Positions 1-64,000 of a stretch of 64,000 nucleotides of DNA are shown here, piece by piece. Source of the stretch: Anagrus nilaparvatae (Eukaryota > Arthropoda > Insecta > Hymenoptera > Mymaridae); the NCBI GenBank assembly GCA_022575985.1, contig JAKSXM010000238.1, forward strand, positions 13,658,001 through 13,722,000. Direction: 5' to 3'. The translations under genes and the position numbers were made by a program. Each line of letters opens with the position of its first letter. The first letter of the stretch is position 1. The notes beneath the pieces are model-generated. The model saw only the letters and a list, made by a program, of their open reading frames with translations. It ran no database searches and had not been told where the DNA came from.

Positions 1-1122
1 TTTTACATATTTCGATTAACAAATCATCACGTATAATCAAATCTGATAAGAAAGTGTCTTTTAAAAAAAAAAAAATATTTTTTTATTTAAATTTTCATGT
101 TTAGGAGACATTGTGATTTAAATGAATGATGGTCCCTGAAAAAAATGATGATTGAAAATATTTCTGAAGGTAAATAACAAATAAAAACAATTTTTCATAA
201 ACATGAATTTAAAAAGTTTTTATTATACATATTAAAAAAATGTAAATAAAAAGATAAATAAAAAAATATAAATTTTTTATAAAAATCATCATATACTATA
301 AAACTAATATCTCATTTAAAAAGTCTTTAGATTAACGTCTTTTTTGCATGTTTTTTAAAAACAAAGTATATATCCTTTATAACACATTAAAACAAAAAAG
401 TAAAGGTATTAAAAAAAAAAGTGAAGAAGAAGTAGAAGTAGAAGAATAAATTTGAGAAAAAAAAAAGCTCAATATTATAAAGTCAACGTGGTTGTCAAAG
501 AAACCGTTAAAGCGCATTTCAATATTTATCGCATGATAAGATTGCATTAAGACCAATTTTATTGATAAACTTTATATACATATATGCGTTTAAATACTCA
601 CTGCAAATGATAATGCAATGCAAGTAAATACATAAAAAAGAAGTAAAGAAATCTTTCGGTAATCATATTTTATGGTACAATATGATACATTAGTCCGGCT
701 ACTGTTTTAAAATCCTTGCAAGCTCCTAGAGCTACAATTTACCGAAAAATTAGGTTCTTCAAATTTCAGATTTTTAAAGCTCTGATAGTAAACCTGTCAA
801 TTTTTTTATAATCCATACCCACCCAGCAAAAACTAACTTTTTAAAACAAAAGCTACCAGACTAATGTATCAGAAGAAGGTCAAAGTTCAAAAGAGGTAAA
901 CAAATTAACTTTTTAATACATAAAATTTATTTTAAATGTAATAACATATCTTTAAAAAATGATCAAAAATTTATTTTTAAAAAATATTGATAACATGAGT
1001 ATTTATAAAAAAAATCTTATATAATTAAAACTATTATCACATAAATATTATATATACATATATCAAAAAAAAAAGAAACAAAAAAAAGTTAGAGAGTCGT
1101 AAAAAGAAAAAATTAATATAAA
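1..1122. other. AT-rich intergenic region
   Basis: No coding sequence is recognisable. The stretch is dominated by A/T runs and short stop-rich frames. Its right part (about 900-1122) should hold the 3' UTR and poly(A) signal of the minus-strand gene that ends at 1123: TTTATT (AATAAA on the minus strand) occurs near 926 and 967. Nothing else can be supported. Confidence 0.5.
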
Positions 1123-2439
1123 TTATTGCACAACAGCCAATGGTGGTTTGTGTTGTACAGGCCATATAAAATTAAAAAATCTTCTTAATGGTAATTGTAA
1201 ATATGAATAAACACAATATGGTAATGGATCCCAATAAACGAACAATGATTCTCTTTTATTTATTTTTTTATCTAATAAATTTTTATCTATCAAGTATAAT
1301 GGATCACAACGACGTATTAAATTTTTGTTATTTTGACAATGTATTCTGTATTTGCATTGTTCAAACCATAATTGTCTACAATGTATGTATTTTAAACATA
1401 AATATGGCAAACCAATACCAACTTTACAACTTATTGGTATTAAATTATTTGAATTTTTATTATACGTTGACATTTTAATCAATCTAAAATTTAAATAGCC
1501 ACTTATGCGTCCAGCGACACCGGTTGCGAAAAATTGTTCTAACCAATTTTCAACTTTTGATTCGTATTCAGCAACTAATATGCCTTTGCTTTCGTCGATC
1601 AATGAACATGTTACATTTGCTAATAATTTACCATCTCTGACGCATGTACATGTTATGTATTGGGCACTTCCTAAAATCAATGGATTTTGAGCACTGGCTA
1701 TCAATTCTTCGTAATATCTCTGCTGTTCTGGATTGCACAAACCAGCCTGAGTAGCGAGTTTCAGAAGTTCTGTTGGATTCCCGAGCATTAATAAGTCTGC
1801 AGTGTCTGGTATCAAACATTCGCAACCCAAAGCCTCCAAATGAGATTTTGCGATGCTGTCGTAATAAGCTGAGCTGCTAGAAACTGGAATGTAATGGCTT
1901 ACATTTTCTTTTTCCACTATTTCAACGAGTGCACGGACATAAGTTGTAATCCCTTGTGTGCTAGGATTCGGCAGAGAGTAATAAGATGAACAAGTTACAG
2001 AAAAACGTGCCAATCCTAACAGATCTTCTTGTTCGCAAATAATGACCTTGGCTCCAGCTTGTGATAAATTACGTGCTAGATGAACAGCTTGGACTGTGCT
2101 ACCGCCGCTTATAAGAATCACACGTTCGTTCTTGTCAGATGAAGACGATGATCTTAGAGATGCTGCTGAAGGTAATGCAGTTATCGATACTGGAGTTGGT
2201 ATAGCCGGACCAGCCAATTTTAAGAGACCTAGTGATAATTTAGCCATTAACCAAAGTAAACATATCCAAGCAGATAACGATGCAGCTGGAGCAAGCAGTA
2301 AAAATGCCAGAAATTTTCTCGAAACTCTCAAGAGGCTTGACAACAGACGTTGCATGTAACTAGGTCGTGACATTTTTTTAAAAAATATTTTTGATTTATG
2401 ATAACGATGATGAAATGAATGCTGATAATAATTTTTCAA
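1123..2439 (-). CDS. membrane-anchored ATP-grasp-like protein (single exon)
   Basis: Uninterrupted 438-codon frame. A long hydrophobic stretch at about residues 40-75 looks like one or two membrane segments. It is followed by a Ser/Thr/Pro-rich linker and then, from about residue 106, a Rossmann-like stretch (VILISGG, then AGAKVIICE) resembling the pre-ATP-grasp fold that precedes ATP-grasp ligase domains. The C-terminus has a YWDPLPY motif and a hydrophobic tail, which I associate with this little-studied family of eukaryotic membrane-bound ATP-grasp-like proteins. The ATP-grasp catalytic core itself is not obvious, so the enzyme activity and substrate are unknown. Met23 (about 2373) could be the true start, because residues 1-22 are low complexity and rich in His, Tyr and Lys. 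The gene is head-to-head with the ANKRD49 homologue. The gene being real is more certain than its family. Confidence 0.7.
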   Translation of the reverse strand: MKNYYQHSFHHRYHKSKIFFKKMSRPSYMQRLLSSLLRVSRKFLAFLLLAPAASLSAWICLLWLMAKLSLGLLKLAGPAIPTPVSITALPSAASLRSSSSSDKNERVILISGGSTVQAVHLARNLSQAGAKVIICEQEDLLGLARFSVTCSSYYSLPNPSTQGITTYVRALVEIVEKENVSHYIPVSSSSAYYDSIAKSHLEALGCECLIPDTADLLMLGNPTELLKLATQAGLCNPEQQRYYEELIASAQNPLILGSAQYITCTCVRDGKLLANVTCSLIDESKGILVAEYESKVENWLEQFFATGVAGRISGYLNFRLIKMSTYNKNSNNLIPISCKVGIGLPYLCLKYIHCRQLWFEQCKYRIHCQNNKNLIRRCDPLYLIDKNLLDKKINKRESLFVYWDPLPYCVYSYLQLPLRRFFNFIWPVQHKPPLAVVQ

Positions 2440-3306
2440 TTAAGACATTTCTTTAACATTTATTTAAAAACTAAACAAAAAAAACTTCCAGCTTTCTAAT
2501 AATAAAATGAATAATATAAAAAATTTAATGATCCATTTAGTATGGTAACATAAATATAACTGAATGATTTTCAATAAATGAAATAATTTTTTAACAAATC
2601 TTCATAAATTGATAATACTTTATATTTACGTAATTTTTCTTATTCTTTTCCTCAAATGCGTCTTTGTTAGTCAAATGTTATATTTTAATTAAAATATATG
2701 TTTGACAGAATTATAAAAAAAAAAAAAATTAAAAAAATTTCGTCTTATCTAATCATTCCTTGCACTTTCATGCTGCTAATTATGCATATATATAATTTTA
2801 ATTTTAGTATTTATAAATCTTTTATATAATTTTAATTTACAGTATGAATTTTTTTCTCATTATCATTTCAATTTTTAATTTATATATAAAATTTTTAGAT
2901 TTTTCAATATAAAAAAATATGGAAAATTTAAAATATAAAATTAAAAGTATCTAAGATTTTTTTAAAGATTCAGTAGAAAAAGTAAGTCATAGTCAGACAA
3001 GATAATTGATACAGTCTCAAGGTCTAATGTATATTTTTAGTAAAGTTTATTTTTATAATTTCATGCATAATTATTTAAAACACTATGATAAGTATTTAAA
3101 AAATGTACTTCTAATAATTAATAAAAAAGAATATTTATATATATTATAAAGTACGAATAATTTAAAATTTTTAAAATTGCGAAAGTGACGTCAATTGCGC
3201 GCGCCTGCTTTCTTATACTTACCGGCTGAAAAATCAAAACAAATGTGTTTGATGTTTGTATACAAAACATTGCAACGCGTCTATATTTTTTATTAAATAA
3301 TATAAA
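2440..3306. promoter_or_regulatory. divergent promoter region with CRE-like site
   Basis: This is the 867-bp interval between two divergent genes. It is AT-rich except for a short GC-rich island at about 3180-3230. The island contains a perfect palindromic TGACGTCA (3186-3193, the CREB/ATF consensus) followed by a GCGCGC stretch that resembles part of an NRF1 site. It lies 110-120 bp upstream of the ANKRD49 start codon, a plausible core-promoter position. No further elements were recognised in 2440-3180. Confidence 0.45.
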
Positions 3307-4129
3307 ATGTCTTCTTCAGGTGATGATAATGATGAATTAGAAGATTTAGAAGAACTAAGGGATAAAATTTTAAAAACTTCCAGTTCAGATCAAATGCAAG
3401 TTAGTGCTTGGGATGATGATAATGAAGGAATAGAAGAAAGTAGAGCTCCTACAGGTTATGTTTCATGCTTGCTAAATAAATTAAATTTGATAAAATAAAT
3501 ATACATACTTTAAAATTTAGCTAAAAATGGTTTAAATTTTACTCATTATTTTATTCTTTATTTTTAGATGTGGCACAAAAAGAAATTTTAGAAGCAGCGG
3601 AAAAAGGTGATCTAGAGAAAGTAAAATCTCTCTTTGACACAGATCCTACACTTATTACATGCACAGATGAAGATGGGTATACTCCATTACACAGAGCATG
3701 TTATGGAAATCATGTTCCTGTAGTAGAAGTAAGTACTTCTGAATCTTTGTCAACTTGAATTAGTTTCTAATGAATGATTTGAATGTTGTTTAGTTTTTAC
3801 TAAACTCAGGTGCAAAAATTAATGCCAAAACACAAGATGATTGGCAGCCACTACATTCTGCATGTTGCTGGAATAATGTTGAATGTGCTTCGATACTAAT
3901 ATCTCGAGGCGCTGATATTAATGCTAAAAGCAAAGGCGAACAAACACCATTGCATTTAGCCTGTAATAATTCTAATAATTCGGCTATGTTACAATTGCTT
4001 TTATTACATCCTGAAACTAATCCATTTATAAAAAATTCAAGTGGAGATACTCCTGAGGATATAGCCAAAAGAAATGGAAAATATTATCCTCTGTTTGAAA
4101 TTACAGAACCGTGCCTTAACGAATTTTAA
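3307..4129 (+). CDS. ANKRD49: ankyrin repeat domain-containing protein 49 homologue
   Basis: Three exons: 3307-3454, 3568-3728 and 3794-4129, with GT-AG introns of 113 and 65 bp. The joined length is 645 nt, in frame, giving 214 residues. An acidic N-terminus (DDNDELEDLEELRD) is followed by ankyrin repeats. Repeat signatures are visible as DEDGYTPLHRACYGNHVPVVE, then DDWQPLHSACCWNNVECASILISRGADINAK, then TPLHLAC. The C-terminus (PLFEITEPC) has the Leu-Phe-Glu-Ile ending typical of ANKRD49 rather than of ankyrin proteins in general. Vertebrate ANKRD49 is a small nuclear ankyrin protein linked to spermatogenesis; its biochemical role is not settled. The gene is divergent from the ATP-grasp-like gene and convergent with LYST. 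Confidence 0.88.
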
Positions 4130-4668
4130 AAAAATTAATTTATTTAATTGTTTTAGTATTATAAGGTACATACTTTATTTACAATTTGTATAATTACTTA
4201 GTTTTTAGAAAATGTAACTTATTTATAATATATATATGTATATAAAATACATCAGCTTATTAAATTTCAAGAATAACTAACAATATTTTTATATTCTGCC
4301 AAAAAAAAAAGAAGACAAGAGTAAATAACTTGTTTGTTAACTATGAGTTTCAAAATATATTGGTATAAGTTAGTTACTATCTTCTTCTTTTATACATCAG
4401 TATCATGTTAAACTCATCAAATTAATTTATTAAATTTTATACTTATAAGTTAATATTTTTTAACAAGTAATAAAAATAATACTTTGTTTCATATATAAAT
4501 TTTAATATGTACAAATATTTCACATAAAATACCTAAATTATACGTAATAACATTATTATTTATAAATATTTAAATAAAAAAACATTCAATAAATTAATAA
4601 TATTAATTATTTTTGGACACTTTTTACAAAAACAAAATTTATACCTATTTATTATAAAATGTACAATC
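4130..4668. other. convergent 3' intergenic region
   Basis: AT-rich spacer between the stop codon of the ANKRD49 homologue and the stop codon of LYST, carrying the 3' UTRs of both genes. TTTATT at 4648-4653 reads AATAAA on the minus strand, about 16 bp past the LYST stop, and is a possible LYST poly(A) signal. No gene seen. Confidence 0.5.
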
Positions 4669-7600
4669 TTATAAATTTGTAAGATTAACAAATTTTGGTT
4701 CACTTGTACTTAATCGTTTAGCACCTGACCATATAAAAACATAAGAATCGTCTGTTGCAGCATACAAATGATTTTGTTCATGAGACCATGATATTGCAAC
4801 AATTGCACCACAATTAATACAGTCATTTGTGATTTCTCGAACCATTTTTAAATCCCAACTACTCCAAAATCTACAATAATTTTACAAAAAATAATTTTTT
4901 TAAGTATTGATGTGTAATTTTAAAATTAAGTAATAAATATACCTTATGACTCCATTTTCTAAACCCGTTGCAATTACATTAACAGACATTCCTTCAACAG
5001 CATTACTATAACAAAGTGATGTTATTTTTTGTTTAGAAACAACGTGTCCTACAGGTCTTGCATTTATTGTATAAACTTTTAAATCAGATTGATGACTAAT
5101 AACGTTTTCAAAAAGTGATGCTGGTTGATAAACAACTGCAATATCTCCTAAGGTCTCACTGATTGATATTTTTCTAACAGCACAAAAACTATCTTGTTCA
5201 ATAGATCTAACATAATTTAAACTGAAAAAAAGAAATAATTTAACTCAAAGAAAACTTTAATTTTATTTAAATTATTTTAAAATACCTATTAAGATCCCAT
5301 ATCACCAGAATGCCTTCATTATCTCCTGAAACTGCAATACTAAATACCCTTGAAAGTTCAATTACAGTTATGCATTTTCTATGGGCTAATAAAATTGATG
5401 GTGAAGATTGGGTGAATTCTATTTTACCATTTGTATCAATATTAAAATTATAAACTACAATACGTCCAGATGTGAAACCAATCCATAGTTGTTCACAATC
5501 TGGAGCTGATATCATCACAGTTACCTATTATTTAAAAATATTACAAATAATATAAAATTAAAAAAAAATTTGATAATTATTAATAAAAAATGTACTAACA
5601 GGATCTAAGCCTAATGACTTCATTAAAGGTTTAGGAGGTAATTCTTTTTTTGTTTTTATTCTGGCTATTCCATCTGTACTGTTCCATGTTATAAGAGCTG
5701 CACCAAGTACAGATGTATTACTCACCATACTCGTTCCTAATTAAAAAATTATTTTATTTAATATTTAAATAAAAATATTTATTTATACAAATACATGATT
5801 TATACAAATCAAAATGCAAAAATTACCTTTATCTTTTGAATAACCCAATAATAAGGCTGTTGAGCTTGGCAATCCAAAAACATCTCCAGTTGCTAAAGGC
5901 ACTAAAGTTGCTAAAGGTATTCTATATTTATTTTTCCAACAGATAACAGGATCATTTCCAGGTGATCCAACATAATTTCCCCATCTTATAGCTAAAATAT
6001 AAATTTAATATGTACTTTAAAGAATTATCCGTTTTTATTAAAAAATTAAATTTTTTTACAATCAACTCCTTCAATAACTTTTGGTATTGTTGTTGGAGGC
6101 ACATGCACTAGATTTTGTATTGGTAATGGATGAGCTGTTTTAAATAACTGAGCTGGTGTTTGACCATAAGTTTTAACCATTGTCTCCCATGCTTGTCTTT
6201 CTAATGGGTCGGCAATTTCTTCTACATTGAATCCATAATATGTCTAAACATATAAAAGAAATTTATTACTTTTTATGAAATAAAAATATTTATTATTTTT
6301 TATGAAAATAAAATTAAAAAAATATATTTTACCGCTGGGTGAAAAACGTTAATGGCTTCTACAGCTGGTTTTCCAATTTGTCTAAAACCAAAAACTAAAT
6401 CTATCCAAAATGGTAAAACTTCTCTAACTATGTCAGATTCAAGAGCAGCTCTGTGGGCTAAGATAAATAATCTAGCATCTCCACCACACCACTTTGGAAG
6501 CTCAACATTATTTACAGGTTGGCTATTTTGGCGTATTCCGAAATTAAAGCCTTCAGAATTCAATAAGAATTCTGGTAAATAAAAGAATTCAGGAATTAGT
6601 TCTTTTACATCTGTTGTTGAATCACAGCTTGTTAAACGCCAAGTTGTATGTATAGCATGAAAGGTTCTATCTGGTATATCAAAATTATTATCTAAAAAAA
6701 ATGGATTTTTTAAAATAATTAAAAAATTGTTTTTTTAAATTAAATATAAATTTAATTTACCTTGATAGTTCAGGAACATACTTGTGAAAGGTGGAAGTCG
6801 TACCAGGAAATGCAAAATAGTACCTGAATTACTGTAATGAGATCCATAATGAAACGGTTCTTGATTAAGGGCTATTAGATTAAAGCCTTCAGACAAGGCT
6901 TGTTTTAAATACTAAAAAATTACAATTTATTTAGTTTATGATCAAATTTAGTTTATAAAATTTAAATTAAATATTTACATTGTAATTGTTGATATAATGC
7001 TGCTCATTCTTTTTTTCTTGTACTGCCATTGGTTTTTTGAAATTTCTGAAAATAATTTTAAAACAAAATTTTCTTCTTTTGCAAACAAATATATTTTTTA
7101 TTAGCATACCTATATATTTTTGGATTGTTTAAATCAATTTTTTCACTAACATAATCAGATAAGACGAATGGGAAAACTGGATATTGCATTAAATCATTAT
7201 ATGATCTTCCTGCTAATTTATTTAAACAAATAATGTATTCCCAATTTGATAATACACCACTTCTCCAAAGACTCAGAGCTTCTCCTAAGTCATCTCCTGG
7301 GATAAGCCTTGGTAAATGGCAGTTTGATAATTCTGACACAAAATCATCTCTATCCTAAAATTTATTAATTTTTAAGTTATTATTTCTCTAATTAGCGAAT
7401 GAAAAATTTTTGCGAATTATTTTATTTTTACCTTTGATGAATCAAATGCTAATAAATATGTTCTACCAGTGACTAGAAATATTTCAATAGCTCTATCTTG
7501 CAATTGATATCGTCTGCGATGCAGTTCGCGTATATCTTCTAATTTCCAAGCTGTCCCTCCAACCATTGCCAAGTCAAGCCCTCCTAAAGCTATCTGTTAA

Positions 7601-10600
7601 AATTTAAAAAAAATTAAAAAAAAAATCCAATTTACAAAATATAAATGTTAAGTTTACATCAGTTTGCAAGGGATTATCAGGACTCTCTGGAACAAAGTAA
7701 AAGCAAGTTTCACCAATTAGAGCTTCTCCAGGTAATTCAGCTTGAGGAGTGACTACTTTTGCTTGGGTCATTTTTCTTATTTTTTCACTTGTGTGTAATC
7801 TTTCAATTAAAGTGGATGCATTTGTATCTACTTTTCCATTCATAAACAAATACGATAATGGTGCCTCTATTTTAACAGATTCTAAAAATTAAAAATATTT
7901 TTATCCAATATTTTGATATTAGAATTAAAATTATAATTTAAAAAATTTTCATAATAATATTACCGATTTTATTTTTATTATCAGGTAAGAAAAATCTTTC
8001 ATTAATATCTAAATGACATCTTTGTAGCCTGATTCGTATTCTCGCAGGACCTTCAGTTGGATCAAGCTCCCAGCTTTTTGGATAACTTTCAGGGAAGAAC
8101 CAATTACCTCTTTCATGAGTTAATCTTTTGGCAAGATCTTTCCATTTTGCAATTGCTTGTGATTCTTCCGTTCGCAAATTTTTTAGTCTTTCCATAAATA
8201 CTTTTCTTTCCCTATTTTGTTCTTCTACAACGATTCTTGTTATAGACATTGCACTTTCTATTACAGTTTTTGCTAATGACTCGTATTTATTACTAATCCT
8301 GTAAAGAAATATAAACGTATGGTATGTTTATTGCAACTAAATACTGAGTATCGCGATTTTTTTGCTAAGCAATAGAACTTTTTGCTATATTCAATATTAT
8401 CAATTTTTCAATTTTTAAAAACTAAATTTTTAAAAATTGTTCACAAAAAGTGAGATATACATTTTGGGGGTAGTTTTAGCTAATATAAGGGTGAAATATT
8501 AATTTTTCATTAAAAAATCCATGAAATTCGTTTTCAGCGACCCAAAAAACCCTTGTGGACCTAATCTTGACGCAAAATGTGCAGAAACCGCAAAAACACC
8601 CCTTTTGGGGGTTGTTTTCGATAATTTAGGGGTGATATATTAATTATTCATAAAAAAATCCATGAAAATCGTTTTCAGCGACCCAAAAAACTTTTGTGAA
8701 CCAAATCAAAGCCGCCAAAAGTGCGAAAATAGTGAAAACACCCCTCTTGGGGGGTAGTTTTAGCTAATTTAAGGGTGAAATATTAATTTTACCTTCAAAA
8801 ATCATTAAGATTCTTAATTAGCGGCTCAAAAAACCCTTAGAAACCAATTCTTGGACAAATCTATCGACTCAGAACGCGAATACATCAAAAATACCCCCTT
8901 GCGGGGGTAGTTTTTTAAAAATTGAATATATTGTAAATTGATAAGTCAAAATTTTATTTTAAATCCATTTCAGCTCCCTCCCTTTAAACTAGACCACCCC
9001 TCAGCCTTTAATCATGCTCTATATGTTAAAATGAATCGCGGTTTTATAAAAAAAATAATTTTTGTACTCTCTTAGGGCATAAATTAAGGTGCTCTCATAA
9101 TACAGATTATGTACGCATTTTTAAATTTTTGCTTACCGATGAATTATTGGCATTTGATTTTCGATCCATTTATCTCTTTCTCTTTCAAGCTCTTTAGAAA
9201 ATAATGTTAATTCTTCAGTCCAAATTTTCGTGGTTTCTTGATCTAAGCCTTTTGTTAAATTCCATAATTTAAGAGCTTCTTTCATTTCATCGCAAATTGA
9301 CCAGTCGGCATTAGGCATATCATCCTTCATTTGCAATAAATCCCACAAGTAAACAGTGAACTTTTGCTCTATCTGTAATTTACATTAGTTTTGAAAAATG
9401 AAGAGGCATATTTAAAAATATTATTATTTTTTAAATACCTGAGGGTGAACTTCTAAAACAGACGTTAATATTTCTCTAGTAATAGGTTCTTCCATTAAAG
9501 AACGAATAGCATAAACTCTTATACTTGTACTTTGATGAGGACTCATAAGCCATACCATTAGTTTTGCTGTATTTTTTCTCAAAATAGGTTTCAACATCCA
9601 TGTATTTGGAACCCAATTGTATATTTTGCTAACGGGGTTTGACATACAGTGTAACAAAATTGAGAACAATCTTTTTGTTAATTGTAATTCAACAGAGGAT
9701 GGGATTCCATCGGCGGTAACAATAAAATCTACCGCTCGATTTAATACCAGACGAAATCGTTCATGAAGTTCCGTTTTTCCAGGCTTACGTATTACGGGAC
9801 TGGAATTTATACTTAAATTATCGTTTATAGATGATTGAACTGTATGGTTGTCACTGCTGTTTTCACTGGATGTAGATAAAACTTAAAATCATATATAAAA
9901 AAAAATTATAAATATTTTTAAAAATAATTTACGATTTATATTCGCAAGAGATTCCAAAATTCTCAACTTTAGAACTAAAATTAAGAATCCTGTTTGATCG
10001 AATATTTGAAAAAAATTACCATTTGTTAAATAAGAAGTAGAGGCTAAATAAGATGCAGTATTTTTTAAATGAAAGCCTATATGACTAGATATTTTAGGTG
10101 TCAAAACATCAAGTTCACCATCAAATAATGCAACCTGGGCACTTCTAGCGATCATTACGCACGCCTGATCCGATCCACACCAAGTCCTTTCCTTAAGCTC
10201 TATAAGATTCAATATAACATGCATGTCAACAACGGCATGCATGTTTTGATTACCTGGAGATTCTAATAATCTGGTAGCAATTAAAACTAATAAAATATGA
10301 ATATCACGAATTAAAAATGTAGAAATACTGATATGAGCAGCATTCATTAGGGCTTGAGCTAATGCTTCCATCAAACCTTGTTCAAGTAAGCTCTTAACGG
10401 CACTTAAATTCTAAAAGTTAAAAATTTACTTATTAAAATTTTCATATAATACTCAATTTTTTATAATAGTAATATCTTACTTTACTAATTATATCATTTA
10501 CAAAAGAAATTAATGGTTTTGCTACATTAAAATCTGTTGATGCTGCTTTTGGGATCATTGCTAATATAGTTGGCATGGCAGCAAAACCAGGCCCTCTAAA

Positions 10601-13600
10601 TACTAATTTTTCTAAAGTGACCACTAATGGTTCACTTCCAGGATATAATGAGATTTGGTTGGCTAAATGTACAAAATACTTTTGTTTTATAAATTTATTA
10701 ACGTCCTCATCAGTACTTCTATCCAAGTAGGTATGTATAATTTTTATAAGAGCTGTGCGTACTCTTGAATCCGGATTATTTGATAAAACTATTAACAGTT
10801 CAACTCTTAGAACGTTTTTTAAAACTAAACTAATTTTTGAATCTGGAAAAACTCTTAAAGTATCGCGTAAAAGCAATAAAAGTCCTTCACAAACTAAACC
10901 TTGACAAGCTCTTTTTTTATCAGTCCAGTTGTAGTGTTTTTCATCAATTCGTTTATTTGAAGTTTCACTGGCTGCAATTCCTGAATCTTCACCAGCACTT
11001 GTATCACGACTTTGGGATGAAGAATCATTTTCATTATTTGGATAATTTACTTCCCCAGATTTTATAATTTTTCCTTTTTGTATTTGAGCATTTGTTAAAG
11101 CTTTATTTAATTTTGTAGTTTCGAGATTATTTACAGATTCATTAGAAAAGCTATTTGTAAGGGACTGGAATATTTAAAATAAATATTAACTTGTTTAAAT
11201 AAAATTAAATATTTGGTATAAAAATGTTTCCTTACATTTAATTTTGTTGGTGATTTTATTGGCTCTTTTAAGGAAGACAACAAGAAATACATGTTGTGTC
11301 TTGAATGTGTTACGTATGTTTCTGTGGCTTGGTGGACCAATATTAAATAATCCATAATAATGACTAATTGAGAAATGTCAGGGGGTGCACCCATTAATGC
11401 TCGGATCAACTCTACAATAGCACTTCCTGTTGTTGAGTCTATTGTAATATTTACTTCATCATACATGAAATGTTCCTGAAGTTAAAATTTCAATTAATAA
11501 GTAAAAGTTAATTTTTAGGTGATTGTTTATTAAAAAACAACTATTATTTACCTTGCAAATATTTAATAAAGCATCAATGATAGAAACCCGATTTAATTGA
11601 GAAGCATTAAATTCTCTATGAGGATGCTGGTCTTTTAATAAATCTAATAACGTTTGAAGTAATAAATTTAATGCATCATATAATGCCCACGTTCTCCAAG
11701 CTTGTAAAGCTCCTCTAATTAATTCGGGATCTGTAATTATAGCTTCACAATCATGAGCAATTGAGTATATCTTTGTCCCAATATCTTTGACTAACACAGC
11801 AGTATTACATGCTGCATCTAGTATTGATTTAAGCATATGCTTTCCAGCATGACATTTTGGTGTTTCCAAAACCCTTAGTATTAAAGATGTACCACTTTCT
11901 AAGCGATACTGATTAAGCAATTCTGGATCACTTCGAGCTAAATTTAGAACCACAGATAAGGCCATTGCTTGTTCTTCTTCACTTGAATTTAATTCTACCA
12001 CCTAATAAATATAATAAATATTAAATTGCTTTTAATTTAAAATTTATTGCATAATTGTAATTAATATGAAAATTACCCTTGCAAATAAAAACAGAAAAAC
12101 TGGTATTCCACCAATTAAAATAGCTGATGGAATAAGTCCTCTGTATTGCTGATATTGTATATTTACTGGACTAATAATTGGAAGTGATAATGGAGGTTGT
12201 TGAGAAACTCTATGTTCGAGATCAGAAACAATTTTAAATCCAGCTTGTCCAGGAAATAAATTTCCAACAACTAAACAATTTTTTACATAAAAATTATTGA
12301 GTTTTATTTTGTAATTTGATAGAATTAATAACTTACCACTTGTATTAGTAACAGCTTGAGGAAACAGGTGAACGAATTTGGGGTTTTGAGCCTCATAATT
12401 TAATAATAAATTATCTTGGAGTTCCATCAAGTGAAAATTACTTGAATTCATTACGGATTCCCAGTTAGTTTTAGGATTATAGATCTTTATTTCTATTGGG
12501 AAATGAAAAAGCTGACTGTCTGATCTTAATTTTTCTTTTTGATCTATTTGTTCATTTCCTGTAATTTTTTAAAGATTAAAAATCGTTTATTACTTTGATA
12601 ATAAAAATTAAAACTCTGAAATTACCAAATTTAACTTCCTGGGTAGAATTTAAAGCCCCTGTAGAAATCATTGAGGCAAAATCTGGTTTCACATTGTTCA
12701 AAATACAATCAGCCAGATTAGTATGATTTGGCCCAAGACTTGCTACATACAGTGCTTTTTCACTATTAAAAACTGGACACCTAAATAACATTATTTTATT
12801 TTTATAAATAAATAATTTCTAAATATACAAATATCAATTATTCATACCTAAAAACCATTAAATTACTTAAATACCAAGCCCCAATAGCCAATGTTCCGAC
12901 TTGGCCTACGAGTACACAAGTTGTTCCAGGTTTTCTTATTAATAATCCATCAAATGGTAATTGAGCATTAATTTCTTTCCACCCATCTATCCAAATGGTA
13001 ACTTCAATACTGGCATTATGTTTATTTAACATTGTGTCTTTAAAATTCATAGCTAAATGATGCCAGCTTCCTGATGGTAATATATCATCCACTGTTGTTT
13101 CAGAAAGTGTTCTATTAATATTGTCATCAGGCCTTGTTAATCGTAATATTAATTTATCTATGAACAAAAGAAATAAAAATTAATTAAATCGAATTTTTTT
13201 AGCAATAATAGCTTATAAATAGAAAATTCCTTACCAGATTTTAAATCCAGCCATAATTCTAAAACCAGTGATTCATATCCTATTGATATCATATGAAGGA
13301 TTGACGTCGGAAACGGAGGAGTTGAAGAATCAATGATGACTAAAAAAATTAAACGATTTTATAGATTTTGAAAATTAAAATTAAGAAAATAAATATATGA
13401 ATTTCTAAGAACCTTCTCTGCTCCAATTATCTGAAAGTAAGCCCCAATCTGAAAAGCTGTCACTTTCTGTAACATTTGTTATATTGACTTTTTGAGAACC
13501 TCTTGTATTGTTTAAATTTGAAATATTCCTTTCAACTCTAACCCATAATGACATCGAAGAACCATTCAACCATAATGGCCAAGCTGATTCTGGACCAATA

Positions 13601-16600
13601 GGTAAACAAATAGCATGGATAGACCAAGGGCTGCAAACTTTTGCAGCTAGGTGTTTATTATGAAAATTATTTACAAGATTTTCTGGTCTATCTCCAGATC
13701 TTAAATCACGTATATATTCTTTTGTAAAAAATGAATCATCAATTTTCACAGGAAACGATAAAATAAAGTTTGGCTGTGGTTTTGCATTTAATACTAAACG
13801 ATACAAAGGATCTAATAACGAAGTCAAAGGAGGTTTTGAGCTTTTGAAAAAAGAAAGGTAACAAACCAACTCTTTTTGTGTGAATGATTGCATGGCAAGA
13901 TAAGTAACAACTTCAAGTATAGCATGTAGGAGCTCTGCAAAATATTGTTAATAAAATTAAGTTACTCATAATTCTAACTCAAGAGTTAAACAAAATTTGT
14001 CTATTACCTTTAAGTTGTAAATCTTGGCTTACAAAAACTTGTTTAAATCCTTTTAATAATTTTATTACTGCACCAATCCTAGCTAGTGCAGCACAACTTG
14101 ATAAACTTTCTTTACAAATAATTGCTAATTTTCTAAATGCATTAATCATTATTGCAATTCTTTCACTACTTAAATTTCTAGTAAAAAAAAAGTATATATT
14201 AACTACAGGGCTGTAGATTAAATAATTAAATAAAATAGAATTAAAATTATCTTACTGCCTACTAAAATGTATTAACAAATCAATTGTTAATGAACACAAT
14301 GCTGGATTTGCATTACAATTTTCATTAGGAACTTCAGTTAATAGGGAATTATGTTGACTAATAAATTTAGACGAAAAGTTTTGATTAATAGGTACTTCAA
14401 CATCAGCATCATATCCATCATCGGCTGTAATATTGTATTCACTATTACTATTATCATCGATATCTCCCCAATCAGATGATAAATCCATTGCCATGGCAGA
14501 AAGCTAAATCATATTCAAATATTTAAAAAATTATATATTCTCTGTTTAGAAGGTATTTAAAAGTTCTGCAGTAATTTGGGCGAAAAAAAGTAAAATTTTA
14601 AAAATCAAAAAAGTAGTAATTAATGTAAATAATTTGTTTTTAGACTTTTATAGGGCCCCGTAATTCGGTAAATTTGATTTTTATCAATTTTGTTTGAAAT
14701 AGTTTCTGGTACAAAATTGAACATATTTTAAAATTCAAAAATTGATAATTTAATTAATTAATTGAAAAGTCTAATTCGCGGTAAAGATTAGATATCGCAA
14801 TAATAAAACAGTTTAAAAATTCTTAAAAATATATATATTTTACATATTTCTGATATCATTTAATAATAATTGATATTGATAACAGAAACCGAAACAAAAA
14901 TGTATTTCAAAATATCAATTTAAAAAAAAAGTAATATTATTTAACCGGGATAATGATGATGTACAGAAAGATTACGTATATATTCTAAATAGAAATATCA
15001 ATATTTATGACAATCAAACGTTCATTAACCTTCTTTTTATAATATTATCTTTTCATGTACAAAAAGATTACAATTACTTTAATAAAATACTAATATTATG
15101 TAAGTAGATCATTTTGTAACTTTATAATCTAATCGTGTGTAATAGTGCATTGTTCATAAAAAGTAGATATATCAAGACTATTTTTTGTAGCATAGTTTGA
15201 AAAGAATTTTCGCAAAAGTTATTTATTAATTAAAATTTGAGATAAATAAAATATTAAAATGATATGATTATAAAATACCATGAAAGGTCGAGACGAAAAC
15301 AGTTTTGTAGATATTAAAATTTGTGAATTTTAATCTTTTAAGTGGTCAATGATACTTCATTTTTAATTTAAAAATAATAAAATTTAATTATTATTCATTT
15401 TAAATTTTAAAGTTATTTGATAAAAAATTAAATGCTATGATAATGCTACCAAGTGTTTATATTTAAAAAAAAAGAATTATCCTAAAAAAACAAGATTTTG
15501 ACTTGTTCTCAAATAGGTTTTTTCGAAATTAAGAATGAATTAAACATGATTTTAAATATCTTTACTTTTGGTACTCGTTTTGGTATCAAAACTTGCATTA
15601 ATTTACATTATAATTAGGCTTCAATGAACTACTTTGAATCGTAAACATATTTACAGGAAAATAAATGGAATATTTAATTATCATGGATTTATAAAAATTT
15701 ATAGAAGCTGAACACGCATAATTAAATGTTATCAACAATATAAATAAAACTTACTCGATGAGAATTGTGCGAAGGAATTGTTTGTTCTTTACTAGCTCTT
15801 ATCATTGATACTTGAAAAAATATTTCAATTAAAGCTCCAATACCACAACATAATTTAACATCTTTGTTTATTAATTCTTCTCCAATAACTTTGACAATAT
15901 CAAATTCAGCTGAAATTTTTTATCATTCGTTATTTAAACATTTTAATTAAAAATAATATCAAATGAATGATAAATTATTCATTTTTTCCCTTTTATTTTA
16001 TACTTACTCGAAGATGAGGCAGTAAGGCAACTTGTTATCACAGACTCGAATAATCTTATAGCAAATTTATTTGTTTCTGAAATATTTTATTAAAAATTAT
16101 TTATTTACTAATGTTTTTATTTAAATAAACAATGTTTACTAACCATTTAATTGATCAGTGGCTATTGATACAGCTAATAGTTCTAGTAATTTAACTGCTT
16201 TTTCAAAAATTTGATGCGCTGCAAATATAGAACGAAATTTCGGACTGCATAAAATAACACCAGCAGTTGCTCTCCATACTCCACTTGCTTGATAAAAATT
16301 TGACCTATTATTTAAATTTTTCTTATATTTTTCTGATGATAAATTAATGTTATTTTCCTTTGATTCGTTGTTATTAAATAAATTTAATAAAATATTTGTT
16401 TCTTTAGTTAAACGTTCGAATAAGGCATTTGAAGCTGGATTTGAACTAGACGTTTCGTCATTTATTTCTGTATCATCTTCAAAGTTTTCGAAATTTTCCA
16501 TTTCCATGATAACGCATATTTCCAAAAATTCGTAAGTACTTTTTAGAAAACTTTGATTATTCAATAAGTTTAATATTTTATTTAATGGATTTTCAGCCAT

Positions 16601-18757
16601 AAATTTTTCAAACGTTGATGGATGTATTATTAAATTAGAGATAGCTGATAAACATGATTTTATCAAAAATTTAATAGTACCGAATTCAATATTCTTACTA
16701 TCTAATAATCCGATTGATTTATTAAATACGGGATAGAATAATTCAAAAAGAAGATCTTGTTGGACAATAAAAGTAGCCCTTGGTGTAATTTTCAATAAAT
16801 GTTTCATTATGATATGAGTTAATTTTGCATTATCTAAAGTTATTAGATCTTTATAAATTTCTAAGAAACTCCAGCTTTGTATGTGAAGAACACTACAAGA
16901 ACTACAAGTTTCATTCATTCTGGGGAATCCTCCCAACTCTTTAAATATAATTTTTTCAATTAAAGCTGTTGTTAAATGATAAGTTTGAAGTGTAGACTTT
17001 TTAAGAAAATTGATAATAGTTGTTAATAAATATTTTGGTGAAAAACAACAACATGATCCAGCATTTATCATTACTTTGATAAGTCTGATTTGCAACTCAG
17101 GATCCAACTGATGACTTTTGCTAAGTAATAATGTCAAAGTTGAAAATAGAGATGCTATCGAGCACACAGATTTTGTTAGAGAAATTCTAGAGCTTGCGAC
17201 TAAAGTTGGTTCAAAAAATGGTAAACCCATATCATCAAAATGATGATGATTTTCAAGCGTTGAATAGTCAAGGCAACCTCGATGTTTTGCTTTGCTACAA
17301 TAATTAACATGATTGAAATCAAGTCTTTTACGTTTTAGAGCAACTAATAACGTTCCAATCATATCAATAACTTTTCCGGCACGAGACACGGATTTGACCG
17401 GATCTAAACATGGCATATCAACAATAAATAATATAACTTTTTCCAAAAGTCTTCCTTCCTGACTATCGGTAAATAATTGTAATTCTTCTAAAAAGTCTTT
17501 AAATTTTTCTGTTGAGTCTTTTTGACGAAGCATGAAGAATAAAAATGTTATTATTCCATGCAACGTTGCGAATATAAATTCTTGTATCAAAGAACCTTCT
17601 TCAATAGATATTGATTTGATATTTGATTTATTGCAAGAATCTTCTAGTAGTTTTAAACTCATTGGTAATAAACCATTATGAATAATAGCATTGATAGGCT
17701 CATCATTGTGTAATATTTTTTCCATTGTTGCTAACATTAATTTTGCTGTTACTGCCTTAAGACTAGCTATTTGTAAGTTAGAGTAATAAACATTTTCATT
17801 AGTGAATTGTAAGGCCCACAAAGATTCAAGAGAGAATTTGAGAACTTGCATTGATGAATTATAATCAATTGAATTATCTTGATCAATTAATAACTGAATC
17901 AATTGAATTATCAAATAACTGATTTCAAAATTATTAATTTTTGATTCTAAAACATGTTTTATACGATCGTCAATCATATCTTGCCACAATAATTCTTGTT
18001 GATTGTTAGATGCAATCGGAGTTGAATGTTTATTATCATCAGTACCGTTAACATGATTGTCTAGGATTATAGGTGAATCTTCATTTTTTCTCTTTTTCAA
18101 TTCATCTTCACTTCTAACAACTGACGTAAAATATTCAAAATCCATTGGATTTAGATGAATTCTAAAATTTGATGATTTATCTCCATTAACATCACTGAAA
18201 TATTCTGAATCACTGCTATTTTCTAGGTTCTGATGTTGATAATCATTTGATAATTTAGAATTTAATTGTAAACGTTGCAATTGATAATTATTAGGCTTTT
18301 TCTTTCTTCTACGTGAAAAAATATTATCCTCAAAAAATAATTTATCATCATCATCTTTTAATTTCTTTTTTTTCTTCTTTTTTCTTTTCTTTTTTTGTAA
18401 TTGTAAATCAATGTTATCAATTTGATCATCGTTACTTCTAAATTTAACGTAAGCATTATTGATAATTTGATTGTAATGCTGATTAGAAGTTGATGAAATA
18501 ACCGGATAGAGAGCAATTAACAATGCAATTAGTTCACGCGTACATGTAATGTCTTTAACACCTAATTGATAAATAACATTTAAGCAACGCCATCCGCGTT
18601 CTTCTTGTAAATATTTTCTTAAAGTCGTTACATTATTGATATTTTTATCATCACATAATTTATGAATATCTGATAAAAATTCACATGCTATCAACGTTGC
18701 TATGTTTGATTCTCCAGAAGTGCTGAAATTATTTTTTGGAAATATTAAATAAATCAT
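4669..18757 (-). CDS. LYST: lysosomal-trafficking regulator (LYST / mauve), BEACH-WD40 protein
   Basis: Thirty-exon gene; every join was checked to keep frame, giving 10,044 nt or 3,347 residues (human LYST about 3,800). LYST-family BEACH proteins control lysosome-related organelle size and vesicle fusion. Exons from the 5' end: 18757-16144, 16076-16008, 15909-15755, 14503-14256, 14177-14008, 13934-13413, 13339-13235, 13157-12848, 12780-12626, 12558-12337, 12270-12077, 12001-11552, 11475-11236, 11164-10481, 10410-9933, 9881-9439, 9372-9137, 8298-7964, 7881-7658, 7593-7432, 7354-7110, 7045-6979, 6911-6761, 6691-6333, 6243-6060, 5991-5827, 5736-5600, 5524-5286, 5221-4943, 4870-4669. The large first exon encodes alpha-solenoid sequence with an internal K-rich, acidic, disordered stretch. 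A concanavalin-like region lies at about residues 1180-1450 (GPNHTNL). PH-like and BEACH domains lie at about 2540-3000 ([28 protein letters not shown]). WD40 repeats end the protein ([20 protein letters not shown]). The BEACH and WD40 match is to LYST, not to neurobeachin or WDFY3. Start uncertain: a 3' splice-site-like sequence lies just inside the first exon (acceptor before 18722). Confidence 0.93.
8440..8925. repeat. 142-bp tandem repeat inside a LYST intron
   Basis: This lies in the 838-bp intron 8299-9136; most other LYST introns are 50-130 bp. At least three diverged copies of a unit of about 142 bp can be aligned by a GCGACCCAAAAAAC motif at 8537 and 8678 and its variant GCGGCTCAAAAAACC at 8821. 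A run of CCCYYTTGGGGGTAGTTTT-like sequence recurs at about 8463, 8612, 8745 and 8897. The periods are 141 and 143 bp. No open frame spans it. It looks like a local satellite or a decayed repetitive element. Confidence 0.7.
14504..15754. other. large LYST intron, no recognisable feature
   Basis: A 1,251-bp intron between coding exons ending at 14256-14503 and 15755-15909. It is AT-rich, with no open frame and no repeat that I could align. It may hold decayed transposon sequence. Confidence 0.5.
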
Positions 18758-19041
18758 GAAATATAGCGTATGCTTGATAATAATAATTTTATTTGTTTAT
18801 TTTCTGTATTAAATACGATATTAAATAATAATTGTTTACTTTAAATTGATAAGCTCATATATTTTTTTAATAAATTACACTGTTTACTGAATATCTAAAG
18901 ATTGTTTATTCAAATAATGAGTTATTTTATTAAAATAAATCAATTACAAATTGTTTATTCTAATAAATTTTTTATCATGCGTTTAAAAAATTATCTGGTT
19001 TACAGTAGGCTTTTTTATTATCATATCATCACTGTTTTCGC
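18758..19041. other. LYST 5' flank
   Basis: AT-rich sequence upstream of the annotated LYST start. It should contain the 5' UTR, or an upstream first exon if the acceptor next to 18722 is used. No clear ATG-bearing exon could be identified. Confidence 0.4.
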
Positions 19042-19147
19042 TTTTTATAAAAAACCATAACGGGAAAAAATATATAGGGTTCGAATTTGCTAACTGTATT
19101 GAAATTCAAAACCTATATTTTGTCCTTCCCGGTGATTTTTATAAAAA
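19042..19147. repeat. short hairpin repeat (MITE-like)
   Basis: Inverted arms of about 36 bp at 19042-19079 and 19112-19147. The left arm reads TTTATAAAAAACCATAACGG and onward. The right arm is its imperfect reverse complement, ending CCCGGTGATTTTTATAAA. About 32 bp separates them. No target duplication was defined. Confidence 0.5.
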
Positions 19148-19158
19148 TAGATACTTTA

Positions 19159-19606
19159 GGTCCTTTCTACACCAGCACCTAATCATCTTTTATTATAATT
19201 TTTTTTTTATTTACTATGATAATGTCATTTATTTATTCTTCATTGTTGCTATTACTGATCTATTTACTTTAAAAATTGTATTGATTTTGATATTTAATAT
19301 TAAATTGTATTATCATGAATTTAGTAAATCTTAATTAAATTTGTTACTTTATAATTATATTTTTCTATCTAATATTATTTTCTAATTTACTTAAATTATT
19401 TTTGTAATTTTTATCAAAACTGTATTTTAAAGGGCGTCATTGCCCGTATATTGACAAATAAATAAATAATCATGCCTGATAGATATTTCTTGGTATAGCT
19501 GCGGCGTAATTATAACTTACAGGGTTAATTACGTCAGCTACCCTAAAAAATGTCCAGCAGACACGATTATCATAAAAGATGATTATGTTCTGGTGTAGAA
19601 ACGACC
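19159..19606. mobile_element. Harbinger-like MITE, 448 bp
   Basis: Terminal inverted repeats of about 35 bp: the left end starts GGTCCTTTCTACACCAG and the right end, reverse complemented, starts GGTCGTTTCTACACCAG. Similarity continues through AATCATCTTTTA. The element is flanked on both sides by TTA (19156-19158 and 19607-19609), which fits the 3-bp TWA target duplication of PIF/Harbinger. There is no transposase; a short internal frame on the minus strand looks non-coding. Confidence 0.75.
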
Positions 19607-19609
19607 TTA

Positions 19610-22600
19610 AATATTTGAGCTTTAGTAAATGAGTTAATATTAAAAGATTAATAAGCAGAAACCAGATCATTTAGGCGACCAAATTTTTTACCTTAAAACT
19701 GTTTTATTTAGTTTATAGTTCAGAAAAGTAATACTTTACAAAAAACAATTTGGCAACCAGAATGTTCTGGACTCTCCTTACATTTCCAATAAAAAATTTT
19801 ATGTAATCAATAGATATTTTTCATAGATCAAAAGATGGTATGTAGTAATAAAAGTATAGGGTTTAAGATTTATAATAACACACGCAAAGCTTTTTTTTTC
19901 ATATAAAACCACGGAATGATATTGTGTTGCGGTTTACATATATTAATTTATTTACGTAACAAATATGATATAAAATACCTATCATATTTAAAATGAATTT
20001 TTTTTCTATTCAATTTATAATAATTTGAATTTTTAATTATTTATTTTTAAAAAGGATTAAATAGGTAATCAAACGAAGGCAATTAAAAATTGATTACATA
20101 AAATATCTTGTTTTATTATAAGCTTTTTAAAAAATATGTTTACCAGAAAGAAAGAATATCCTTGATATCATGGCCATCTTTTACACTTGCGAGTAATTCT
20201 GATAAAAATATATCTAGCCAATTGGATTTCTATAAAATTTAATAATCGTTAACAATTTTTCAGAATTTTCTATGGATATAAAATATAAAGGCGAAAAACC
20301 ACGATATCTAATATTATATTATTATTGTGTAACTAAATGGATTTAAAAATTTACAGTTGAAGGAATATTTAGGTCATTTTATAGTTTTTCTATCGATGAA
20401 ATATTGTTTATTCTTTGAGTTTTTGTTAACCTCACCTTAAGCAATTTTTTAATATTTATTAAAAAATAAAATATTTGATTTTCGTGTTCAAATAAATTAT
20501 TTAAGATATAAGCCATTTTTTCAAGATAATTATAATAAAATTTAAACAGAATCCATAAAAAATGAGGAAGCATTAAGTGTATTATCAAATGAAACTAATG
20601 CGGTTATCTAACTTAAACTTGTTATCTTAATATCAATCTTTATGATCAAAATTTCTTAATTTAAAATATTCTTGTTTGTATATATATATATATATATATA
20701 AATATTGATAAACGAAAATTGGAATGAAAAAAAAGTAATTTTTATTTATGGAATTTATTTTTAAAATGATAACGTATCGATATACAGGGCTGTAATTATT
20801 GGAAACTACAATATTTCTCGATGATTCTAATGTGAATGGGTTTAATGTTGTTCAGATAGTTAAATAGTATTTTCAGAATATGCAAAAATATTGAATGACT
20901 GATTTTTTATTTTTTCAATTTTATAAATTTAATAATATTTTTATATTTCAAAACTAAAAAAAGCTAAAAAAGGTTTTAAATTTATGAAAAAGCTCATTCT
21001 TAATTATCTGTATAGCAGGATTCAGGGTGCAGGATAATGATAATTAAAAATATTTTAATTCAAAAAGTATTATATATATAAAATACAATTTTTTACCCAG
21101 CTAATATAAAAACTACTCGAAAAACTATAATAATTAATTTTACTTTCAAAAGTCAAGTAATCATCAACCGGTGCACAAATTAAATATTTTCATTTTAATT
21201 TTGGGTTTTAAATATCGATTTTATTAAATAACAGGAATTCTTTTTACTTTTATGCCTGATAGACAAAGATTATGAAATTAAAAAAATTTCAAACTCACCT
21301 CAGAACTATTTTTTTCGTGTTTAATGAAGTAGTGCCAAAAAACTTCCAAATTATTTAATACATTAAAAGACATCGCCACATAATAATTTAACTAAAAAAC
21401 ACCTTTTTTTAAAAACTTCAATTTTTCTTCCAATCACCATATAAATCTAAAACAAACAGAAAAGACAAAAATTCAATGTCAATAAGCCGGTACACATAAA
21501 ATAATAAGCATGCACGAAGCTTTGACTAGAACTGAAGTGAATATACAAGTTAGTGTATTAAACAAATCATATACTGAGAGATAATATTGAAAAAAAAAGT
21601 AAAATAAAGTATAAAGTGTATATAGGTAGGGGTTTTTTCTCATACAATATTACAAAGTATTAATTCCCTTCCACTAATAAGTATTATCTGATATGTGGTA
21701 ATAATAGGGTTTTTTTTTCTTTTTTAACTTTATGCAAACTCAAGTATAAGGTAACTAATGCTGCACTTTTTTTGTGGCTAGACTTTGAACTTACAGAATA
21801 CCTGTTAAGTAACTGTTTAATTATGTAATGTTACTTATTAATTTTTCATATAAATAAAAAATTTTTGAAATATACGTGACTCTAATAACGTTGAATAAAA
21901 TTTTTAAATTTATCAAAGAAAACAATGTTTGCGAGAATGATTTCTTATTTTATAAAGGGGATAAATTTAAAACGAGTTCATTTTATAATTGATAACATTT
22001 AAATAAATTATTGCAGTTATATAATGAAGAAAAATAAAAATCTATATAGATTCCTGATTGACCAGTTTTTCTTTATAATATTATGTGTGTCGTGTGTGTG
22101 GTGTGTATTATTTTACAATTTTAAAAGATAATGAAACCTAAAAAATACCCATGTTTCACCCTCGTTAAAGAAAAACATATACTAAGGGATTTTAGACATT
22201 GTAATTTAGTATTTATAAAAAAAATATTTTTTTTTTTTTATAGACAAAAGATTGGTAAAAATGACCAATATTGTTTTTTTATTGATAATAAGTTAAAGAT
22301 TTTATGATTATAATCTATTAACGTCATAAAAATTAATCTTTTAAGATTTTTTTTTGTTATTTTTGTGGAAAGATTAAAATGTTGTTTTATTAACAATAAA
22401 ATAATGAATATTTTTGAGTTTCAATAAGCCCTTTGTAATGATGTCGAAATTATTCTTACTTCACAGTCTTTGGTTCCCCAATCTGGCCCAGAATAAAAAC
22501 ATTCTCCATAACTAAAACTCGGTTAAATAGGCCAAGAAACAGAGGACTATATTTTATAAAATTCTTATAAATAGCACTGCTACCTTGTTTTTTTACCAAA

Positions 22601-24363
22601 TAAATTCTGATTAGCCTTAATTTTTTGGTGTTAGGGTCTATTATTAACACCGTTATAGCCAATAAACAAAATTCTGCCAAAATAAAATTTTTTTATAAAA
22701 ATAGGCTTTATATGGCTTAAAAATTTTGTATATGCCCAAAGTTTCTATGAATTTCTTACTTTTCATTGAATAGTTTCTTTTTTGGAAAAACCTGAAATTA
22801 GGGCTCAAACTCAGTAAAGAATTGTACAAAATTTTTGTGACCTAAAAAGCATATCTTTATTAAAAAATTTTATTTTGGTAGTAATTCAAAAATTGTTCAT
22901 TTTGGCTAAAAAATTGCCTACAGCGTGAAAAAATAAGCGATAAAAATTTTCGCTTATTTTTAGGTTTTTTGGATTCAATAGCATTTTGCCTATCTACAAA
23001 TAATACGTATTCGATATAACGATCCTGCCCCGTTCAAAGCCAATTCATGAAAAAATAAGGTAGCAATAGTATTTGAAAGATAGTCTAATAAACCCTATCT
23101 AAAAAAATACAGTAATCTATTTCTTGATCCATAAGGCCTATTCAACCGAGTTATACGTGTAGGGATGTTTTTTCAACTATATTAACCCACTCTCAAAGCC
23201 ATGAGCAATTAGAAGACTCCAGAACTGCAGAGTCGCCAGAAAATTTATTTTTAAGTTTTCAAAGTTTTTCTTAATTAATATTTATTATATTGTTATATGA
23301 GATTTGTTTAATTATTTCTATTAAAATATATCTTTTATATTATTTTCAATATAAATTGATTGAATATTAAAATAGAGTAACTTGACAATATGTGAAAAAT
23401 CCCATTGAAAAAATAACTATTCTGTTTTAAAATTTATTTATATTTCAGTAAAAATAAATTTCAGGGCCCAGAGGGAATTTTTTATTTAAGTTGCATAACA
23501 GAGTAATTATTTTTTGTTTACCAGTTAAATAAATATTATGTTTACTAGGTATATGAAATTTATGGAGGTTATCAAGAATTAATATATCTAGTTTTCCATT
23601 ATACGTAACTTTATATTTATATATAAAAATAAGTTAATTATTTTTTTTTAATTAATAAGCATGGGTACTGTTTATTTACTAAATCAAATGATAAACTATT
23701 TTTTATTTAAAATCTATTATTCTAGCAAAATGACCCAGAAAAAATAAATTATCTTTCAAAATTCGGTAATTCACTTATTGAAACATTATCCACAAGATTG
23801 TATTTACGTAAATTGTCAAATCAATAAAATCAAACAGATACCGATAAGTAATATTTATAATAATTTAAAGATTATTATCAATAAGATTATTTTAATCTAT
23901 TTATATATTTCATACTTATAACAATAAAGAAAAATTCATATTTAGTCATTTTATGACGCACTTTGTTCAGGATTGAACAATAATTAAGCAATAAGCGTTT
24001 GATATTAAAGACCTGGATAAAGATATATATATATTTTTTTAATTTATATGAAATATGTACAAATCCCGAAACAGTTTAGCTAAAAGCAGCTGATTACAAA
24101 AATAAGCTTGTGCCAAAAAGTAATTTTGTAAATACTTCATGTTTCGAGTATTATAAAACCAGATTTCTGATATCATTGATACCCGTCATTGACGATTTCT
24201 GGTTTATTTTTATTCATTTTTGAAATACATCAAATTTGTAATAAATTAAATATAGTATCCAGTGTAAACAACGGTATTTTTGTGAAGGCAAAATAAAATA
24301 ATATAGAAAACTTTTAACAAAAATAGAGATTTTAAATATTTTTGTATTTATAGATATTTTGGC
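19610..24363. other. AT-rich intergenic region
   Basis: No gene can be supported. Visible items are a (TA)n run at about 20681-20700, a GT-rich microsatellite at about 22085-22110, and a small hairpin (AAAAATAAGCG...CGCTTATTTTT) at about 22931-22964. A 74-codon minus-strand frame at 22456-22680 has no recognisable family. The region 22680-23230 has slightly higher complexity and may be decayed transposon DNA. Confidence 0.5.
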
Positions 24364-25020
24364 TTTATTCGCTTCAAACCATTCGAATTGGTTAAAATTC
24401 CTCATAAATCAAGTTTTCTAATAAAAAAAGTGCTGATGAAATAGGGGAAGAGAATTTTCTTGACAATTTTTATTTTTGCAAAAATCGTAAGGGGTTATAT
24501 ATGGAAAATTGGCCGATTTTTTGATTTTTCAAATTTCTTGTTTTTTTGGACTGGAAAATGTTCGAAACAGTTAAAAACTTATATTTATATCCTTCAAGGG
24601 GTCGGGAAGCTCAAAAAAGCTGATATAAATGGATTTAAGTGAGTTTTAAAATTTTTGGATTTTTAGATTTTTTGATTTTATTCGCTTCCAACCATTTGAA
24701 TTGGTTAAAATTCCTCATAAATCAAGTTTTCTAATAAAAAAAGTGCTGATGAAACAGGGGAAGAGGATTTTCTTGACAATTTTTATTTTTGCAAAAATCG
24801 TAAGGGGTATATATGGAAAATTGGCCGATTTTTGAATTTTTCAAATTTCTTGTTTTTTTGGACTGGAAAAGGTTTGAAACAGTTAAAAACTTATATTTAT
24901 ATCATTCAAGGGGTCGAAGAGCTCAAAAAAGCTGATATAAATGGATTTAAGTGAGTTTTAAAATTTTTGGATTTTTAAATTTTTTGGTTTTATTCGCTTC
25001 AAACCATTCGGATTGGTTAA
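24364..25020. repeat. 313-bp tandem repeat (2.1 copies)
   Basis: Copy 1 starts at 24364, copy 2 at 24677 and a truncated third copy at 24989, marked by TTTATTCGCTTC. The periods are 313 and 312 bp. Copies 1 and 2 are near identical over their length, with scattered substitutions and small indels. The third copy breaks off at about 25020, 59 bp before the LTR retrotransposon. No coding capacity. Confidence 0.88.
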
Positions 25021-25078
25021 GAAAGTGGTATGTAATATCAAGTGTAATAAATAGAAAATTGTATTATACTGCTTTAAT

Positions 25079-25478
25079 TGTAACGTTGTTGGTAACCGCG
25101 CAGGCGTAAATATTAGCGGCAATCTTAGCTGAGTTTAAATATATTAAATACATTGGTCACTCTACTATAAAGCACTACATAGTTACTAAGTATTCACTAG
25201 ATTTAAGATGTATGTATGTAAATGTAATATATGTATATTAAAGTCTTCATGGTGGGAGTATACCATGTAACTTCAGCATCTTTTGTTTTTGGAAATACGC
25301 TCTCTCGCTTTTGGGCTGTCATTGTAATAAGTTGGATAATTAAAACACGTTATGTCAAATGTTAATTAATATCTTATTATTTGGAGTTTATCCTATTTAT
25401 TTTATCCAATTGATATCCTAATCATAAAAGTGCACGTTCTCAATAGAATTTGCCATATATTTTATTGAGGACATCACA
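25079..25478 (+). repeat. 5' LTR
   Basis: 400 bp, TGTAACG...ACATCACA. It matches the 3' LTR over its whole length with no difference noticed by eye. Confidence 0.93.
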
Positions 25479-25483
25479 TAATT

Positions 25484-25494
25484 TGGCGCAGTCG
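25484..25494 (+). other. primer-binding site
   Basis: TGGCGCAGTCG begins 5 bp after the 5' LTR. TGGCGC is the expected complement of a tRNA 3' CCA end. The continuation resembles the tRNA-Ser-type site known from the 17.6/297 group of insect Gypsy elements. Confidence 0.75.
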
Positions 25495-28400
25495 TTTGAA
25501 TAAAAGTGCATCAGAACTACAGTGTCAAGGTCAGTGCCGGCTATATGAAAAAAAGGACTTTTGAACAAAAAACTGTTAATTTATAGACTTTTAAGGAAAA
25601 GAAAATTGTATATGTAAGTAGTGCCTATAAATTTTTATAAGTGACCAATAATTAATTGTATTGAATTTTATAAGAATCAAATAGTTTTTATTGTAATTTA
25701 AAAATTTTTCTTATATAAAAGGGTAATTAAATTAAATGTTTTTAAGATAAAAATCGTAATTTAGTTGCAAATAAATTTTTTTTAATGAAGAAAAAAAATA
25801 ATAATTTAACACATTTTTGATAAATTACACATTAAAATCGAGAACTATCAAATTTTGAACACGAGGAACGTTTTTTTTTTTAAGTAGGTCAAGCAGGAAG
25901 AAAGTGAAAAGGGAGAGAATTTTTGTTTCGTTTTTTTTTCTATATGCGTAAACATCTGCTTTCCTGTAGTTTTTTCTATGAATATATAATTTTCAAAAAT
26001 ATATATACGGTGTGTTTCGAATCAGTTGGTTTCTGTCTAATATAATTTTGTCTCTCTCTTACTTATTATGCGTATACCGGCTATACTTTGAATCTCGGTG
26101 TATATAAAAAATACTTGTTACATGGATATAAGAAATTTAAACCTAAGTGAAATTTAATGGTTCTCAAATTTTATTTTATTATTAACTTTATAAGATTATA
26201 AGATGATTCAAAAAAGTATTTAATGTTAGTACTAAATTAAGGTTGTATCTCACGTACAGTCAAAATTTTTTTTTAATGTCAAAATTTTTTTTGGTTGTCG
26301 AGGAAACTGATATTATATTTGAGCAAAACATTGTAAAAACATTATATTTCATAAATTCGAACTGGAAAATAATTTGCTAAAATTTTGCGGCTAATAAAAC
26401 TTTTAAGTAAAGAAGGAATTTGATAATTTATTTTTGGAATGAAAAGTATTTTATGGAATAAAATAGTGAATTTTCTGTTTTTTTAAATAGATAATTAACA
26501 AATTAATTTAAAAAAAAAAAAAATTTTTTTTTTTTCCTTAGTATTTAAGCTATTGGAAAATTGTTGCCCTACGTGAGATACTGCTTTAAATAAGTGGTAA
26601 TAATATTAAGAAACGAACTTTAAAGAATTATATTTAGGAAATAATTGTAAAAAATTTACATTTCATAAGTTTTATATTTTATAAATTTTAACTAACGAAT
26701 AATACTAGATTTTATTTTATGAGGTTGTAATTAAGTTATAAATAATTATATAAATGTTTAAACTATAAGAGAATGTATACTAAATATAAATCTGAGAGAA
26801 AATTTGGCACTGACGTAAACAATAGACTTTCTGGATCAAGTTCTGAGAAGCATCCGAGCCGAGCACTCCAAATTTTACCAAGTCATTTAGTGGTATGGGA
26901 ACGACCAAAAATACAAGCACCAAGAGACAGGAAGCCAGGGCAGGAAACTTTGAAGATTTTATGAAAAACGTGTGAGGATCAAGATTTATAAGAAAAAGAA
27001 AATTTTATAAGAAAACATGAAAAGATCAAGATTTATAAAAGTAATATAAGGTAAAAGAAGAAGGTTATGATCACCAAAAAAGGTCAATTTTAAGAAATCA
27101 GTAAAATTATTTGTAATTAGGTAAATTAAATGAAAGGATATATAAAAATTCATTAATTAAAAATATTTTTTTTTATATATGAGTAACAAGGATTTCGGGG
27201 TACATGTTTATGCACATTTAAATTAAGTAAAAGAAGTATAAATAAATTTGAGAAATCGAGATGAATTTTGAGGAATATATATTTCGTATTAAAATAATTG
27301 ATGATTATTATACAAGATCTACAAATTTAAATTTAAAAGGGGTTTTGGAAAATTTTTCTTTTTATTTAGCTGAAACAGTATGGAAAAGTTTTTTATATTA
27401 AATTACACGTATGTTTTTGTTCTATAAATGAAACTCATTAGAAGTAATTATTAATTAATATTAATTTTTACAGAAATGTTAAATGAATATTAAGTTATTA
27501 ATATATATGCTTAGAAATGGATAGTGCGCTGAGAATTAGTAAAATTTTTTATGAAAAACGTAGAAAAAAAGATAGAAACGTGATTTTTGGGTGCAGGAGG
27601 AGATCCTGTTCTGCGCAGAACTTGAATTCCTGCTGTGTTCAATGATTGCGAGTAAAAGAATAAATTTTTGGTTTTTCCTTTTGTTTTGTTTTTTTTTCTT
27701 GGTTAAAAAGAATAGGAAGATTTTTTTTTTAATTTTAAAACTGAGTTAATAGTTATTGACTAGTTTAAAGTTTCTTTTCTGTTTATGCTAAGGGTGAGGT
27801 ACTCGAGGGATTTTATGGTTTGGATGATACCGTAGAAAACAAGTCACTGGGTGTGCAACTAGTTCCAGGGCTCGTCCAAATCAAATTATTACTACAGCGT
27901 TGTAGGGAAACGCCTGAAGATACCCTTGAATTTTTTCAGCCGGTTAATAGTTATGTTAATGGTAGGCTGGCAGCCGGTTAATGGTTTGTTAATGGTTGGC
28001 TGGAAGGTTTAAGAGTGCACTCGTTCAAGGGTTGACAGGGTTCTCGAGAGAAATCCTTAGCATGGTTCCCAGGTTTTGAGCGCTCATTGAAGGAATAGCA
28101 TAGGCCTATAATAGTATACTAGGGGTACTTTTAAATCTTTGAATAAAATTATTTAAATTTTTGATAATGTTAGCATGTTTCAGTTTAACCATTCATCTTT
28201 CTTAAGCATATATATATATATTTTATATAGGTATTTTTAAAGAGTAAATTTTTTTTTATTTAGTATTGGAATGAAATTTTGAAAAGTTTGGGATAAAAAA
28301 TAAGATGATATAAAGAAAATTTTTAATGTTTGTATACTATAATTATAAATGATTGGATAATAGTATATTGAAATTGATTAATATTAAAAATTGATAACTT

Positions 28401-29204
28401 TAGTTGCCATTTGTTATAAGTAATGTGTCCGTAATTTTTTTTTTAAACAAAAAATAAGTTATTTTCAAATTTTTCGTATTTTTTTATGAAATTGCAGAAA
28501 TTTTTTTTTAAACTGAACTTCACCGTTTATTTTGATGATCGGATCCTTTAAAAATAAGATATGTTTTTTTTGAAATATTAAGGAATTGAAAATTTTTATT
28601 AAAATGATTTCATTTATATCGTGATGTAATTGCATAGTAAACATGGGCATTAAATTTATGTGCATTTTTTTATGGTTAAATTTGGATTAAATCAGAAAAT
28701 AACGGATTTTATAAAATATAATTAAGGAAATATATAACGATGATGAAAAAGGCTTATACGTATGCAAAATAATTTGGTTACAATGTAAAGTATTAAATAG
28801 GCTGGTATTAGAGTCACCGGGAAGGTTAAACTTATTGGAAACTTTGTATGCAATATATTTGAAATTAAAGTTTTAAAAAGTTTTTAGAGTACACGTTTAA
28901 TTAAAGTCTATATTTCAAAATTTTATGAGACTAATAAGTAAAAAATAAACAGATTTTGAGAATGATTATTTATCCTTTCATTTGTAAAATTTAGTCATAT
29001 ATGTGATAGTAAAAGCTTTAATTATGTTTAAAAATATTTTAATAAGTAATGCATTTTAACAATTTTATATTTTAATAATAATTTAATATTTAATATTTTA
29101 ATAATTTATAATAATTTTGATTGTAATATTAGATAAAAATATAAATTTTAAAATAATTTTTAAAATTTACAAAGTTGCTCATTTTATTATCGCAACTTTG
29201 GTTT
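25495..29204 (+). other. LTR element interior without retroviral genes
   Basis: The longest frame is 63 codons (26773-26964: basic, Ser/Pro-containing, no known family). A 46-codon frame with a good ATG lies at 27261-27401. Neither shows gag, protease, reverse transcriptase or integrase motifs. A GC-richer patch at about 27570-28110 stands out. It contains a near-perfect tandem duplication of about 33 bp (GCCGGTTAATRGTTW...) at 27939-28007. The rest is AT-rich. Confidence 0.7.
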
Positions 29205-29215
29205 AAGGGGCGAGG
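29205..29215 (+). other. polypurine tract
   Basis: AAGGGGCGAGG lies immediately upstream of the 3' LTR. It is purine-rich with one C, and in the right position to prime plus-strand DNA. Confidence 0.75.
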
Positions 29216-29615
29216 TGTAACGTTGTTGGTAACCGCGCAGGCGTAAATATTAGCGGCAATCTTAGCTGAGTTTAAATATATTAAATACATTGGTCACTCT
29301 ACTATAAAGCACTACATAGTTACTAAGTATTCACTAGATTTAAGATGTATGTATGTAAATGTAATATATGTATATTAAAGTCTTCATGGTGGGAGTATAC
29401 CATGTAACTTCAGCATCTTTTGTTTTTGGAAATACGCTCTCTCGCTTTTGGGCTGTCATTGTAATAAGTTGGATAATTAAAACACGTTATGTCAAATGTT
29501 AATTAATATCTTATTATTTGGAGTTTATCCTATTTATTTTATCCAATTGATATCCTAATCATAAAAGTGCACGTTCTCAATAGAATTTGCCATATATTTT
29601 ATTGAGGACATCACA
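29216..29615 (+). repeat. 3' LTR
   Basis: 400 bp, the partner of 25079-25478. It ends ACATCACA and is followed by the TAAT target duplication. Confidence 0.93.
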
Positions 29616-29619
29616 TAAT

Positions 29620-30267
29620 TAACTTAGTCGCGCGCTCTAGCGAGCACGGAGCGCATTGATATACAATGCGGCTACACGTGAGGTGGTGTATAGAGAAAGA
29701 GAGCAACAAAGAGACCGTGTTAAAAACCGGTTTTTAAAGAGAAGCTGGCAACAATGACTAAATTTTTATTTTTAAAAATTAAAATTACTTGTCTAGAGTA
29801 GGTGCCTCGTAGTAATTAAAATATTTATTTATTAATTGAACAATTTTCTTTCTGCGGGTAAATATTATATACTGCAAGTACGCCACAGAACCGTAGCGGA
29901 TCCCTCGTCCTGGCATAAACTGTTGTAAAATGGCCAGGATAAGCTAGGTAGCTAACAAGGTCTCTTTGTCTCTCTACTGTTTGACTATACATAATAAACA
30001 TTTGTTTACAAGTGTCTTTTTATAAATATTATTTAAACTATTCTTTTAGCCTAGTTAGTGGAAAAAAATTTATACATAAAAATTGATTTTTTAATTGCAC
30101 TCTATCAAATGGTTATAAAATAATAATGTTACAAGGATTTCTTTACAATTTTTGCATTTACTTAAAAACATAACCAATTCTCAGTTAAGTTTTGTGGTTA
30201 TACAAAAAGGAGTGCAGAGTACAAGCAAAGGTGTATTAAAGTAATCGGAATAAAAAAATGATTAATA
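29620..30267 (+). promoter_or_regulatory. upstream region of the DHHC gene with an inverted repeat
   Basis: A CpG-rich patch (29627-29690) directly abuts the LTR element. Imperfect inverted arms of about 35 bp lie at 29686-29719 (GTATAGAGAAAGAGAG...) and 29955-29991 (...CTCTCTACTG...CTATAC), enclosing about 235 bp, so a MITE may form part of the promoter. A small perfect hairpin TCCTGGC/GCCAGGA lies at about 29908-29935. No TATA box was confidently placed. Confidence 0.45.
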
Positions 30268-31924
30268 ATGGTATTAAAATCATGTTTTTCTAAATTATCA
30301 AGTGGTCCAAAAAAAATATCTTACGATGCAGTTATCCCAATTATTATTATACCTTGTTTGCTTTTTTTCGCTGCTCAAGGTTCTCTCTATACTTTACTTA
30401 TATTTTCTTTAACTCCAATATTTATTTATTATTTAAATCACAATTTCTTAAGATTTTTAATACGTACGAAATTTTTTTTTATATGGTCAATTACAAGTGT
30501 TTTTTTATTGATATTAATTTTTGAAATATGTGTTGTTCCATTACTTGAAATATTGCCAGAAGAAAATTTGGTGCTAGTGTTATGTGTTATTGGTGCAATT
30601 ATTTGTGCTTATAAAACTAGACAAAAATCAGATAAACCAAATCAAGAAAATAATTTATTAGATGGGTTAGAATTAGGAGAAAGAAGTGGAGATGTATGCT
30701 CTACTTGTAGAAGAAGAATACCTCCCAGAGCATATCATTGTAGGATTTGCCAAACTTGCATTTTAGGAAGGGAATATCACTGCAAATGGTAATTTAATTT
30801 AAGAGGATCATCTATGACCACTAAGGGTAGTCGATAGCATTTTTTTTTATTGAAATATATTAACCATATTTATTAATAATAATTTTTAAATAAAAGGGCC
30901 AATATGCTTTGTTTTATTTATCAGAAATTGAAATTGAAAGACAATATTAAAAAATGTTTTCTCGGCAGTGGCGAGAAAGTACGAAGACGTATCTTCTAGC
31001 TACTGCCAAAAAAGTAAAATGCGATCCTTGGCCATAAAAAAAGAATAGCCCGAATCGCACGTAAACTACCTTCTGAGCTTATTTTTCTCGCTATGGATCG
31101 TAATCTATTACTTGTTTAAACAAATACGACCCAATAAGTTTCGGATAATAAATGCTAAATTTTTTCAGATCTGGGCCCCTTGGACCAAAATTTTGCTTGA
31201 TTTATTTTGAAAAGTATTTAATGGAAAATTTTTCGATAAATTCTTCTATAAACAAATACCTTACCCTAAAATTTTTAACTTTTTTTTTTCAGTTTCTGAT
31301 GAAAAATCACGCAAAACATCGGCTGTTTTATTAGAATATTATTCTAAGTAAATATAGTTAATATTTTTCGGTTTTAAAATGTCCTCATGAATACTGACAG
31401 TGCAGTAGTCATAGAATTCCCTCTTGAAGAGATTTAGAAGATAATAATTTTATAAAATTATGAAAATGTTACAGGTTGGATTGCTGCATAGGATACAGAA
31501 ACGTACGATGGTACATTGGATTTCTGTTTTTTTCATCTATCGCATTTATGTACGGTTCAAACTTGATTATGACAACAATATGTCACCCATTTCTTTTAGT
31601 TGGAACAATACTTATACCAGATGATTGCAGCGATGTTTATTATCAATTAGAGTAAGTTTAATCTTTTTAATTAAATCGAAAATCTTTGTAACAAATATTT
31701 ATTTTTTTAGCATTGGGATCTCATTTGTATCGTCAGTTTATTGTTTAATAATAGGTTTAATTTTAATTTTATATTTTTTTTATCACATTTGGATCCTTTA
31801 TATTGGAGCAACAACCGATGAAAGACTACACACTAATAGCGAAAATAGTAACAATATTTTAAAATACACATCACAAGTATTTTGTTGTGAATCATCAAAT
31901 TTTAATGCATCCGATAAAACATAA
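30268..31924 (+). CDS. DHHC-type palmitoyltransferase (ZDHHC23-like) with EYHC motif
   Basis: Three exons: 30268-30788, 31475-31651 and 31711-31924. The joined length is 912 nt, in frame, giving 303 residues. Protein S-acyltransferases of this family attach palmitate to cysteines of membrane proteins. Four hydrophobic segments flank a cysteine-rich domain (CSTCRRRIPPRAYHCRICQ, then CILGREYHCKWLDCCIG). The usual Asp-His-His-Cys reads Glu-Tyr-His-Cys, but the catalytic Cys and the zinc ligands are present. A TTDE matches the family's TTxE motif after the last membrane segment. The length and layout resemble ZDHHC23/24-type enzymes, but the exact orthologue is not certain. The start was chosen as the first ATG before the first membrane segment. 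Intron 1 (686 bp) holds small repeats. Confidence 0.85.
30960..31106. repeat. small hairpin repeats in DHHC intron 1
   Basis: GGCAGT/ACTGCC arms frame about 30964-31008. A second imperfect inverted repeat (GCGATCCTTGGCCATAAAA against TTTTTCTCGCTATGGATCGT) spans about 31021-31106. The central part of the second resembles the repeat at 34328-34412. Probably MITE relics. Confidence 0.4.
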
Positions 31925-33591
31925 GCCAAATTACAGATACATATTTCAAGTCGCAAATATTTATATTTTTATTTATTAAAATATGTGACAAATAACTAAT
32001 TAGTCAATTACATTTTTAAAATGCATTAAAATAACATTTTAGACGAATTCATTAATTTTATTAGCTAATTTATTTATTATACTAATAATTATTTATGTAA
32101 CTGTGATATTATAATTGTAATTACCTAACACTGATTTTGCATAATGCATAAATTAATCAAATTTTTAATTTTTAATTAATGGAAAATATGAAATGTAATG
32201 TCTTTACTTGTAGGCAACAATGCACTATTTTCGATTTTGGCAAACTGTCATTATTGCCTGCTAGTAGAAAAAAAACATCTTAGAAATTTTTATGTTATCA
32301 AATTGCAGTTTTGAATACTATGCATTCGATAAAATAAACTTTTCTAAGATCCTGATAAAAATATACTATTCTTGAATAAATAATTTTTTCTTGTATAAAT
32401 ATTGAATTATTTAAGACTCCAATCAAAATCCTAATTAAGTACCAAACATTTTTTTTAATGTGTTGTCAAATTTTTAATTTATTTGTAAAATTGCTGAAGG
32501 AGACTGCTCACACTGTGTAGTTGGGTGGCTCATTTTGAAACAGAAATATTTCTACTGTATTAAAAAACAGATATTTTTTTAGAGGAAAAATTTGGCATTA
32601 AAAAAACAAAAAAAATAATTGTTTTATTTCAGATCTGGGCAATTTCAATTAATATATTGCTTGACTAATGTTGAATATTATTTAATTTAAAAGGAAAAGA
32701 TCTTTTCTGTCGACCGCCGAAAAATTTTTGATTAAAAACTATGACTACATATTAATTAAAAAGGTTTATAGAAAAAAATTAAATTATGAACATAAATTGC
32801 GTGAATTTGGAATCTTTGCCATTTCTGATCTGATTGTCAAATTAACAAAAATAAATAAATGGTTCAAACATCCCAGTTCCAAAATGAGTTGCACGACTAC
32901 AACCAGCTAAAAATTTTCCCAAAAATAAGTAATTAAAAGAAAGCTCTATTCAGCAGCAAAAAACAAGAAAAACCACAAAAAAATTAGCTTTGGTAAACAT
33001 TGATTGTGAAAATTATTCTAAACTTAGTAACATTTATAGGTTAGATTAACAAAAATTTAATTTTCAAAGATAACAAACATTCATAAGCGCATGTATAAAT
33101 TTGAAAAAAGTTGATAATTTTGAGTAGACTTATTAATTAGTTTTAAAATGTGTGTAATCGTGTAACTTGTTTGTTAATAATATTATATAACCTTAATTTA
33201 TTATTTGAGTGAATAAAATAACAATTTATAAATTCAAAAAATAATAGAATGGGTAAATGACACTATATAAAGTATAAAAATAAATAAAGAGTTATTCTTA
33301 CTTTATTAAGTAATTGGTGTACTTGGAAATAAAAATTAGGCATGGCAATAATGACATTTGGCACTAAAAAATATCAGTTATTTTACCAACTTTGTTAGCC
33401 ATATTATATAAAATTCGTTTAATCTTGTAATCATATATTCAATTAATTCACTTTATTTTAATGACACCATAACACTAAAATTATATTTGAAAAATAAAAC
33501 TAATAACTCCGAATTTGTTCTATTTGTTTTTCTCCTTTGTGTACACACATATAAATACTGTGCTTAAATATTTGTGACGTCAATAATATCT
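31925..33591. other. AT-rich intergenic region
   Basis: Contains the 3' UTR of the DHHC gene and no supported gene. A motif TTATTGCCYGCTAGTAGA at about 32251 recurs at about 40092 in the E1 intron, so both lie in a dispersed repeat. A 60-codon frame at 32728-32910 is unremarkable. Confidence 0.5.
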
Positions 33592-33728
33592 CAACTGCCC
33601 GGGCGGAATTGTTTCACGTAGTTTAATTTTAATTTATTTAATCTTACCATTTTCTTTAACAAGTAAAATCAGCCGTAGACTAAGCGAACGGTCTAAATAC
33701 GAGAAACAATTCCACCCGGGTGCTGGCT
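33592..33728. repeat. hairpin MITE relic with CCCGGG ends
   Basis: Imperfect inverted arms of about 25 bp: GCCCGGGCGGAATTGTTTC (from about 33597) and, reverse complemented from the right, CACCCGGGTGGAATTGTTTC (ending about 33722). A spacer of about 80 bp separates them. Target duplication not resolved. Confidence 0.6.
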
Positions 33729-34327
33729 AGCAGAAAATCGATCAGCTGTGATATGGCGCTTTTTTTGAATTTAAATTATTAATATTCTACTTTAATACAT
33801 TATGGTAATTATTAAATCATTAATTATTATTTAATTTATTAGCAGTAAAATATTTTTATTTTTATTATTTTAAAATTTTAAATTGTTCAAAAAAAAATAA
33901 ATTCAAGTTCAAAAATTTTTACATTATGGTATAAAATAATTTTATTTTTTAAATATTTGCTTTAAGAATGCTTATCTTCAAAATTTTTAAGTTTACAGAA
34001 TTCAAGTTCAATGATTAGTTAGTTCATACTTGAGTACTTGTATGGCTAAGATTTTGGGGGGCAAGGACATATACGGGGTGCTGTCTTGCGAGATAATAAA
34101 AAAAGTCCCAGTATCGAATAAACATATTTGATTCGCCCTATTCCATAAATTTTGATGTCAAATTACACATAATATTTATTTCTTGTATTGTTTTAAATTA
34201 ATTAATAATAATTTTGTTAACGCTTCCGTGTCTCTTTTTAAAAATTCTTAATTGGCAAATCCTTTAACTTAAAAAAATTTTCTGGTCAGTGGCAAACAAT
34301 TTTTATAAGGCCCTTGTCTATATTTAA

Positions 34328-34412
34328 ATAAAAAATGCCCCAAATCGTAGTTAACCACCCTCGATTTAGCCTTGGAAGCTAATTTGCATTCGATTTGGGC
34401 CATTTTTTACTC
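34328..34412. repeat. hairpin repeat
   Basis: Inverted arms AAAAATGCCCCAAATCG and CGATTTGGGCCATTTTT enclose about 50 bp containing GTTAACCACCCTC. A similar core occurs in DHHC intron 1, so this is a dispersed small family. Confidence 0.55.
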
Positions 34413-34895
34413 TTATGGACACGATCCATAAATATACTATTCCTGATTCTAATTTTCATGTAACTAAAACACAACCATGTCATGTTACAAAAATTTAAAT
34501 GCCTACCACAGTTTAAAAACTCAAACTCACTACGTGACATAGACATCCCTGACTATGTCAATGGATGAAAGAGGGGATAATAAAAGTTTTCATTTGCCCT
34601 TGTATTTGTGTGTAAATGAGACATGGGGATTTAAGTTCGTCTGGTTTCTTCAGCGTTTATTCATTCACTCCCCTCCCGGCGTATGGCGCGACTTGACACT
34701 GGAGGATTTGCAATTCTTTTTTTTCTTTAAAAAACCCTCCCTCTCTCTTTCTTATACCGGCACTCATGCAAAACTGAACAGTACACGTCGTTATCTTATT
34801 TTTAAACAAAAAAACTAGTTGATTAACTAAATAAATAAGTTTCAGAAAAAATTTAAAGTGTAATTTTTATTAATTTGTTCAACACGATAAAGAAA
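34413..34895 (+). promoter_or_regulatory. upstream region of enolase-phosphatase E1
   Basis: Sequence before the E1 start codon. It has a GC-richer stretch at about 34668-34770 (CCCTCCCGGCG, then pyrimidine-rich) that could be core promoter or 5' UTR. The in-frame reading at 34555-34818 has no family match I can recognise and is likely chance. Confidence 0.4.
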
Positions 34896-37800
34896 ATGGT
34901 GAATACCGGAAAACGAAGCGCCGGCAGAGATGAATTGTTACAGGATGCAAAAATTGTGCTTTTAGATATCGAGGGCACGACAACTAGCATTAGTTTTGTT
35001 AAGGTATTTCTAAAATTATTTAAATAATTTTTTTCATAATTTTATGTACTTTCTTAGTAATTTTATGAACGTGGAGATTTTTTTTTTTTTTTGAGATATC
35101 GAACCCGATACTTGCGCGTGCGAGCAAAACCGTTGACTTCGGGCTTGGCCTTGCATTCCCTTTTCTTAAATTTGTTTCTTAAATTTCATGGTGCATTAAC
35201 TTATTTTATTTTAAGTTTTTTTTTTTGAAAATTATAAAAAAATTAATTAATTTATAAAATTTAATTAGTGAGTTAAAATTAACTTAAAATATTTAATTTT
35301 TAAAAAATTGTTTAATAATCTAAATTTTTTTTAATCCAATTTTATTTTCTCAAATTTTGACATAAAAAAAATTTTATTGTATTATAGGCCATTTCTTTAT
35401 AGTTGCATATGTACATGAAAAGTTTCTATTCTCTTTTTCCTTCCCCTCTTTATGTCTGGGATCTGCCGGTAATGCTTTTAACGGTTCGCCTAGACCACCC
35501 CTTGTTCTTACATGTACCCCATTTTCACAATATTCTCATGAAAAATATAAGAATAATAATTACATATTTTATTTTACTGTTATTAGAATCAATATAAATT
35601 TTTTTTTCAACAGGATACTTTGTTCCCTTACGTACGTGAAAATTTAAAAAAATATGTTGACGAAAAATGGGACAGTGAAGATTTTAAGGATGATTATGAA
35701 AAACTAAAAGAACAGGTAATTTTGAAGCAATTTTATTAAATTTTAAATTTATATGTATTCAGGTGTAAAATTTAAAATTTAAAGTACACATGAAACATAT
35801 GCTTGCACGTAAATTAATAAAAACCTTTTTCTAAAAATAACTTTAATACGTTATAAGTATAAAAAAATTTATCTATAAAAAGATTAAAAGTTCTTGATAT
35901 ATACAAAGAAATATAAAAATAAAAATAAAAAAAAAAAACTAGTTGTTAAAAATTTATTCCCCTTTTTGACATTGAAAAGGAATGTAAATTTAACAATGAT
36001 AGAGCTGCATTGCCACATTGAATTTTTTGTTATTTTTTGTTGAAAAAGCAGCTGGCAGTTGAACTAAATAAATTTTTTGACCTGTGAGATTCTTCTTTTT
36101 TGGACCCTTATTCTATGTTCCTCTTTAAGTTTTTTAAATACATTATTTTTTCTTCTTCCGTTCTGTATACAAGTAATACCTGTTATTATTAAATATTTTT
36201 CTCGAGGTATATTTTTTATTATGTAATTATAAGCAATTTTAAAATTATTTATTTAAAATTAAAATTATCAGATTTTATTAAAGATTATGAATTTTTTTAT
36301 ATTATAAAAATAAAGCAGGGTCCATTGATTCACAATTTTGGTAAACCTCTTAAGGAGGAACCATTGTGATAGGTAAAATTTTTATTTTTGATTTTTGGCA
36401 TATAAGCACATTTTGAAACCCCAGAAGCTAAGAAACCAGTTTTTAAAAAAAGTATGTATGTTTATGGGTGTGTATGTATGTACGTGCGTGAATGCGTGTA
36501 ACCGGTGATTTTTCGCAACCATTATGGTATTAAGACCTAATTTTCTTCAAATGCTCTGAATGCCATTTATGCCATTTTTTGTGTTTTTCTACATATTGCT
36601 TAAGTTACTTAACTAACTCTCATTATAATGACTGGTTTTTGGGGTCACCGATTCCAGAATATTAGGTATAGACCCCAAAAAATTACCCTTATCACTGAAA
36701 AACCATAATTATGTAATTTATACAACTGTCGTAATAAAGAACTTAAAAAACTGGTTTGGGTTTTCATACAACCAGTGATAATGGAACATGTTCACTTATA
36801 ACAATTTTAACATATACTCCCTAATTATTATCTAGAACCGAAGTTATAATAAATCCCGAAATATAAATTATCTTAAGTCCTTAAGCCTAAAGTATAGTAC
36901 TAAAAAATACAGTTTTTTCGTCATTGGAACAAATTTTTCAGGGTCAGGGCCTAGAAATTTTGAATCAACGACCCCAAAAATCTTAGCCTAGACATTTTTA
37001 TGAGAATTAGAATATCTTATAATATTAAATCTAAATATAAAGCTTTCTAGTTGCAAATCTAGTGAGGGCAAAGGTTATATTTCTTCCACTCCTGTGAATA
37101 GGTTTTTTATAAATTTTTATTATTAAATTTTTGGGTTTTTACTCCCTTGAGAGATTTTTCTTGATTTATTTTTATGGTTAACAGAATAAAAAGTTACGAA
37201 ATGAGAAAACTTTAAAAACGAACACCCTATAGTGCTTGAAAAATAAAGAAATTCACTGAAGTAACACAGACCCCCCAAGTTGAGCCTGATTTAAAAAATA
37301 TATCCTCAGACAGTAACAATAAGTTGAAGGTATATTACATGGTTATAGTTATAGTTATTCATAAAATAAAGTTGAGACTTGCGCAGGTAAAAAAGATTTT
37401 TCGTTTAACCTAAATTTAACTTCCGGGGCCTAAGACTAGCTTTCAAAGTAATTCTTAACTTTTGGAAAAGAATAGGTTACTATAAATTTATAATAAAAAA
37501 TGAGTACTCGTAATAAAAACAAATTTTGAATTTCATTAAAATTCAAAGAAACCTTACTTAATACACGTAGAACATTGAGGCTCTGTTTAGGAGACCCATT
37601 GAATATCAAAGATTTGACTTCTAACAGTCCTTAAAAATTATTGCATTATACATTTTTTTATAACAGTATTTTTGTTAAAAATAGGACTGGTTGCCCATAA
37701 GTTATTTGTCCAGAATGGAAAATAATATCTTTTTGAATACCGAGATTTTTTCTCCAGGTTAATATTTGCTAACAAACGAGATTCCGATATTAGATATAAT

Positions 37801-40800
37801 AATTGAAAAGCCGAATCAATCTTAATTTCCACCCATTTTACCTTTTAAGCATAAGTTTAAACCCCTTTGAATCAGACTCTTTGTACTACCCAAACTCAAA
37901 TAATACACTAAAAGTATGCAAAATAATTTTAAAATTATTTTAATAATTTAAAAAATTAAGCTTTTTAAGGCCATCCCTATAAAGAAAATAGCTTATATTT
38001 TTATGATTGAATATTTAAGCAGTAATTGAATAAAACATTGTTTTTCTTTTAAATTTTAGAATTTTAGTTAATGATGTTAAAAATTAGTGATTTCCTATAA
38101 AATTTTCCAATACAAATAACATTTTCATACTAAAATAGGGGAAAAGAGCATTGGATGTCTCTGTTGGTAGCATCTCGGCTCGGTAACCTAAGGGTCCCGG
38201 GTTTGAATCCCACTATTTACAAAAATAATTTCAAGATTTTTTTTCTGAAATATTAAATTCTTGAAATTATTTACCACCAATGCTTTGGACTAGGAATCTG
38301 AAAATGGAAGGGATAAAATCCGACATTTTTAGATAATTCAGTCCAGGTGTCTCCAAGAGCAATTTAAGCCGGCTTGGGAACAGGAGAAACTGCGAATCTC
38401 TGAGGCCATAGGTAACAACGCCCACACGCACTACACAAAACATCTTCACTTGCACACTTTAAGGAGCTACCTTATAAAAAACTTTATCAACAAGAATAAA
38501 CTTAAATCATTTATCAGAAAAAAACTAAACTACAAAGACAAACCGAGTTAAAAGTAAGTAAAGTCGTTAATGACTTTAAGACTTACAGCTCATTAAAAAT
38601 ATAATAATAATTATTATTTATTGAAAATAACTGCCCCCCCCACAAGGGGAGGGTAAAAATTTATATTTTATTGGAGGAATTTCGGGGTCTCCAGTTTCCT
38701 CTATTAAAAACATTCTTGCTTAATCTAACATGTGTAAATAAATATAAAATTATTTGACAACAAACAATATCAATTTGAGTATTACAATTTTTTAATTTCT
38801 TGCTTAATAAATAAATTTATAATTGAATATGACCCTTATAACGTGACTGGGTAGTCATTACATCAAAATAGAATAATATTTTTAAAAAAAGAATAAAAAT
38901 AAATAAAATATATAAAAGAAAAAGTGTATAAATAAAAATATGTATTGCCTTACTCCAAAATCTTGTTCGATATATGTCTCTTGACCAGCGAATCGTATCA
39001 CTTATCATCAGGCTCCTCCAGTGATGCGCTATGCCGTGAAATATATCAAGGGTAGGCAACGAAAATACTATAAGATAAAATAAGACAGAGCGAGTTTTCC
39101 TTTTCTATCTTATGGTAATTTGGTAGCCAACCTACGTTAAAATTTCACGGCAAAGCGCACCACTGGGCTCCTCATCATCTGCGCATAACGCTGGTTGATG
39201 TTAAGAACTCTGATGATCCACTCGATTTGCCAGTTCCATCCACCAATAGAGCCGACTATAATGATCAACTTTATGTTGTCTAACTTCATTGAATGCGACC
39301 ATACGGTTCTCAAAGGGAACGGTTACTTTGATGACAATAATCGTCACGTATGACAATGTCAGGACGTAGTAGGGCCAAATCGCCGACTTCTACTGGTACA
39401 GTTCGGTTCGTTGTAACTGTGCCGCGGGTCGTCAGTGCTTTAATCATACGGTGCTGCATATTATTGTGTCGTCTTTGGATTGCGTCTGAGTGTACTCCAC
39501 AATGCCCGATCACATAAGGTAAGGTTTCTTGCGGATGGCGGCAATTACGACAACGTTTGTCACCTTGCCTTTCCCAATTTCTAGCCGCAGTTTTAGCGGT
39601 AAGCAATTAAGTTTAGCTCTTTGGACAAAGCGCCAGTCACAAAAGCGAGTGAAGCTTCCAGATTGCAAATAGTGATTTGAAAACTTACACTTGCTGTTTA
39701 TTTCAAAAATTTTACCCTGGTCCTTTTTAGCGAGCAGTGATTTTAAGTAATGAACGGTAAGAGCTGCTTGCATCCTACGTATTATCTGTGATCTGGACTG
39801 TGGAAGCACAACTACTGTCCTGTTTCCTGTTGTATTGCACTCTAAAGAGTGTTCGTATACTAAAATAGGAAAATAGGGGTGCGCCATAATACCCAGTGCG
39901 CCACAATACCCCTGTCTTTCCTACATTCTAAAATGGGTCTTAGAAAATTTTTTTTTTTTAATACTACAGACTGTAGTCGCATTTGTTATAATAAACATTT
40001 CTAACACGAGAATCAGATTTTTTCTCTATAGAATCAGTTTTTTCTCTACAAGGACAAAAATTACGGTCTCTCGAAATTGGAATATAGTAATTATTGCCCG
40101 CTAGTAGAGAAATTAAAAATATATTTTTTTAAAATATCTTAGTTTGTGATATATTCTCATTTGTTTAAAGTTACATTTGTAACAAATATACAAAAGATTG
40201 GTTAAAGTTTTTTGGGTGCGATAAAAAGCAAAAAGTCCTCCATTTCAGGATCAATTACATGGGGTTATAATTATAATATAACAATAAGAATTATTGAATA
40301 TTGTAAGTGCGAATACCTGTGTAACATTTAAGTTTTGCATTTGTTATATGGTTTTCCTTCGTTTTTTACTGGCTTCAAGTAACTTTAGAATCAAACTTTT
40401 TATATTATAACTATCTCATCTTTCTTATAAGATATAATATTTTCATAATGTTTAATGATTCCTATGTACTACAATCCTATATATATTTTGCCCTGAAAAT
40501 AAATAAATTCAAATTAAAATCATATTAATTTATGTATTTATAAATTTAAAACTTTAGTATTTTTTTTAAAATGTAACTATAAAATAAATTATTCAATTAT
40601 TTAATTTCAGGCAAAAATTGATGAAGAAAATAAAGTCGAATCCGTTATAAAAATATTGGATGAAAGCGAAAATTTGGAAGAGAAAAAAGAATCTGTCATA
40701 AAAAATGTATTATGGCAGATGGATAATGATAGAAAAACTACCGCCTTAAAGCAATTGCAAGGACATATGTGGAATGAAGCTTACGTTTCGGGCACAATTA

Positions 40801-43800
40801 AAGGACAGTGAGTATTGATTGGAGCTTCTTTAAAATTTTTTCCTTAATTTACGAAAATCAAAATTTTTTAATTTTACATTATTAAATGAAATAACTTTTA
40901 ACTTGTTTGTGTAAATAATACAGCCAAAATTCATAGAACATGTTTCAAGTATCTGTTAAAGATACGTAATAATATATAACCATTTTCCTGTACATGGTTT
41001 AGTAACTGGTTCTCATGATTTTAAATTTTGCTTATTTAATATTTTCGTAATTATGACCTAAATGTTATTCTAATTGTAATTACCTAATATCAAATTAATC
41101 TAAGTCCGTAAATTAAAATTGTTAGTCCATTTGCCCCCCCCCCTCAATTCCAAGATTCGACAAGTACCCTTCATCAACAAAATTAAAGATTACCTATAAA
41201 ATGACTAAAACAAACTAAATGAGAAACTTTTTTTTACACATAACAGGCAATCGACCCAGGTAGTTAGAAAATAGAACTTGCAAGTTTAGGTATAGAAACC
41301 ACATTTTTTGGAAAATTTGATTTGAAGGTTTTTAAAACTTTTCTTTAATTAATATACGAATGCATGCATTATATGTGTGAATCCATGATATGTATTTTTG
41401 AATTTGTTATTAATGTTAATATTTCTTACGATTTTGTACCTAAACTTGCAAGTTCGATTTTGTGGCTACCCGATTTCGATTGCTTGTTATGTGTAGAAAA
41501 ATGTTTCTTGGGTAGTTTATTTTGTTATTTTAGGTAAATTTTAATTTTGTTAAGGAGCCCCACCTTAAAGAGAGAGAGAAAATAATATTTATAATTTGTT
41601 CCTTTCAAATTTTTAATTAAATTGGAATATTGAAATTGGTCAATAAGGAACAATACGTGATGTTATTTTTACAAACTTTTTATTGTAAAATTGTCCAAAA
41701 TATTAAATTTTGCTATAATTTCGAATGTCTCATTACATTCCTCTTCAGGCTAAAACATTATTTAAAAAAAGGTTGTTTTTTACAATCTTTTTCAAAAATT
41801 AATTATAATAAAGTTGAAGTATACAAACAAACATACCTAATTTATAAAAACATATAAACATTTTTTTAAAGCAATAAACCTACTCTTTACTTTTATACCA
41901 TATACAGATCTAAAATACTTGTATACCTCAACTAAATTTGAAAATTCTTCTTGACTAATTCTTCTGCATCTTCCCTGCTTGTTCAAAACATCAGTTTTTT
42001 TAAGCTTCTTACTATTTATCTTTTCTTGATCTAACCCGTTGTTGATACCGTCTTTTCTAGTCATTGATCTTGTGATATGTTATATGTTTTTATAAATTAG
42101 GTATGTTTGTTTGTATACTTCAACTTTATTATAATTAATTTTTGAAAAAGATTGTAAAAAACAACCTTTTTTTAAATAATGTTTTAGCCTGAAGAGGAAT
42201 GTAATGAGACATTCGAAATTATAGCAAAATTTAATATTTTGGACAATTTTACAATAAAAAGTTTGTAAAAATAACATCACGTATTGTTCCTTATTGACCA
42301 ATTTCAATATTCCAATTTAATTAAATTATTTTCTCTCTTGTGTGCTTTCATGAGTTTCTGAATTTTTATAAAAACAATTTATTGATAAACATCAATAATT
42401 AATATAAAATTACTTTTCAGTGTATACGAAGATGTACCAAAAGCTTTCGAAGAGTGGACTAAAAAAGGAAAAAAAATTTATATTTATTCAAGTGGCAGCG
42501 TGAAAGCTCAAAAGCTACTTTTTGGTCACTCAGAACATGGAGATTTATTAAAAGTAAAATAAAAAAAACCTATTCAATTAATGATTAATTTTTACATAAA
42601 ACTTTTTTACATATTTCAGTATATTTCTGGTCATTTTGATACTGAAGTGGGCCCTAAGCAAGAAGCACAAAGTTACAAGGACATTGCTAAAAAAATTGGT
42701 GAAGAGCCATCTTCGATCTTATTCTTTACTGATATTGTTAAAGGTTTGTATTAATATTATCGGTTTAGATAAATTTTTTTTATATAATTTGTGGATTTGA
42801 CTGAATGTTTTGTAAACGAATGCCTCTTTCACAAGCCTTAACTTTTTATCTCATATCTGAAAAATCCAACTTATTTTATATTTAAAATTTTTCAATTTAC
42901 TTTTTGGATCACCATATTCTTATTCAAGTGCATAAAAGTTTGCCTATCTTATTTTTAAAATATCAGTTGCTTTTTAATTTTTTTCCCCTACTTCTTCAAA
43001 ATCTTTTAAATTTTTGGCATGTCTTTGTTTTTAATTTTTTCTTTTCTTAAATCTTGTAGAATAGAAAAATATTTTTCTTTTATTATGCAATCATATCAGA
43101 ATATAATTTTGTAGGGGCGATTAAATTGGAAGTAGATAAAGAATGGGCGTTTGGCATAAATGTGGTGGGGGGAGGAGTGGTGGTGGGGGAAGCCGATGGT
43201 GAGGGTAACGTCAGCCGTGCAGTTGCACGAGAGGTTTTCGCGAGTCCTCCATTTTTTTAATGAAATTGCACAAGATGGCGGCCCACGGATGCGTTATCCA
43301 AGATGGCGGCCCACATCGTGCAGTTGCACTATAGGTTATATCGGTCCTAGCAGTTTCAAGATCCAAGATGGCGGCCCACGTGGTACAGTTGCACTATAGG
43401 TTAAGTCGGTCCAAATAGTTATATGATCCAAGATGGCGGCCCACGTGGTACAGTTGCACTATAGGTTAAGTCGGTCCAAATAGTTATATGATCCAAGATG
43501 GCGGCCCACGTGGTACAGTTGCACAAGTGGTTTCCGTCATATTTTTTTTTTGGTTAAGATCCCCTCCCCCTTTTTAATCAACAGTATGGCGGACATACAA
43601 GAGAGGTTATGGGTGTAAATCCAAGACGACCGCTTACCAGATGTCGGTAAAGTAGTTTTGTTTTTTATCAAACGTCGGTAAATTAGCATTTTTAGTTTTT
43701 CCTCTACATATAAATGCTTTGTATGATATTAATTTTATCTTTTCTTTAAAACTTATAAATAACACTTACAATTTATAAAAAAAGTTGAAAATGACTCAGG

Positions 43801-46800
43801 AATTTTTTTTATTTACACGTATACTTTAAAACTTTTTAACTCCTGAGTCATTTTCAACTATAGTCAATTTAATTTTACGTTCTTATATAGTAAGTAAAAT
43901 AGTATTTTACCACTTGCGAGAAAAAAGTTAACACGCCCTCTATCGGATAATTCTTGAAATTTTTATGAAAATCCGCGCAGTTTATGTAAAATTGGCGCCA
44001 ACTATTTAAAAAACTAAATTTATTAACATAATCTCAAAATATTTTTATTTTTATTTTTTTATTTTTTGATAAAGTTAATACATAACCTTAATTTTTATTT
44101 TTATTCATTACATAAAATAAAGACTTTTATTTTGTTCCTTAAAGTTACATTTGTTATAAATGGTATTAAATAAATTAAAGCAATGTTTATTCATTTAAAT
44201 AAGTATTTATTTTTTTTTTTTTTATATTCTTAAAAACACATTAATTAATATATAATTTTAGCTGTCCTTAATTCTTCGATTATTAACTTAATTTCATTAT
44301 CATGACCAATAAATCCATGTTCTCTCTCTTCCACTAATACTCTCAGACGATCAACAAGTTCATTTGGATCATCCCAATTGTCATAATCGAATGATGAGTC
44401 GATGGTATCACTACATGTTGATGTTGTACCGTAAGCCGAGGAATATAAAAAATTTTGATCTATAGAACTTTTAAAACTCTGATTTTTATTGAATGTTTGA
44501 TCAGCTTCATTCATATTAAAATTTTCTTGAGGTGAATTATTTTGACTATTGTTTAGGTATCTTGTTTGTTTCAAATTATTTCTCATAGGTTTATTGCTAG
44601 TAAATGATGAATCGATCGTGTTTACTCCTATACTTCGAACAGATTTTTCTGTATTCGTTGCCTTATCACAAAAAGTTTTTTCATTATCCGGTTTTTCAAA
44701 CTCAAATAATTTTTTGATAGAGTCGTATTTTGTTTCTTCTTGCAATGTGTTTAAATCATCATCATCATCGTCATTACTTGTTTCCATATGACAAGATTTA
44801 GATGAATTCTCATACTTTTTCTGATCAAAATTTTCATCTTTTAACGATTTATAATCTTTTGAATGATTGTGTACAATATTCATATGTGTGATAGAATTCG
44901 CAATGATTAAAACTTTTGCCTTACACATTTTGTGTACACATCTCCATACATCACCTGAACGAATTTTCCAACCAAAGCGATACATTTGATTATCTATCTT
45001 TTTAAGCTGCCTACCTTTTCGACTAAGTAAATCTTCCGATGTTAACATTTTGAGATTATGTTTTATACTGACAAAGTAATAGGAATGAATGTAACTATAT
45101 AACAAAACAAATTATGTTCATAATTCGATAATCTTCGATAATATTTTTATATTTACTAACTTCACATACTTTCGGTAATTATCAGCAAACTTCATAATAG
45201 TTTATTTAAGTTAGATGATAAGTAAACTAAAAAGTGGCGCTAACTATACTAAAAATTGCGCTAACTATATAAAAATTGCGCTAACTATACTAAAAAGTGG
45301 CGCTAAGTATATAAAATTTGTGCAAACTATACTAAAAATTGCGCAAACTATATAAAAATTGCGTTAACTAATTAAAAATTGCGCTAACTATACTAAAAAG
45401 TGGCGCTAAGTATATAAAATTTGTGCAAACTATACTAAAAATTGCGCAAACTATATAAAAATTGCGCTAACTAATTAAAAATTGCGCTAACTATACTAAA
45501 AATTGCGCTAACTATATAAAAATTGCGCTTACTATTTAAAAATTGCGCTAACTATACTAAAAAGTGGCGCTAAGTATATAAAATTTGTGCAAACTATACT
45601 AAAAATTGCGCAAACTATATAAAAATTGCGCTAACTAATTAAAAATTGCGCTAACTATACTAAAAATTGCGCTAACTATTTAAAAATTGCGTTAACTATA
45701 TAAAAATTGCGCTAACTATACTAAAAATTGCGCTAACTATTTAAAAATTGCGCTAACTATATAAAAATTGCGCTAACTATACTAAAAATTGCACAAACTA
45801 TATAAAAATTGCGCTAACTATTTAAAAATTGCGCTAACTATACTAAAAATTGCACAAACTATACTAAAAATTGCGCTAACTATATAAGAATTGCGCTAAC
45901 TATATAAGAATTGCGCTAACTATACTAAAAAGTGGCGCTAAGTATATAAAATTTGTGCAAACTACTTAAAATCTAAAATTGTTTATATAACCTCAAAATT
46001 TTTTTATTTACTAATAAAGTTAATACATAACCTTAAAATTTTTTTAATCATTAATTACATAACCTAAGACTTTTATTTCATTAAAGTTAAATTTTTTATA
46101 AAAGGTATTAAATAAATTAAAGTCATTTTTATTCATTTAAATAATTATTTATTATTATTAATCTTATAAAATAGTACACAAATAGTTTAACAAAGCATGA
46201 CATATTTTAAATTAAAATTTTTTTAAAACATTCTTTACAATTTTTAATCATTGGAGATATTCTATTGTTGTTGTGATCATGAATTGTGCAAACTTTTCTC
46301 ATCTGAAATTCATCATCTTGTTGACACTCTTCAGGAAGTAAATCCCAGCATTTATCAATACAATATTCAGCAAAGTGACTGATGAGTAATTCTCGATGAG
46401 CTCACTTTTTTATACTATTTTCTTGACCTCGCCACTGATTGGCTTATATTGTATCATGCGGTCGTGTAATATTAGACAGTACGCCTCTGTATTTGCTGGG
46501 AATTGAGCGCTACTTTCAAATTCTAAGCGTACGTCTACTGGAGCATACTTCAGAGACTCAATTTGTTTGGAACAATCTATTATTACCAATGGCGCCTTAT
46601 TCAAAAAATCTTTTCTGTTGAGTATTACTTCAGAAGTTTCTTTACCATAATAGCTTACTTGAAAATTGGTAAACATATTGTACAAAATTGAATATTTATT
46701 TTGAGCTATATTCAAATTTAAATTTTCGTGTGGATAACATTGCGAATTCAAGTACAGTTTTACGTTGGTTAAATTAATATGATCAAATACACTCGCATTT

Positions 46801-49800
46801 TGATCTATTTTATTACCACGATTCGTTTGAAATCCAATAATCACATATCTTGGTTTTTCCATTTGTGTTGATGTTTTAACTGTCCAGACATGTTTTGTAG
46901 CTGCTGGGAGACTTGGACAATGAAAAAGTTCTCTTGATTGAAAAATTATTGGGAGATATGGATCTTTTTCAATAAATCTTATCAATTCAGCCTTTTGTTT
47001 ATCTGCTAACAGAATTTTAGGCATCTCCCAAGTCAATGAGGTAATTGTAATGGCAACATTTTCAGCAGCATCTCCTCGAATTTTCATAACTGCATTCGTA
47101 TCTTGATTTGATCTTGTAAAGTATAAATCGTGTCTCATGTTTACAATCATTTTTCGATTATGCTCAGCGACTCCGAAAATCATACTCAGAGGTATCAAAA
47201 CTTCAAAATTTCCATTATCATCAACTAAAGATTGTTCATTATCAAATAGCCAACCAGCATTTTCCAAAAATTTTTGTTGTGTTGGAGTGTATGATGGATA
47301 ACCTTTCATAAGTGTACTAATACCAACGTTATTACAACGATCGATAAGTTGCCCGTTAAGTTCATATTTTATTTCTGAGAACAAATGACAGATGGCGTTG
47401 TTGACTAGTATTGTATTTACTACTTTACCACCAGCAGCTAATCGAATTTTGCCTTGAATGTGTATAAAACTTTTTGACGATTCTATCACTCACTATGAAA
47501 TACATTCACATCGGCCTTATGCTACAAGTTCATATCAAAATAACGATACGATTCATATAACTATTCAACATCAGGATCAATTACTTTTACCGTCAAAAAG
47601 TTTTATACACATTCAAGGCAAAATTCGATTAGCTGCTGGTGGTAAAGTAGTAAATACAATACTAGTCAACAACGCCATCTGTCATTTGTTCTCAGAAATA
47701 AAATATGAACTTAACGGGCAACTTATCGATCGTTGTAATAACGTTGGTATTAGTACACTTATGAAAGGTTATCCATCATACACTCCAACACAACAAAAAT
47801 TTTTGGAAAATGCTGGTTGGCTATTTGATAATGAACAATCTTTAGTTGATGATAATGGAAATTTTGAAGTTTTGATACCTCTGAGTATGATTTTCGGAGT
47901 CGCTGAGCATAATCGAAAAATGATTGTAAACATGAGACACGATTTATACTTTACAAGATCAAATCAAGATACGAATGCAGTTATGAAAATTCGAGGAGAT
48001 GCTGCTGAAAATGTTGCCATTACAATTACCTCATTGACTTGGGAGATGCCTAAAATTCTGTTAGCAGATAAACAAAAGGCTGAATTGATAAGATTTATTG
48101 AAAAAGATCCATATCTCCCAATAATTTTTCAATCAAGAGAACTTTTTCATTGTCCAAGTCTCCCAGCAGCTACAAAACATGTCTGGACAGTTAAAACATC
48201 AACACAAATGGAAAAACCAAGATATGTGATTATTGGATTTCAAACGAATCGTGGTAATAAAATAGATCAAAATGCGAGTGTATTTGATCATATTAATTTA
48301 ACCAACGTAAAACTGTACTTGAATTCGCAATGTTATCCACACGAAAATTTAAATTTGAATATAGCTCAAAATAAATATTCAATTTTGTACAATATGTTTA
48401 CCAATTTTCAAGTAAGCTATTATGGTAAAGAAACTTCTGAAGTAATACTCAACAGAAAAGATTTTTTGAATAAGGCGCCATTGGTAATAATAGATTGTTC
48501 CAAACAAATTGAGTCTCTGAAGTATGCTCCAGTAGACGTACGCTTAGAATTTGAAAGTAGCGCTCAATTCCCAGCAAATACAGAGGCGTACTGTCTAATA
48601 TTACACGACCGCATGATACAATATAAGCCAATCAGTGGCGAGGTCAAGAAAATAGTATAAAAAAGTGAGCTCATCGAGAATTACTCATCAGTCACTTTGC
48701 TGAATATTGTATTGATAAATGCTGGGATTTACTTCCTGAAGAGTGTCAACAAGATGATGAATTTCAGATGAGAAAAGTTTGCACAATTCATGATCACAAC
48801 AACAATAGAATATCTCCAATGATTAAAAATTGTAAAGAATGTTTTAAAAAAATTTTAATTTAAAATATGTCATGCTTTGTTAAACTATTTGTGTACTATT
48901 TTATAAGATTAATAATAATAAATAATTATTTAAATGAATAAAAATGACTTTAATTTATTTAATACCTTTTATAAAAAATTTAACTTTAATGAAATAAAAG
49001 TCTTAGGTTATGTAATTAATGATTAAAAAAATTTTAAGGTTATGTATTAACTTTATTAGTAAATAAAAAAATTTTGAGGTTATATAAACAATTTTAGATT
49101 TTAAGTAGTTTGCACAAATTTTATATACTTAGCGCCACTTTTTAGTATAGTTAGCGCAATTCTTATATAGTTAGCGCAATTCTTATATAGTTAGCGCAAT
49201 TTTTAGTATAGTTTGTGCAATTTTTAGTATAGTTAGCGCAATTTTTAAATAGTTAGCGCAATTTTTATATAGTTTGTGCAATTTTTAGTATAGTTAGCGC
49301 AATTTTTATATAGTTAGCGCAATTTTTAAATAGTTAGCGCAATTTTTAGTATAGTTAGCGCAATTTTTATATAGTTAACGCAATTTTTAAATAGTTAGCG
49401 CAATTTTTAGTATAGTTAGCGCAATTTTTAATTAGTTAGCGCAATTTTTATATAGTTTGCGCAATTTTTAGTATAGTTTGCACAAATTTTATATACTTAG
49501 CGCCACTTTTTAGTATAGTTAGCGCAATTTTTAAATAGTAAGCGCAATTTTTATATAGTTAGCGCAATTTTTAGTATAGTTAGCGCAATTTTTAATTAGT
49601 TAGCGCAATTTTTATATAGTTTGCGCAATTTTTAGTATAGTTTGCACAAATTTTATATACTTAGCGCCACTTTTTAGTATAGTTAGCGCAATTTTTAATT
49701 AGTTAACGCAATTTTTATATAGTTTGCGCAATTTTTAGTATAGTTTGCACAAATTTTATATACTTAGCGCCACTTTTTAGTATAGTTAGCGCAATTTTTA

Positions 49801-52200
49801 TATAGTTAGCGCAATTTTTAGTATAGTTAGCGCCACTTTTTAGTTTACTTATCATCTAACTTAAATAAACTATTATGAAGTTTGCTGATAATTACCGAAA
49901 GTATGTGAAGTTAGTAAATATAAAAATATTATCGAAGATTATCGAATTATGAACATAATTTGTTTTGTTATATAGTTACATTCATTCCTATTACTTTGTC
50001 AGTATAAAACATAATCTCAAAATGTTAACATCGGAAGATTTACTTAGTCGAAAAGGTAGGCAGCTTAAAAAGATAGATAATCAAATGTATCGCTTTGGTT
50101 GGAAAATTCGTTCAGGTGATGTATGGAGATGTGTACACAAAATGTGTAAGGCAAAAGTTTTAATCATTGCGAATTCTATCACACATATGAATATTGTACA
50201 CAATCATTCAAAAGATTATAAATCGTTAAAAGATGAAAATTTTGATCAGAAAAAGTATGAGAATTCATCTAAATCTTGTCATATGGAAACAAGTAATGAC
50301 GATGATGATGATGATTTAAACACATTGCAAGAAGAAACAAAATACGACTCTATCAAAAAATTATTTGAGTTTGAAAAACCGGATAATGAAAAAACTTTTT
50401 GTGATAAGGCAACGAATACAGAAAAATCTGTTCGAAGTATAGGAGTAAACACGATCGATTCATCATTTACTAGCAATAAACCTATGAGAAATAATTTGAA
50501 ACAAACAAGATACCTAAACAATAGTCAAAATAATTCACCTCAAGAAAATTTTAATATGAATGAAGCTGATCAAACATTCAATAAAAATCAGAGTTTTAAA
50601 AGTTCTATAGATCAAAATTTTTTATATTCCTCGGCTTACGGTACAACATCAACATGTAGTGATACCATCGACTCATCATTCGATTATGACAATTGGGATG
50701 ATCCAAATGAACTTGTTGATCGTCTGAGAGTATTAGTGGAAGAGAGAGAACATGGATTTATTGGTCATGATAATGAAATTAAGTTAATAATCGAAGAATT
50801 AAGGACAGCTAAAATTATATATTAATTAATGTGTTTTTAAGAATATAAAAAAAAAAAAAATAAATACTTATTTAAATGAATAAACATTGCTTTAATTTAT
50901 TTAATACCATTTATAACAAATGTAACTTTAAGGAACAAAATAAAAGTCTTTATTTTATGTAATGAATAAAAATAAAAATTAAGGTTATGTATTAACTTTA
51001 TCAAAAAATAAAAAAATAAAAATAAAAATATTTTGAGATTATGTTAATAAATTTAGTTTTTTAAATAGTTGGCGCCAATTTTACATAAACTGCGCGGATT
51101 TTCATAAAAATTTCAAGAATTATCCGATAGAGGGCGTGTTAACTTTTTTCTCGCAAGTGGTAAAATACTATTTTACTTACTATATAAGAACGTAAAATTA
51201 AATTGACTATAGTTGAAAATGACTCAGGAGTTAAAAAGTTTTAAAGTATACGTGTAAATAAAAAAAATTCCTGAGTCATTTTCAACTTTTTTTATAAATT
51301 GTAAGTGTTATTTATAAGTTTTAAAGAAAAGATAAAATTAATATCATACAAAGCATTTATATGTAGAGGAAAAACTAAAAATGCTAATTTACCGACGTTT
51401 GATAAAAAACAAAACTACTTTACCGACATCTGGTAAGCGGTCGTCTTGGATTTACACCCATAACCTCTCTTGTATGTCCGCCATACTGTTGATTAAAAAG
51501 GGGGAGGGGATCTTAACCAAAAAAAAAATATGACGGAAACCACTTGTGCAACTGTACCACGTGGGCCGCCATCTTGGATCATATAACTATTTGGACCGAC
51601 TTAACCTATAGTGCAACTGTACCACGTGGGCCGCCATCTTGGATCATATAACTATTTGGACCGACTTAACCTATAGTGCAACTGTACCACGTGGGCCGCC
51701 ATCTTGGATCTTGAAACTGCTAGGACCGACATAACCTATAGTGCAACTGCACGATGTGGGCCGCCATCTTGGATAACGCATCCGTGGGCCGCCATCTTGT
51801 GCAATTTCATTAAAAAAATGGAGGACTCGCGAAAACCTCTCGTGCAACTGCACGGCTGACGTTACCCCCACCATCGGCTTCCCCCACCACCACTCCTCCC
51901 CCCACCACATTTATGCCAAACGCCCATTCTTTATCTACTATTGGAAATTTAATATAAAAAAGGACAAATAAAAAGCAATAAACAAATAAAAATAATAAAA
52001 TCTGTTAAAATAAATTAGACGATGAAATTGTTTTAAAGTTAGTAAAGCATTTCTTTATTTCAAAGCAATATTTTTTTATAGAAGCTGAAGCTGCAAAATC
52101 TGCAGGGTTGTTAACTTTAATTGTTGTCAGAGAAGGAAACGCGCCCTTAACTAATGAAGATCAAAAATTATTTACTTTAATTGACTCTTTTCCATTTTAA
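34896..52200 (+). CDS. Enoph1: enolase-phosphatase E1, canonical short isoform
   Basis: Exons 34896-35003, 35614-35715, 40611-40807, 42421-42553, 42620-42743 and terminal exon 52082-52200. The joined length is 783 nt, in frame, giving 260 residues, the normal length for animal E1 (MasA). The enzyme is a HAD-superfamily protein of methionine salvage. It enolises and dephosphorylates 2,3-diketo-5-methylthiopentyl-1-phosphate to the acireductone. HAD motif I is [11 protein letters not shown] (Asp24, Glu26), motif II is [11 protein letters not shown] (about 156-166), and the C-terminal acidic motif is FFTDIV (Asp218). The terminal exon encodes the conserved [10 protein letters not shown] segment, then stops. 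AATAAA lies 174 bp downstream (52374-52379). Intron 5 (42744-52081) contains the 8.8-kb palindromic element. Confidence 0.93.
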
Positions 52201-54275
52201 GATTGTAAATTTGGGCATAAAACAAATGGTTCGTTTAACTTTATACCAAGAAGTGTTAAAAATTTCATTTAAAGTAACGGAAGAAAAATACTTTGAAAAA
52301 TATGAAAGAAACACTTTTATTTTTTATATAAAAGCACATTTTTGTTGCTTTTTTATTAAAAATCTATAAATTGAATAAATAATTGCATGATTTTTACTTT
52401 TTGTACATGTGACATAAACTATTCAGATACTTTAATGCTTGGATGAGTGGTTTATGATAAACGTGTAATAATTAATAAATAAGTTTTGCAGCAAATTTTT
52501 TGAGTGTTCTTATTTTTTGAAACTTTAATTAGTACTAATAAGTTTCAGTGATATTCAGGATTTTCTCAATATATTTATTTTATAAAATTAGGTTTAGATT
52601 AAAGAATATTCGTATAATGACTCTTAAAGACCATTTTTTTAAATATTTTTTTGTAGAAGCTGAAGCTGCAATAGCCGCTGGATTGTCTGCAGCCATCACT
52701 TTGAGGGAAGGAAATGCACCCTTAACTGATGAGGAAAAGAAATCATTTACCTTACTTGATTCATTATTAGATTTAAGCTGCGAGGCATCTTGCAAACGTC
52801 AAAAGTTAGACGATGATAACGAAAAAAATAAGCAAGAAACTATTGAAGTTACAAGTTCTTCAGAAATATCCACAGCTGCTGCAGAACCAATGGATACTTC
52901 AGAACAAGAAAAGGTCACAGAGGAAAAATCTGATGTCAAAAATGAAGATGAAAAAAAACCTGAAACTAAGACTAATGGTCAAGTAAAATCTAATGAATCA
53001 GCTACTGTCAAAGATGATGCAGAAGTTAAAATGACACCAAAAATATCAGAGGAAAAATTAACCGAAAATAAAAAAACTGAAAATGAAGAAAAAAAAGAAA
53101 CAGAAATGGAAACGGAGCAAAATCAAGTTGACTCAAAATCTGTAGATACAATTGAAGTTACGAAAGAAGATGATGTAAAATGTGAAAAAGAAAATAAAAA
53201 AGTGGACAATGAAACTGAATTAAAAGATAAAAAGATGGAAGATGTTGATTCTGAAAAAAAACCAGTAGAAGAATCTGTTCAAAAAGAAAAAGAATCATCA
53301 GATGTTGAAATGAAATCTGCAGATTCTGAATCAATATCTAAAGATGAAAAAATCTCAGAAAAACATACTGAGAGTGAAAAAACTGAAATTATTGAAAAAG
53401 TTGAACCTAAAGCCGAAGTTGCAGATTTAGAGGATAAAAAATCCGTAGAAACTGATAAAGCAGAAAACAACGTTGAAAAAAATAAAGAAGAAACAAAGGT
53501 AGACAATGATGTAAAAAAAGATCAAATTTTAGAATCTGAAAAAGAAATTAAAAAAGCTGAAACTGTTGATAATGAAGTTAAGGAAAATGGAACTACAAAA
53601 GAACAGGATTCAAAAGAAGAAGCAGAATCTAAATCGTCAATCGAAAAACAAAAAGAATTAACTAATTCATCTGGAACCGAAAAACCCGATATTTTAAAAG
53701 AGGTGACAGATGAAAAAACAACTGTTACAGAAGAAGTTGACAGTAAAGTTAATAAAAGTGAAAATACTGAAGTAAAAGTAGACAAAAAAACAGACGAAGT
53801 AACTGTGAAAGACAAAATTGAAGTTACAAAGCCCGAGGAAAATAATGTACAAGATAAAATTGAAGACAAAATCAGCAATAGTAAAGCTGATGATAAATGT
53901 GCGCAAGAAAAAACTGAAGTTGATCAGCCAAAAGAAGTTACACAAAAAGAAAATATTAAACCTCCTGCATCTGAAAAACAAGAAGAGCAGTCGAAAGAAT
54001 CAAATTCAATTGTTGAAAAAGATAAAACTATAGTGCCTGAAATTTCCCCAGAAGATAAAGTTATGAATGGATCAGCCACAAATGGAAATTCAAAACTTGA
54101 TGAAGAAAAAGTTTTAAATGGTTCTGAAGAAGTAAAAAAAGCAGAAGAAAAAACTGAAGTTGTTCAAAACGGAAAGACCGAAGAATCCATAACAGAGACC
54201 ATTAAATTAAAAAAAGCTGATGCAATCGCAGATCCTGAAACTGTTACTCCTCCAGTTGTAGCAGCTACATCTTAA
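34896..54275 (+). CDS. Enoph1: enolase-phosphatase E1, long isoform with K/E-rich tail
   Basis: The same five exons joined to a second terminal exon, 52657-54275. The acceptor is TTTTTTTGTAG and the join is in frame: 2,283 nt, 760 residues. This exon begins with a paralogous copy of the enzyme's last segment ([10 protein letters not shown], then [14 protein letters not shown]). It continues into about 500 residues dominated by Lys, Glu, Asp, Ser and Thr. A basic patch KRQKL at about residue 267 may be a nuclear localisation signal. AATAAA occurs at 54322-54327. Long charged tails on E1 are, as I recall, common in insect gene models. The tail is probably disordered and its role is unknown. An ATG-started frame upstream of the acceptor (52548) is intronic. 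Confidence 0.85.
35004..35613. other. E1 intron 1 with tRNA-like SINE relic
   Basis: 610-bp intron. On the minus strand, 35090-35160 contains GGGTTCGATATC, a good RNA polymerase III B-box, preceded by a Cys-loop-like GTTTTGCTCGC. This is probably a fragment of a tRNA-derived SINE. The rest is A/T runs. Confidence 0.35.
35716..38145. other. E1 intron 2, left part
   Basis: AT-rich intron with a (GTAT)n/(GTGT)n microsatellite at about 36451-36505. Moderately complex sequence at 36300-37900 looks like old transposon DNA, but I could not define ends or coding motifs. No gene seen. Confidence 0.45.
38146..38625 (+). mobile_element. tRNA-derived SINE
   Basis: A tRNA-like head at about 38146-38220 has an A-box-like TGTCTCTGTTGG (38156-38167) and a B-box GGTTTGAATCC (38200-38210). 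A non-tRNA body of about 380 bp follows and ends in an (AAT)n tail (about 38598-38625), the usual layout of a SINE. The body includes the stretch AGGAGCTACCTTATAAAAAA. No target duplication was established. Confidence 0.65.
38940..39890 (-). pseudogene. degenerate R2-like non-LTR retrotransposon, 3' part
   Basis: The minus-strand reading carries hallmarks of the C-terminal end of R2-type ORFs. In order these are: a [13 protein letters not shown] segment after the reverse transcriptase; a Cys-Cys-His-Cys knuckle ([18 protein letters not shown]); a restriction-like endonuclease piece with [24 protein letters not shown]; and the terminal [13 protein letters not shown] signature. The reading frame breaks at about 39600, has an in-frame stop around 39306, and is interrupted by a hAT MITE (39019-39165). 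The reverse transcriptase and 5' half are gone, so it is dead. It sits in E1 intron 2, antisense to the gene, rather than in rDNA. Confidence 0.82.
39019..39165. mobile_element. hAT MITE nested in the R2-like relic
   Basis: 147 bp flanked by a perfect 8-bp duplication GGCTCCTC (39011-39018 and 39166-39173). Terminal inverted repeats are CAGTGATGCGCTATGCCG on the left and CAGTGGTGCGCTTTGCCG at the right when reverse complemented, extending to about 24 bp. The 8-bp duplication and CAGTG ends are the hAT superfamily signature. Removing the insert rejoins the R2-like frame through to [13 protein letters not shown], confirming the boundaries. Confidence 0.88.
41176..41552. mobile_element. fold-back element (MITE), about 377 bp
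   Basis: Long imperfect inverted arms of about 115 bp. The left arm is about 41176-41292 (AACAAAATTAAAGATTACC... to CTTGCAAGTTTAGGTA). The right arm is about 41437-41552, reading back ACCTAAACTTGCAAG...TTTTGTT. No coding capacity. Target duplication not defined. Confidence 0.7.
41613..42324. mobile_element. fold-back element with 245-bp arms
   Basis: Arms 41613-41857 and 42080-42324 are inverted copies. Their 75-codon frames (41630-41857 on plus, 42080-42307 on minus) translate identically, so divergence is near zero. The 222-bp centre has a minus-strand frame rich in Lys and Arg (41837-42064) with no known family. Shorter AAGAGAG/CTCTCTT termini may extend the element to about 41566-42340, the left arm having an extra insertion of about 30 bp. 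The frames in the arms are probably not genes. Confidence 0.8.
43271..43505 (+). repeat. left-arm 65-bp repeats with five YY1-like motifs
   Basis: Five copies of CAAGATGGCGGC. The last three are spaced 65 bp apart (CCAAGATG at 43363, 43428 and 43493) within near-identical units that also contain CACGTGGTACAGTTGCAC. AAGATGGCGGC matches the consensus of the zinc-finger factor YY1 (Pho in insects). The units lie 140-375 bp inside the left end. Confidence 0.75.
43784..43858. repeat. left-arm internal hairpin
   Basis: GTTGAAAATGACTCAGGA and its reverse complement TCCTGAGTCATTTTCAAC are separated by about 37 bp. The right arm has the same hairpin at 51212-51286. Confidence 0.7.
44245..45105 (-). 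CDS. FLYWCH-type zinc-finger protein, left-arm copy
   Basis: Frame of 286 codons. Met20 (about 45048, [14 protein letters not shown]) is the more likely start, since residues 1-19 are hydrophobic filler. About residues 28-85 fit a FLYWCH zinc finger: RFGWK, then WRC...C, then IVHNH, giving Trp, two Cys and two His in order. FLYWCH fingers bind DNA or protein and often occur in transposon-derived genes. The remainder is Asn/Ser/Asp-rich and probably disordered, with a C-terminal amphipathic segment ([17 protein letters not shown]). It may regulate the element, but that is inference. Identical to the copy at 49965-50825. Confidence 0.75.
   Translation of the reverse strand: MLYSYIHSYYFVSIKHNLKMLTSEDLLSRKGRQLKKIDNQMYRFGWKIRSGDVWRCVHKMCKAKVLIIANSITHMNIVHNHSKDYKSLKDENFDQKKYENSSKSCHMETSNDDDDDDLNTLQEETKYDSIKKLFEFEKPDNEKTFCDKATNTEKSVRSIGVNTIDSSFTSNKPMRNNLKQTRYLNNSQNNSPQENFNMNEADQTFNKNQSFKSSIDQNFLYSSAYGTTSTCSDTIDSSFDYDNWDDPNELVDRLRVLVEEREHGFIGHDNEIKLIIEELRTAKIIY
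45225..45965. repeat. left-arm 20-24-bp minisatellite
   Basis: More than 30 units of GCGCTAACTATAYTAAAAATT with variants (TGGCGCTAAGTATATAAAATT, TTGTGCAAACTATAC). It sits between the FLYWCH gene and the capsid-like gene, upstream of FLYWCH. The unit lengths of 20, 21 and 24 bp follow a higher-order pattern, and the right arm mirrors it unit for unit. Confidence 0.9.
46207..46401 (-). pseudogene. small Cys/His-rich remnant frame, left arm
   Basis: 64 codons after a stop, without an upstream ATG, just downstream of the capsid-like gene. It has [20 protein letters not shown] and NCKEC, spaced cysteines and histidines suggesting the C-terminal end of a zinc-binding protein whose 5' part is lost, or an exon of a spliced gene. 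Identical to 48669-48863. Confidence 0.5.
46410..47489 (-). pseudogene. double-jelly-roll capsid-like gene, 5'-truncated left copy
   Basis: Same protein as the right copy from its [10 protein letters not shown] onward, but the reading is cut at the arm/loop junction (47479). The loop on this side reads a different sequence, so the N-terminal 40 or so residues are missing and only a GTG in the loop could start it. The family call is discussed under the right copy. Confidence 0.75.
47458..48660 (+). CDS. Polinton-type double-jelly-roll capsid-like protein, right copy
   Basis: 400 codons. The first seven or so codons come from the left arm read antisense, the next 37 from the loop, and the rest from the right arm. 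The original start is therefore lost and the ATG is a by-product of the inversion. The body has features I associate with the double-jelly-roll capsid-like family of insect Polintons: an [13 protein letters not shown] strand, [17 protein letters not shown], and repeated beta-rich segments to the end. The length is 400 residues, shorter than full Polinton major capsid proteins. There is no frameshift. Whether it folds or assembles is unknown. The assignment rests on motif recognition, not on a search. Confidence 0.72.
   Translation: MCIKLFDDSITHYEIHSHRPYATSSYQNNDTIHITIQHQDQLLLPSKSFIHIQGKIRLAAGGKVVNTILVNNAICHLFSEIKYELNGQLIDRCNNVGISTLMKGYPSYTPTQQKFLENAGWLFDNEQSLVDDNGNFEVLIPLSMIFGVAEHNRKMIVNMRHDLYFTRSNQDTNAVMKIRGDAAENVAITITSLTWEMPKILLADKQKAELIRFIEKDPYLPIIFQSRELFHCPSLPAATKHVWTVKTSTQMEKPRYVIIGFQTNRGNKIDQNASVFDHINLTNVKLYLNSQCYPHENLNLNIAQNKYSILYNMFTNFQVSYYGKETSEVILNRKDFLNKAPLVIIDCSKQIESLKYAPVDVRLEFESSAQFPANTEAYCLILHDRMIQYKPISGEVKKIV
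47480..47590. other. 111-bp loop at the palindrome centre
   Basis: The only single-copy part of the element. On the plus strand it continues the capsid-like frame, encoding about 37 N-terminal residues ([17 protein letters not shown] and onward). It therefore shows which side of the inverted duplication kept more of the original gene. Confidence 0.9.
48669..48863 (+). pseudogene. small Cys/His-rich remnant frame, right arm
   Basis: Mirror copy of 46207-46401: 64 codons ending in TAA, following directly after the capsid-like gene, with no ATG at its start. Confidence 0.5.
49105..49845. repeat. right-arm 20-24-bp minisatellite
   Basis: Inverted copy of the array at 45225-45965, with the same length and unit order. 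Confidence 0.9.
49965..50825 (+). CDS. FLYWCH-type zinc-finger protein, right-arm copy
   Basis: Identical in translation to the copy at 44245-45105. The likely start is Met20 (about 50022). The Trp-Cys-Cys-His-His FLYWCH pattern lies near the N-terminus, followed by a disordered Asn/Ser-rich region. Confidence 0.75.
   Translation: MLYSYIHSYYFVSIKHNLKMLTSEDLLSRKGRQLKKIDNQMYRFGWKIRSGDVWRCVHKMCKAKVLIIANSITHMNIVHNHSKDYKSLKDENFDQKKYENSSKSCHMETSNDDDDDDLNTLQEETKYDSIKKLFEFEKPDNEKTFCDKATNTEKSVRSIGVNTIDSSFTSNKPMRNNLKQTRYLNNSQNNSPQENFNMNEADQTFNKNQSFKSSIDQNFLYSSAYGTTSTCSDTIDSSFDYDNWDDPNELVDRLRVLVEEREHGFIGHDNEIKLIIEELRTAKIIY
51565..51799 (-). repeat. right-arm 65-bp repeats with five YY1-like motifs
   Basis: Mirror of 43271-43505; read on plus as GCCGCCATCTTG. 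The two substitutions seen between the arms lie here or just outside: one near 51733 and one near 51867. Confidence 0.75.
51946..52081 (+). other. 3' end of E1 intron 5
   Basis: Short host intron sequence after the palindromic element, ending in TTTTTTTATAG, the acceptor of the short-isoform terminal exon. Without the insertion, intron 5 would be about 0.5 kb. Confidence 0.7.
52374..52379 (+). terminator. poly(A) signal for the short E1 isoform
   Basis: AATAAA 174 bp after the stop codon of terminal exon 52082-52200 and upstream of the second terminal exon. It is well placed to end the short transcript. Confidence 0.6.
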
Positions 54276-57200
54276 ATATTATTTTTTCATCTGTCAAGTT
54301 TCACATTTTTCATAAAAAAATAATAAAAGATAAAAAAATTAAAAAAAAAAAAAAAAACAATCAAAACAGACAGAAGTAGATCTATCTTGCTGACCAAAAG
54401 AAATAAAAAAAAAAATAAATTAAACAGCGTTTTCAGTTTCATTTATTTATTAAATATTAATTATGTGATTGAGCTAAATATGATAGTTCCTGAGTAAAAA
54501 AAAATTTTTTGATAAAATTTTTTAACTAAACATAAAATAAACTAGTGCGATTCCTACTTAAGCTATTCATAGTGAATTGTTAATATTTGTTGTATTTTTG
54601 ATAAACAGTGAAATTATTTTTAATATAAAATATTTTTAAGTTTTTATAATTTTTTAAAAAAATGTTTGCCTGAGATTATTCATTACTATTATTTAAATAG
54701 AATTTATTTTTCATTAGTTTATAAGATGATAAGTGTACACTGATAATGAACCTGCAAACGTTGTTTAATTTGGTATATTTTAAAGATTTAGAGTACTCAA
54801 TTTTATATTATGGATGAAAAAGACTCTAGTACTTTAATGTGAAATTAATGATATAAATCTATTCGAGCGTGCCAAAAACCATTTCACATTAGGTGTGGAT
54901 TTTTTATTGAATTTTTCACGTATTTGCTTTAAACAATAACTTTTTTTTTAATTATTGAGACTGATTATAAATAATAGGCAGGGCTTGTAATAGGTGAGAA
55001 TTTCAAATATTATTTGATAAATTGTATTATCAAATAACTCATTTACTAATGTACTTATTATTGTACTTAACTTAAATAGTTTTTGGGACTAGTCGGAAAA
55101 ATTTTTTTTAAAATAATTGTCATCTAAATTTTTAAAATTTTAGGGTCATTTAAAATCAATGATAACAAAGACTCGTAATAATATAAGACTGGAATGAATT
55201 TTTGAAAAATCCAAATTTTTGCGATTTTATTAGCATTATTTTGTCATTGAATGACTAAAAATAAAAAATGGCTTAATTTAGACACAAAAAAAAAACAAGA
55301 CTGAAAAAATTGTCATATCTTTGAACAAAACAAAAAATCACATGAACTTTTCGAATGAAAAACATTCCTTTTATTTATTAAAAAATTAACTAAAATACGT
55401 TCCTTAAATCAGCTAATAAAATACTGGTATTAAAATAATTATTATCAACTGACTTTCATGTTGTCACTTAATCAATCATCACCTTCCATTATCACCCAAA
55501 CTCATTTTTTAGCAAGCGTCAATGGTTGTAAATAAAATTTTGTACCATTATTTTATAAGCTGATTATAACTATGTATTGTATACTAATTAAATAAGTTTT
55601 TAACTAAAGAAAACTAAAAATAATTAATTGAACCAATAAAAAAAATTTACAAGTATGACTGTAGCTTAAGAAAAAGGTGTAGGCTTTTATTTTTTATATA
55701 CGTCCAAAATACTGAAGTAAAATATCTTTGTTTATTTATCAATTAATTTATTACGAAATGTCATTAATAAATCTGAAATCAAGTAAAATCGTGACATTAA
55801 TTAAATAACTTAATCAAAAGATATAAATGTCAAGAATAACAAAAATTGAATAAAAAAAATTACTTTTAATTAATAAGTTTAAAAACTAAACGATTAATGG
55901 CTATAATGTTATTAAATTGAAAAATTAGAGACAAAAAGAAATTTGTATATGATAATTTCTTTTTAAAAAAATTATGTTACATTTTCAATCAATTCGATTA
56001 ATTTCTTTTACTAGTTTTAAATAAAGAAATTCATTTCTTCCAAACGTAATTTTATTGATATCATTTATTATCCTTTCATTTTAAAGAAACAGCAAATTTT
56101 GAGATTTGTAGCACATATTATTGACTTATACTACTTAAAATCTCCTTTTTCAAAAAACTGTGATTTAAAAATAAGTTTGCAGTTAAGTATTACGTCCAAG
56201 TTTGTTTAATCAATGCAATTTATTTTTCAATTTAATTTTTTTAAATTTTTTTAATAAAATATAAAATATGATCATAATGAGGAGCGGGTGTCAAATATAA
56301 GTAATTTTTGTTTTTGGTATCGGGGATCGCAAGGGGAAAAAATTTGTTTAAATGCTTATTTTATACATTAAAAAAAGAAGTAAACTATAATTATTTTTAT
56401 AAATTCATAATCAGTTTGATTTAAAATTTTTGGCTTAAAAAAAAGAAATCTACAGTAGGTAAGGTAGTTTGCTAAAATCTTGACAACTACCTCTTAAGGT
56501 ATATGGTTTTTTTTGCAAAAATTTTATTTTCAACTGGTAAATTTGTTTTACAAGGAAATTCTAATTTAAAAATTTACATATTTGTATCATAGAGGGCAGC
56601 AGTTACACCTTATTTTTGCAAAAACTAAAAGAAAATACCTATGATTTTTATTTAATTAAAAAAAAAAATAAAATTTTTAATTGTAACGGTTTTTGTAAAT
56701 TTTTGTATCAATGCGATATTAAAAATTCATAATGATAAATATTTTAAATGTAGATTACATTTTTAAATAACCTTATAGAATATTTTTGCGTATTTAAATA
56801 TTGATAACTTTATTTTATCGATTCTCATGTTTAAATTTCAGAAAATACAAAAAATTAAAGTTAAAAAAAAATAGAAAACTGTCATTTAGGTTTAAAAAAA
56901 GCTTGAAAAATAATTTATAATTGTAAATATGAAAAACTGTATTTAGATGATACCCAAAAAATGAAAAAATAGAAATAATTGGAAAAACTGAAATTGTATT
57001 TTTAAAATGATTCGTACTACTTACAAAAAAATTAACTTTAGAAAAACATAATTTTATTTATAATTAAAATGAAATTTCTACCTTTTTTTCAAAAATAATA
57101 AAAAATTACATTTTAAAAAATCGTATTTATAAAAGAGAAAAAACAAAAAATTTAATCTCGTACAACAAAATAAATAATATAAAAAAAAAGTTTAAAGTAC

Positions 57201-58400
57201 AAAAAGCAATTTAAGGAGTGAAAATAAAAAATATATTATAGTGAAAATCAAGTGTTTCTATGTGTATGTGTGTATGTGTTATAGATTGAGGTGAAAGCGA
57301 GAAATGCCTAACTGTAACGTTAAGGGAACGACGTATCAGGAGTTACGAGGCTTTAGAAGGTGTGTAATAAAGGAGCTTTTTGAAAGGAGATTATGATAAG
57401 TTTTTGGTTATTTGTTTATTTAAAAAAAAAACAATTTTTTCATAAAAAAAAAACTGACTCATAAAAAGAAAATAATTTATTTTTCAATAGTCCCAGTATT
57501 TTACTAGATTTTCTCATAAACGTCATGCATGGATAAAAAATCCACCAATAATAATACAAGACTTTGTTTTTTGATATACTTGCAATCAGGAGAACATATA
57601 AATAAAAAAAAAAAATTGACACATATTAAAAAACATTGTTTCCTAATATATCTGTGTACTCTACCTTCTTATTCAGAATGTATAGTTTCTTGCAAGTAGT
57701 ATATATGTATTATTAAATTTTATTTTATAAAATGCGCATGTTAAAAATGTTTTACCATCAATTGGTTATAAAAATTTTGCAAAAAAAACCGCTAAAAAAG
57801 TGAAAAATTTACCTTTGCATTTGATAAGCTTAAAATGAATAAAATTTAACAATCAATTCTTGTATTCCAAGTTAAGTTATTTATTTATTACTTTTAGCCT
57901 TGAGGTGAAGCGAAAATATCTTATTTACATTCAAAAAGCTGCAATAATAATTTTTACTTTTGTTCCATACAAAAAAAATTTATGTAAGAACTTTTACAAA
58001 GTTTAAATAAAAAAAAAATGAAATATCACAAATTCATAGTTAGGTTGAGGGTGTAAATATAAATATTTGGTATGAAATGATGTCGAGATCACGATCGCAA
58101 TTTAAACGATGATTCCTCATTATTTTACAGAAGCTCTCTCGCATCAAAGTATCCTCAAGATCGCAAAAAATAAAAATATTTAAAAAAAATAACAAACGCA
58201 AAATACGTATATATATAAACGAGTATATGATTATATGCTAGTATGTGTAGGTTGAAAGTCGTATAGTTTGAAAACCCCTCTATACTCTTCCCCTTATTTG
58301 ATTCAACCAATAGAAAGCGAGAAGTCTCATTCTCACGTGTTGTGTGTATGTGCTTTTTCCATATATTTATAACAAGTATAAAAACTTATACTTACATTAC
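54276..58400. other. E1 3' UTR and AT-rich intergenic region
   Basis: Begins with the long-isoform 3' UTR (AATAAA at 54322-54327). The rest is AT-rich with long A runs and no open frame of note. A GC-richer patch at about 57290-57370 has no recognisable motif. No gene can be supported. Confidence 0.5.
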
Positions 58401-60851
58401 ATTATAGTTTTGCTACGGAAATGCGACAATGCAATAATATATTGTAATAAACATTCAAGGCAAGCCGGCATATCAGCTGAGTTTTTTAAGCTTTATACAA
58501 AACATTTTTAGAATGAGATAGAAATACATTATGGATTATTATTTTCTTTTTACGATCTACTCTCAACTTTGCTGCGATCCTGGCTATTCCCTAGTTGACT
58601 GAAATTTTTTAAATGACACTATTGGATTCCTCATTGTATATTTTTTGCATATGTTTTGTATTCGTCAATTTACTCAGAGCTTTAAGTAGGTATTTATTAA
58701 GGAACTTGCAATGTGGATTTATAAAATTTTCTGAAATTTTTTTATATTATTTTTTCCTTGATTTATTAATTATTTGTAATACATGACTGGAATAAAATGT
58801 AATTTTAATTGACCTAGTTTTTTAAAGAATTAGACCTAAATTTTTTTGTTTTTGTAACATTTGAAAAATTAATTTTTTTTCCAAAAGAAAATACCAAAAT
58901 ATTTTAAAATGAAATTTTCATTATAAATATTTTAAAGCATACTATATATTTAAGTAGTTTTCGAAAGTTTAAGCTTTTACCACTAGGTGATATTAATATT
59001 TAAACAATATAATATTAAATTTTAAACTTTCATTTCTGAAAATTATGAAAAAAATTATTATGTTACTTAAACTTAATTTTGTTTTTTATAATTAAATTAA
59101 TTTATCTATAAATTATTAAATTTAATAAATCACATCTAATAATATAATATTAATTAGAATTTTACAAAGAGTACAACCATTTCCATAATTAATTACTATT
59201 ATTTTTGTAACCTAATATTTTTAAATATGGTTAATTATACGTATATTTTAATAATTTTGGTCCTAACAAAATGAATAAAATATTTTTAAAATATTGAAGT
59301 TATTTTATAAATTATGAAATAATTTTGAAGAAATAAAAATTAAAATTCAACAAACAAATTTCAAGCAAATGAAAATCCGCGCGTTTATCCGATCACCGGA
59401 TGTCGCTTACAAAAAGCGGCAAATTTAAACACGATCAAAGATATCTTATAGGTTTTCTATTTGAGAAAAATCGATGCACATGTATACACGTGAATTCAAC
59501 AGCATATTCACATGGACAAAAAAATACAAGCATACGTTCATATATAAATATATATATTTAACAAAAATATATTTTTTTTCACGTATAGATTCTACGAACG
59601 AAATTTTAGATTAATTAGAATGAATCATGTTGATAAAAATAAGAGGAATAAAAATATATACTAAATATGTATTAAAATATATGACAAAATAATAAAGTTA
59701 AAAAAATATATAATTTTACTACTCTAGATTTTAACATTAATTATTTAAAAATTATAACTGTTTAGTTGATATTTTCTCAGAGACTTCCATAAGGCCCGCG
59801 CAAGAAATTTTGCAAGTTTAGGTTAGGATATCTGCATGTGAGTACAGAGACTTTAACCAAGAAAAGTTACATTCTCTCCATCGAAAATACAGGTAATAAT
59901 ACGGTATATATATATGTATGCATTTATTCGCATATATATAAGTCTGCAAAGAGAGAAAATACACAACTACACAACGAGGGAGAAAGAGTGATGCGGGCAT
60001 GTAGAGTGCGACGTAGGAGTACATAACTATATATTTAATGTATATGTAAGTGTGCATTTGTGCGTATAAGTGTGCAAATATATATATATATATATATATA
60101 TAATACATTTACTATATTATATATTCTATTATATTATATATATATATGTATAGCATGAGAATATAATAATGTAGAAGGGAGATAGAACGTATACTTTCTC
60201 CCACTTCAATCGGTCCTGTAGCCCATTTGGCATTTGCCCAGCTATAGCGCCAGTCCTTTAGCCCATCGTTGTTATCGTCCCGCAGCTGCATAAAGTCGGC
60301 GTTTTCCCCTCTCTTCAATCTCTCGCGCAAGCAATATACATATATAAAGCTATATATATACATACATATACCTACATACAATATAAAAGTTATATATACA
60401 TATATATATATAACCATAACTATAGCTGTCCCGCTTTTGCCCGTGTCGTCGACCGTCGACTGTGGCGCCTCCATGAAATAGAAAAAGACCAAACCATCCT
60501 TTTCTTTCTCAAGATATATAGTTGTATTAATGTACATATTTATATGAAGATATATATTAGCAAGGGCATTATTTATTTCTTTTGGCCAAAAAAATGCATT
60601 TATAAAAATTAATATTTTGAAAATTTCAGAATCTGAAGTAAATTTTCAAACGGTTCAATGAAAGTATATATTGTATGGATCTTCTCGGGAGACAGCATCT
60701 TTTATTCGTATTCTATACAATATTCTAAGCGAAGTTTTATGTGGCATCATTTAAATATCATATTGTTATCTGCTTTTTCAAATTTAATTCTATTTTTTGG
60801 GATTGTTTGGTTTCACCCAGGTGTTAGATGGCTACAGTCTCTCGTAAGTGA
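58401..60851. other. intergenic region with TA microsatellites and GC-rich patches
   Basis: (TA)n and TATATG-type runs occur at about 60078-60150 and 60340-60412. Between them lie GC-richer blocks at about 60180-60330 and 60420-60480 that read open on the minus strand for short distances (DDNNDGLKDWRYSW and MEAPQSTVDD), but they lack convincing splice sites. A block at 59371-59420 contains CCGCGCG. This could be promoter or non-coding RNA sequence of a neighbouring gene; I cannot assign it. Confidence 0.35.
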
Positions 60852-61047
60852 TAGAGACCCTAGATTACAAGAGACAGCCAGATAGGAGGACTCTTTTTGA
60901 TTGGTTCCGCTATCTTACCTAGCGACAATGTATTTTATTAGGGCAATTTTCTCTTGGCCACCATGTTACCTTGCAAGATTTTTGTGATTGGTTGGAAAAA
61001 CGGGACCACGTACACTTCTGGCCATCTCTGATAATCTAGGGTCTCTA
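60852..61047. mobile_element. hAT-like MITE, 196 bp
   Basis: Terminal inverted repeats TAGAGACCCTAGATTA at both ends, with similarity continuing about 15 bp further (AGAGACAGCCAGA against AGAGATGGCCAGA). The flanks GTAAGTGA and GCAAGTGT match at 6 of 8 positions, compatible with an aged 8-bp hAT duplication. No coding capacity. Confidence 0.7.
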
Positions 61048-61107
61048 GCAAGTGTAGGGAGAGAGCTTCGCTTCATATGTAAGGCAAAATAAGAAGGCAA
61101 TAATGTT

Positions 61108-61179
61108 TAGTCGTCATATGGAGCTACCACCCGAACATATCTGATGATGCCCTAGGGTGGTGATGGGGCGAAACGACTA
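61108..61179 (+). ncRNA. candidate hammerhead ribozyme
   Basis: The elements appear in the correct order for a hammerhead with open stem III. Stem III strand TAGTCG (61108-61113); cleavage dinucleotide UC (61114-61115); stem I ATATG (61116-61120) with CATAT (61136-61140); core CTGATGA (61141-61147); stem II GCCC (61149-61152) with GGGC (61166-61169); GAAA (61170-61173); stem III return strand CGACTA (61174-61179). The loops of stems I and II contain ACCACCC and GGGTGGT, fully complementary, which could form the loop-loop contact that active hammerheads use. One deviation: an extra U (61148) between CUGAUGA and stem II. Self-cleavage is inferred, not shown. Such motifs are known in Penelope-like elements and retrozymes. 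Confidence 0.5.
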
Positions 61180-64000
61180 TATGAAAAGGCGTTAGTGCCT
61201 CTTTTTCAATGAACCCTATGCAATATCTAAAATATTTTTCTTGCTTATAATTTTAAAAATAAGTAAAGTTTTAAAATAAAATCCAGACTAATATGTATAA
61301 TATATATATATATATATATACTAATATACGTATATTTTATATATAAGTATAACCTTGGCGCGCGGAATACAGTCAGCTCGTTCTTCGATTCGAGGAATTA
61401 TGACAGACCCTCTTCTTTCCCCTCAACTGCGTGCCCTGTTTCTACATAGAATCCTTCTTCTTTATCTTCAGATTTTCGCATATATAATATATACATATAT
61501 ACGTTTATATTATTTTATATATCCCCTTTTCTCTTCATTATATACCATTAAACATATATTGTGTAAAACTCTGTTTTGCCTTAATGAATTTTCGCTTGGC
61601 GAAAACGCTTGCGCTCCTTTCCAGAGGATGATGTTGAGAGTTTGTTATATAGAGCTAGTTTTTGTTTGCAACAACCCAGGAATCGCATCTATTCTATTAT
61701 AAATGTATAGAGAAAAGCATATACTCTACGTTCATGTATTATACACATGCATATATAACACCATTGCGTCAGGAATAGCCTCGTTTTAGTTTTGCGTAGC
61801 ATATACTCATAGAGAATATTCTACACAGAATTTACTATTTGAGGTTATCTTTTTACCGGTATTCAAACGAATAAAAGAAAATCATAGTTAAGTTTTACTC
61901 ATTCACATTTTTTTCCTTATTCACCTTTTTATTTATTTATTTTTTTGGTTATGTTAAAGATGAAAATCCTTTTTAATTTTAGAATAAAAGAATTTAAAAT
62001 CCAAAAGAAATGTTCTTGTTCTTAATCTTATGCAGAATGCGATTGATGCTTGTAAAGTACGGTCTTATTTAGAAAAAAAATTATTTTTGAATATCATAAG
62101 AAACATGAAAATTGTTAAAGGTATATCTTTTAGAGATATTAATTATCAACTTTACTAGTAACAAGTAATATCTTTTCGTATGAATTAAAATTCCTTCTAT
62201 GAATTTCTTAGAGTATCCTATCAATACTGGGCCTCAATCTGCTAAAGAATAGACTTCTATGTTTTATTACATTACTGCATATTATGTTTAGTAACATCCA
62301 CTTTTTTAACACGCAAAATGTCTATTACTGGTTGCTACTCTTTTATTTGCTGTAGATTCAAACGAATTTGTCTAGAGCTGATGCATACTGAATTTCATTA
62401 TGATTATTATCTTTTTTTGCTATCACAAAATTAGTAAACTGTTCCAGTAGTTATAAGTTTATCACTTTTCAAGCTGTCTAATATTATTTCAGACTAATTT
62501 TTGCCTGCTTTTTGGTACAAATTTCATCCCCTTGCTAAGTCCTTTAAAACGTATTTTTGACACTTCTCTGTTTTAAATGAAACTTATTTAAGTAAAATCT
62601 TCCACAATTTAACTAAAGTTTTTTCACCTCTTCTTTCAATCTCTAATTCTGTAAAATACAACTTTTCATACAAATGCTTCACATTTAAAAAATTCATCAA
62701 ATGTAAGGTAAGTGCCAATGAAACACTCTTTCCTTATTTTTCTAATTTTCTTTCTTAAATTTTATAAGACATTCTACAACTATTAGGAGTTTCAGGTTCC
62801 TTTATCTGATTGTACTATTCTTACCCCGCCTATTTTATTACAGCTTTCTGCTTTTGTTGAAAGAAATGATTAGTTTTCATCGTTACTATCGCTTTCGTAT
62901 ACTTATTGGAATACATGGATCTTGCTCCAAAAAATTGTTCCGAAGAACTTCATTAGATTGATACATTACTCACTAAATAAATTTACTCTGAATGAAGTTC
63001 TCATAACATAGAACCTGCTTGCGAAAATTTCAAATTTTAAAGTTAAAACATTTCATTTTAGAATAATATATAAACTAGAAAAATTCGAGGTATCAATTTG
63101 ACAAATGGCATGCCGAAAAAAATAATAAATATAATTAAGGTATATAATTATGCAGAACGTTGAGCCATACATAGCTTATACAATATATAGTTTATTATAA
63201 TGGTAATGCAATTTGATAGTAATCAATCTGATTAGAAATGACAAGGGCAAATCATTTGAACTATGTAACTAACTTAAATTCATGAGATATACCAAAATAT
63301 ATAAATGCATGTAATAATATTATATATATATTTAGGTTATCAACTTTAAATGACCTAAGCTAACAATACTCAAAATTACTATTATAGTAATTATATATTT
63401 TATATAGCATTAAATTTAGTGTTGTTTCACTTTCATGAATACATTAATCATATAATTAAATATTTAACAGATGATTTCTTGTGCATAATATATTACAAAG
63501 TAGATTATATTACCTGGGATAAGTTAATAAGTTAAAATTTTATTTTCAATTTTTAGATTTTTTCTTTCAAACATGAACAAGATTCGTTTTCAGCCATATA
63601 CAAATGCTAAATTCGATTATACCACACAATTTTTTTGCCCTGTAGACAGTACAATGGATTGACAATATTAATTCTTGTTTTTTTTCTAATTTTTATTTCT
63701 AATTCCTTAGGTAAAGAAATATAATAGGTCAAGAAAATAAGACTGTTTCATGCCTTTCTAACTTTGATTAAGTTTCCTTCTTGGGACTAAACATCAAAAT
63801 CCTATAAGGCCGATGCCAAAACATTCTAAAATTAATATTTACTCATGTTAGGCAAAGAAAAATTTTTAATATTTAGTAACGTGTTCATAAAAAGGGATAT
63901 TAAAAAAATGTTGCCAACAAAAGAGGGGGAAGGGGTTAAAAAATGGCGTGTTTCAAGTAGAGGCCCAATGGACACAAAAAAATTTTGATTTAGGGACTTA
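61180..64000. other. AT-rich region, no gene supported
   Basis: A (TA)n run lies at about 61300-61320. A GC-richer block at 61353-61440 (GGCGCGCGGAATACAG, then CTTCTTTCCCCTCAACTGCG) reads open on plus but only from a TTG and has no family resemblance. From 61700 to the end I see no open frame, repeat or RNA that I can define. Confidence 0.45.

Follow-up and report, generated by a model that had tools for sequence, protein, structure and literature searches.

Palindromic derivatives are known from protein-primed replicons, namely the left-end inverted duplications of adenovirus and the palindromes derived from yeast pGKL1. Polintons (Mavericks) are, to our knowledge, thought to be replicated by protein priming as well, a view inferred mainly from their genes. 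Intact vertebrate Mavericks are 12.7-24.6 kb long, have 6-bp target-site duplications (TSDs) and terminal inverted repeats (TIRs) of 46-1,447 bp, and end mostly in (AGT)2//(ACT)2 (PMC8097293). The inverted repeat described here, at positions 43131-51939 of the window (the whole 64-kb stretch of DNA analysed), has the borders of such an element: the 6-bp TSD ATTGGA stands on both sides, and the AG...CT TIRs (AGTAGATAAAG/CTTTATCTACT) have ends near, not identical to, the (AGT)2 motif most common in vertebrate Mavericks (PMC8097293). It also encodes a double-jelly-roll (DJR) capsid protein of the Polinton/adintovirus type. In contrast, its total length of 8,809 bp and its 4,349-bp arms lie outside the vertebrate ranges for size and for TIRs (up to ~1.4 kb; PMC8097293). 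We propose, with confidence just short of an even chance, that a hymenopteran Polinton (an adintovirus-like element) gave rise to this element by fold-back and that the product is defective.

The left arm (43131-47479, plus strand) starts with AGTAGATAAAG and the right arm (47591-51939, minus strand) finishes with CTTTATCTACT; each measures 4,349 bp, and a 111-bp loop of hexon coding sequence (47480-47590) separates two copies of a microhomology. The perfect ATTGGA copies lie at 43125-43130 and 51940-51945, and the sequences outside them are unlike each other. The recomputed coordinates thus confirm the arms, the loop and the perfect duplication reported in an earlier, sequence-only reading of this DNA, and the length of the palindrome is far beyond chance. 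Base-by-base comparison gave an arm identity of 4,347/4,349, which rules out perfectly identical arms; the two mismatches are at left-arm positions 43202 and 43340, with A in the left arm and G in the right at each. The element sits in a GT-AG intron (42744-52081, plus strand) of the host gene for acireductone synthase (enolase-phosphatase E1); both flanks belong to this one hymenopteran gene, and the intron borders are intact. Of the 69 inverted pairs in the window, the 25 longest include a single one beyond the borders of the element, with arms of 246 bp (41612-41857/42080-42325); this second perfect palindrome lies 0.8 kb from the element.

The major capsid protein, or hexon, is encoded by a 400-aa ORF (47458-48660, plus strand) that is intact beyond residues 1-5 and matches PF21738 in Pfam at E 1.3e-101. 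Its mirror copy (46410-47489, minus strand) is a 359-aa frame read from GTG, with an N-terminus truncated by the junction. Homologues number 755, and the 120 listed are 397-462 aa long, 52-64% identical and each cover 99% of the ORF. The sequence-only reading had taken this gene for a capsid fragment, which it is not: the protein is near-complete, with a replaced N-terminus. An organism is named for 35 of the 120, in every case from a genus that we take to be hymenopteran (52-59% identity). The hexon of a Megastigmus wasp adintovirus is 54% identical, and in a fold comparison the model of the protein matched the capsid proteins of PBCV-1, Sputnik and mavirus; a PDB sequence search gave no match up to E 10. 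Scans of IMG/VR with the hexon, the hexon alignment, the DUF8207-type alignment described below and the subterminal repeat pattern found no relative. A scan of genome contigs found one distant hexon (L001, 31%), on a contig that bears the label of a Balneolales MAG. A candidate start of a Polinton polymerase in a later ORF of that contig was not confirmed, Pfam giving Rho_N only, and this contig offers no view of the native surroundings of the element's genes.

Each arm also carries a gene for a FLYWCH zinc-finger protein recognised by Pfam (49965-50825, plus strand), with 286 aa if translation starts at TTG or 267 aa if it starts at the ATG (50022); the identical mirror ORF is at 44245-45105 on the minus strand. 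The last ~50 residues of this protein match the C-termini of DUF8207-type proteins. All 113 further relatives (P0128-P0240) match this C-terminus, and the match extends to the relative's own C-terminus in 111 of them; 88 align over 45-67 residues at 49-73% identity, and 25 over 80-207 residues at 28-48%. Pfam is uninformative on this tail, since it missed DUF8207 in P0189 as well, a protein that bears this domain in the database table. We infer that DUF8207 proteins belong to Polintons. The Pfam scan covered the 10 element ORFs of at least 60 aa; in these ORFs, DJR and FLYWCH were the only domains above the cut-off, and no integrase, polymerase, ATPase, protease, penton or transposase domain was found. 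Because recognisable replication and integration genes are absent, the element could move or replicate in trans only. The earlier claim that such genes are missing therefore holds for these 10 ORFs, and a Polinton/adintovirus origin is borne out by the 6-bp TSD, the AG..CT ends, the DJR hexon and the listed relatives with a named organism, all of them hymenopteran.

The arms are uneven in composition. A GC-rich subterminal region of 65-bp tandem repeats (43272-43524, plus strand) includes AAGATGGCGGCCCAC, which occurs in five copies in each arm, with the mirror copies within 51561-51798; an AT-rich array of ~35 units of 20 bp (GCGCTAACTATATAAAAATT) follows at 45237-45951 (plus strand) and has a mirror copy in the right arm. 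GC content is 0.53 and 0.44 in the two outermost 250-bp bins, compared with 0.19-0.37 in the other 16.

TTTGACG (47473-47479, plus strand) borders the loop on the left, and its inverted partner CGTCAAA lies at 47591-47597. The hexon departs from 15 aligned relatives only at its extreme N-terminus. A native origin of the entire N-terminus MCIKLFDDS is excluded, as the relatives read MEExLxIQxPVxFDES; residues 1-5 (MCIKL) derive from the fold-back and stand in for ~12 native residues. Within this stretch, I3 and K4 align with I/V and Q/K/R/L/H of the relatives and are followed by a three-column gap, so the start of the foreign sequence is not fixed to the residue. Residues F6, D7 and position 8 fall in or straddle the arm end, and they agree with 14/15, 15/15 and (as D/E) 15/15 relatives, respectively; P45 and S48, on the far side of the junction, are invariant in 16 hexon sequences. 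Because of this conservation on both sides, TTTGACG and CGTCAAA are most likely native (in the F-D-D/E and P-S-K codons), and the inverted microhomology at the junction is predicted to span 7-9 nt, from TTTGACG up to TTTTTGACG. This microhomology indicates that the centre is probably a fold-back (snap-back) junction at a native inverted sequence and supports the fold-back origin proposed earlier. One end mirrored at a short inverted microhomology, the latter inferred here from codons, also characterizes palindromic defective genomes.

The most likely model, to which we give nearly even weight, is one in which the palindrome arose during protein-primed, strand-displacing replication and an integrase acting in trans then inserted it whole. 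A growing strand would start at one Polinton terminus, cross the FLYWCH gene and nearly all of the hexon gene, and detach at hexon codon 6-8. Its loose 3′ end could then fold back on this strand, pair with the complementary TTTGACG in the hexon P-S-K codons ~111 nt behind, and be extended as far as the terminus, yielding a hairpin with one open terminus that carries an origin. Once copied, this hairpin would become a linear palindrome of 8.8 kb, each end of which has an origin and an integrase site, and the integrase of a full-length Polinton might insert it as a single unit, creating the 6-bp duplication. In a study of phi29, a family-B polymerase, inverted joins made up 406 of the 475 MDA chimeras, and more than 70% were primed at 2-21 nt; self-priming from hairpins was ruled out there as a main route (PMC1855051). 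The symmetric AGTAGATAAAG ends and the perfect 6-bp TSD count in favour of snap-back plus integration. The mismatches count against plain snap-back, which predicts uniform scatter: counted from the outer end, their offsets are 72 and 210, which leaves the inner 4,139 bp identical (P = 0.0023 under uniform scatter, or 0.0047 if either end is counted). Snap-back accounts for this clustering only with a GC-rich terminus prone to mutation or with gene conversion that later spread from the centre.

The same clustering brings in a serious rival, TIR-templated gap repair in situ within a full-length Polinton that had already been inserted and kept its original TSD, which we consider unlikely on balance. 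A double-strand break would have destroyed the interior; the left stump, resected as far as its own TIR, would have invaded the inverted right TIR and copied inward across both the FLYWCH and the hexon gene, and the 7-9-nt microhomology would have served to join the copied strand to the right stump. This route predicts an identical junction and TSD. What survived of the old left TIR would make up the outer 210 bp, and it is there that both mismatches are found; a TIR of 210 bp or more is compatible with the 46-1,447 bp of vertebrate Mavericks (PMC8097293). However, it requires an accidental break, which is a rare event, copying over a long tract and the disappearance of the remaining element, and its support consists of two mismatches interpreted post hoc, in GC-richer outer bins (0.53, 0.44) that may mutate faster. 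We also know of no excision gaps of Polintons. Single-unit integration in trans, as the sequence-only reading had it, fits the locus and is unproven, because gap repair would result in a centre and a TSD just like these, and the mismatches lean towards repair.

It is improbable that the palindrome is an artefact in which MDA (phi29) of tiny-insect DNA, or misassembly at a TIR, mirrored one real Polinton end. The element is known from assembled sequence alone, a second perfect palindrome with 246-bp arms lies 0.8 kb off, and inverted chimeras at microhomologies are described for MDA in the phi29 study (PMC1855051). Nevertheless, a snap-back chimera would bear equal flanks, whereas the actual flanks differ yet share a 6-bp TSD and lie in one host gene with intact intron borders, and the arms differ at two positions. 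The last alternative, capture of a Polinton hexon gene by another family of DNA transposons, one with very long TIRs and a 6-bp TSD, would suit a FLYWCH domain, which is common outside Polintons, and ORFs without Polinton integrase or polymerase, but is very improbable given that the ends, TSD length, hexon and DUF8207-type tail indicate Polintons and that no transposase domain occurs in the 10 ORFs of at least 60 aa.

Under the snap-back reading, Polintons and adintoviruses may more generally yield palindromic defective genomes that integrase inserts as complete units with a capsid gene aboard, a generalization we hold tentatively, a little below even confidence. If true, a fossil snap-back flanked by a TSD would give physical evidence both for strand-displacement replication and for linear-molecule integration in trans; it would also offer a way in which insect genomes could acquire very long inverted repeats, possible natural hairpin sources of small RNAs against virus-like elements. 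Any transcript across the intronic element would form a duplex of up to 4.3 kb, of which the central 1.1 kb was folded here, and intronic palindrome copies could perhaps, though we doubt it, direct the host's RNA interference at related capsid genes. In the titles and abstracts of the matches listed by our literature search, none describes such a non-autonomous or palindromic Polinton; the phrases 'non-autonomous Maverick' and 'non-autonomous Polinton' have 0 occurrences among the matches listed by one narrow search, which could miss papers.

The element shares a 6-bp TSD, AG...CT termini, TIRs, a DJR hexon and a DUF8207-type tail with hymenopteran Polintons/Mavericks and adintoviruses; unlike Polintons/Mavericks, it is 8.8 kb in total, has 4,349-bp inverted arms and shows no polymerase, integrase, ATPase, protease or penton domain in its 10 ORFs. 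Like the adenovirus and pGKL1 palindromes, it has one terminus mirrored around a short loop and would have an origin at both ends, but those are free replicons, whereas this one is chromosomal with a TSD and retains a capsid gene. The phi29 MDA chimeras likewise involve a strand-displacing family-B polymerase and an inverted join at a short complement; however, they form in vitro, and the study ascribes their priming mainly to displaced 5′ strands, not self-hairpins (PMC1855051). The mitochondrial invertron plasmids of Podospora and Neurospora are also protein-primed and linear, and their integrated forms lie between long inverted repeats, which are tentatively attributed to panhandle or racquet intermediates (PMC1864894). 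In those plasmids the repeats are host mtDNA outside the plasmid (PMC1864894), whereas here it is the element's own interior that is mirrored.

The element (43131-51939) is a palindrome whose two arms of 4,349 bp (43131-47479 and 47591-51939) are separated by a spacer of 111 bp. Each end starts, read inwards, with AGTAGATAAAG, and both are directly flanked by the 6-bp target-site duplication (TSD) ATTGGA (43125-43130 and 51940-51945). This architecture, first proposed in a sequence-only reading, was reproduced by an inverted repeat search and by direct comparison of the arms; the same comparison found two mismatches (43202 and 43340), so that the identity of the arms is not perfect. Of the 25 longest among 69 inverted pairs in the 64 kb, a single one lies outside the element, with arms of 246 bp.

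The palindrome lies within an intron (42744-52081, GT-AG) of a gene for acireductone synthase (enolase-phosphatase E1) and makes up 8,809 of its 9,338 bp. The flanking exons, when joined, match TIGR01691 (E 6.4e-63) and the E-1 enzyme structure 1yns (E 2.7e-55). Because the flanks are unlike each other yet part of one gene, a simple hairpin artefact is disfavoured. Two of the 50 matches to the 872-aa host ORF carry an organism name, the fig wasp Ceratosolen at 49% identity and the bee Eufriesea at 41%, and by these matches the host looks hymenopteran. The terminal exon of the gene is present twice (52082-52197 and 52657-54275), the second copy with a long, acidic, lysine-rich extension; these would be duplicated or alternative last exons. 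A different intron of the same gene holds the 246-bp pair, a second palindrome with perfect arms (41612-41857 and 42080-42325) and a spacer of 222 bp. No TSD was seen at its ends, and its matches to the 8.8-kb element are short and weak, the best having E 0.005 over 34 bp. Around 41176-41551 there is another inverted stretch, an imperfect one (69% over 386 columns).

Each arm carries one gene for a double-jelly-roll (DJR) hexon and one FLYWCH gene. Among 13 ORFs of at least 60 aa in 42500-52600, 10 lie within the element; Pfam was run on all 10, and DJR and FLYWCH alone passed its cut-off. These ORFs showed no integrase, polymerase, ATPase or protease, in line with the lack of replication genes noted earlier. 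Within the GC-rich subterminal repeats, AAGATGGCGGCCCAC occurs five times per arm (43272-43509 and mirror 51561-51798), and its core resembles the YY1/Pho binding consensus. At 43784-43858 and its mirror, GTTGAAAATGACTCAGGA...TCCTGAGTCATTTTCAAC is a small internal hairpin, each half of which contains TGACTCA, the AP-1 consensus.

The right-arm hexon ORF (47458-48660, 400 aa) matches PF21738, a DJR-like domain (E 1.3e-101), as well as 755 proteins in the database at E <=0.001. An organism is given for 35 of the best 120 of these, in every case a hymenopteran genus, and the hexon of a 'Megastigmus wasp adintovirus' is 54% identical. The best 50 structures listed for its predicted model (mean pLDDT 81.7, below 50 only in residues 1-11) include capsid proteins of PBCV-1, Sputnik and mavirus; a sequence search of the PDB with the hexon gave no match. 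The frame is open in both arms, with a truncated start in the left copy. What had been called a capsid fragment is a near-complete frame, lacking its native start and upstream region. A distant DJR hexon (PF21738, E 1.2e-54) is encoded on L001 (1-4122); this contig bears the label of a Balneolales bacterial MAG and is probably misbinned viral or eukaryotic DNA. An open-ended ORF downstream of that hexon has a Rho_N domain in Pfam, and its reading as a polymerase was withdrawn.

The product of the second gene (49965-50825) contains a FLYWCH zinc finger (E 1.1e-5), and its frame is likewise open in both arms. Its C-terminus is matched by all 113 further database relatives (P0128-P0240), most of which carry PF26634 (DUF8207 in the source names); the Pfam scan used here gave no DUF8207 call even on P0189. 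The match stops at the relative's own C-terminus in 111 of 113; it is restricted to 45-67 residues in 88 (49-73% identity) and spans 80-207 residues in the other 25 (28-48% identity). Strong conservation at the extreme protein end marks a module of about 50 residues (...NEI..IIEELR), joined to differing bodies, FLYWCH here and DUF8207 in other proteins, and it may be like a common C-terminal tag of insect Polinton proteins.

The centre, with its loop at 47480-47590, was read from the N-terminus of the hexon, aligned with 15 of the 120 listed relatives. The relatives start with the consensus MEExLxIQxPVxFDES. F6 of the window hexon is conserved in 14 of 15, D7 in all 15, and every one of the 15 has E or D at position 8, so the codons TTT GAC G(AT), which sit in or straddle the left-arm end, are most likely native. 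On the far side of the loop, CGTCAAA falls within P-S-K codons adjoining the invariant S48 (P45 is also invariant). TTTGACG is its reverse complement, an inverted microhomology of 7 nt, or up to 9 nt given a native preceding codon ending in TT, and the sequence upstream of TTTGACG is mirror image. Together, the probably native microhomology and the mirrored sequence indicate that the centre is a fold-back join. The start codon (ATG) with which the hexon ORF now opens comes from the mirrored strand. L5 is absent from all 15 relatives, and I3/K4 stand opposite I/V and Q/K/R/L/H, followed by three missing residues; given this chance alignment and gap, the edge of the foreign stretch can be placed approximately, not to the residue.

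The simplest route to such a join is snap-back before integration, as expected of a protein-primed, strand-displacing polymerase. A strand growing from one terminus would detach, snap back onto a short complement and be copied back to the terminus; one more round of replication would give a linear palindrome with two origins, which a Polinton integrase acting in trans would insert, as the TSD suggests. Palindromes are known from adenovirus and pGKL1, and phi29 polymerase belongs to this class of polymerase. In chimeras from MDA with phi29 polymerase, 406 of 475 were inverted joins and >70% of junctions were primed at 2-21 nt of complementarity; displaced-strand priming is there held to be the main cause, with self-hairpins excluded as a major route (PMC1855051). 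For integrated invertron plasmids with flanking long inverted repeats, panhandle intermediates have been tentatively proposed (PMC1864894). Alternatively, a gap could have been repaired in situ with the other terminal inverted repeat (TIR) as template, which would likewise keep the TSD and the microhomology, and which predicts mismatches confined to the outer end. This is observed: counted from the outer end, the mismatches sit at 72 and 210 bp, no difference occurs over the inner 4,139 bp, and under uniform placement both would fall within 210 bp with P = 0.0023 (0.0047 counting either end). However, the outer two 250-bp bins are GC-richer (0.53 and 0.44) than the other 16 (0.19-0.37), and conversion spreading later from the centre could also have produced the clustering. 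Because the clustering counts against snap-back but has these other possible causes, we regard repair in situ as a real but less likely alternative, and we favour snap-back tentatively, at a little under an even chance.

The element is now a passenger. Both termini are present, as needed for mobilisation in trans. If transcription ran across the intron, the RNA would fold into a very long duplex (-891 kcal/mol predicted for the central 1,111 nt), which makes the production of small RNAs from it a conceivable possibility.

Among the papers listed by our literature searches, none describes a palindromic Polinton in its title or abstract; PMC4028283 mentions, and contests, a previous proposal that Tlr elements derive from Polintons and are non-autonomous. 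Mavericks are reported to account for much of the class II content in the braconid wasps and Nasonia compared in one study, and for less of it in ants (PMC6035795), which makes a source of integrase in trans plausible in a parasitoid. Intact vertebrate Mavericks are described as 12,723-24,620 bp long; their TIRs measure 46-1,447 bp and their TSDs 6 bp, and (AGT)2//(ACT)2 ends are the commonest (PMC8097293). The element is like them in its TSD and type of end, but unlike them in size, TIR length and core genes, and is thus a Polinton derivative rather than an intact Polinton.
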